NCBI GenBank assembly: GCA_016290665.1
Contig: JAEEUW010000013.1
Span: forward strand, 1 to 35,181
Length of the DNA stretch: 35,181 bases
Direction: 5' to 3'
DNA from: Clostridiaceae bacterium
GTDB lineage: Bacteria; Bacillota; Clostridia; Oscillospirales; Acutalibacteraceae
A program made the position numbers and the translations under genes. The notes beneath the pieces are model-generated. The model was given only the letters and a program-made list of their open reading frames with translations. It was not told the DNA's origin and did no database searches. Every line of letters begins with the position of its first letter. Position 1 is the stretch's first letter. Positions 1 to 35,181 of the stretch are shown here, one piece after another.

Positions 1-10
1 AAAATGAAAA

Positions 11-37
11 TATGATACACTGAAAAACCGAAGGGAG
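11..37 (+). promoter_or_regulatory. -10 box and ribosome binding site of pepT
   Basis: TATGAT at 11-16 fits a -10 element; its -35 would lie before the window begins. AAGGGAG at 31-37 is a ribosome binding site 8 nt before the ATG at 46, which decides that start over the in-frame TTG at 40. Confidence 0.5.
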
Positions 38-45
38 TTTTGTAT

Positions 46-1284
46 ATGATTGAGAATAAAGGACTTCTGGAGCGCTTCCTGCGCTATGTGAAAATCGACA
101 CGCAGTCCGCGCCGGAGCAAAGCGAACAGCCCTCCACCGCGAAGCAGCACGACCTTGCGCGGCTGCTGTATGCCGAGCTGCGCGACATGGGCCTTGACGC
201 GACCTATGACGAAACGCACTGCTACGTCTACGCCGTGCTGCCGGGCGAAGCGCCCGCGCTGGGCTTCGTGGCCCATATGGACACCTCTCCCGAGGTGAGC
301 GGCAAAAACGTCCGTCCCCGCGTGGAAGAGAACTACCGCGGCGGCGACATCGTCCTGCAGCCGGGCAGCGAAGCAAAAGCGCCGATTCTTTTGTCGCCCG
401 CCCAGTTCCCCGGCCTGCTGCGCCATGTGGGCGAAGACCTGATCGTGACCGACGGGGCCACGCTGCTGGGCGCCGACGACAAGGCCGGCGTGGCCGAGAT
501 CATGTCGATGCTGGCCCATTACGCCGAACACCCCGCGCTGCCGCACCGCACGATCTGCGTGGCCTTCACGCCCGACGAAGAGGTGGGACGCGGCACGGAG
601 CACTTCGACCTTGCCGCCTTCGGCGCAAAGGAGGCCTACACCGTGGACGGCGGTACGCTCGGCGAGATCGAGTTCGAATGCTTCAACGCCGCGGCGGCAA
701 AGGTGACCGTTTCCGGCCGCAGCGTCCACCCGGGCTATGCCAAGAATCTGATGCTGAACGCGCTGAACGTTGCCATGGAGTTCCACGCGATGCTGCCCGC
801 CGCCGAACGGCCCGAGCACACCGAGGGCTATGAGGGCTTCTTCCACCTGAGCGAGCTGGAGGGCGACGTGGAGCGGGCCGTGCTGCGCTACATCGTGCGT
901 GACCACGACCGCGCGGCCTTTGAAGCGCGCAAAAAGCTGCTGCAGACGATTGCCGACCGGCTCAATGAACAATACCGCGCCCTCCTCGGCGGGCACGACG
1001 CGGTCCGGCTGGAGCTGCGCGACCAGTATTACAACATGGCGGACGACATGCGCGCGCACATGGACCTTGTGACCCGCGCCCAGGAGATCCTCGCGTCGCT
1101 GGGCGCAGAGCCGAAGGCCGTGGCCATCCGCGGCGGCACCGACGGCGCCGCCCTGACGGCAAGAGGCGTGCCCTGCCCGAACCTTTGCACCGGCGGCTAC
1201 AACTTCCACGGCCGGTTCGAATACGCCTCCGTGCAGGAGATGGAAACCTGCGTGCGGCTGCTGATCGCCCTGGCGGCGAAGTGA
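46..1284 (+). CDS. pepT: Peptidase T (tripeptide aminopeptidase)
   Basis: Cytosolic zinc aminopeptidase of family M20B that removes the N-terminal residue from tripeptides in the last steps of peptide use. The 412-residue product has the usual family length. Visible motifs in order: HMDT (His77, Asp79) at the first metal site, LLGADDKAG (Asp144/145, bridging metal ligand), PDEEVGRG (Glu178 general base, Glu179 ligand), the TVDGG motif (Asp201), and near the C-terminus RGGTDGA and GGYNFHG, the latter carrying the last His ligand. The ATG at 46 has AAGGGAG 8 nt upstream. The gene stands alone; the next gene has its own promoter. A second M20-family peptidase (pepD, 5060) lies 4 kb downstream, which fits a peptide-using organism. 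The assignment is secure from the motifs. Confidence 0.95.
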   Translation: MIENKGLLERFLRYVKIDTQSAPEQSEQPSTAKQHDLARLLYAELRDMGLDATYDETHCYVYAVLPGEAPALGFVAHMDTSPEVSGKNVRPRVEENYRGGDIVLQPGSEAKAPILLSPAQFPGLLRHVGEDLIVTDGATLLGADDKAGVAEIMSMLAHYAEHPALPHRTICVAFTPDEEVGRGTEHFDLAAFGAKEAYTVDGGTLGEIEFECFNAAAAKVTVSGRSVHPGYAKNLMLNALNVAMEFHAMLPAAERPEHTEGYEGFFHLSELEGDVERAVLRYIVRDHDRAAFEARKKLLQTIADRLNEQYRALLGGHDAVRLELRDQYYNMADDMRAHMDLVTRAQEILASLGAEPKAVAIRGGTDGAALTARGVPCPNLCTGGYNFHGRFEYASVQEMETCVRLLIALAAK

Positions 1285-1289
1285 GGGCG

Positions 1290-1310
1290 CAGGGGACAGG
1301 GAACAGGGGA
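1290..1310 (+). repeat. Tandem heptamer run after pepT
   Basis: Three 7-bp units, CAGGGGA, CAGGGAA, CAGGGGA, start 6 bp after the pepT stop codon and are followed by CAGTCG...CAGTCG. The rest of the pepT-ydjI gap (1311-1419) shows no gene. Similar heptamer runs occur at 15054, 17087 and 34854. Confidence 0.6.
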
Positions 1311-1419
1311 CAGTCGTCAACAGTCGCCCGTATGAATGCGCACACGGTGCGCGCCGGCCGGGACGGCGCATGCCGAACGGCAAAACCGACAAAAAAGTTG
1401 AAAAAAATACAAAAAACAA

Positions 1420-1448
1420 TATACATCGACCGAAAACTATGTTATAAT
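1420..1448 (+). promoter_or_regulatory. Promoter of the ydjI-ydjG-ydjH group
   Basis: TATACA at 1420-1425, a 17-bp spacer and a perfect TATAAT at 1443-1448, in an AT-rich stretch. The first gene starts at 1495 after a GAAAGGAG ribosome binding site. Confidence 0.65.
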
Positions 1449-1494
1449 ACTTCGGGAGAAACTTTTCTCACGAACTACGAAAGGAGTCTACATT

Positions 1495-2835
1495 ATGGGA
1501 CTGATTAAAGCTGCAGCAGGCGCTGTCGGCGGCATGCTGGCGGATCAATGGAAGGAGTTCTTCTATTGCGACGCACTCGATATGGACACGCTTGTCGTCA
1601 AAGGCCAGAAGCGCACCTCGTCGCGTTCCTCCAACACCAAGGGCAACGACAACATCATCTCCAACGGATCGGGCATCGCCGTTGCCGACGGCCAGTGCAT
1701 GATCATCGTGGAGCAGGGCAAGGTCGTGGAGGTCTGCGCCGAACCCGGCGAATTCACCTATGACACCTCGAGCGAACCGAGCATCTTTGCCGGCTCGCTG
1801 GGCGAAAGCATCAAGGAAACCTTCCGCGTCATCGGCAAGCGTTTCACCTACGGCGGCGACACCGCGAAGGATCAGCGCATCTACTACTTCAACACCAAGG
1901 AGATCATGGACAACAAGTTCGGCACGCCGAACCCGATCATGTTCCGCATCGTTGACAGCCGCATCAATCTGGATATGGAAGCGGACGTGCGCTGCAACGG
2001 TGTGTATTCCTACCGCATCATTGACCCCATTTTGTTCTATACCAACGTCTGCGCCAACGTGGCCGACGAATTCCGCCGCGACCGGATCGACGGTCAGCTG
2101 AAGACCGAATTTGTCGACGCGCTTGCCGCCGGCTTCGGCGCCCTCACCGCGCTGGAGTTGCGTCCGTCACAGATCAATTCCCACACCCGGGAGCTCAAAG
2201 ACGCCATGAACGCGGAGCTTTCCAAGGACTGGGCCGAAAAACGCGGCATCACGATCGTTTCGATCGGCATGAACCCCGTTTCCCTCAGCCCGGAGGATGC
2301 CGAAGCGCTCAAGCGTTATCAGCGCGCCTACACCACCGGCCGCGACCCGAGTATGGCGGGCGGCGTGCTGGTCGATTCCATGGCGGGCGCCATGGGCGAC
2401 GCAGCCAGCAACGCGGGCGGCGCCATGAACGGCTTTGTCGGCATGGGCATGGGCATGAACATGATGGGCGGCCAGGCTTCCAGCCTCTTCGCCATGGGCC
2501 AGGGCCAGCAGCCCCAGCAGCCGGCGCAGGGTCCGAACCCGCAGTTTGCGCAGCCTGCCGCTCCCGCTGCGCCCGAAGCGCCCGCGATGCCCGCGGCAGA
2601 CAGCTGGCCTTGTGCCTGCGGCGCCGTGAACACCGGCAAGTTCTGCACCAACTGCGGCCAGCCGAAGCCCGAGCCGGCCGGCTGGACCTGCGCCTGCGGC
2701 GCGCAGAACAGCGGCAACTTCTGCACCAACTGCGGCAGCCCGAAGCCCGCGGCGCCTGTCGTTTGCCCGAAGTGCGGCTTCAAGCCCGAGCCGGGCACGA
2801 AGTTCTGCCCCAACTGCGGCGAAAAGCTCAACTGA
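1495..2835 (+). CDS. ydjI: SPFH-domain protein with C-terminal zinc ribbons (YdjI-like)
   Basis: A 446-residue protein with an N-terminal SPFH/band-7 type domain (about residues 1-290), a Gly/Met/Ala/Pro/Gln-rich flexible linker (about 300-370) and three CxxC-type zinc ribbons in the last 75 residues; two read CACGAxNxGxFCTNCG and the last CPKCG...CPNCG. This matches the family of Bacillus subtilis YdjI, sometimes named virion core protein-like. In B. subtilis, YdjI works with YdjG and YdjH to place the stress protein PspA at the membrane. The two genes that follow are homologues of those partners, which strongly supports the assignment. No signal peptide or membrane segment is apparent, so the protein is likely cytosolic and membrane-associated. 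Promoter at 1420 and terminator-like hairpin at 2846. The exact role here is inferred from the B. subtilis system. Confidence 0.85.
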   Translation: MGLIKAAAGAVGGMLADQWKEFFYCDALDMDTLVVKGQKRTSSRSSNTKGNDNIISNGSGIAVADGQCMIIVEQGKVVEVCAEPGEFTYDTSSEPSIFAGSLGESIKETFRVIGKRFTYGGDTAKDQRIYYFNTKEIMDNKFGTPNPIMFRIVDSRINLDMEADVRCNGVYSYRIIDPILFYTNVCANVADEFRRDRIDGQLKTEFVDALAAGFGALTALELRPSQINSHTRELKDAMNAELSKDWAEKRGITIVSIGMNPVSLSPEDAEALKRYQRAYTTGRDPSMAGGVLVDSMAGAMGDAASNAGGAMNGFVGMGMGMNMMGGQASSLFAMGQGQQPQQPAQGPNPQFAQPAAPAAPEAPAMPAADSWPCACGAVNTGKFCTNCGQPKPEPAGWTCACGAQNSGNFCTNCGSPKPAAPVVCPKCGFKPEPGTKFCPNCGEKLN

Positions 2836-2845
2836 CGAACACCCC

Positions 2846-2880
2846 GGCGTGCGGCTGTGAAAAACGCCGCACGCCTTTTC
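2846..2880 (+). terminator. Intrinsic terminator or attenuator after ydjI
   Basis: A perfect 10-bp stem, GGCGTGCGGC (2846-2855) with GCCGCACGCC (2866-2875), followed by TTTTC. It sits between ydjI and ydjG with no new promoter obvious in the short gap, so it may act as a partial terminator that lowers expression of the following genes. Confidence 0.7.
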
Positions 2881-2908
2881 TCTAATCCTTTGTAAGGAAG
2901 TGTCAGCT

Positions 2909-3997
2909 ATGGCAACCATTCTGGACTATAAATGTCCCCATTGCGGCGGCAAGCTGGAATTTCAGCCCGGCACCGAACAGCTGCAGTGTCCCTATTGCGA
3001 TTCCACGGTGGACGTGGCGGCGCTGCAGCAGCTGGACGAGGTGCTCAAAAACACGCCCGAAGACAACATGCAGTGGAAGGAGGCCGCCGGCGACGAATGG
3101 TCCGCGGCGGAGCAGGCCCAGATGCAGGTTTACGTCTGCAAATCCTGCGGCGGCGAGATCATGTGCGACGAGAACACGGCCGCCACGTCCTGCCCCTTCT
3201 GCGGCAATCCGGTGGTGCTCGGCGGGCGCGTCAGCGGCACGCTGAAGCCCGACTTTGTGATCCCGTTTCAGCTTGACAAAAAGGCCGCCAAGGACGCGCT
3301 CAAAAAGCATCTGGAGGGCAAACGTCTTTTGCCGAAGGTGTTCAAGAGCGAAAACCACATCGACGAGATCAAGGGCGTCTATGTGCCGTTCTGGCTGTTC
3401 GACGCCGAAGCCGACGCCGACCTGCGCTTCAAGGCGACCAAAACGCGCATGTGGAGCGACAGCAAGTATAACTACACCGAGACCAGCTTCTTCGACGTGC
3501 ACCGCGCGGGCACGCTGGATTTTGCCAACGTGCCGGTGGACGGCTCCAAAAAGATGGCAGACGACCTGATGGAATCCATCGAGCCCTTCGATTTTTCCAA
3601 GGCGGTCGATTTTCAGACGGCCTATCTGTCCGGCTTTCTGGCCGATAAATACGACGTGGGCGCCGAGGAGAGCAAGCTGCACGCCAACGAGCGGATCAAG
3701 CAAAGCGCCGAAAGCGCCATGCGCGGCACGGTGGACGGCTACGCCACCGTCGCGCTGGAAAACAGCAGCGTGCAGTTCCGCAACGGCAAGGCGAAGTATG
3801 CGCTCTATCCCGTCTGGCTGCTCAACACCACCTGGCGCGGCCAGCAGTACACCTTCGCCATGAACGGCCAGACCGGCAAGTTCGTCGGCGATCTGCCCTA
3901 TGACAAGGGTCAGTTCTGGAAGTATATCGCCATGTTCACGCCGATCTACGGCGCGGTCGCGTTCGGCATCCTCTGGCTGCTGCGCAATCTCTTTTAA
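2909..3997 (+). CDS. ydjG: Zinc-ribbon membrane protein, YdjG-like
   Basis: A 362-residue protein with two N-terminal zinc ribbons of TFIIB type: Cys9/Cys12 with Cys27/Cys30, and Cys77/Cys80 with Cys95/Cys98. A conserved mixed domain follows, containing LKPDFVIPFQ and VYVPFWLFDA, and a hydrophobic segment near the C-terminus (about residues 340-360) probably anchors it in the membrane. This is the layout of B. subtilis YdjG, whose gene also neighbours a TPM-domain gene and a YdjI gene. The start is ATG 2909 with AAGGAAG 8 nt upstream; an in-frame GTG at 2900 overlaps that ribosome binding site and is rejected. The next gene begins 13 nt after the stop, so the two are co-transcribed. Confidence 0.8.
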   Translation: MATILDYKCPHCGGKLEFQPGTEQLQCPYCDSTVDVAALQQLDEVLKNTPEDNMQWKEAAGDEWSAAEQAQMQVYVCKSCGGEIMCDENTAATSCPFCGNPVVLGGRVSGTLKPDFVIPFQLDKKAAKDALKKHLEGKRLLPKVFKSENHIDEIKGVYVPFWLFDAEADADLRFKATKTRMWSDSKYNYTETSFFDVHRAGTLDFANVPVDGSKKMADDLMESIEPFDFSKAVDFQTAYLSGFLADKYDVGAEESKLHANERIKQSAESAMRGTVDGYATVALENSSVQFRNGKAKYALYPVWLLNTTWRGQQYTFAMNGQTGKFVGDLPYDKGQFWKYIAMFTPIYGAVAFGILWLLRNLF

Positions 3998-4010
3998 GGA
4001 GGGGAACGAG

Positions 4011-4949
4011 ATGAAACGAATCATGAAACGCCTCCCGGTCCTGCTCCTTGCGCTCGCGCTGCTCTTTGCGTTTTCGGTTTGCGCCGCCGCGTCGGGCGAA
4101 ATCCCCGCCGAGCGGCAAAAGCCGCTGCTGGTGGATGACGCCGATCTGCTTTCGCCCGACGAGGAAGCGGCGCTTCTGCCGCTGCTCGAAGAAAAAAGCG
4201 CGGCCGTGGGGGCCGATATCGCCGTGGTCACGGTGAACGACACCGACGGGCAGGACGTGGAAAACTTTGCCTACGACTACTATGATTACAACGGCTACGG
4301 CCAGGGTGAAGACAACGACGGCGTGCTGCTGCTCATCAGCATGGCCGAGCGCGATTACTGGATCGTGACGACCGGCTACTGCATCGAAGCGATTACCGAT
4401 TACGGTCTGGAAAAGATCCAGAACGATTTCCTGCCGTCCCTGTCTTACGGCAACTATATCGATGCATTCCGCACCTTTGCCGCCGACTGCGAAACGCTGA
4501 TCGCCGCGGCGCGGCAGGGGAACGTCTATGACCTGTATCACAGCGAGGACGACCCAGAAAACACCTATGGCGGCTACTACAACGACGCGTCGAATTACTA
4601 TGACGGCGAAAGCTACCTGCCGCAGAATTACCATCCGTTCAACGTCGGCGCCAACGCGCTGCTCGCGCTTGTGATCGGCTTTGTGCTGGCGCTGATTACC
4701 GTGCTTTCGATGAAGGGCAAGCTGCAGACGGTCCGCCGCCGGTATGAGGCGTCGAACTACGTGGTGCCCGGTTCGCTGGCGCTGCGCACAAACGACGACC
4801 GCTTCCTGTATTCCACGGTGTCCCAGACGGCGATTCCGCAGCACACCGAAGATCATTCGTCGCACGGCGGCGGCTTCTCCGGCGGCGGCAGCCACACGAG
4901 CTTCGGCTCCTCCGGCGTGTCCCACGGCGGCGGGGGCGGCAAATTCTGA
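4011..4949 (+). CDS. ydjH: TPM-domain membrane protein, YdjH/YgcG-like
   Basis: A 312-residue secreted or membrane protein. Residues 1-27 form a signal peptide (MKRIMKRLP followed by a leucine/alanine-rich core, cleavage probably near CAAA/SG). Residues of about 40-170 form a TPM domain, opening with VDDADLLSPDEEAAL and containing the WIVTTGYCIE segment. A transmembrane helix follows at about 222-242 (ALLALVIGFVLALITV), and the tail is rich in Gly, Ser and His (GGGFSGGGSHTSFG), as in many YgcG proteins. The start codon is preceded by TAAGGAGGGG. Together with the two preceding genes it makes a ydjI-ydjG-ydjH set. The family name TPM_phosphatase comes from a plant member; enzymatic activity here is not established. 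Confidence 0.82.
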   Translation: MKRIMKRLPVLLLALALLFAFSVCAAASGEIPAERQKPLLVDDADLLSPDEEAALLPLLEEKSAAVGADIAVVTVNDTDGQDVENFAYDYYDYNGYGQGEDNDGVLLLISMAERDYWIVTTGYCIEAITDYGLEKIQNDFLPSLSYGNYIDAFRTFAADCETLIAAARQGNVYDLYHSEDDPENTYGGYYNDASNYYDGESYLPQNYHPFNVGANALLALVIGFVLALITVLSMKGKLQTVRRRYEASNYVVPGSLALRTNDDRFLYSTVSQTAIPQHTEDHSSHGGGFSGGGSHTSFGSSGVSHGGGGGKF

Positions 4950-4984
4950 CCGCAAGGCAGCAACAACAGCAAGCGCCGCCGCAA

Positions 4985-5024
4985 GGGCGCATTCCGTAAG
5001 GACAAATCCCTACGGAAGGCGCCC
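4985..5024. repeat. Long hairpin in the ydjH-pepD gap
   Basis: GGGCGC (4985-4990) and TTCCGTA (4992-4998) pair with TACGGAA (5011-5017) and GCGCCC (5019-5024), giving 13 of 14 base pairs with one A/G mismatch; the loop itself holds GG/CC. No T-run follows on the plus strand, so it is not a standard terminator. It may be a dispersed palindromic element or an mRNA processing/stabilising structure between ydjH and pepD. Confidence 0.6.
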
Positions 5025-5059
5025 CGACGGCGGAGCTGTCTTTTGAAAGGAACCTTTCC

Positions 5060-6454
5060 ATGGCAAAAACCTATCTCGATTTTTTCAAAGAGCTTGCCGC
5101 GATCCCGCACGGCTCCGGCAACACGAAGGCGATCTCCGATTACTGCGCCTCGTTCGCAAAACAGCGCGGCCTGCGGTATCTGCAGGACGAAGCCAACAAC
5201 GTGATCATTTGGAAGGACGCGACCAACGGCTCCGATGAGACCGTTATTCTGCAGGGCCATCTCGATATGGTCTGCGTGCAGAAGGACGGCCGGAACATCG
5301 ACTTCACGCGCGACGGCCTGCGGCTGCACACCGACGGCGACTTCCTCTTTGCCGAGGGGACGACCCTCGGCGGCGACGACGGCATTGCCGTGGCCTATGC
5401 GCTCGCGATCCTCGACAGCGACACGCTGCGCCACCCGAATCTGGAGGTGGTCTTCACCGTAGACGAAGAGATCGGCATGCTCGGCGCCGCAGCGCTCGAT
5501 CTGTCGCCCCTCAAGGGCAACATGCTGATCAACGTCGATTCCGAAGAGGAGGGGACGCTGCTCACCTCGTGCGCGGGCGGCGTGCGCGCCGACCTGACGT
5601 TTTCTGCCGCCGAAGAAAAGGCGGCGGCTGCCGATTGTCTGCGCGTGGTTCTCGACGGTCTGCCCGGCGGCCATTCCGGCGCGGAGATCGACAAGGGCCA
5701 CGAAAACGCGGTGCTCGTTTTGGCAAAACTGCTGCAAAGCTGCGGCGTCAGCCGCCTTTGCAGCATCGACGGCGGCTCGGCGGACAACGCGATTCCGACA
5801 AGCTGCACGGCGGTTGTCGAAACCGCTCCCGGCCTCGCGGACCGGCTGCAGGCCGCCCTTGCAAAAGCAAAAGCCGCCTTTGCCCTGACCGAACAGGGGG
5901 CGGCGCTGACTTTGCAGCCGGCCGAAGCGCAGCGCGCGTTCTCGGAACAAGACACCGCAAGGCTGCTGCGGCTGCTGTGCGGCGTGCCCAACGGCATCAT
6001 CGCCATGAGCGCGCAGGTGCCCGGCCTTGTGCAGACCTCGCTGAACCTCGGCACGGTCAAAACCGAAGGGGACCGGGTGCTGACCGGCCACGCCCTGCGC
6101 AGCAGCGTGGGCGCGGAAAAAGAACAGCTGCTTTCCGATCTGACCGCCCACGCGGCCGCCTGCGGCGCAGCGGTTTCCACGTTCGGCGATTATCCGGCGT
6201 GGGAGTTCAAAGAAAACAGCCGCCTGCGCGACACCGTGCTGCGCTGCTATGAACGGCAGTACGGCAAGCCGATGACGATTACGGCGATCCACGCGGGCCT
6301 CGAGTGCGGCATCTTCTGCGGCAAAAAACCGGCGCTCGACTGCGTCTCGATGGGCCCCGACATCTTCGACATCCACACCTATGACGAACGCTTGTCGCTC
6401 TCTTCGGCGGAACGCACCTACAAGCTCCTTTGCAGCGTGCTGGAAGCGCTTTGA
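5060..6454 (+). CDS. pepD: Aminoacyl-histidine (cytosol non-specific) dipeptidase
   Basis: Family M20C zinc dipeptidase that splits many dipeptides, including Xaa-His, in the cytosol. The 464-residue product is slightly shorter than Escherichia coli PepD. Motifs in order: GHLDMVC (first metal site), LGGDDGIAVAYA (bridging Asp), TVDEEIGMLGA (general base and metal Glu), NVDSEEEGTL (Asp ligand), GGHSGAEI (His in the lid domain) and HAGLECGIF near the end (last ligand). The ATG at 5060 follows GAAAGGAA. No clear promoter lies in the 110-nt gap, so it may be the last gene of the ydjI-ydjG-ydjH transcript, separated by the hairpin at 4985. It ends at a strong terminator (6465). Confidence 0.93.
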   Translation: MAKTYLDFFKELAAIPHGSGNTKAISDYCASFAKQRGLRYLQDEANNVIIWKDATNGSDETVILQGHLDMVCVQKDGRNIDFTRDGLRLHTDGDFLFAEGTTLGGDDGIAVAYALAILDSDTLRHPNLEVVFTVDEEIGMLGAAALDLSPLKGNMLINVDSEEEGTLLTSCAGGVRADLTFSAAEEKAAAADCLRVVLDGLPGGHSGAEIDKGHENAVLVLAKLLQSCGVSRLCSIDGGSADNAIPTSCTAVVETAPGLADRLQAALAKAKAAFALTEQGAALTLQPAEAQRAFSEQDTARLLRLLCGVPNGIIAMSAQVPGLVQTSLNLGTVKTEGDRVLTGHALRSSVGAEKEQLLSDLTAHAAACGAAVSTFGDYPAWEFKENSRLRDTVLRCYERQYGKPMTITAIHAGLECGIFCGKKPALDCVSMGPDIFDIHTYDERLSLSSAERTYKLLCSVLEAL

Positions 6455-6464
6455 GCCGAAACCC

Positions 6465-6500
6465 AAAACAGCCCGACGGAAGTTCCGTCGGGCTGTTTTT
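6465..6500. terminator. Bidirectional terminator between pepD and the rlmI-like gene
   Basis: ACAGCCCGACGGA pairs perfectly with TCCGTCGGGCTGT around a 3-nt loop. A T-run follows on the plus strand and AAAA precedes it, giving a T-run on the minus strand as well. It serves both convergent genes. Confidence 0.9.
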
Positions 6501-6508
6501 CGGTTTGT

Positions 6509-7735
6509 TCACACCACCTGAAACAGATAAAACTTCAGGTATTCCGTCTCCGGCACACCCCAAAGAATCGGGTGGTCGGGCGCCTGCTGGCGCGCCTCAA
6601 TCTGCCGCAGCTGCACGCCGGCGTCCTTCGCCGCGTCAAAGAGCATCCTGCGAAACAGGTCGTCCGTCATGAAGTGGGAGCACGAGCAGGTGGCGAGGTA
6701 GCCGCCGCGCGGCAGCAGCTTCATCGCCTTCAGGTTGATCTCCTTATAGCCGCGGCGCGCCGCCTGCACGGTGGCGCTGCTCTTGGTGAACGCCGGCGGG
6801 TCGAGGATGATGTAATCATAGGTCCTGTCGTGCTTCGCTTCCAGCTCGGTCAATAGTTCAAACACGTTGGCGCAAAGCACGTCCACGTTGGCAAGGCCGT
6901 TGCGCTTCGCGTTCGCCGCGGTCAGCGCGGCGGCGTCCTTCGAAATATCCACCGCCGTCACGCGCCCGGCGCCCGCTTTGGCGCAGTTGAGCGCGAACGC
7001 GCCCGTGTGGGTGAAGCAGTCGAGCACGGTGCGCCCCTTCGCCAGCCTTGCCGCCGCCAGACGGTTATACTTCTGGTCAAGGAAAAAGCCGGTCTTCTGG
7101 CCGTGCATATAGTCCACTTCATAGTCGATCCCGTTTTCCGTGAGGATCAGCTTGCCCGGAAGGTCGTCCCGCAGCCCGGCGCCGCGGTAAAAGCCGGTGG
7201 TCTGCTCCATGCCTTCCTTTTCGCGCAGGGCAATGTCGTTGCGCTCATAGATCGCCGTGACCGGCGCGCCCATGGCGGCGAGCAGCTCGACCATCAGCGG
7301 AAAGATGACGTCTTTTCGCTGCTCAATGCCGAGCGACATCGTCTGCGTCACCAGCACGTCGCCGAACCGATCCACCGTGAGGCCCGGAAAGCCGTCCGCT
7401 TCGCCGAACACCAGCCGGCAGCACCGAAAGTCGTCGCCCATGACCGTTTTGCGGTAATCGAAGCAATACTGCAGCCGCCGCGCAAAGAACGCGCGGTCAA
7501 ACGTGTCGTTCGCGTTGCGCGACAGGATCCGCACGCGGATCTTCGAGCGGCTGTTGAAAAACCCCGTGCCGAGATAGCGGCCCTTTTGGCTGCAGACGTC
7601 CACCAGATCGCCGTCCGCCGGTTCGCCGGAAAGGGCGGCCGCTTCCTCTTCATAGACCCAGACGTGTCCGCTTTTCAAAAAGGCCGCGCCCTTGTCGGTG
7701 ATGATCACGATCGGATAATTGCGTTGCTGTTTCAT
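6509..7735 (-). CDS. rlmI: Class I SAM-dependent 23S rRNA methyltransferase (RlmI family)
   Basis: A 408-residue protein: an N-terminal PUA-type RNA-binding domain (about residues 1-75, including GHVWVYEEE), a linker domain with GEADGFPGLTVDRFGD, and a Rossmann-fold methyltransferase domain. SAM-site motifs are LDCFTHTGAFAL and VTAVDISKDA; the catalytic region has IILDPPAFTKS and, further on, CSCSHFM. This is the architecture of RlmI, which makes m5C1962 in 23S rRNA, and of its Firmicutes relatives. The start at 7735 has a GAGAGG ribosome binding site. It begins 20 nt after the stop codon of the glycoside hydrolase gene and is probably co-transcribed with it. The exact rRNA target is inferred from the family. 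Confidence 0.87.
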   Translation of the reverse strand: MKQQRNYPIVIITDKGAAFLKSGHVWVYEEEAAALSGEPADGDLVDVCSQKGRYLGTGFFNSRSKIRVRILSRNANDTFDRAFFARRLQYCFDYRKTVMGDDFRCCRLVFGEADGFPGLTVDRFGDVLVTQTMSLGIEQRKDVIFPLMVELLAAMGAPVTAIYERNDIALREKEGMEQTTGFYRGAGLRDDLPGKLILTENGIDYEVDYMHGQKTGFFLDQKYNRLAAARLAKGRTVLDCFTHTGAFALNCAKAGAGRVTAVDISKDAAALTAANAKRNGLANVDVLCANVFELLTELEAKHDRTYDYIILDPPAFTKSSATVQAARRGYKEINLKAMKLLPRGGYLATCSCSHFMTDDLFRRMLFDAAKDAGVQLRQIEARQQAPDHPILWGVPETEYLKFYLFQVV

Positions 7736-7755
7736 GTGTTGCCTCTCTTTTTGCT

Positions 7756-10185
7756 TCAGTGGATTACCGACGGGTAACAGGCGACCTGCGCGATGCGCGG
7801 CGCAAAGCCGACGCCCGTGAATGCGTTTTCGCTGTCGTTTGTCAGCGTGATCTCGTTGTCTCCTCTTTGCAGCGTGACGGGGATCGTCCGCGTGCTCCAG
7901 TTGGTAAAGCTCATCGTGTTGCGGCAATAGAAATTGCCGGTCTTTTCGCCGTTCACCTTCACGGTGACGAAGTCTTCCACCAGATCGATGTTGTAGGCGT
8001 GCGCGCCGTTTTCGCGGCCGGAAGCGTAGGTGAGCACCAGTGCGTAATCGCCGCCTTCCGGCGCGTGAACCGTCAGGTGCAGCCCGGCGTCTTCGGAAAG
8101 CCCGTCGGAATACGCCGTACCGTCCGCGTCGGTTTTTTGCGCCGCGCCGCCGAAGAGCACTGGCGCGTCCGCCGCGTTCTGCGCTTGCAGGTCAAGCGCC
8201 GCTTTCGTGACGCGGTCAAGGCGTTCGCGTTTCAGCACGCTGAGACCGCGCTGCAAAAACAGCGTGTCGCCGTCGCAAAGGTAATAGCCGTCCGCCGGCG
8301 CAACGACCCAATATTTCCAGGGGGCGAAGCTGTCCGCTTCAAACCAGATCTTCGGCGTGTCGCTGTGGGGCTTCACCAGCAGGCTGTCGAGCACATAGGT
8401 GCCGTCCTTGTGCGAAAGCGTCAGCGTGTGGCTGCCCTTTGAAAGCTGCGCCTGCATCGTATAGGTACTTGTGTTCTCGCTGCGCACCGTGTTGGGCAGG
8501 CGGATCGTTTTTTCCATGCCGTCCAGCTGCAAAAGCACCTCGGCGTCCTTCCGCTCGAGGTCGCTGCGGCCGTCCTTATCCTTGCCGTAGATCAGCGTCA
8601 GATCGTAAACGCCGCCCCTGTCAACCGTGAACGGGAGAGACACGCCGTCGCCCGGACGCTCAAAGCCGCCGCACATGCCCTGCAGGCTCCCCGTGGTCGC
8701 ATAGGCGCTGTCATAGGTGTAGGCTGCGCCGTGCAGGGTGCCGTCTTCAAACTCAAAGCGCGTCAGCCGCGCGTCGTCAACGCTTTTCGCGGGGCGCTTG
8801 CCGTCCGCCGAGATCGTGACCAGATACGCCGCATTCTTGTCCCTGTCGCGCAGCGGCACCGTCAGGCGGCCTCCGGCGGCGCGGGCCGTATAGGACGCCG
8901 TGACCTCCGGCGCGCAGACCGGACCGCCGAGCCCCTGATAGGTCACCTTTTCAATCTCCACGCGCAACAGCCTGCCTTTGAGCGCGGTCTTGTTGAGATG
9001 CGTGAACCGCAGCCGCTGGTCGCGGTCGGCGCCGCTCAGCAGGAGCCGGATCTCATCTTTCGTTTCGTTAGCGGCGGCAAGGCCGAAGACCGCCAGCTTC
9101 TTATAGTTGAGAAAGCTGCTTTCGTCGCGGATCGTTTTTTCGGAATAGGCGGGGAGCCCCTGCTTTACGCCGAGGCGCGTTTTGCCCATCTGCGCGTACC
9201 AGCGGTAGACCCACCAGGCGCTGTTGGGCGTCGTCCGGTCGGCGCAGGTGTTGCTCAGATTGTCGGCCAGCAGCCAGTAGGCCTGGTCGCCGAACACGCC
9301 GCTTTCTTCAATCACGCTGATATACTTCGCCGCGGCGTTGGGGTCGCCGTTTTCCTCCATCATGCCGTATTCGTTCACGACGACGGGCGTCGCCTCGTCA
9401 ATGCCGAGGCCGCGTTCGATCTCGTGCAGTGCGTCCGTGTGGCGGTTCCATTCAAAGATCGACCGCCCGTTCAGCTCATGATAGACGATCACGTCCGGCA
9501 CGCAGCCGTGCGCCTTCGTATAGGCGAGGAATTCCGCCATCGTGCCGCGGTCAAAGCCGCAGTAGGCGGGACCGGCGAGCTTCGCGGCCGGGTATACGGC
9601 GCGGATGCGTTCGGCCGTCTGCGCCCAGGCTTCATAGAACGCCTGCCGCCCGGCGTCGTCAAAGACGTTCCGGCCGTCCGTCCGCGTGCCGAACCAGACG
9701 GCGTTGTCGCTTTCGTTGAACGGACAGAACACCAGCTTGTCAAAATAATCGCACCCGCGGTAGCGCTCCAGCGCTTCGTCCAGCAGGGGATAGTAGACGT
9801 TTTCCAGATAGGCGCGCCAGTCGTAGGCGCCGGCGTCCTTCTGCGCGGTAACGGCCGCTTCGTCATAATACCACGTGGGATACATGTCCTGCAGATAGAC
9901 GATCAGGTATTGCAGATCGTCCGTGTTGACCTGCGGCGCAATATGCGCAACGTCGCCCACGGGGTGCTGCAGGCCGCCCGCCGTTTTGGCCGACATGGTG
10001 GTGATGTGCAGGCTGTCGGTGATCTCACGCGACGGCACGCCTTCCTCCGCAACGCCGTAGAGGAACCCGGCCGCGCCGCCGGTGCGCGGGCCGGCGTTCT
10101 GCGCCGCGTCCACGGTCAGCGACGGGCAGAACAGGGCGCTCAGAAAGAACAGCGCGTTGATCAGGGCAATCAGAATCGCTTGCAT
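7756..10185 (-). CDS. Secreted clan GH-A glycoside hydrolase (GH39-like) with CBM-like domains
   Basis: An 809-residue extracellular carbohydrate-active enzyme; the first ~27 residues form a signal peptide. Residues of about 40-400 look like a clan GH-A (beta/alpha)8 barrel: AGFLYGVAEEGVP at the start, FCPFNESDN with the probable acid/base Glu158 in an Asn-Glu pair, and VVVNEYG with the probable nucleophile Glu272. Downstream are beta-rich regions of CBM6/35 type (about 480-610, containing FEFEDGTLHGA, and about 690-805, containing NWSTRTIPVTL). The GH39 label is tentative and the substrate unknown, possibly xylan or another plant polysaccharide; a CE2-like esterase lies 8 kb away. The start at 10185 is set by AAGGAGG. 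It has its own promoter (10212-10240), and the rRNA methyltransferase follows after 20 nt. Confidence 0.78.
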   Translation of the reverse strand: MQAILIALINALFFLSALFCPSLTVDAAQNAGPRTGGAAGFLYGVAEEGVPSREITDSLHITTMSAKTAGGLQHPVGDVAHIAPQVNTDDLQYLIVYLQDMYPTWYYDEAAVTAQKDAGAYDWRAYLENVYYPLLDEALERYRGCDYFDKLVFCPFNESDNAVWFGTRTDGRNVFDDAGRQAFYEAWAQTAERIRAVYPAAKLAGPAYCGFDRGTMAEFLAYTKAHGCVPDVIVYHELNGRSIFEWNRHTDALHEIERGLGIDEATPVVVNEYGMMEENGDPNAAAKYISVIEESGVFGDQAYWLLADNLSNTCADRTTPNSAWWVYRWYAQMGKTRLGVKQGLPAYSEKTIRDESSFLNYKKLAVFGLAAANETKDEIRLLLSGADRDQRLRFTHLNKTALKGRLLRVEIEKVTYQGLGGPVCAPEVTASYTARAAGGRLTVPLRDRDKNAAYLVTISADGKRPAKSVDDARLTRFEFEDGTLHGAAYTYDSAYATTGSLQGMCGGFERPGDGVSLPFTVDRGGVYDLTLIYGKDKDGRSDLERKDAEVLLQLDGMEKTIRLPNTVRSENTSTYTMQAQLSKGSHTLTLSHKDGTYVLDSLLVKPHSDTPKIWFEADSFAPWKYWVVAPADGYYLCDGDTLFLQRGLSVLKRERLDRVTKAALDLQAQNAADAPVLFGGAAQKTDADGTAYSDGLSEDAGLHLTVHAPEGGDYALVLTYASGRENGAHAYNIDLVEDFVTVKVNGEKTGNFYCRNTMSFTNWSTRTIPVTLQRGDNEITLTNDSENAFTGVGFAPRIAQVACYPSVIH

Positions 10186-10211
10186 GAATACCGCCTCCTT
10201 TTGTCTTTTTC

Positions 10212-10240
10212 ATTATAACATGCCGGCCCCCGAATTGCAA
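10212..10240 (-). promoter_or_regulatory. Promoter of the glycoside hydrolase gene
   Basis: On the minus strand, TTGCAA (10240-10235), a 17-bp spacer and TATAAT (10217-10212), with the start codon at 10185. Confidence 0.7.
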
Positions 10241-10360
10241 ACCCCTTGTATAAACGCCCCTTTCTTCGTCAAAACTGCCCACAAAGACTGAAGAAACGCC
10301 GGAAATAGGGGAGAAAACCAACAAAAATCCCGCAATGCCGCGTTTCCTTTGAAAAGGCGC

Positions 10361-10389
10361 TTGACAAATGGAAAAAAATCATGTAAAAT
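10361..10389 (+). promoter_or_regulatory. Promoter of the str operon
   Basis: Consensus -35 TTGACA (10361-10366), 17-bp spacer, TAAAAT (10384-10389), the strongest-looking promoter near rpsL. The leader to the TTG at 10472 is about 75 nt and holds small inverted repeats (GCGG/CCGC and ACAG/CTGT). Confidence 0.85.
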
Positions 10390-10471
10390 ACTCGGGCGTG
10401 TGGGATAACTGCGCCCAAATTTACGCGGTTACCGCCATACAGTATTCTGTCAGAAAGGAGATGCTTTCCAC

Positions 10472-10894
10472 TTGCCGACCTTTAACCAGTTAGTTCGCAA
10501 CGGCAGAGAAACCCTCGTCAAAAAGCCGAAGGCGCCCGCTCTTCTGAAAGGACTCAACTCCAAGAAGAACGTGATGACGGATCACAATTCTCCGCAAAAG
10601 CGCGGCGTGTGCACAGCAGTGAAGACCGCAACCCCCAAGAAGCCGAACTCCGCGCTTCGTAAGATCGCCCGTGTGCGTCTCACCAACGGGATCGAAGTTT
10701 CCGCTTATATCCCCGGCGTGGGTCACAACCTGCAGGAACACTCTGTTGTCCTCATCCGCGGCGGCCGTGTTAAGGACCTTCCCGGTGTGCGTTACCACAT
10801 CGTGCGCGGCACCCTCGATACGCAGGGCGTCAGCGGAAGAATGCAGGCCCGTTCCAAGTACGGCGCCAAGCGTCCGAAGGCTGCCAAGAAATAA
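10472..10894 (+). CDS. rpsL: 30S ribosomal protein S12
   Basis: A 140-residue S12, recognisable over its full length: the N-terminal [12 protein letters not shown], the [14 protein letters not shown] segment near the decoding centre (where streptomycin-resistance changes occur), [12 protein letters not shown] and [12 protein letters not shown]. The start codon is TTG with AGAAAGGAG ending 11 nt upstream; the nearby ATG at 10461 is out of frame. First gene of rpsL-rpsG-fusA-tuf. Unlike the common Firmicutes order, rpoB/rpoC do not precede it; a divergent glycoside hydrolase does. Confidence 0.98.
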
Positions 10895-10920
10895 TCGTTT
10901 CAAAACGGTTATTGCGACCT

Positions 10921-11014
10921 GTTCTTAATGTGAGTTAAGAACGAAAAAGAACTGACAAATCTTCTTGCACCCCTGACGAAAGTCAGATGCAGTGTATATA
11001 TTACGGATATATGC
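10921..11014 (+). promoter_or_regulatory. Structured rpsL-rpsG spacer
   Basis: The 192-nt gap holds three hairpins: GTTCTTAA/TTAAGAAC (10921-10942, 8 bp perfect), CTGAC-GAAA-GTCAG (10973-10986, a GNRA tetraloop) and an ATATAT/ATATAT pair around 10996-11014. In E. coli the rpsL-rpsG spacer is where S7 represses its own operon. Whether this one binds S7 is inference; no clear terminator or promoter was found in it. Confidence 0.45.
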
Positions 11015-11086
11015 CTCGCATTGGTGCCGACGGGAATTTGTCACTCGAGTACCTATGATATCATTACTATGAAGGAGGGAAGCGCA

Positions 11087-11557
11087 GTGCCAAGAAGAGG
11101 CCAGATTGCAAAACGAGATGTTTTGCCCGATCCGCTTTACAATTCAAAGCTTGTAACACGGCTCATCAACAGTGTTATGTATGATGGTAAGAAGGGCGTC
11201 GCACAGAAAATCGTCTACGACGCATTCGATATCATCAAAGAAAAGACAGGCAAGGAACCCCTCGAGGTGTTCCAGAACGCAATGGAAAACGTCATGCCTG
11301 TGCTGGAGGTCAAGGCGCGCCGCGTCGGCGGTTCGACTTACCAGGTGCCCATTGAAGTCCGTCCCGAAAGAAGACAGACGCTGGGCCTTCGCTGGATCAC
11401 CCTTTATGCCCGTTCCCGTTCGGAACGTACCATGAAGGAACGTCTTGCCAACGAGATCATGGACGCCGTGAACGAAACCGGTTCCGCGTTCAAGAAGCGT
11501 GAAGACACCCACAAGATGGCAGAAGCCAACAAGGCTTTCGCCCACTTCAGATGGTGA
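11087..11557 (+). CDS. rpsG: 30S ribosomal protein S7
   Basis: A 156-residue protein, the standard length, beginning [16 protein letters not shown] (read as Met at GTG) and containing [14 protein letters not shown] and [15 protein letters not shown], the signature of S7. It nucleates assembly of the 30S head by binding the 3' major domain of 16S rRNA. GTG 11087 is chosen because AAGGAGG (11072-11078) lies 8 nt upstream; the in-frame ATG at 11069 sits before that site and would add six non-conserved residues. fusA follows after 59 nt. Confidence 0.97.
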
Positions 11558-11616
11558 TCGGAACGATTTTTGTGTTATTCCGTTATTCAAACAAAGACAT
11601 CGGATGGAGGTAGCGT

Positions 11617-13695
11617 ATGCCAAGACAGGTATCTCTTGAAATGACGAGAAACATCGGCATCATGGCCCACATCGATGCCGGCAAAACAACAACGACCGAG
11701 CGTATCCTGTTCTATACGGGAAAAACGCACAAAATCGGCGAAACACACGACGGTGCGGCCACCATGGACTGGATGGCGCAGGAGCAGGAGCGCGGCATCA
11801 CGATCACGTCCGCCGCAACGACCTGCTTCTGGAAGGATCACCGCATCAACATCATTGATACGCCGGGGCACGTGGATTTCACCGTTGAGGTGGAGCGTTC
11901 CCTGCGCGTGCTCGACGGCAGCGTCACCGTGCTTTGCGCAAAGGGCGGCGTGGAGCCCCAGAGCGAGACCGTCTGGAGACAGGCCGACAAATACCGTGTT
12001 CCCCGTATGGTCTATATCAACAAGATGGACATCATGGGCGCGGACTTCTTCCACGTGCTGGAAATGATGAAGGACCGCCTGAAGTGCAACGCCGTTCCCA
12101 TTCAGCTTCCCATCGGCGCCGAAGCCGATTTCAAGGGCATCATCGACCTGGTCCGCATGCGTGCGGAGGTCTATTATGACGACATGGGTCTTGACGTCCG
12201 CGACGAGGATATCCCCGCCGATCTGATGGATCTGGCGCAGGAATATCATGACGCGCTGGTGGAAGCCGTTGCCGAGCAGGATGAAGATCTGATGGAAAAA
12301 TTCTTCGAAGGCGAAGAACTGACCGTCGACGAGATCAAAAAATGCATCCGCAAGGCTACGATCAACAACCAGATGGTGCCGGTCTGCTGCGGCACGTCCT
12401 ACCGCAACAAGGGCGTGCAGCTGCTGCTGGACGCGGTGATCGATTTCATGCCGTCTCCGGTCGACGTCCCCGCCATTGAGGGCGTGAACCCCAAAACGGA
12501 CAAGGAAGAGAACCGCCCGTCCTCCGACAGCGCACCGTTTTCGGCCCTTGCGTTCAAGATTGCGACCGACCCCTACGTCGGCAAGCTTTGCTTCTTCCGC
12601 GTCTATTCCGGCACGGTGAACGCAGGCTCCACGGTCTATAACTCCGTGAAGCAGCAGAACGAACGCTTCGGCCGCATCCTGCAGATGCACGCGAACCACC
12701 GCCAGGATATCGAGACCGTCTATGCGGGCGACATCGCCGCCGCGGTCGGTCTGAAGAACACCACCACCGGCGACACGCTTTGCGACGCAAAGCACCCGAT
12801 CATTCTGGAATCGATGGAATTCCCCGATCCCGTCATCCGCGTGGCCATTGAACCGAAGACCAAGGCCGGCCAGGAAAAAATGGGCATCGCCCTGCAGAAG
12901 CTGGCCGAAGAGGATCCCACGTTCAAGTGCTACACCGACGAGGAAACGGGCCAGACCATCATCGCCGGCATGGGCGAGCTCCATCTGGAGATCATCGTCG
13001 ACCGTATGCTGCGCGAGTTCAAGGTGGAAGCCAACGTCGGCAAACCGCAGGTTGCCTACCGCGAGACCATCACCCGTCCGGCGGACGAAGACTGCAAATA
13101 TTCGCGTCAGTCCGGCGGCCGCGGCCAGTACGGTCACGTGAAGATCAAAATCGAGCCGAACCCCGAAAAGGGCTATGAGTTTGTCAACGCCATCGTCGGC
13201 GGCGCCATCCCCAAGGAATATATTCCCGCGGTGGAGGCCGGTATCAAGGGCGCGATGCTCTCCGGTACGCTGGCCGGCTACAATGTGGTCGACGTCAAGG
13301 TAACCCTTTACGACGGCTCCTATCATGAGGTCGACTCGTCCGAAATGGCGTTCAAGATCGCCGGCTCCATGGCGTTCAAGAACGCGATGCGCAAGGCGGC
13401 GCCGGTTCTGATGGAACCGATGATGAAGGTGGCCGTGATCACGCCCGACGAATACATGGGCGACGTGATCGGCGACATCAACTCCCGCCGCGGCGTCATG
13501 CAGGGCATGGAGGCAAGACTCGGCGCAACGCAGATCAACGCGTTCATCCCCCTGGCCAACATGTTCGGCTACGCCACCGACCTGCGCTCCAAGACGCAGG
13601 GCCGCGCGCAGTATTCGATGGAACCCAGCCACTATGTGGAGGTCCCGAAGAACATTGCCGAGGGCATTGTGACCGAAAGATCGAAGAGAGACTAA
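11617..13695 (+). CDS. fusA: Translation elongation factor G
   Basis: A 692-residue GTPase that drives ribosomal translocation and, with ribosome recycling factor, splits post-termination ribosomes. G1 is [16 protein letters not shown]2 is around [11 protein letters not shown]3 is DTPGHVDFT and G4 is NKMD. Domain IV is recognisable by [14 protein letters not shown]. The length fits canonical EF-G. ATG 11617 follows GATGGAGG. Third gene of the str operon; tuf follows after 111 nt with its own promoter. Confidence 0.98.
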
Positions 13696-13712
13696 ATTTT
13701 CTCAAAATACTC

Positions 13713-13741
13713 TTGCATTTCTGTTCTATTCTTGATAGAAT
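13713..13741 (+). promoter_or_regulatory. Promoter of tuf, inside a nested inverted repeat
   Basis: TTGCAT (13713-13718), 17-bp spacer, TAGAAT (13736-13741). TGCATT (13714-13719) pairs with AATGCA (13748-13753), and TTCTAT (13724-13729) pairs with ATAGAA (13735-13740), so the promoter overlaps a dyad that could also act as an attenuator of fusA readthrough. Confidence 0.65.
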
Positions 13742-13806
13742 AGTGGCAATGCAGCTTTTATGCAACGCAATAATTTTAATTGTCAATTATAAGGAGGAAA
13801 TTCCCA

Positions 13807-15009
13807 ATGGCAAAGCAAAAGTTTGAAAGAACCAAACCCCACGTAAACATCGGCACCATCGGCCACGTTGACCATGGTAAGACCACCCTGACCGCTGCGA
13901 TCACCAAGACCCTTGCCATGAAGGGCGGCGCTGCTTTCGTCGATTACGCCAACATCGATAAGGCTCCCGAAGAAAGAGAACGCGGTATCACCATCAACAC
14001 CGCTCACGTGGAATATGAGACGGCCACCCGTCACTATGCGCACGTGGACTGCCCGGGCCATGCCGACTATATCAAGAACATGATCACCGGCGCTGCGCAG
14101 ATGGACGGCGCGATCCTTGTTATCGCTGCGACCGACGGCCCGATGGCTCAGACGAAAGAACACCTTCTGCTTGCCCGCCAGGTTGGCGTGCCCTACATCA
14201 TCGTTTTCCTGAACAAGGTTGACCAGGTTGACGACGACGAGCTCCTTGAGCTGGTTGAGATGGAAGTCCGCGAGACCCTCGACGAGTACGAATTCCCCGG
14301 CGACGACACCCCGATCATCAAGGGTTCCGCGCTGAAGGCCCTCGAATATGACGGCGGCGACGTGAACGCCCCCGAAATCGCCTGCATCTGGGAACTCATG
14401 GATGCTGTCGATAGCTATATCCCGACTCCGGACCGTAAGGCTGACCTTCCGTTCCTGATGCCCGTCGAAGACGTCTTCACCATCACCGGCCGCGGCACCG
14501 TCGCCACCGGCAGAGTGGAAAGAGGCCAGCTGAAGACCGGCGAAGAAGTGGAAATCGTTGGTTTGACCGATGAAAAGAGAAAGACCGTCTGCACCGGTAT
14601 CGAAATGTTCCGCAAGATCCTCGACTATGCCGAGGCCGGCGACAACATCGGCTGCCTGCTGCGCGGCGTTCAGAGAACCGAAATCGAACGCGGCCAGGTG
14701 CTTGCGAAGCCCGGTTCGATCCATCCCCACACCAAGTTCAAGGGCCAGGTTTACGTCCTGACCAAGGATGAAGGCGGCCGTCATACCCCGTTCTTCAACA
14801 ACTATCGTCCGCAGTTCTATTTCCGCACCACCGACGTGACCGGCGTTATCTCCCTGCCCGAAGGCACCGAGATGTGCATGCCCGGCGACAACGTCGAGAT
14901 GAACGTGGAACTGATCACCGAGATCGCGATCGAAGAAGGCCTTCGTTTCGCCATCCGTGAAGGCGGCCGTACCGTCGGTTCGGGCGTTGTCACTGCGATC
15001 AACGAATAA
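13807..15009 (+). CDS. tuf: Translation elongation factor Tu
   Basis: A 400-residue GTPase that carries aminoacyl-tRNA to the ribosome. G1 is [14 protein letters not shown], the switch I region holds [17 protein letters not shown]3 is DCPGHADY (with His in the catalytic position) and G4 is NKVDQVDD. Domains 2 and 3 are intact, ending with [18 protein letters not shown] 13807 has AAGGAGG 9 nt upstream. It has its own promoter in the fusA-tuf gap and ends at a strong terminator, so it can be expressed above the rest of the str operon. Confidence 0.98.
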
Positions 15010-15021
15010 TTTCGCCTGAAT

Positions 15022-15052
15022 AAAAAGAAGCTCCCGCGGGAGCTTCTTTTTT
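15022..15052 (+). terminator. Terminator of tuf / str operon
   Basis: AAGAAGCTCCC and GGGAGCTTCTT form a perfect stem around CGC-type loop bases, followed by a T-run (15047-15052). Confidence 0.92.
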
Positions 15053-15053
15053 C

Positions 15054-15070
15054 ATGCGGAATGCGGAATG
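15054..15070 (+). repeat. Tandem heptamer run after tuf terminator
   Basis: ATGCGGA (15054-15060) is repeated exactly at 15061-15067 and followed by ATG. It starts right after the terminator T-run. The gap to 15157 also holds the hairpin at 15124; no gene is seen. Confidence 0.55.
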
Positions 15071-15124
15071 ACGCGTGGGAACCGCTCCGTGGCGGCAACT
15101 GTTCATCCGCGAAGAAGACGCGCA

Positions 15125-15144
15125 GGGGCGGCCGGCGGCCGCCC
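15125..15144. repeat. GC-rich perfect hairpin between tuf and the MIF-like gene
   Basis: GGGCGGCC (15126-15133) and GGCCGCCC (15137-15144) form a perfect 8-bp stem with a 3-nt loop, flanked by GCAG and TGTACG. No T-run follows on either strand, so it is more likely a palindromic repeat element than a terminator. Confidence 0.45.
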
Positions 15145-15156
15145 TGTACGGCATCC

Positions 15157-15498
15157 TCAGAAATTGAACGAGTTGTAACCCCAGTGGTCGATCTCCTCAT
15201 ACTTGACGTAGATCTCTTCGCCGCCGATGCCGAGCGTGCCGGAAAGGATCCCGCAGATCTCTTTCGTCATCCGGTCATACTGGTCCTCGCTCGCCTTGCC
15301 GAAGAGTTCCACCTCCGCCAGCGCCATCGGCTCGGTGTTTTCGCCGCGGAACCACAGGCGGCGGTTGTCTTCGATCTCCACCATCAGCCAGGCCTCGCTC
15401 TTGCCGAGCGCCGTGATGGCCGTGCCGAGCGCGGTCTTGAGTTCGGTCTCCTGCTGCGGCGTCACAGCTTTGGACGTTTTGATATTGATATAGGGCAT
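15157..15498 (-). CDS. MIF / phenylpyruvate tautomerase-like protein
   Basis: A 113-residue protein of the macrophage migration inhibitory factor family in the tautomerase superfamily. It starts MPYINIKTSK, so Pro2 becomes the N-terminal catalytic base after Met removal. ALGKSEAWLMV (Lys33) matches MIF Lys32, and the C-terminus YVKYEEIDHWGYNSF follows MIF's YINYYDMN...WNNSTF. Full-length match without gaps of note. Bacterial members may tautomerise phenylpyruvate or act on other keto-enol substrates; the substrate here is unknown. No signal peptide. The start at 15498 is set by AAGGAGG; a weak promoter (TAGAAT at 15534-15529, -35 TGGATT) precedes it. It is a single-gene unit between two plus-strand genes. 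Confidence 0.85.
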   Translation of the reverse strand: MPYINIKTSKAVTPQQETELKTALGTAITALGKSEAWLMVEIEDNRRLWFRGENTEPMALAEVELFGKASEDQYDRMTKEICGILSGTLGIGGEEIYVKYEEIDHWGYNSFNF

Positions 15499-15588
15499 GG
15501 TTGCTTCCTCCTTCTTGATATTGCAATCATTCTACCACATTTTTGCGCAAAAATCCATAGATTCCGGCGCTTTTCTTTTCTTTGTCGA

Positions 15589-15617
15589 TTGACCTTTTCG
15601 GGAATCTATAGTATAAT
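15589..15617 (+). promoter_or_regulatory. Promoter of the HlyC/CorC-like gene
   Basis: TTGACC (15589-15594), 17-bp spacer, TATAAT (15612-15617); the gene starts at 15675 after GAAAGGAG. Confidence 0.8.
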
Positions 15618-15674
15618 ATATCGGTATGATCATATTCTAAATCCATTGTCATACGAAAGGAGACAAAATCCGTT

Positions 15675-17012
15675 ATGGATGACCCCGGAAGTTTAATCTT
15701 CAAACTGATCCTGTTATTTGTTCTGATCCTGATCAACGCCTTCTTTGCCATGAGCGAAATCGCGATCATTTCGCTCAATGACAATATGATCGACAAGCTG
15801 GCGGAGGAAGGCCACAAGAAAGCGAAGAAGGTCAAAAAGCTGACCGATAACCCGTCGAACTTTCTTTCCACCATCCAGATCGGCGTCACGCTGGCCGGCT
15901 TTCTGACGTCCGCGTCCGCGGCGACCAACTTTGCCGCCATGCTGACCGGCGCCATTGAAAAGCTCGGCACCGGGATTCCGACCTCGGTGATCAAGGGCGC
16001 GTCCGTGGTGCTGATCACGATCATCATCTCCTATTTCTCGCTGGTGCTCGGCGAGCTCGCGCCCAAGCGCATCGCCATGCAGAAGAGCGAAAAGATCGCC
16101 TATGCCGTTTCCGGCTTCCTGCTGGTGTTCAAAAAGCTGATGACGCCGTTCGTCAAGGTGCTGTCCGGCTCCACCAACCTCGTGGTGCGCATGCTCGGGC
16201 TGGACCCCAACGCGAATGAAGAGGTCGTGACCGAAGAGGAAATCCGCATGATGGTGGACGTCGGCCAGGAAAAGGGCGTGATCGAAGACCAGCAGAAGGA
16301 AATGATCGACAACATCTTTGATTTCGACGACATCGACGTGTCCGACATCATGACCCACCGTACCGACATGATCGCGGTGGAGGATACCGATACGCTCAAG
16401 GACGTGGTCAAGGAAGCCATTGAAGGCGGCGTGTCGCGCATCCCCGTGTTCCACGAGGACCCCGACAACATCATCGGCATCGTGTATATCAAGGACCTGC
16501 TCAAGTATATCTCCTCGTCGCTGCCGAAGGACATGGGGCCCAAGGACGTGATGCGCAAGGCGTACTACGTGCCGTTTTCCAAAAACTGCGGCGAGCTGTT
16601 CAACGAGATGTGCGAAAAACGCATCCAGATGGCGGTCGTTGTGGATGAATACGGCGGCACGGCGGGCATCGTGACGATGGAAGACCTGCTTGAAGCAATC
16701 GTCGGCAACATTCAGGACGAGTATGACAACGAGGACGAAGAAATCGTGGAGGTGGACGACAACCTGTTCACGATTGACGGCACCACCGCCATTGAAGAGG
16801 TCAACGAGCTGGTGGACGACGTGATTCCGGAAGGGGACTATGAAACGCTCGGCGGCTTCATCATCAGCCAGCTCGGCTATCTGCCCAAGAACGGCGACAT
16901 GAGCGTGGTGGAATTCGAAAACCTCAAGCTGACCGTGCTGAACGTGGAAGACCGCCGCATCGGCAAGGTCCGCGTGGAAGTGTTCCCGAAGGAAGCGCCG
17001 GAAGAAGATTAA
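15675..17012 (+). CDS. CNNM/HlyC/CorC-family membrane protein (DUF21 + CBS pair)
   Basis: A 445-residue integral membrane protein. The N-terminal CNNM/DUF21 domain (about residues 1-190) holds several membrane helices and the family signature NAFFAMSEIAIISLNDN. Next comes a CBS pair (about 215-340: DIMTHRTDMIAV, GGVSRIPVFHEDPDNIIGIV, then MAVVVDEYGGTAGIVTMEDLLEAIVG) that probably senses nucleotides, and a C-terminal CorC_HlyC domain (about 360-440, with GGFIISQLGYLP). Family members transport or regulate Mg2+ or other divalent cations and are often mis-named hemolysins. The start ATG 15675 lies 12 nt after GGAG. It has its own promoter and terminator. Confidence 0.9.
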   Translation: MDDPGSLIFKLILLFVLILINAFFAMSEIAIISLNDNMIDKLAEEGHKKAKKVKKLTDNPSNFLSTIQIGVTLAGFLTSASAATNFAAMLTGAIEKLGTGIPTSVIKGASVVLITIIISYFSLVLGELAPKRIAMQKSEKIAYAVSGFLLVFKKLMTPFVKVLSGSTNLVVRMLGLDPNANEEVVTEEEIRMMVDVGQEKGVIEDQQKEMIDNIFDFDDIDVSDIMTHRTDMIAVEDTDTLKDVVKEAIEGGVSRIPVFHEDPDNIIGIVYIKDLLKYISSSLPKDMGPKDVMRKAYYVPFSKNCGELFNEMCEKRIQMAVVVDEYGGTAGIVTMEDLLEAIVGNIQDEYDNEDEEIVEVDDNLFTIDGTTAIEEVNELVDDVIPEGDYETLGGFIISQLGYLPKNGDMSVVEFENLKLTVLNVEDRRIGKVRVEVFPKEAPEED

Positions 17013-17043
17013 GAAGCCGGATGGACAGAAACCAGAAAAAAAG

Positions 17044-17076
17044 AGAACAGAGCTATGATCGCTCTGTTCTTTTTTT
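17044..17076 (+). terminator. Terminator of the HlyC/CorC-like gene
   Basis: AGAACAGAGC (17044-17053) pairs with GCTCTGTTCT (17061-17070), followed by a run of T to 17076. Confidence 0.92.
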
Positions 17077-17086
17077 GCACCTGACT

Positions 17087-17107
17087 GTGCACTGCGCACC
17101 GTGCACT
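17087..17107 (+). repeat. Tandem heptamer run after the terminator
   Basis: GTGCACT, GCGCACC, GTGCACT in tandem, the outer two identical. Placed about 10 bp after the terminator T-run, as with the heptamer runs at 1290, 15054 and 34854. Confidence 0.5.
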
Positions 17108-17108
17108 G

Positions 17109-17126
17109 AACAAGCGGCCGCTTGTT
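17109..17126. other. 18-bp perfect palindrome at the aminotransferase stop
   Basis: AACAAGCGG/CCGCTTGTT is perfectly self-complementary and abuts the stop codon (17127) of the minus-strand aminotransferase gene. As RNA it could fold with a small loop, but no T-run follows on the minus strand. Confidence 0.5.
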
Positions 17127-18317
17127 TCAGCAAAGACCGTAGCTTTGCGCCAGCTTGCGGAAGGCGGGCAGCGCGCGCTCGATCATCTCGGGCGCCACGC
17201 AGTAGCAGATGCGCACGTAGCCGGGGAAGCCGAAGGAATCGCTCGGCACCAGCAGCAGCTCATATTGCTTTGCTCTTTCGCAGAAGGCGGCGGCGTCCGT
17301 CTCGGGGGAGCGCAGGAACAGATAGAACGCGCCGTCGGGCTTTGCCACGGAAAAGCCGTCCTCGGTGAACGCCTGCACCAGCAGGTCGCGGTTGCGCTGA
17401 TAGATCGAGATATCCGATGTTTTGCCCAGACAGGCGGGCACGAGGAACTGGAACAGGCTCGGCGCGCAGACGTAGCCCAGCGCGCGGCCCGCGCCGCAGA
17501 CGGCCTTATAGAGCTCGCCCGTGGGGTCGGCGCTGCGCGGCACCAGAATATATCCGATGCGGTCGCCGGGCAGAGAGAGCGATTTGCTGAACGAATAGCA
17601 GACGATCGTGTTGTCGTAATACTTCGTGAGGAACGGCACCCTGACGCCGCCGTAGACCAGCTCGCGGTAGGGCTCGTCCGAGATCAGAAAGACCGGGTGG
17701 CCGAACTGCGCCTGCTTTTCTTGGAGGAACGCGCACAGCCGCGTGACGGTCTCTTCGCTGAGCACCACGCCCGAGGGGTTGTTGGGCGAATTGACCACGA
17801 TGGCCTTCACGTTCCGGTCAAAGGCGGCGTCCAGCGCGTCAAAGTCGATCTGCAGGTCGTCTTCGCGGCATTTCACCACAACCGGCTCCATGCCCGCCGC
17901 GCGGGCAAACACGTTGTATTCCGGGAAAAACGGGGCCAGCAGCACGAGCTTGTCGCCCGGCTCGGAAAGCGCCTTGAACGTGATGGAAAGCGACGCGGCG
18001 GCGCCCGCCGTCATATAGAACTCCGCGGCGGAAAACGCGGTGCCGTGGGTGCGGTTCAGATAATCCGCAATCGCCTGGCGCACGCCCTGGTCGCCCACGG
18101 CGGAGGTGTAGCCGTGCAGCACGGTCGGCTCCATGGTGTCGCACAGCCGTTTGATGGTTTCGTTCACCACCGGCGGCGCGGGGACGCTCGGGTTGCCGAG
18201 CGAAAAGTCAAACACGTTGTCCTTGCCGATGGCGGCCTTGCGCTGCCTGCCGTATTCAAAGATCTCGCGGATCACGGACGGCTGCGCGCCGAGGGCATAC
18301 ATTTCCCTGGAAAACAT
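17127..18317 (-). CDS. PLP-dependent class I/II aminotransferase
   Basis: A 396-residue fold-type I aminotransferase. Visible features: substrate-binding region FDFSLGNPSVPAPP; VNSPNNPSG with Asn180 contacting PLP; DEPYRE with Asp214 (binds the pyridine N) and Tyr217; and YSFSKSLSLPGDRIGY with the Schiff-base Lys245. The C-terminus carries the Arg of RICY that usually binds the substrate carboxylate. The amino acid substrate cannot be read from the sequence. The ATG at 18317 has AGGTGA upstream. It is transcribed divergently from the CE2-like esterase and shares a palindromic promoter region with it (18351-18418). Confidence 0.9.
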   Translation of the reverse strand: MFSREMYALGAQPSVIREIFEYGRQRKAAIGKDNVFDFSLGNPSVPAPPVVNETIKRLCDTMEPTVLHGYTSAVGDQGVRQAIADYLNRTHGTAFSAAEFYMTAGAAASLSITFKALSEPGDKLVLLAPFFPEYNVFARAAGMEPVVVKCREDDLQIDFDALDAAFDRNVKAIVVNSPNNPSGVVLSEETVTRLCAFLQEKQAQFGHPVFLISDEPYRELVYGGVRVPFLTKYYDNTIVCYSFSKSLSLPGDRIGYILVPRSADPTGELYKAVCGAGRALGYVCAPSLFQFLVPACLGKTSDISIYQRNRDLLVQAFTEDGFSVAKPDGAFYLFLRSPETDAAAFCERAKQYELLLVPSDSFGFPGYVRICYCVAPEMIERALPAFRKLAQSYGLC

Positions 18318-18350
18318 GAGATCACCTGCTCTTGCGTGGAATTTGGCTCA

Positions 18351-18379
18351 ATTATACTATAAGAAACGGGCCGCGTCAA
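18351..18379 (-). promoter_or_regulatory. Promoter of the aminotransferase gene
   Basis: Minus strand: TTGACG (18379-18374), 17-bp spacer, TATAAT (18356-18351). Confidence 0.8.
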
Positions 18380-18394
18380 CCGATTTCGGTTGAC
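18375..18394. promoter_or_regulatory. Palindromic operator candidate between divergent promoters
   Basis: GTCAACCGA-TT-TCGGTTGAC is a perfect 9-2-9 inverted repeat. Its two arms contain the -35 hexamers of both divergent promoters, so one bound protein would cover both. No regulator gene lies next to it. The operator role is inference. Confidence 0.55.
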
Positions 18395-18418
18395 CAACGG
18401 AAAAAAATGTGCTAATAT
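18390..18418 (+). promoter_or_regulatory. Promoter of the CE2-like esterase gene
   Basis: TTGACC (18390-18395), 17-bp spacer, TAATAT (18413-18418); AAAGGAGG precedes the ATG at 18467. Confidence 0.8.
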
Positions 18419-18466
18419 AAATAGAACGTTTGGATTCTGCGGAAAAACGGGAAAGGAGGGCAGCGG

Positions 18467-19687
18467 ATGAAACAGCGCCTGAAATGGATTGCGTTCTGCG
18501 TGATGGTGCTTGCCGTCGTGGTGTTTGCCGCGTTTGCACTGGGCTACCGTCTGGACATGCTGCCCGACGTTTCGCACCCCGTGCAGCCGGCGCAGACCAC
18601 GGCCCCGCGCGAGACCTTCGCCTCCGTGGAGGTCCGCGATTATCTTGCCGACGACGCCACGGTGCGCCCCGTGGGCCGCACGCTTTTCTATGACGACGTG
18701 CGCTGGTTTTCCATGTCCGGCTGCGGCGTGGAGTTCTCGTGCGTTGCCGAATGGGCCGAGGTCACGCTGACCGTGGCCCAGTCCTATGCGGTGGCCTATA
18801 ACCACCGCCCGCGCGTGGCCGTGTTCGTCAACGGCACGATGACGGACGAAGCGACGCTGGATCAGGAGTTCACCACAATCCGGCTCGACCTTTCCTCGGT
18901 GGAAGGGGAGGCGGTTGTCAAGGTGATCAAGCTGACGGAATCGATGTATTCCTGCGCCGGCGTGTCGGGCATCCGCGTCTGCTCCGCCTCCTCCGTGGCG
19001 CCCACGCTGCAGCCCGATATGCTGCTGGAGTTCATCGGCGATTCCATCACCGCCGGCTACGGGCTGGACGCCCCGAACGAATGGGGCCAGTTTTCCACCC
19101 GCACCGAAAACTACATGGGCACCTATGCCTATCTGACCGGGCAGGCGCTCGGCGCCGAAAGCTATGCCATCGCCTTTTCCGGCTACGGCGTGCTCAGCGC
19201 GTTCACCGACAACGGCGTGATCCGCCCCGACTATGTGCTCTCCAAGCGCTACGACAAAACGCTGACCACGCTCATCTTGCCGCCCGAGGTCAGCGACGTC
19301 TGGACCTTTGAGCGGCCGAAGCCGACCATGATCGTCATCAACCTCGGCACGAACGACGCCTCCTATTGCTACACGGCCGACCGCCGCGCCGCCTTTGTGC
19401 AGGCCTACGTGGAGCTGCTGCGGCTGGTGCGCGGCTATAACCCCGGCGTGCCGATCATCTGCGTGCTGGGCGACATGAACAATTCCATGTTCCCCTATAT
19501 TGAGCAGGCGGTCGCCCAATTCCGCAGCGAGACCGACGACACGATGGTGACCACCGCCACGCTGTCGTTTGAGATGGAACGCCTGGGCGCCACGACCAAC
19601 GGCCACCCGAACCGCAATTCCAACGAGCTGGCTGCCGAAACGCTGACACGCTTCCTGTGGCAAACGGCGCTGGGCGCGGCCCAATAA
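18467..19687 (+). CDS. Membrane-anchored or secreted SGNH esterase, CE2-like
   Basis: A 406-residue protein. Residues 7-26 form a hydrophobic signal or N-terminal anchor. A beta-rich domain (about 50-180) precedes a SGNH hydrolase domain (about 185-400), the order seen in carbohydrate esterase family 2. Block I is FIGDSITAGYG with nucleophile Ser193, block III is INLGTNDASYCY, and the catalytic His lies in TNGHPNRNSN. CE2 enzymes remove acetyl groups from plant polysaccharides, which would fit with the secreted glycoside hydrolase at 7756. Export follows from the N-terminus; substrate is inferred from the family. ATG 18467 has AAAGGAGG 7 nt upstream. It ends at a bidirectional terminator shared with the first small-peptide gene. 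Confidence 0.85.
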   Translation: MKQRLKWIAFCVMVLAVVVFAAFALGYRLDMLPDVSHPVQPAQTTAPRETFASVEVRDYLADDATVRPVGRTLFYDDVRWFSMSGCGVEFSCVAEWAEVTLTVAQSYAVAYNHRPRVAVFVNGTMTDEATLDQEFTTIRLDLSSVEGEAVVKVIKLTESMYSCAGVSGIRVCSASSVAPTLQPDMLLEFIGDSITAGYGLDAPNEWGQFSTRTENYMGTYAYLTGQALGAESYAIAFSGYGVLSAFTDNGVIRPDYVLSKRYDKTLTTLILPPEVSDVWTFERPKPTMIVINLGTNDASYCYTADRRAAFVQAYVELLRLVRGYNPGVPIICVLGDMNNSMFPYIEQAVAQFRSETDDTMVTTATLSFEMERLGATTNGHPNRNSNELAAETLTRFLWQTALGAAQ

Positions 19688-19727
19688 AACAAAAAGAGTA
19701 CGGACTGTTCCCGTACTCTTCTTTTTT
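19686..19727. terminator. Bidirectional terminator, CE2 esterase and small peptide A
   Basis: AAGAGTACGG (19694-19703) pairs with CCGTACTCTT (19711-19720). CTTTTTT follows on the plus strand, and the AAAAA/AAAAC before the stem gives a T-run on the minus strand. Confidence 0.88.
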
Positions 19728-19745
19728 GCTCTTCGCTGAATGCGA

Positions 19746-19901
19746 TCAGCCCAGCGTCTCGTCCGTGATGCCGAACAGATCAAGCGCGCCGTTGATTCTG
19801 CGCTGGAACAGCGAAAGAATACGCGGGGCAGCGCCGTTGTTGTCATAGGCGTTGATCAGGGTGATGAGAATGTTGAAAAAGCTGTTGATTGCACTTACCA
19901 T
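19746..19901 (-). CDS. Small peptide A of the amphipathic peptide array (51 aa)
   Basis: An unrecognised 51-residue peptide, starting MVSAINSFFNILITLINAY and ending DLFGITDETLG. Ribosome binding site AAGGAG lies 8 nt before the ATG. Residues 4-19 form a hydrophobic, nearly uncharged helix; the middle (AAPRILSLFQRRINGALDLFG) is a second, cationic amphipathic helix. There is no n-region/cleavage pattern of a Sec signal. Promoter candidate TTGCCT-N17-TAAGAT at 19978-19950; terminator at 19686. It is the most divergent member and the last of the seven-gene minus-strand array. Coding is supported by the clean promoter-RBS-ORF-terminator layout rather than by homology. Confidence 0.68.
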   Translation of the reverse strand: MVSAINSFFNILITLINAYDNNGAAPRILSLFQRRINGALDLFGITDETLG

Positions 19902-19949
19902 AATGATATCTCCTTATCGTGTTGTCAAAATGTGGTTTGCTTTGGCTAT

Positions 19950-19978
19950 ATCTTAACATACCGGAAAGAAAAAGGCAA
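19950..19978 (-). promoter_or_regulatory. Promoter candidate of small peptide A
   Basis: Minus strand: TTGCCT (19978-19973), 17-bp spacer, TAAGAT (19955-19950). Confidence 0.55.
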
Positions 19979-20042
19979 GGGAAGCGCCGCAAAAAGGTTT
20001 TGTCACTTTTTGAACTTTTTGTCAACGCGTTGCCGGGATAAC

Positions 20043-20064
20043 AAAAAAAGTCGGTTGCCCGACT
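20043..20064 (-). terminator. Terminator of small peptide B
   Basis: AGTCGG-GCAA-CCGACT read on the minus strand (20064-20049), then seven T. Nearly the same hairpin ends gene C. Confidence 0.82.
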
Positions 20065-20085
20065 CTTTGCGCAAAGATTGTCTAA

Positions 20086-20256
20086 TTATTTGGCTGCGTC
20101 TGCAATGGCGTCAACGATCCCCATTGCGCTGTCCAGATAGGGCTTGTAGGGCGCTTCCTCTTCGCTTTTGAAGACGCCCAGACCGACAAACACTTTTGTC
20201 AGGAAGGAAATGAAAGCGTTGAAGATGGCTTTGTAATCCAGATTCTTGAGATCCAT
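20086..20256 (-). CDS. Small peptide B of the amphipathic peptide array (56 aa)
   Basis: A 56-residue peptide of unknown family. Start MDLKNLDYKAIFNAF, with AAAAGGAGG upstream. Residues of about 8-30 form a hydrophobic amphipathic helix (IFNAFISFLTKVFVGLGVF), then an acidic linker (KSEEEAP), then a C-terminal helix with YLDSAMGIVDAIADAAK. It aligns with peptide D over F..L..F, a Pro after the acidic linker, Y..D and VDA near the end, and has the same length as C and F. No signal peptide. Own promoter (20304-20332) and terminator (20043-20064), so it is a self-contained unit. Confidence 0.78.
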   Translation of the reverse strand: MDLKNLDYKAIFNAFISFLTKVFVGLGVFKSEEEAPYKPYLDSAMGIVDAIADAAK

Positions 20257-20303
20257 GATGGTTCCTCCTTTTCAAGATTTGAGACCAATCGGTTCATACG
20301 CCC

Positions 20304-20332
20304 ATTCTATCACAGAAGAAGCGGAAAAACAA
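20304..20332 (-). promoter_or_regulatory. Promoter of small peptide B
   Basis: Minus strand: TTGTTT (20332-20327), 17-bp spacer, TAGAAT (20309-20304). Confidence 0.65.
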
Positions 20333-20348
20333 TACTTTTCTTGAAAAA

Positions 20349-20374
20349 ACAAAAAAGTCGGTTTCCCGACTTTT
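20349..20374 (-). terminator. Terminator of small peptide C
   Basis: AAAAGTCGG-GAAA-CCGACTTTT on the minus strand, followed by more T. The AGTCGG/CCGACT core is the same as in the terminator of peptide B. Confidence 0.88.
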
Positions 20375-20389
20375 TGTGCACAAAAAATC

Positions 20390-20560
20390 TTAGTCTTTGA
20401 ACGCGGCAACAGCTTCATCATAGATCTTCTGGCCAAGCTGTTTGTACTCGTCCAGGTCGATGCCTTCGAACTTCTTGCTGAGCTTGTCACCAAGCAGGTC
20501 ACCGAGAAGCGTGCTCAGGAAAGCATAGAAAGCCTTGAAAATACCCATGTACTTATCCAT
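20390..20560 (-). CDS. Small peptide C of the amphipathic peptide array (56 aa)
   Basis: A 56-residue peptide of unknown family, beginning MDKYMGIFKAFYAFLSTLL, with AAGGAGG upstream. Residues 5-23 form a strongly amphipathic, aromatic-rich helix; GDLLGDKLSKK is a basic stretch; GIDLDE is an acidic linker; the C-terminal helix contains YKQLGQKIYDEAVAAFKD. An upstream in-frame extension of 29 residues exists but overlaps the promoter, so ATG 20560 is chosen. Same length and plan as B and F. Own promoter (20607-20635) and terminator. Confidence 0.8.
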   Translation of the reverse strand: MDKYMGIFKAFYAFLSTLLGDLLGDKLSKKFEGIDLDEYKQLGQKIYDEAVAAFKD

Positions 20561-20606
20561 TACAATATCCTCCTTATTAGATTTGGAAAAGAATTTCCAT
20601 GGCCGT

Positions 20607-20635
20607 ATTCTATCACAATGATCACAAAAATGCAA
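20607..20635 (-). promoter_or_regulatory. Promoter of small peptide C
   Basis: Minus strand: TTGCAT (20635-20630), 17-bp spacer, TAGAAT (20612-20607). Confidence 0.7.
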
Positions 20636-20681
20636 GGGGTTTGTCAAAAATAATTCAAATTTTGTTTATAAAACGGAAAAG

Positions 20682-20703
20682 AAAAAAGCCGCAAAGCGGC
20701 TTT
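20682..20703 (-). terminator. Terminator of small peptide D
   Basis: AAAGCCGC and GCGGCTTT form an 8-bp stem around a 3-nt loop (minus strand), followed by TTTTTTC. Confidence 0.85.
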
Positions 20704-20716
20704 ATCATTTGGGCAA

Positions 20717-20872
20717 TCAGCCGCGCGCGGCGTCGATCACGGTGTTGGCGTCCTGATAATACTGCATGAGGACGTCGGGCATTTTGCTGTCTTCACCGAA
20801 GATCTTGAGATCTTTGAACATCTGAAACAGGAAGTTCAGAATAGACGTAATCAAATCTCTGAATTTATCCAT
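20717..20872 (-). CDS. Small peptide D of the amphipathic peptide array (51 aa)
   Basis: A 51-residue peptide of unknown family: MDKFRDLITSILNFLFQMF (amphipathic helix), KDLKIFGEDSKMP (turn with acidic residues and Pro), then VLMQYYQDANTVIDAARG (C-terminal helix). It aligns best with B. RBS AAGGAGG lies close to the ATG. A weak promoter candidate (TTGTTC-N17-TTTAAT, 20923-20895) sits directly upstream, but gene E has no terminator before it, so E and D may also be co-transcribed. Terminator at 20682-20703. Confidence 0.78.
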   Translation of the reverse strand: MDKFRDLITSILNFLFQMFKDLKIFGEDSKMPDVLMQYYQDANTVIDAARG

Positions 20873-20894
20873 GAATGATTCCTCCTTTGAAAGA

Positions 20895-20923
20895 ATTAAA
20901 CTGAAGGGATGTCAGAAGAACAA
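20895..20923 (-). promoter_or_regulatory. Weak promoter candidate of small peptide D
   Basis: Minus strand: TTGTTC (20923-20918), 17-bp spacer, TTTAAT (20900-20895). The -35 matches consensus only in its first half and the leader would be very short. Confidence 0.35.
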
Positions 20924-20932
20924 CTGGCCTTT

Positions 20933-21118
20933 TTAGAAAACGCTAAGAATGTTATCAATTGCTTCCCTAATAGTACCTTTTTCGCCTTCTTTGTCTTCGC
21001 CGATGTCTCTGGCAAAGTTGAAGTCGATGCGGTCACCGGTAAAGTTCCAAAGAATGAAAACCTTCGCCAGAATTCTGAACACCTCATAAAAACCGTTCTT
21101 GATCGTATTGAAATCCAT
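20933..21118 (-). CDS. Small peptide E of the amphipathic peptide array (61 aa)
   Basis: A 61-residue peptide of unknown family, the longest of the set: MDFNTIKNGFYEVFRILAKV then FILWNFTGDRIDFNFARD, an acidic/basic hydrophilic stretch (IGEDKEGEKG) and a short C-terminal helix (TIREAIDNILSVF). ATG 21118 follows AAGGAGG; an upstream in-frame ATG would overlap that site and is rejected. The N-terminal helix is amphipathic with aromatic residues; no cleavable signal is evident. Own promoter (21155-21183), no terminator of its own, so transcripts probably run into gene D. Confidence 0.75.
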   Translation of the reverse strand: MDFNTIKNGFYEVFRILAKVFILWNFTGDRIDFNFARDIGEDKEGEKGTIREAIDNILSVF

Positions 21119-21154
21119 TATGTTTCCTCCTTGCATATAGTTTTCTGCTTACAT

Positions 21155-21183
21155 ATCATACCATATCTCATTTGAAAATACAA
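21155..21183 (-). promoter_or_regulatory. Promoter of small peptide E
   Basis: Minus strand: TTGTAT (21183-21178), 17-bp spacer, TATGAT (21160-21155). Confidence 0.65.
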
Positions 21184-21230
21184 GAGGTTTTTATAAAATT
21201 GAATTATTTTTGAAAAAGGCAAAACGGACA

Positions 21231-21260
21231 AAAGAAAAAGACCGGCGAACCGGTCTTTTT
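21231..21260 (-). terminator. Terminator of small peptide F
   Basis: Minus strand: AAAAAGACCGG-TTCG-CCGGTCTTTTT, a perfect 11-bp stem with a TTCG loop and trailing T-rich sequence. Confidence 0.9.
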
Positions 21261-21273
21261 CATTTTGACTCAA

Positions 21274-21444
21274 TTAGTCTTCGAACGCACCAGCGATTTC
21301 AGTAAGGCCGTCCTTGATAGCATCATAGTTTTCACCAGTCAGGTCGAATTCGGGTTCGTCGATCTTGAAGATCGCGAAAATCGCCTTCAGGATTTTGATG
21401 AGGTTCGAAGCGATGGTGTCGAGTTTGTCAATGTACTTGCTCAT
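21274..21444 (-). CDS. Small peptide F of the amphipathic peptide array (56 aa)
   Basis: A 56-residue peptide of unknown family. The N-terminal half, MSKYIDKLDTIASNLIKIL and KAIFAIF, is a lysine-rich amphipathic helix. It is followed by an acidic linker with Pro (KIDEPEFDLTGE) and a C-terminal helix (NYDAIKDGLTEIAGAFED). Same length and plan as B and C, with a cationic first half and an anionic second half. RBS AAAGGAGG. Own promoter (21498-21526) and a very strong terminator. Confidence 0.8.
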   Translation of the reverse strand: MSKYIDKLDTIASNLIKILKAIFAIFKIDEPEFDLTGENYDAIKDGLTEIAGAFED

Positions 21445-21497
21445 GGGGATATCCTCCTTTAAAAATAGTGTGTTGAGATCTCACTCCCACGGTCAAT

Positions 21498-21526
21498 ATT
21501 GTAACACATTGTTTACAAAAAATCAA
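21498..21526 (-). promoter_or_regulatory. Promoter of small peptide F
   Basis: Minus strand: TTGATT (21526-21521), 17-bp spacer, TACAAT (21503-21498). Confidence 0.65.
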
Positions 21527-21734
21527 CAGTTTTTTACCGGAATACTGCACAAAAGGAACGATTCTCTTTTAGGCATTTTGACGAAAAGCACGGGGCTTTT
21601 CCACGAAAACAGCCGTCTTTTCCAATCCGGAAGATTGATTCGCTGCCGTTTTCGCCTCTTTTTGACGTCTGCAGGGCAGCTTTTGCGCCGAAAAACAGCG
21701 CCGAAGCGGTGAGCAGTCATTCAAGGGCCGAAAG

Positions 21735-21759
21735 AAAAACGGCCGCCGGAGCAGCCGTT
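21735..21759 (-). terminator. Terminator of small peptide G
   Basis: AACGGCTGC pairs with GCGGCCGTT (one mismatch) on the minus strand, followed by TTTTC. The 200 bp between here and the promoter of F (21527-21734) hold no convincing gene. Confidence 0.75.
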
Positions 21760-21772
21760 CTCTTTCGGTTCC

Positions 21773-21907
21773 TTATTCTTCGGTTTTGCCGAGGCTACCA
21801 AGCACGTTCTTCAGCGCGTCGATCACTTTTGCGATCGTGTCGTTGTCGCTGCCGAGGGTCTTGATCAGGCCAAGGATCTGATCAACCAGCGTCTTGAGAA
21901 AATCCAT
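21773..21907 (-). CDS. Small peptide G of the amphipathic peptide array (44 aa)
   Basis: A 44-residue peptide of unknown family and the clearest amphipathic design of the set. MDFLKTLVDQILGLIKTLG has hydrophobic residues at 3, 4, 7, 8, 11, 14, 15 and 18; after a GSDND turn, a second helix (TIAKVIDALKNVLGSLG) shows the same spacing, then KTEE. Two amphipathic helices in 44 residues recall beta-type phenol-soluble modulins of staphylococci in size and form; no sequence homology is claimed. RBS GGAGG. Own promoter (21961-21989) and terminator. First gene of the array. Confidence 0.8.
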   Translation of the reverse strand: MDFLKTLVDQILGLIKTLGSDNDTIAKVIDALKNVLGSLGKTEE

Positions 21908-21960
21908 ACTGTATGTTCCTCCGTAAAATAGAATATGAACATCCCTGTTCACTTGCCCAT

Positions 21961-21989
21961 ATTTTAACACAGGAAAGCCGAAAAAGCAA
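21961..21989 (-). promoter_or_regulatory. Promoter of small peptide G
   Basis: Minus strand: TTGCTT (21989-21984), 17-bp spacer, TAAAAT (21966-21961). Confidence 0.65.
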
Positions 21990-22073
21990 GCAACTTCGCG
22001 AGAATTCACAGTTTGTTCGCCTTTTCATGAAACCGCCGTCAAGCGAAACACAAAGTTGACAGGGGAGGGCCTG

Positions 22074-22232
22074 CCGTCCCCGTCCGCGCCGGCGGATGGG
22101 GACGGGGTCATGGAGCCTGGTTGCCGCCAACCTTGCAGCGGTCGGCCCATGGCCGACTGGGGTTATGCGTTTAACCCAAGCAGCCCATGGGGCTGCCGCT
22201 ACAAGCGTTTCCCGCCAACGCTGCGCGGCGGG
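22074..22232. repeat. Run of six hairpins between the peptide array and alaS
   Basis: Six stems follow each other in about 160 bp: 22074-22105 (14 bp with one G-T pair and a GCCG loop), 22119-22132 (GGTTG/CAACC), 22141-22157 (GTCGGCC/GGCCGAC), 22160-22177 (GGGTTA/TAACCC), 22180-22196 (GCAGCCC/GGGCTGC) and 22211-22232 (CCCGCC/GGCGGG). The stretch is GC-rich, has no convincing ORF, and no T-run follows any stem. It could be a non-coding RNA gene, a REP/MITE-like mobile palindrome cluster, or a transcription boundary. I do not recognise it. Confidence 0.55.
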
Positions 22233-22283
22233 CGGTTGCCATGCCGCCCCCATCTTTCCTCCATCCCTTTTTTGCCTTTTCCC

Positions 22284-22312
22284 TTGACAAATCCCCCCAC
22301 AGCGTGTAGAAT
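22284..22312 (+). promoter_or_regulatory. Promoter of the alaS T-box leader
   Basis: Consensus TTGACA (22284-22289), 17-bp spacer, TAGAAT (22307-22312), placing the transcript start near 22319. Confidence 0.85.
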
Positions 22313-22318
22313 ACTCTA

Positions 22319-22556
22319 TGTTATAATAACAAAGGCTTTGAGAAAGAAGCGCTGCGGCTTCGGCCTTCAGAGAGTGCGCCCCACGGCTGCAAGGGCGCGC
22401 AGGCCCGTGTCCGCTGCGTGCCGCTTTTGAGCCGCCGCCGAAAGGCGTGCCGTATCCCGGCGTTAACGGGGCAAAGTGGTGCTTTTTGCACAAGCCGGGT
22501 GGTACCGTGGGCCGTCGCTCACCCCGGTGTGCAGGGGCGTCATTTATTTTTTTCTA
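22319..22556 (+). promoter_or_regulatory. T-box riboswitch (alanyl-tRNA responsive)
   Basis: A T-box leader controlling alaS by tRNA charging. AGAGAG at 22369-22374 begins the distal part of stem I, with TGCGCCC (22375-22381) pairing to GGGCGCG (22393-22399). The 14-base T-box spans about 22494-22510 and contains GGGTGGTACCGTGG; its TGGT bulge would pair with the ACCA end of uncharged tRNA-Ala. The likely specifier is GCT at 22413-22415 (Ala codon), inferred from position. An imperfect hairpin with CACC/GGTG (about 22511-22538) followed by a T-rich run to 22555 is the terminator form. Low charged tRNA-Ala should stabilise the antiterminator and raise alaS expression. Confidence 0.88.
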
Positions 22557-22578
22557 ATGGAAAGGAAGACACACACCG

Positions 22579-25218
22579 ATGGAATGGATGGGACTCAACG
22601 AAATCCGCGAAAAGTATCTCCGGTTCTTTGAAAGCAAGGGCCACCTGCGCCTGCCGAGCTTTTCGCTGGTGCCGCAGAACGACAAGAGCCTGCTGCTGAT
22701 CAACGCCGGCATGGCGCCGCTCAAGAAATACTTCACGGGCGAGCTGACCCCGCCGCGCACGCGCGTGACCACCTGCCAGAAATGCATCCGCACGCCCGAT
22801 ATCGAGCGCGTGGGCATCACGGCGCGCCACGGCACCTATTTTGAAATGCTGGGCAACTTCTCGTTCGGCGATTACTTCAAGCACGAGGCCTGCCCCTGGG
22901 CCTGGGAGTTTTGCACGAAGGTCATGCAGATGCCCGTGGACAAGCTCTGGGTCACGATCTATCAGGACGACGACGAAGCGTTCGACATCTGGACGAAGGA
23001 GGTCGGCGTTGCGCCCGAGCGCATCGTGCGTCTGGGCAAGGAAGACAACTTCTGGGAGCACGGCGCCGGTCCCTGCGGCCCCTGCTCCGAGATCTACTTT
23101 GACCGCGGCGAAAAATACGGCTGCGGCAGCCCGACCTGCGGCCCCGGCTGCGACTGCGACCGCTACACCGAATTCTGGAACCTGGTGTTCACCCAGTTCG
23201 ACAACGACGGGGCAGGCAACTACAGCCGCCTCAAGAGCTGCAACATCGACACCGGCATGGGCCTGGAGCGTCTGGCCTGCATCATGCAGGGCGTGGACAA
23301 CCTGTTTGAGGTGGACACCGTGCAGAACATCATGAAGCACGTGATCCGCATCGCCGGCATCAACTATCACGACGACCCGCAGAAGGATATCTCCCTGCGC
23401 GTCATCACCGACCATATCCGCTCCACCACGTTCATGATCGGCGACGGCGTTATGCCCTCCAACGAGGGCCGCGGCTACGTGCTGCGCCGTCTGCTGCGCC
23501 GCGCCGCGCGCCACGGCAAGCTGCTCGGCATCGACCGTACCTTCCTGTATGAGGTCTGCGAAACCGTTATCAATGAGAACAAGAACGCCTATCCGAACCT
23601 CGAGGAAAAGCACGACCTGATCGTCAAGGTCATCAGGGCCGAGGAGGAATCCTTTGCCCGCACCATCGACACCGGCATGGCGCTGCTGCGGGACCTGCTG
23701 GCTTCCATGGACGGCACGGTGCTTTCCGGCGCGGACGCCTATAAGCTGCAGGACACCTACGGCTTCCCGATCGACCTGACCAAGGAGCTGCTGCAGGAAA
23801 AGGGCTACACCGTGGACGAGGACGCCTTCCGCGCGCTGGTCAAAGAGAACCGCGAACGCACCCGCGCCGCCCGCAAGGACGCCGGCGCGGAGGCCTGGAA
23901 GGGCGGCGGCGCCGCGCTGAAGGACCTGCCCGCCACGGCCTTCTGCGGCTATGAAACGCTGCGGTGCGACGGCACGATCCTCGCCGTGCTGATGGACGGC
24001 GAACGCGCCGAAGGCGTGGGCCGCGACGACGAAGCCGCGCTGATTCTGGACGCCACGCCCTTCTATGGCGAAAGCGGCGGCCAGGTCGGCGACAAGGGCA
24101 CGATCGCCGCGGGCGATGCGGTCTTCACCGTGCAGTCCGTTACCAGAACGGCCGACGGTCTGTTTTTGCACCACGGCGTCTTGACGGCGGGCGACGACCT
24201 TGCCGTGGGCGACAGAGTGACCGCGTCCGTGAACAAAGAGAGCCGCGACGCGACCAGACGCAACCACACGGCTGCCCATCTGCTGCAGGCTGCTTTGCGG
24301 CAGGTGCTCGGCTCCCACGTGGAGCAGGCCGGCCAGCTCGTGGACGCGCACGTCATGCGCTTCGATTTCGTCCACTTCTCGGCCATGACGGGCGAAGAGC
24401 TCCGGAAGGTGGAGACCATCGTCAACGAAAAGATCCTCGAAGCGATTCCGGTGGAAACGCGCGAAATGCCGATCGAGGAGGCCAAGGCCATGGGCGCCAT
24501 GGCTTTGTTCAGCGAAAAATACGGCGACGTGGTGCGCGTGGTCCGGGCGGGCGATTTCTCCGTTGAGCTCTGCGGCGGCACCCACGCCGAAAATACGGGC
24601 AATCTGGGCCTGTTCAAGATCGTGTCGGAATCCTCGGTCGCCGCGGGCGTGCGCCGCATCGAGGCCGTGACCGGCCTCAACGCGCTGCAGTATGTGAACG
24701 ACGCGCTCGGAACCATCGACGACGCGGCCGCCGCGCTCAAGATCGCCAACGGCAAGGAGCTGGTCTCCCGCGCCGCGGGCGTGATGGCGGAGCTGAAGGC
24801 GAAGGACCGCGAAATTGAAAAGCTCTCCGGCCAGATCGCTTCTGCCAAGGCGCAGAGCATGCTTGACAGCGTGACCGAGGTCGGCGCCGTGAAGCTCGTG
24901 ACCGCCTTCCTTGCCGATACCACGGTGGACGAGCTGCGCAAAATGTGCGACCTTGTCAAGAGCAAGGGCGACGATTACGTCGGCGTGATCGGCGGCGTCC
25001 AGAAGGCCAAGGGCAGCGGGAACATCTGCGTCTGCTGCGGCAAGGCGGCGATTGCCGCGGGCGCCCACGCGGGCAACCTGGCCCGCGCCGCGGCCCAAAG
25101 AGCCGGCGGCTCCGGCGGCGGCAAGCCCGACATGGCCATGGCCGGCGCCAAGAACATCGACATGCTGCCCGAGGCGGTGAACGCCGCCGCGGCGCTGCTG
25201 AAAGATATGCTGCATTAA
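22579..25218 (+). CDS. alaS: Alanyl-tRNA synthetase
   Basis: An 879-residue class II synthetase of full bacterial length. Order: catalytic domain (motif 1 around INAGMAPLKKYF, motif 2 near RHGTYFEMLGNFSFGDYFK, motif 3 GRGYVLRRLLRRAARH), tRNA-recognition domain, editing domain with zinc site HTAAH (in RNHTAAHLLQ) and CGGTHAENTG, and a C-terminal C-Ala domain starting near residue 730 with a coiled-coil-like lead-in. It charges tRNA-Ala and clears Ser- and Gly-tRNA-Ala. The ATG follows AAAGGAAG about 10 nt upstream and the T-box leader. The HIT gene starts 12 nt after the stop, so it is in the same transcript. Confidence 0.98.
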   Translation: MEWMGLNEIREKYLRFFESKGHLRLPSFSLVPQNDKSLLLINAGMAPLKKYFTGELTPPRTRVTTCQKCIRTPDIERVGITARHGTYFEMLGNFSFGDYFKHEACPWAWEFCTKVMQMPVDKLWVTIYQDDDEAFDIWTKEVGVAPERIVRLGKEDNFWEHGAGPCGPCSEIYFDRGEKYGCGSPTCGPGCDCDRYTEFWNLVFTQFDNDGAGNYSRLKSCNIDTGMGLERLACIMQGVDNLFEVDTVQNIMKHVIRIAGINYHDDPQKDISLRVITDHIRSTTFMIGDGVMPSNEGRGYVLRRLLRRAARHGKLLGIDRTFLYEVCETVINENKNAYPNLEEKHDLIVKVIRAEEESFARTIDTGMALLRDLLASMDGTVLSGADAYKLQDTYGFPIDLTKELLQEKGYTVDEDAFRALVKENRERTRAARKDAGAEAWKGGGAALKDLPATAFCGYETLRCDGTILAVLMDGERAEGVGRDDEAALILDATPFYGESGGQVGDKGTIAAGDAVFTVQSVTRTADGLFLHHGVLTAGDDLAVGDRVTASVNKESRDATRRNHTAAHLLQAALRQVLGSHVEQAGQLVDAHVMRFDFVHFSAMTGEELRKVETIVNEKILEAIPVETREMPIEEAKAMGAMALFSEKYGDVVRVVRAGDFSVELCGGTHAENTGNLGLFKIVSESSVAAGVRRIEAVTGLNALQYVNDALGTIDDAAAALKIANGKELVSRAAGVMAELKAKDREIEKLSGQIASAKAQSMLDSVTEVGAVKLVTAFLADTTVDELRKMCDLVKSKGDDYVGVIGGVQKAKGSGNICVCCGKAAIAAGAHAGNLARAAAQRAGGSGGGKPDMAMAGAKNIDMLPEAVNAAAALLKDMLH

Positions 25219-25230
25219 GGAGGAACGAAG

Positions 25231-25572
25231 ATGAACGATTGTATTTTCTGCAAGATCGCGTCCGGCGAGATCCCGTCGACCAAGGTCTATGAGGACGACA
25301 CCGTGCTCGGCTTCAAGGACCTGTCGCCTCAGGCACCGGTCCACGTGCTGCTGATCCCGAAGACGCACATCACGTCCGTTGACGACGTCACGCCCGAAAA
25401 CAGCGCCGTGGTGGCCCATATCTTTGAGGTCGCGGCAAAGCTGGCCAAGGAGTTCGGCCTTTCGAACGGCTACCGCATCGTTACCAACTGCGGCGAGGAC
25501 GGCGGCCAGACCGTGAAGCACCTGCATTTCCACATGATGGGCGGCCGTGCGTTCGGCTGGCCGGCAGGTTAA
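25231..25572 (+). CDS. hinT: HIT-family nucleotide hydrolase (HinT-like)
   Basis: A 113-residue histidine-triad protein with the signature HLHFHMM (His97, His99, His101); the middle His is the nucleophile acting on AMP-phosphoramidates and aminoacyl-adenylates. The start DCIFCKIASGEIPSTKVYED is typical, and the two Cys may form part of a zinc site. The link to alaS makes sense because HinT-type enzymes hydrolyse aminoacyl-AMP by-products of tRNA synthetases; here it shares the T-box-controlled transcript and has a TAAGGAGG ribosome binding site overlapping the alaS stop. Confidence 0.93.
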   Translation: MNDCIFCKIASGEIPSTKVYEDDTVLGFKDLSPQAPVHVLLIPKTHITSVDDVTPENSAVVAHIFEVAAKLAKEFGLSNGYRIVTNCGEDGGQTVKHLHFHMMGGRAFGWPAG

Positions 25573-25623
25573 ACCGATCGTTGTCCAACATCAGCTTTTT
25601 TCAATAAAGAAGGAGTGTGCATT

Positions 25624-26160
25624 ATGAAGACTTACAAAATGACCATCGCCGGATTGGAACGCGAACTGCCCATCTGCGAAGTCAACGAGCATCTGGACAT
25701 TGCCGGCTTCGTCATCTTCGGCGACGTGGAGATTACGGTTGCGGCGGCAAAGGCGCTCTTGGAAAAGTGCCCGGCCTTCGATTACATCGTGACCCCGGAG
25801 GCCAAGAGCATCCCCCTTGCCTATGAAATGGCAAAGCAGAGCGGCAAGCCCTACTTTGTCTGCCGCAAGGGCCCGAAGCTCTATATGACGAATCCCGTTT
25901 CGGTCAACGTGCGTTCCATTACCACCGCCAAGGTGCAGACCGTCTATCTGGACGGCGCCGAGGGCGATAAGCTGCGCGGCAAGCGCGTGCTGATCGTGGA
26001 CGACGTGATTTCCACAGGGGAATCGCTGGCCGCCGTCAACAAGCTGGTCCGGCAGTTCGACGCCGACGTCGTCGGTCAGGCCGCCGTGCTCGCCGAAGGC
26101 GACGCCGCCAAGCGCGACGACATCATCTTTCTGGAAGAGCTGCCCCTGTTCTTCAAATGA
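25624..26160 (+). CDS. Type I phosphoribosyltransferase (adenine-PRTase-like)
   Basis: A 178-residue cytosolic PRTase. The PRPP-binding motif is VLIVDDVISTGES; the N-terminal half (YIVTPEAKSIPLAYEMAKQSG) resembles the adenine/xanthine PRTase group. It probably salvages a purine base with PRPP; the exact base cannot be told from sequence, and the hood region differs from typical Apt. ATG 25624 has AAGGAG ending 8 nt upstream; the GTG at 25615 overlaps that site and is rejected. A hairpin of 11 bp without T-run (26167-26195) follows, then comEC. Confidence 0.82.
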   Translation: MKTYKMTIAGLERELPICEVNEHLDIAGFVIFGDVEITVAAAKALLEKCPAFDYIVTPEAKSIPLAYEMAKQSGKPYFVCRKGPKLYMTNPVSVNVRSITTAKVQTVYLDGAEGDKLRGKRVLIVDDVISTGESLAAVNKLVRQFDADVVGQAAVLAEGDAAKRDDIIFLEELPLFFK

Positions 26161-26166
26161 GCCGCA

Positions 26167-26195
26167 GGCCGGAGCGATCGAGCGTCGCTTCGGCC
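26167..26195 (+). other. Hairpin between the phosphoribosyltransferase gene and comEC
   Basis: GGCCGGAGCGA (26167-26177) pairs with TCGCTTCGGCC (26185-26195), 11 bp with one G-U pair and a 7-nt loop. No T-run follows, so readthrough into comEC is likely; it may be an mRNA processing or stability element. Confidence 0.5.
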
Positions 26196-26224
26196 CGCTT
26201 GGTTCCGCCTGAAAGGAGAGAGCT

Positions 26225-27766
26225 ATGACCCGTCCGTTTGCCGTCTGCGGCCTGACGCTGTTCTTTGTCATGCTTGCGCTGTCGTTTCTGCCCGGCGTCC
26301 GGTACGCCGCCGCGGCGGGCGCGGTCTTCTTCGTGCTGCTTGTGTGCGGCCTTTTGCACCGGAAAAGCCGAAAAGCCGGCTATCTGCCGTTCGCGTGCTG
26401 CGGCGCGCTTCTGGGGTGTCTGCTTCTGATCGCGTTCTGCACGCTGCAGCAGCAGCCGGCGCTTTCCTTCGTGCGGACCCGCGACGTGCTCGTCTGCGAA
26501 GCGCGCGATTATCCCAGGCCGAACAGCCGCGGCAACCGCCTGCTCGTTACGGCGAAGGTGACGCTGGAGGACGGCACGCGGGTGCCGGGCTGCGTGCAGC
26601 TTTCGCTGCCGCGCCACGAGACGGACGCCTGCAACTTTGCGTCGGACGTTGAGCCGGGTGATACGATCCGCTTCACGGGGCCGCTCTATGCCTTGGGCGG
26701 TGACAACGCTTCGGTCGTTCGCTCGTTCCAAAGCCGGTCGCTGTTTCTGGGCAGCTATCCGGTTTTGAACGGCTCACTGCAAAAGAACGCGCGCCCTTCG
26801 CCCTACATGCGTCTGCTTCGGCTGCGCAAGGACATGATCCGCACGCTGCAGCGCTCGTTCCTGCCGGATCAGGCGAGCCTGCTCACCGCCGTTTTGTTCG
26901 GCGACAAAAGCCAGATGTCCGATGCGCTCTACGACGCCTTTCGCCGGGCCGGCGCCGCGCACATCATGGCGGTGTCCGGCATGCATCTGTCGGCGTGGGT
27001 CTTTTTCCTGCTCTGGCTTTGGAAAAAGCGCACCCGAAACCTGCAAACGGCGGGCGGGGTGCTGCTGCTCGTGGTTCTTGCAGTCATGGCGCTGGCGGGC
27101 TTCAGCGGATCCGTGCTGCGCGCCGGGCTGATGATGGGCGTCTATCTGGTCGGCCTGCTTTTGCGCAGACGGCCTGACGGGCTCAACTCGCTCGGCTTTG
27201 CCGCGCTGGTCATCCTCTGCGTGCGCCCGGGCTTCTGCATGCACGTCGGGTTTATTCTCTCGGTGCTTTCCACGCTGGCGATCCTGACGTTCGCACTGCC
27301 GATCACGCAGCAGATCGACCGCGTGATCACCCGAAGGGTCCGTACGCAGCCGCTTGACCGCTGGCTGAGCGCCGCCGCGGCCTCGGTTTGCATCAGCGTC
27401 TGCGTCACGGTCGTCACGCTGCCGGTTCAGATCGCCTCGTTCGGCGCGGTGTCGCTCGTCACGGTGCTGACCAACCTGTTGCTGCTGCCGTTTTTGCTGC
27501 CGCTGCTGCTTCTTGGGGGTCTGTTCCTTTTGCTGCACGCCGTCCCCGTGCTCGGAACGGTGCTCCGGTTCCTGTGCGAGGGTGTGGCGCGCTACTGCAT
27601 CCGGATCGCCAAAACGATGGCCGCGCTGCCGTACGCCTCGCTGACGCTGCCGAAATCCGCCGCCGTCTGGGCGGCCGTGTTGACGGCCGCGTTCTGCCTG
27701 GCGTTTCTGGCGCTCCGCCTGAAAAAGCGCAGGCTTGACCTTTTTGAAGATTTCAGTATAATATAA
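26225..27766 (+). CDS. comEC: ComEC/Rec2-family DNA uptake channel, short form
   Basis: A 513-residue polytopic membrane protein with the ComEC competence domain: FGDKSQMSDALYDAFRRAGAAHIMAVSGMHLS is the family hallmark (here read across 26897-26995), followed by many membrane helices. The N-terminal third (after 2-3 helices, about residues 70-190) fits the DUF4131/OB-like periplasmic domain. The C-terminal metallo-beta-lactamase domain of longer ComEC proteins, thought to degrade the non-transported strand, is absent; the protein stops after the last helices and a basic KKRRLDLFEDF tail. ATG 26225 follows AAAGGAGAG. Whether the organism is competent cannot be told; other com genes are not in the window. 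Confidence 0.88.
   Translation: MTRPFAVCGLTLFFVMLALSFLPGVRYAAAAGAVFFVLLVCGLLHRKSRKAGYLPFACCGALLGCLLLIAFCTLQQQPALSFVRTRDVLVCEARDYPRPNSRGNRLLVTAKVTLEDGTRVPGCVQLSLPRHETDACNFASDVEPGDTIRFTGPLYALGGDNASVVRSFQSRSLFLGSYPVLNGSLQKNARPSPYMRLLRLRKDMIRTLQRSFLPDQASLLTAVLFGDKSQMSDALYDAFRRAGAAHIMAVSGMHLSAWVFFLLWLWKKRTRNLQTAGGVLLLVVLAVMALAGFSGSVLRAGLMMGVYLVGLLLRRRPDGLNSLGFAALVILCVRPGFCMHVGFILSVLSTLAILTFALPITQQIDRVITRRVRTQPLDRWLSAAAASVCISVCVTVVTLPVQIASFGAVSLVTVLTNLLLLPFLLPLLLLGGLFLLLHAVPVLGTVLRFLCEGVARYCIRIAKTMAALPYASLTLPKSAAVWAAVLTAAFCLAFLALRLKKRRLDLFEDFSII
27735..27762 (+). promoter_or_regulatory. Promoter of the holA group
   Basis: TTGACC (27735-27740), 16-bp spacer, TATAAT (27757-27762), lying in the last codons of comEC. 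Confidence 0.65.
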
Positions 27767-27801
27767 AAGAGTTTTCTTTCAACGGAAAGAGGTGAGCGAG
27801 A

Positions 27802-28839
27802 ATGGCCGTGTTCGACGAAAAGGCGCTGCGGGCGCATCTGAAAGAAAAGACCTTCCTGCCGTGCTATCTGTTTGTGGGCGAGGAGGATTACCTCAAGCGC
27901 CTGTATGCCGACAGAATCGCCGATTCCGCGACGGACAGGGCGTTCGCCTCGTTCAACGTGGAGCGGTTCGACGGCAAAAACCTCGACCTGCGCGACGTGT
28001 TCGACCATGCGTCGGTGCTGCCGATGATGGGGGAGCGCCGCGTAATCATTGTGGACGACATGAAGCTCGACCCGCTTTCGGCGCGCGACGAAGCGCTGCT
28101 GAAGGACGGCCTGCCGGGCGTGCCCGACACCACGGTGCTGCTGTTCCTGCAGACGCTCAATCCCGTTTCCAAAAAAACGGGCAAAAAAGTCCGCGACCTG
28201 TTCCAGCAATACGGCGCGGTGTGCGAGCTCAACAAACGCACCGGGCAGGAGCTTTACCGGCCCCTGATCGCTTCGGCCGGAAAGCAGGGCTGCACGCTGT
28301 CGCCCGCCATGGCGCAGTATCTCGTTTCGTGCGTGGGCGACGATTTCCACGTGCTGATTCAGGAACTCGCCAAGGTCTGCGCCTATGCGCAGGGCGAGAT
28401 CACAAAAGCGCATATCGACGCCGTGGCCACCAAAACGCTGGACGCCAAGGTCTATGCGCTGGCCCGCGCCCTGCTGCAGCATGATTTCGACAAGGCCTAC
28501 GCCGTGCTGGACACGCTGGTGCAGCTGCGCACGGAGCCCTATTACATCCTCGGCGCGCTGAACGGCACCTACATCGACCTCTACCGCGCCAAAACGGCCA
28601 TGACCTGCAGCGGCAGCACAGCATCCCTCGGCGCCGCCTATTCCTATAAGGGCCGCGAATTCGCGCTGAACAACGCCGTGCGCGACAGCCGCAGCCTCAC
28701 GCTGCCCCAGCTGCGGCAAAGCCTTGCCGTTTTGCTGGACGCCGACCGGCGGCTCAAGAGCACGGGCGAAAACGGCGTGCTGGTGATCGAACAGCTGCTG
28801 GTGCGGCTGCTTCTGATCGCGAATGGGGAACGCGTATGA
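27802..28839 (+). CDS. holA: DNA polymerase III subunit delta
   Basis: A 345-residue clamp-loader subunit that opens the sliding clamp. It shows the family's N-terminal region (PCYLFVGEEDYLKRLYADRI), the degenerate Walker-like domain, an ERRVIIVDDM-type segment (GERRVIIVDDMKL) and the C-terminal helical domain with NAVRDSRSLTLPQLRQSLAVLLDADRRLKS, typical of HolA/YqeN. Length matches. It follows comEC, a neighbourhood common in Firmicutes (comEC-holA). The stop overlaps the next gene's start by 4 nt, so translation is coupled. Confidence 0.93.
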   Translation: MAVFDEKALRAHLKEKTFLPCYLFVGEEDYLKRLYADRIADSATDRAFASFNVERFDGKNLDLRDVFDHASVLPMMGERRVIIVDDMKLDPLSARDEALLKDGLPGVPDTTVLLFLQTLNPVSKKTGKKVRDLFQQYGAVCELNKRTGQELYRPLIASAGKQGCTLSPAMAQYLVSCVGDDFHVLIQELAKVCAYAQGEITKAHIDAVATKTLDAKVYALARALLQHDFDKAYAVLDTLVQLRTEPYYILGALNGTYIDLYRAKTAMTCSGSTASLGAAYSYKGREFALNNAVRDSRSLTLPQLRQSLAVLLDADRRLKSTGENGVLVIEQLLVRLLLIANGERV

Positions 28840-29426
28840 TCAAACTGAAACAAGCCGTGATCGTCGAAGGCAGATATGACAAGATCAAGCTGTCGAATCT
28901 GCTTGACGCGCTGATTCTGACCACCGACGGCTTCGGCATATTCAAAGACAAAGAAAAACAGACCTTTCTGCGCCGGCTGGCGCGGGAACAGGGCCTGATT
29001 ATTCTGACCGACAGCGACTCTGCGGGCTTTCTGATCCGCAACTTTTTGCAGTCCGCGCTGCCGCCGGAGCAGATCACGCACGTCTATATTCCCGATCTGT
29101 TCGGCAAGGAGAAGCGCAAGCGCGCCCCCGGCAAGGAGGGCAAGCTCGGCGTGGAGGGCGTCAGCGAGCAGGTGCTGCTGGAGGCGTTCGCCCGCGCCGG
29201 CGTCACGGCGGACAGGAGCGACGCGGCCCCGGCGCAGCGGCTGACAACGGCGGATCTGTTTGCGCTGGGTCTTTCCGGCAAGCCCGACAGCGCGGCGAAG
29301 CGCAGGGCGCTGCTGCAGAAGCTGGCGCTGCCCGAGCGGCTTTCCGCCTCCGCGCTGCTGCGGGTGCTGAACGGTTATGTGACAAAAGAGCAATTTGAAA
29401 CGGCTTTGAAGGAGATCGGACTATGA
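28836..29426 (+). CDS. Toprim-domain protein, ribonuclease M5-like
   Basis: A 196-residue protein with an N-terminal Toprim domain: [13 protein letters not shown] carries the conserved Glu, and [18 protein letters not shown] the DxD motif. These are the metal-binding residues of RNase M5 (RnmV), which matures 5S rRNA in Firmicutes. The C-terminal part (about 115-196) fits the DUF4093 domain found in the M5-like group. Slightly different from classical RnmV in its C-terminus, so I leave out the symbol. It overlaps holA (ATGA) and ispF (ATGA), meaning tight co-translation. Confidence 0.83.
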
Positions 29427-29902
29427 GAATCGGACACGGCTATGACGTTCACCGGCTGGTGCCGGACCGCAAGCTGATCCTCGGCGGAACGGAGATCCCG
29501 TATGAAAAGGGTCTGCTCGGCCATTCCGACGCGGACGTGCTGCTGCACGCAATCGCCGACGCGCTGCTGGGCGCAGCTGCCCTGGGCGACATCGGCCTGC
29601 ATTTTCCCGACAGCGATCCGCGCTTTGCGGGGGCAGACAGCGCCGCGCTGCTGCGCGAGGTCTGCGCGCTTGTGCGCGGGAACGGCTATGAGATCGAAAA
29701 CATCGACGCCACCGTGCTTTGTCAGGCGCCGAAGCTGCGGCCGTTCATCGACCGTATGCGGCAGAATATTGCCGCCGCGTGCGGCGTCGGGGTCGGACGG
29801 GTGAGCGTCAAGGCGACCACCGAAGAGGGCCTCGGCTTCACAGGCGCCGGCGAGGGGATTGCCGCGCACGCCGTGACGCTGCTGCGGGAGGAACTGGTAT
29901 GA
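29423..29902 (+). CDS. ispF: 2-C-methyl-D-erythritol 2,4-cyclodiphosphate synthase
   Basis: A 159-residue enzyme of the MEP isoprenoid pathway that cyclises CDP-ME 2-phosphate and releases CMP. Visible: [12 protein letters not shown] with metal ligands Asp8 and His10, [22 protein letters not shown] with His in [18 protein letters not shown], and [17 protein letters not shown]. Full family length and trimeric by homology. Start overlaps the preceding stop by 4 nt and its own stop overlaps the next start by 4 nt. Confidence 0.97.
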
Positions 29903-30366
29903 GAATCCGCAAAGCGACGAAGGCGGATATTCCGCAGATTCTGCGCCTGCTGGTGCAGGTCAACATGATCCACCACAACGGGCGGCCGGATATCTTCAAG
30001 GGGCCCGCGACGAAGTTTGACGAGGCGCAGCTTTGCGCGCTGCTGAAGGACGAAACGCGCCCCGTTTTTGTCTGCGCCGAAAACGACGAGGTGCTCGGTT
30101 ATGCGTTCTGCGAGCTGCGCGCAACGCCCGACGGTCCGATGCTGGTCGGACAGACCACGCTGTTCGTCAACGATCTTTGCGTGGACGAGACCGCGCGCGG
30201 GCGGGGCGTCGGCCGGGCGCTGATGCACCATGTTGCCGAGCTGGCAAGGAAAACCGGCTGCCGCAGCGTGACGCTCAACGTCTGGGCGTGCAACGAGGGC
30301 GCGCGCCGGTTCTATGAAGCGCTCGGCATGCAGGAGCGGCTTCGGGTCATGGAACTGCCGCTGTGA
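29899..30366 (+). CDS. GNAT-family N-acetyltransferase
   Basis: A 155-residue GNAT acetyltransferase. It begins [15 protein letters not shown], has the central strand region with [10 protein letters not shown], the acetyl-CoA loop [15 protein letters not shown] (Q/RxxGxG/A motif, read as RGRGVGRA), and the C-terminal [22 protein letters not shown] segment. Substrate unknown. The start overlaps the ispF stop (ATGA), so it is the last tightly coupled gene of holA-M5-like-ispF-GNAT. A longer reading upstream in frame lies inside ispF and is rejected. Confidence 0.9.
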
Positions 30367-30397
30367 CCCATTTGCATTTTTCAGGAGGATACCGAAC

Positions 30398-31987
30398 ATG
30401 AAAAAACTGCTTTCCCTTTTCCTGGCGCTGTGTCTGCTGCTGACCGTCACGGTCCCGGCCTTCGCCGCTGAGGAAAAGCCCCGCCCGATGATCTATATCG
30501 AGGGGCAGGGCATCTATCTGTATACGGACGACGGCACCATGGTCTATGACCTGGGCATCAACATCTTGGACCGGATGAAGCCGCGCATCAAGGACTTTGT
30601 CAAATATGCGCTGCTCAACGCGGTCACGGGCAACTCCAAGCCGTTCTGCGACCTGATGTATGACACGGTCGTGCCCGCCTATGAGGCGGAAAAGCTCGGC
30701 AAGGACGGCATGCCCCGCGACGGGTCGCACGTGCACCCGAGCAACATGTGGCGCGGGCAGGGCAAGCTCGACAACATCCGCACGACGATCCCGATGACCG
30801 GGGGCAGAAGCTATCCCGTTTTCCGCTGGCATTACGACTGGCGGCTGTCGCCGATCACGCTGGCGGATGAGCTGCACGATCTGATCGAAGCCGTTCTGCA
30901 GGATACGGGCGCTTCCAGCGTCGATCTTTCGTCGCGCTGCATTTCCACCAACATCGTCTATGCCTATCTGTATAAATATGGCCCCGACAAGGTGAACAGC
31001 AGCACCTTCTATGCGTCTGCGCTGCACGGCATCGGCGCCGCGAACGCGCTGTTCACCGGCAACGTCGTGATCGACCCCGACGCTGCGGAGCGTTTTCTGA
31101 CCTTCTACCGCGACTGGAACGACCTCGTGATCCGCGACGAGCCGACCACGGACCTGATCTTTTCGCTGGTCTATCTCGCCAACAGGATGAAGCTGCTGGG
31201 GCTCGGCGTCGACGTCATCACAAAGGCCTTCGACCGGATGAAGAGCGACGTGCTCGTGCGCATCCTGCGCGATTCGTTCGCCACCTATCCCGGCTATTGG
31301 TCCATGGTCTCCGCCGATCAGTATGAGACCGCGCGCAGTTTCGTGTTCGGCGACGCCGGAGAGGAATGGGAAGGCCTTTTGGAAAAGATCGACGCCTACC
31401 ATGCCATGCAAACGCAGATGGACGACTATCTGCGCTCCGTCAGCGATCGGGTGCGCATCGGCGTGGTTGCAAAATACGGGTTCCCGAACTATCCGTTGTC
31501 GGAGGATGCGGCGGAGGAGAGCGACGGCTATGTGGCAACGCGCTTTGCCTCGCTGGGCGCCGTCTGTGCCGACACGGACAAGACGCTGTCCGACAGCTAT
31601 ATCCGCGCCGCCGTGCAGAACGGCAGGGGACGGTATCTGTCGCCCGACTGCAAGATCGACGCCTCCGCTTCGCTGTTCCCCGAAACGACGTGGTTCGTCA
31701 AGGACCTCTACCACACCTATTTCCCCGACTGCGTCAATGATCTGCTGGTCGCGTTTGCCGTCAGCGACGGCATGACGGTGGACAGCGATCCCGCGTTTAC
31801 CCGCTATCTCCAGTTTGAAGCGACCAACGACGCGGGCTCCGATTACACGACGGGCACGCTGACGCCGATTCGCTCCATGGCGGATACCCACGACGGCAGC
31901 GAAGCCTACCGCCGCACCTTCCTGGACGTGCTGCGCGACTTCTTCCGGGCCCTCGGCGCTTTGCTGAAAGGTCTGTTCCGGCGGTAA
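30398..31987 (+). CDS. Secreted alpha/beta-hydrolase-like protein, LCAT-like, Cys at nucleophile position
   Basis: A 529-residue secreted protein; residues 1-23 are a signal peptide (MKKLLSLFLALCLLLTVTVPAFA). The central part resembles the lecithin:cholesterol acyltransferase branch of alpha/beta hydrolases: FRWHYDWRLSP (144-152) is like the DWR segment of LCAT. At the nucleophile elbow, where GHSMGG is expected, the sequence reads SSRCISTN (178-185), placing Cys181 where the Ser normally is. Asp421 (in KIDASASLFP) and His439 (in KDLYH) are possible triad partners, as inference. The final 23 residues (TFLDVLRDFFRALGALLKGL...) form a cationic amphipathic helix like the array peptides. RBS AGGAGG. 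Enzyme activity and substrate are unknown. Confidence 0.72.
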   Translation: MKKLLSLFLALCLLLTVTVPAFAAEEKPRPMIYIEGQGIYLYTDDGTMVYDLGINILDRMKPRIKDFVKYALLNAVTGNSKPFCDLMYDTVVPAYEAEKLGKDGMPRDGSHVHPSNMWRGQGKLDNIRTTIPMTGGRSYPVFRWHYDWRLSPITLADELHDLIEAVLQDTGASSVDLSSRCISTNIVYAYLYKYGPDKVNSSTFYASALHGIGAANALFTGNVVIDPDAAERFLTFYRDWNDLVIRDEPTTDLIFSLVYLANRMKLLGLGVDVITKAFDRMKSDVLVRILRDSFATYPGYWSMVSADQYETARSFVFGDAGEEWEGLLEKIDAYHAMQTQMDDYLRSVSDRVRIGVVAKYGFPNYPLSEDAAEESDGYVATRFASLGAVCADTDKTLSDSYIRAAVQNGRGRYLSPDCKIDASASLFPETTWFVKDLYHTYFPDCVNDLLVAFAVSDGMTVDSDPAFTRYLQFEATNDAGSDYTTGTLTPIRSMADTHDGSEAYRRTFLDVLRDFFRALGALLKGLFRR

Positions 31988-32040
31988 AACGGCAAAAAAG
32001 AACGGGTCTGTCGGAGTATAACTGGTTGAAACTATACGCA

Positions 32041-32095
32041 AAAAGAAGACGCCTTCCGCGGCTGAGTCGCCGCTGAAAGCGTCTTTTCTTTCTTG
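32041..32095. terminator. Bidirectional terminator between convergent hydrolase genes
   Basis: AAGACGC (32046-32052) pairs with GCGTCTT (32079-32085), with inner TTC/GAA and GCGGC/GCCGC pairs. TTCTTTC follows on the plus strand and AAAAG precedes, giving a T-run on the minus strand. Confidence 0.8.
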
Positions 32096-32155
32096 TTTAC
32101 CGCAGGCCTCGTGCGGACGGCTGCCGACTTTTGCCGCAGCCCTGCGCCGCTGTGC

Positions 32156-33061
32156 TCAGTTGGAAAGATACTGTGCGCAGTAGTTCGACACCGCTTCGCT
32201 GTATTCCGAGCTTTGCATGAGGTCGATCTTGAAGCTGTGGTCGGAGTTCGGGAAGCTCACAAGCGTATGGGCAACGCCGTTGCGGGCCAGCGAGGCTTCC
32301 AGCGCCTGCAGGTTGGCGTAGGGAACCTGCGCGTCGTTTACCGCATAAGCGGCGATGGTCGGCGTTTTGCCGAAGACGCGCGCCTTGTCGAGCACGTTGA
32401 CGGGCGAAACGGAGGCGGAAGCGTTCTTGGCGGAATCGGTGTTGTTTTCAAACCCTGCGGCGGTCAGCTTCAGGCCGGAGAGAGCGCCCACAAGCGCGGC
32501 AAAATCGGCGGCGGAGTAGATGTTCTTCCAAAGGTCATAGGACAGATCGGCCGGCGCGCCCTTGACCGCAACAAACTGGGGCGTCAGCGTGGTGTAGGCC
32601 GCGTAGCCGTAGGCGTACATCAGCGCGTAATAGCCGCCCGCGCCGTTGCCCGAAAGCGCCAGCTTTTTCAGCGTGATGCCGTGGTCCGCGGCGGTCTGCT
32701 TCAACGCGCTGATCGCGTCCGTAATCTCGCCCATAACGGTTTCCACCAGCTTGGACGAACCGCCGAACAGCGTGTAGTCCATGCTCGCCGCCACATAGCC
32801 CTTGTTGGCGATGATCTGGCAGTCGTTGTCCATGTCGCCGCGGGAGCCGTCCTTGAAATTGCCGTCGTGCAGGAACAGCACGGCCGAGCCGTTGCCGGAA
32901 AGATCCTTGGGCAGATAGACGTCCATGACCTGCGAAGCGCCGGTGCCGTATTTGACGGCGTCGATCTTGTCAAAATGCTTGACGGCGATGCCCCACGAGG
33001 TGAGCAGCGGCATCAGAAGGCTCATGAGAAAAGAAACGATGCGTTGAATAAACCCTGACAT
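32156..33061 (-). CDS. Alpha/beta-hydrolase-fold protein with Ser-to-Gly at the nucleophile
   Basis: A 301-residue protein of the esterase/lipase (HSL-like, BD-FAE-like) group. It has VMDVYLPK and LFLHDGNFKDGS (oxyanion-hole region, HDG instead of HGG), the elbow LALSGNGAGGYYAL, a likely acid Asp in YAVNDAQVPY, and a likely His in SDHSFK. The elbow normally reads GxSxG; here residue 140 is Gly (GGC codon), so the catalytic Ser is missing and the protein may be inactive or repurposed. The N-terminus (MSGFIQRIVSFLMSLLMPLL) is an amphipathic helix with no classical signal cleavage site, much like the small peptides at 19746-21907. Own promoter (33104-33132); RBS AGGAGG. Confidence 0.82.
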   Translation of the reverse strand: MSGFIQRIVSFLMSLLMPLLTSWGIAVKHFDKIDAVKYGTGASQVMDVYLPKDLSGNGSAVLFLHDGNFKDGSRGDMDNDCQIIANKGYVAASMDYTLFGGSSKLVETVMGEITDAISALKQTAADHGITLKKLALSGNGAGGYYALMYAYGYAAYTTLTPQFVAVKGAPADLSYDLWKNIYSAADFAALVGALSGLKLTAAGFENNTDSAKNASASVSPVNVLDKARVFGKTPTIAAYAVNDAQVPYANLQALEASLARNGVAHTLVSFPNSDHSFKIDLMQSSEYSEAVSNYCAQYLSN

Positions 33062-33103
33062 TTTTGAATTCCTCCTGTATTACAGTATTGTTTTATCCCG
33101 TTT

Positions 33104-33132
33104 ATTATAACAAACGAATCCGGAAAGGTCAA
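33104..33132 (-). promoter_or_regulatory. Promoter of the Ser-to-Gly hydrolase-like gene
   Basis: Minus strand: TTGACC (33132-33127), 17-bp spacer, TATAAT (33109-33104). Confidence 0.85.
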
Positions 33133-33201
33133 TAACAAGAATCTGAATAAATCGTTAACGGGTCCCCGGCGCAGAAGCGTCTTTCGTCCGGCCCTGCCGG
33201 A

Positions 33202-34662
33202 TCAGTCCCATTCAAAGCCGGTGACGGTATCGAGATCGGCGCCCTTTGTTTCGTGCGTCTTCGCCAGCACCAGCAGCAGACCGATCAGAATGCCCGGAAC
33301 GGAGATGCAAAGAATCGCCGTGCTGATCACGGAGTTGCCGCATGCGCCGAGCGTCGGCAGCAGGATTGCCATGCCCACGACGGTGCCGATCGCCTGAATC
33401 ACGTAAGCGGAGGAGGCGACGGAGGAGCGCAGGTTCGTCGGCGCGGATTCCGACATCATCATCACGTTGATATCCCCCACGGACCAGAAGCTGCCCACGC
33501 AGGCGCCGGCCATGAAGCCGACGAACCACGGGGTCCATCCCAGCTTTGCGCCGAAGGTGAACGTCAGCAGCGTTGCCAGCGTCAGGGCGGACATCATTGC
33601 TCCGGCCGGCTTGCGCCCCAGCTTGTCGGAAACGAACCCGACCAGGAACTGGAAGACTGCGCTGCCGATTGCAAACAGAAACAGCGCCTGCGTCACTTCT
33701 CCGTTGCCGGAGGCCACCGCGTTCAGCGCGTCGTCCAGCGTTTTTGCGCCGCCGGCGGCAACGAGGTGTTCCGCGTATCCGTAGGAGAGCACGGGTTGAT
33801 AGTTCATGGTGATGATGAATCCCAGGTTGTGGAAGGCCATCAGGATGTAGAGCCAGCGAAGCTGCTTATGGCGCATGGCGAATCTCAGCGCGGCGAAGAA
33901 GCCGCCCTGCGCGTTCCGGACCTCGTTTGCGGCTTTTTCGGCGCGGAGCTCCGCCTCGCTCATGCCGAGGTATTTCAGACGGGAGTCGATAAAAGCGTCC
34001 GTTTCCCGGGAAAGCAGAAGCGCGAGGAACGACGTGACCAGTCCGAAAACCGCGGGAACCAGAAAGACCATGCGCCACTGCGTCTGATCCTGCAAAAAGA
34101 TGCGCCGCAGCAGCGGGATCAGCATGGCGCCCAGCGTGGCGACCGCGCGCACCAGCGAATAGATTTTGGCGCGGTGCCTGGCCGGAGCGGTCTCCATGAT
34201 ATAGACCACCTGCATATCGTGCGGCACGAAGAACGAGATCACGCAGTAGCCGATGATATACAGCGGGATATTGCCCGACAAAAAGATCAGCGTCATCCCG
34301 AGGGCCATGCCGAAGGTGTTGACGACCAGAAACAGCCGGCGGCCGTAACGGTCCGACAGCGTTTTATAAAACAGAGAGATGGCGATGCAGGGGTAGGAGA
34401 GCAGCTCCAGCGAGCCGAGCGTGGAAAGGGATTTTTCCCCGAACCGCGCAAACAGCGTTCCGGCAATCTCCGTCTTCATCTGCACGCAGATCTGCGAAGC
34501 GATCTCATCCGTGATATACACCATGCAGATGAGAAAGATCATATAAATCAGATACGTTCTGCGTTTTGGGCGGGCCTTTTCCCGTTCCCACTTTGCAATC
34601 TCGCGCTGCTTTTTCAGCGCGGCCTTGCGCTGCCGTTCCGGCGACAGGGCTTTTGCGGACAT
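33202..34662 (-). CDS. MFS transporter (sugar-porter/metabolite type)
   Basis: A 486-residue polytopic protein with about 12 membrane helices. After a basic cytosolic N-terminus (RQRKAALKKQREIAKWEREKARPKRR), the first half has the MFS motif SDRYGRRLFLVV between helices 2 and 3, and the second half the matching SDKLGRKPAGAMM. A central cytosolic loop (about 225-270) separates the halves. Substrate cannot be told. Start ATG 34662 is chosen because GGAGGTGA precedes it; the longer in-frame reading to 34836 lies across the promoter (34729-34757). The gene is followed by a small hairpin with no T-run (TCCGG/CCGGA, about 33190). Confidence 0.86.
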   Translation of the reverse strand: MSAKALSPERQRKAALKKQREIAKWEREKARPKRRTYLIYMIFLICMVYITDEIASQICVQMKTEIAGTLFARFGEKSLSTLGSLELLSYPCIAISLFYKTLSDRYGRRLFLVVNTFGMALGMTLIFLSGNIPLYIIGYCVISFFVPHDMQVVYIMETAPARHRAKIYSLVRAVATLGAMLIPLLRRIFLQDQTQWRMVFLVPAVFGLVTSFLALLLSRETDAFIDSRLKYLGMSEAELRAEKAANEVRNAQGGFFAALRFAMRHKQLRWLYILMAFHNLGFIITMNYQPVLSYGYAEHLVAAGGAKTLDDALNAVASGNGEVTQALFLFAIGSAVFQFLVGFVSDKLGRKPAGAMMSALTLATLLTFTFGAKLGWTPWFVGFMAGACVGSFWSVGDINVMMMSESAPTNLRSSVASSAYVIQAIGTVVGMAILLPTLGACGNSVISTAILCISVPGILIGLLLVLAKTHETKGADLDTVTGFEWD

Positions 34663-34728
34663 ACGGTTCACCTCCGATGGATCCGATTCTTCCCGCAGGC
34701 TGATCGGATCACATGCTTTCCTATGCCA

Positions 34729-34757
34729 ATCATACCACGCCGAAGCCGTATTTGCAA
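34729..34757 (-). promoter_or_regulatory. Promoter of the MFS transporter gene
   Basis: Minus strand: TTGCAA (34757-34752), 17-bp spacer, TATGAT (34734-34729); leader of about 65 nt to the start at 34662. Confidence 0.7.
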
Positions 34758-34807
34758 CAGCTTTTTGCGTCCGGCTGCGTTTGCCCGCTTTTCGCCCCGA
34801 AAGCAAG

Positions 34808-34844
34808 AAAAACCCCGCTCTTGCCGTGACAGACAAAAGCGGGG
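34808..34844 (-). terminator. Second terminator between tRNA genes and MFS gene
   Basis: On the minus strand CCCCGCTTTTG pairs with CAAGAGCGGGG (one mismatch), followed by TTTTT. It lies downstream of the tRNA terminator at 34888 and would stop any readthrough. Confidence 0.8.
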
Positions 34845-34853
34845 GTCATGAAT

Positions 34854-34874
34854 ACTGAAGACTGAAGAATGAAT
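34854..34874 (+). repeat. Tandem heptamer run between the two terminators
   Basis: ACTGAAG (34854-34860), ACTGAAG (34861-34867), AATGAAT (34868-34874). The unit length of 7 is the same as at 1290, 15054 and 17087, the base sequence is different. Confidence 0.55.
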
Positions 34875-34887
34875 AATACGCCAAAGC

Positions 34888-34918
34888 AAAAATCCCGCCG
34901 CTGACGCAGCAGGATTTT
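34888..34918 (-). terminator. Terminator of the tRNA-Ser pair
   Basis: On the minus strand AAAATCCTGCTGC pairs with GCGGCGGGATTTT (13 bp with two G-U pairs, 4-nt loop), followed by TTTTTG. It starts a few bases after the CCA end of the second tRNA. Confidence 0.88.
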
Positions 34919-34923
34919 CACTT

Positions 34924-35014
34924 TGGCGGAGAAGAGGAGACTCGAACTCCTGCGCCGGTTACCCGACCTACGCCCTTAGCAGGGGCGCCTCGTCACCAAC
35001 TTGAGTACTTCTCC
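34924..35014 (-). tRNA. tRNA-Ser(GCU)
   Basis: Read on the minus strand: acceptor GGAGAAG with CTTCTCC, anticodon stem CGCCC/GGGCG with loop CTGCTAA (anticodon GCT, codons AGC/AGU), a long variable arm as in class II tRNAs, T-loop GTTCGAGTC, discriminator G, and a genomically encoded CCA. Second gene of a two-tRNA transcript. Confidence 0.95.
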
Positions 35015-35041
35015 GTGTGTCGATAAAAAAGAATATTCAAT

Positions 35042-35131
35042 TGGCGGAGAGAGTGGGATTCGAACCCACGGTACGCAGGGCGTACGACGGTTTTCAAGAC
35101 CGTTCCGTTATGACCGCTTCGGTATCTCTCC
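35042..35131 (-). tRNA. tRNA-Ser(UGA)
   Basis: Read on the minus strand: acceptor GGAGAGA with TCTCTCC, anticodon stem ACGGT/ACCGT with loop CTTGAAA (anticodon TGA, codons UCN, mainly UCA), long variable arm (around TACGCCCTGCGTA), T-loop GTTCGAATC, discriminator G and encoded CCA. It lies 27 nt upstream of tRNA-Ser(GCU). Confidence 0.95.
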
Positions 35132-35146
35132 GTTTGTGCGAACAAT

Positions 35147-35175
35147 AGTTTAACATAGCCCTTGCGGTTTGTCCA
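35147..35175 (-). promoter_or_regulatory. Promoter of the tRNA-Ser pair
   Basis: Minus strand: TGGACA (35175-35170), 17-bp spacer, TAAACT (35152-35147), directly upstream of the tRNA-Ser(UGA) gene. Confidence 0.6.
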
Positions 35176-35181
35176 GTGGTT

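What the first reader, a model, noticed from the sequence alone, without database searches (positions are those of the whole stretch)
19746..21989. Array of seven tiny genes for amphipathic, leaderless peptides
Seven minus-strand ORFs of 44-61 codons follow one another with strong AAGGAGG-type ribosome binding sites, each starting with a hydrophobic amphipathic helix and lacking a classical signal peptide. I recognise no family. Form and size recall phenol-soluble modulins or leaderless bacteriocins, but no transporter, immunity or modification gene is adjacent. Such short genes are usually missed by annotation, so a widespread peptide system could be hidden here. The layout is seen directly; the membrane-active role is inference.
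Basis: partly seen in the sequence, partly recalled or inferred. Interest (0 to 1): 0.9.

Follow-up and report, generated by a model that had tools for sequence, protein, structure and literature searches.

The report
Hidden arrays of amphipathic mini-protein genes
Seven tiny genes in a row in a gut bacterium are, at least mostly, real genes for short acidic helical peptides, and related species carry many similar, mostly different, rows of them; what they do is not known, but they look made to sit on membranes or other oily surfaces, perhaps like staphylococcal surfactant peptides.

Summary
The seven ORFs are where stated; shuffles of the stretch give 0.17 such ORFs on the richer strand, at most 2. 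Five of seven have orthologues under purifying selection; over 30 pairs dN/dS is 0.07-0.47. Most genes of the set have their own terminator (70 of 86; 2.4 expected) and about half a good sigma-A-type promoter (45 of 86; 4.6 expected). Six of seven genes are collinear in one related species. At least 18 of 34 genomes of the genus, and 10 genomes of 7 other genera, have such genes; the window's genome has a second array. The peptides are 31-64 aa, Cys-free, 81 of 86 net negative, without visible signal peptide; two were modelled, as two helices each. None of the seven passes a Pfam or NCBIfam cut-off; one peptide elsewhere in the genome just passes PSMalpha. Best reading: lineage-specific leaderless peptides working at interfaces, PSM-like in build, not shown to be PSMs or bacteriocins. 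Secretion and membrane activity are inferred. The same genomes carry cationic amphipathic helices at the C-terminus of large, apparently secreted proteins.

The parts
21773..21907 (-). p1, 44 aa; most conserved type, 3 copies in this genome
   Evidence: orthologues at 80 and 66% identity, dN/dS 0.19 and 0.32; 15 copies in 8 of 34 genomes at E<1e-5, 12 of them rows of the profile itself and one cut by a contig end; AlphaFold helices 2-18 and 22-42, pLDDT 78.8, pTM 0.43
21274..21444 (-). p2, 56 aa
   Evidence: orthologue in L039, 31/54 identical, dN/dS 0.39
20933..21118 (-). p3, 61 aa; probably one transcript with p4
   Evidence: positional orthologues in L038 and L039 with only a weak third-position excess, 26 against 19/18 and 28 against 22/18; no terminator found after it and 60 bases to p4
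20717..20872 (-). p4, 51 aa
   Evidence: orthologue in L039, 19/51 identical, dN/dS 0.35
20390..20560 (-). p5, 56 aa; no orthologue found
   Evidence: no close relative in genome contigs or viral contigs, and none better than E 0.1 in 33 congeners; belongs by place and gene signals only, no conservation test possible
20086..20256 (-). p6, 56 aa
   Evidence: orthologues in L038 and L039, dN/dS 0.29 and 0.31; AlphaFold helices 8-25 and 38-55, pLDDT 69.5, pTM 0.41
19746..19901 (-). p7, 51 aa
   Evidence: orthologue in L039, 36/51 identical, dN/dS 0.47; weaker-RBS orthologue in L038 seen by eye
21961..21989 (-). promoter-like site of p1: TTGCTT-17-TAAAAT, TG before the -10
   Evidence: score 9, under the limit of 10 used for the count
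21498..21526 (-). promoter-like site of p2: TTGATT-17-TACAAT, TG before the -10
   Evidence: score 10
21155..21183 (-). promoter-like site of p3/p4: TTGTAT-17-TATGAT (8 of 12)
   Evidence: read by eye; below the scanners' thresholds
20607..20635 (-). promoter-like site of p5: TTGCAT-17-TAGAAT, TG before the -10
   Evidence: read by eye; chose an overlapping site (score 11)
20304..20332 (-). promoter-like site of p6: TTGTTT-17-TAGAAT, TG before the -10
   Evidence: score 9, under the limit of 10
19950..19978 (-). promoter-like site of p7: TTGCCT-17-TAAGAT, TG before the -10
   Evidence: score 9, under the limit of 10
21736..21761 (-). terminator-like site of p1
21234..21261 (-). terminator of p2
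20685..20703 (-). terminator of p4
20352..20375 (-). terminator of p5
20045..20068 (-). terminator of p6
19691..19723 (-). terminator of p7

Best explanation
The array is one locus of a lineage-specific family of mostly separately transcribed small genes. Each makes a peptide of about 50 aa without a recognisable signal peptide, usually acidic and Cys-free, with (in the two modelled) two helices, the first usually amphipathic. I think the peptides work at a water/lipid or water/solid interface at or outside the cell surface, as surfactant-, matrix- or enzyme-retaining peptides in the manner of phenol-soluble modulins (among them LspU, which traps lipases at the cell surface), and not as classical cationic bacteriocins. 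Shown: genes, selection on the reading frame, signals, composition, spread. Predicted: the two-helix form. Inferred: export, binding at interfaces, the role.
For: Purifying selection in 30 orthologue pairs. 7 ORFs against a mean of 0.17 in shuffles. 70 of 86 with a terminator and 45 of 86 with a promoter of score 10 or more, against 2.4 and 4.6 expected (of the window's seven, six have the terminator and two reach that promoter score). 86 peptides: no Cys, 81 net negative, 72 with a maximal 19-residue Kyte-Doolittle mean under 1.6, 71 with a second residue expected to leave the first Met in place (that Met rule is recalled). Hydrophobic moment above shuffles in four of seven. Two-helix models of p6 and p1. 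Among 23 Pfam families matched by any of 64 peptides at E<=0.1, PSMalpha (best), the staphylococcal AgrD peptide and an aurein-like antibiotic peptide are three of the first five by E-value. LspU as precedent (PMC12607899, passages and introduction).
Confidence: 0.45

Rival explanations
1. Multi-peptide leaderless bacteriocins or other antagonism peptides: a changing set of membrane-active peptides aimed at competitors.
For: No recognisable leader; small; many divergent paralogues whose set differs between species; sub-threshold aurein-like match of p1 (17.3 against 20.6 bits).
Against: 81 of 86 net negative, whereas aureocin A53 is described as highly cationic with five Trp (PMC11580447, passages); mostly one gene per transcript; no peptide exporter or immunity gene recognised by eye near 18 other loci (one, L108, has an ABC ATPase that looks like a sugar/nucleoside importer 2.3 kb off); orthologues under purifying, not diversifying, selection.
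Confidence: 0.2
2. Intracellular small proteins that bind the cell's own membrane or a membrane protein (regulators, envelope-stress or curvature peptides).
For: No signal peptide seen and no exporter recognised nearby; acidic; purifying selection; some arrays lie next to membrane transporters or channels (by eye: aquaporin-like gene in L106 and L112, a sodium-symporter-like gene in L112).
Against: Arrays of up to eight divergent paralogues that differ between species are unusual for a housekeeping regulator.
Confidence: 0.17
3. Soluble helical hairpins that pair with a partner, for example the cationic amphipathic tails of secreted proteins in the same genomes.
For: Two-helix models; free peptides average -3.8 net charge in the 80-peptide list, 30 collected tails +2.4; tail profile matches in 34 of 34 congeners at E<=0.1.
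Against: No direct link shown; the tails were collected with a filter that required amphipathicity; sortases are present in 34 of 34 genomes, so the tails are not the only possible anchoring route.
Confidence: 0.13
4. Toxins of type I toxin-antitoxin pairs.
For: Small hydrophobic peptides in repeated units; some promoter-like sites on the opposite strand.
Against: Only 14 of 86 reach the usual transmembrane hydrophobicity; Shine-Dalgarno/start region as open as in shuffled sequence, 0.48 against 0.47, so no sign of a hidden RBS; none of the type I toxin families known to me by name is among the 23 Pfam families matched.
Confidence: 0.04
5. Chance ORFs.
For: p5 has no orthologue, p3 only weak ones.
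Against: Shuffles, selection and terminators; 0 of 117 strong-SD small ORFs in 1.235 Mb of other alaS loci pass the amphipathicity filter.
Confidence: 0.01

Closest known systems
Phenol-soluble modulins of staphylococci (PSMalpha, PSMbeta; also the recent LspU)
   Same: Leaderless, short, amphipathic helical peptides in several paralogues; PSMbeta is about 43-45 aa as p1 is 44; one peptide elsewhere in this genome just passes the Pfam PSMalpha cut-off; LspU is encoded beside a lipase gene as this array lies beside a GDSL esterase gene.
   Different: Different lineage; lengths 31-64 aa; arrays of up to eight divergent genes, mostly with one promoter and terminator per gene; no PSM exporter known here; none of the seven matches a PSM model.
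Leaderless class II bacteriocins (aureocin A53, lacticin Q type)
   Same: No leader; about 50 aa; helical (recalled for the bacteriocins).
   Different: Acidic instead of cationic, few Trp, no neighbouring peptide transport or immunity genes recognised.
Type I toxin peptides
   Same: Small, hydrophobic, multicopy units (recalled).
   Different: Not hydrophobic enough for a membrane span in 72 of 86; strong RBS with no sign of being hidden; no antisense partner known.
Catalogues of microbial small proteins (GMSC, sORFdb, gut smORF studies)
   Same: Such catalogues may well hold some of these ORFs as anonymous entries.
   Different: Seen only as search listings; the catalogues themselves were not searched.

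Membership tests
Phenol-soluble modulins | Leaderless, amphipathic, helical small peptides | tested here: inconclusive
   No signal peptide by inspection (no predictor run); moment significant in 4 of 7; helical models of two
Phenol-soluble modulins | Sequence match to PSM family models | tested here: not met
   0 of the window's seven match a PSM model (E<=5, filters drop most above 0.1); over 64 peptides PSMalpha is matched by 2, one above cut-off by 0.4 bit, both outside the window
Phenol-soluble modulins | Size classes of 20-25 or 43-45 aa | tested here: not met
   31-64 aa over 86 peptides, mean 50; of the seven p1 alone, at 44 aa, fits
Phenol-soluble modulins | Export by Pmt/AbcA-type transporters | not testable with these tools
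   needs mutants and proteomics; the genome was not searched for such transporters
Leaderless bacteriocins, aureocin A53-like | Highly cationic core peptide | tested here: not met
   81 of 86 net negative, 3 neutral, 2 positive
Leaderless bacteriocins, aureocin A53-like | Match to a family model | tested here: not met
   among the Pfam and NCBIfam matches of 64 peptides at E<=0.1 the only antibiotic-peptide family is the sub-threshold aurein-like one
Leaderless bacteriocins, aureocin A53-like | Transport/immunity genes in the cluster | tested here: inconclusive
   none recognised by eye, apart from an importer-like ABC ATPase in L108; not every neighbour was scanned against a library
Leaderless bacteriocins, aureocin A53-like | Antibacterial activity | not testable with these tools
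   needs peptides
Type I toxins | Single transmembrane hydrophobic segment | tested here: not met
   14 of 86 reach 1.6 on the 19-residue Kyte-Doolittle scale; of the window's seven only p6 does, 1.86
Type I toxins | Antisense RNA antitoxin | not testable with these tools
   needs RNA-seq

The most novel reading that the evidence does not exclude
In this bacterial family amphipathic helices are a general currency of the cell surface: cationic helices at the C-terminus of many large secreted proteins, helix-like N-termini on esterases, and many free acidic two-helix peptides from autonomous gene arrays. Together they may form a non-covalent surface assembly (a helix lattice or surfactant film) that holds secreted enzymes near the cell and on plant particles, beside sortase.
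Probability: 0.15. Interest if true: 0.88.

Novelty: new variant of a known kind. Interest (0 to 1): 0.7.

Why it matters
If the reading holds, a group of largely uncultured gut bacteria makes large, fast-changing sets of surfactant-like peptides that curated family libraries hardly describe. It would show PSM-like peptides outside staphylococci, give a testable handle on how rumen bacteria keep secreted enzymes close, and add a source of new membrane-interacting peptides. Even without a function, at least 18 of 34 genomes of one genus hold a class of genes that the libraries searched here do not name, but for one marginal match.

Tried and rejected

Selection in the counts: the 86-peptide list was made by a filter on Shine-Dalgarno match, length, moment, Cys and Pro (80 kept); I dropped 2, changed the start of 1, and put back 8 that failed the filter, among them p5 and p6. 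Orthologues of close species are all counted, so rows are not independent. The 18 of 34 rests on loci I looked at, not on whole-genome scans, and is a lower bound. The 10 genomes outside the genus were accepted with a laxer Shine-Dalgarno limit (5 of 7). The 78 control loci are not proven to lie outside the genus: none of their contig lengths equals that of a congener's alaS contig, but congeners go down to 80% alaS identity; and they cover only alaS surroundings.
Full report
OBSERVATION. The window is contig C97 of a 2.34 Mb, 156-contig genome assembly, 85% complete. Seven ORFs of 44-61 codons follow one another on the minus strand between a GDSL/SGNH esterase gene (18467-19687, plus strand) and alaS (22579-25218, plus strand; named by eye). 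Five have a 7/7 and two a 6/7 match to AAGGAGG. In 300 dinucleotide shuffles of 19688-22578 the richer strand held 0.17 such ORFs on average and 2 at most; observed 7. Six of the seven have a promoter-like site of the form TTGnnT-17-TAnnAT: four chosen by the scan (p1, p2, p6, p7; only p2 reaches the score of 10 used for the count below) and two read by eye (p3, p5). A terminator follows all but p3, so p3 and p4 are probably one transcript.

RELATIVES. Synteny was the key. Upstream of alaS, G017 has six and G029 eight such ORFs by the strong-RBS filter; G017 also has a p7 orthologue with a weaker RBS. Against G029 the best pairings of p1, p2, p3, p4, p6 and p7 run in the same order; p5 pairs with nothing, and G029 has members of its own. 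Against G017 only p1, p3 and p6 pair clearly (p7 by eye), and the best score of p2 is out of order. G007, G027, G010 and G030 have other peptides near alaS. A profile of 24 peptides over 34 genomes of the genus pointed to further loci; I read 20 stretches chosen for short frames, and they showed more arrays, among them a second one of five genes in the window's own genome (L103), and a solitary gene there (L102). Counting, at least 18 of 34 genomes of the genus have one or more such ORFs. A profile of 64 peptides matched 35 of 250 family genomes (the window's and three congeners among them) at E<=0.05, but many matches lie inside long proteins; among the loci read, 10 genomes of 7 other genera show short, RBS-preceded amphipathic ORFs, one with five in a row. 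In 295 genomes of the order the same profile found, besides the window's genome, only frames of 117 aa or more in five genomes, and in 9 genomes of named or other relatives only frames of 166 aa or more.

CONTROL. The other 78 alaS loci,123 bases, hold 117 strong-SD small ORFs, of which none passes the amphipathicity filter. With a laxer SD limit (5 of 7) ten pass, and they look like chance. Limits of this control are told under Tried and rejected.

SELECTION. Thirty orthologue comparisons in 24 groups give dN/dS 0.07-0.47 and pooled pN/pS 0.40, with most changes at third positions as a rule. For the window's genes: p1 0.19 and 0.32, p2 0.39, p4 0.35, p6 0.29 and 0.31, p7 0.47. p3 shows only a weak third-position excess, and p5 has no orthologue.

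THE PEPTIDES. The 86 listed peptides are 31-64 aa (mean 50) without Cys (absence of Cys was a criterion of the list); 81 are net negative, 3 neutral, 2 positive; 14 reach 1.6 on the 19-residue Kyte-Doolittle scale. Within the window's seven the N-terminal moment exceeds shuffles clearly in four. AlphaFold gives two helices for p6 (8-25, 38-55; pLDDT 69.5) and p1 (2-18, 22-42; pLDDT 78.8), with low pTM (0.41, 0.43). The gene signals are strong in the set: terminators 70 of 86 (2.4 expected), promoters of score 10 or more 45 of 86 (4.6 expected), 33 of the 45 with a TG before the -10. Codon usage does not point to very high expression.

FAMILIES. Of ten peptides scanned first, the seven of the window included, none passes a Pfam or NCBIfam cut-off. 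Of 64 scanned as a set, PSMalpha is the best Pfam match (2 members, best 5.5e-5), followed by AgrD, SelK_SelG and the aurein-like family; NCBIfam gives two PSM-alpha models at 0.001 and 0.032, the former its lowest E-value. The PSMalpha match above cut-off is L102:5950-6087, in the window's genome but on another contig, through residues 21-36. With 64 scans such a value is not overwhelming; I read it as shared helix chemistry, not as proof of kinship.

NEIGHBOURS. Reading by eye the ORFs beside 18 other loci shows no shared transporter or immunity gene; most are unrelated household genes. Membrane transport genes do occur: an aquaporin-like gene next to the peptides in L106 and L112, a sodium-symporter-like gene in L112, a potassium-transport-like gene in L118 and an importer-like ABC ATPase in L108. 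In L107, L108 and L119 an XRE-type regulator and a signal-peptide-bearing protein of about 135 aa with helical stretches precede the free peptides; the two of these proteins that I scanned match no Pfam family at E<=0.001.

TAILS. Large proteins of the same genomes, several with a visible signal peptide, end in a cationic amphipathic helix. A rough scan for signal peptide plus such an end gave 11 rows, of which three are lactate-dehydrogenase-like proteins (by eye) and clearly false; further cases came up as profile matches. A profile of seven such tails matches 34 of 34 genomes of the genus at E<=0.1, with 12 matches in the window's genome, rows of the profile included. Of 30 loci read, the script called 26 C-terminal, but two of these (L245, L264) came from a wrong choice of ORF, leaving 24; of the four called internal, three (L237, L239, L247) were also wrong choices. 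One search shows C-terminal tails in these three and in L264, which makes 28 of 30; L249 is truly internal and L245 unresolved. Thirty distinct tails, collected with a filter for amphipathicity, average +2.4 net charge. Some alpha/beta hydrolases of about 300 aa and a phosphatase-like protein begin with a hydrophobic helix and no classical signal peptide; these may be ordinary signal anchors. Whether tails and free peptides have to do with each other is unknown.

MECHANISM AND VERDICT. What is shown is a family of real small genes, mostly in autonomous units. What is inferred is that the peptides act at interfaces. The nearest working model is that of PSMs, in particular LspU, an amphipathic peptide encoded next to a lipase gene, reported to be exported by the PSM transporters and to trap lipases at the cell surface (PMC12607899; passages and introduction read). 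Classical leaderless bacteriocins, described as highly cationic for the type member (PMC11580447; passages read), fit less well. I give the interface reading 0.45.

ORGANISM. Two congeners agree in contig length and alaS identity with records: G007 (goat omasum MAG RGIG2800) and G028 (RUG11928, titled Ruminococcaceae bacterium). Better-known relatives in that list are Clostridium sporosphaeroides and Eubacterium coprostanoligenes; that this is the GTDB family Acutalibacteraceae, and a rumen genus throughout, is recalled or inferred, not from a call.

Noticed in passing
window 31889-31984 (+), end of the ORF 30398-31987; loci L236-L265: Cationic amphipathic helix at the very C-terminus of many large, apparently secreted proteins; profile matches in 34 of 34 genomes of the genus at E<=0.1. 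I recall no name for it and saw none in the listings of searches.
   Followed up: partly
window 32156-33061 (-); L066, L067, L070, L218, L084: Alpha/beta hydrolases (BD-FAE type in the window) and a phosphatase-like protein begin with a hydrophobic helix without classical signal peptide; perhaps signal anchors.
   Followed up: partly
L107:3708-5356, L108:1182-2035, L119:2427-3982: XRE-type regulator followed by a signal-peptide-bearing protein of about 135 aa with amphipathic stretches (in L107 and L119 also a Cys-rich secreted protein with an amphipathic C-terminus), before free peptides.
   Followed up: partly
G000:C154 (L103:5794-7609) and G000:C141 (L102:5950-6087): Second array and a solitary peptide gene in the window's own genome; the p1-like gene of the array is divergent to the other four.
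   Followed up: yes
window 30398-31987 (+): 529-aa protein with signal peptide, no Pfam match at E<=0.001; similar-looking proteins in L110 and L121.
   Followed up: no
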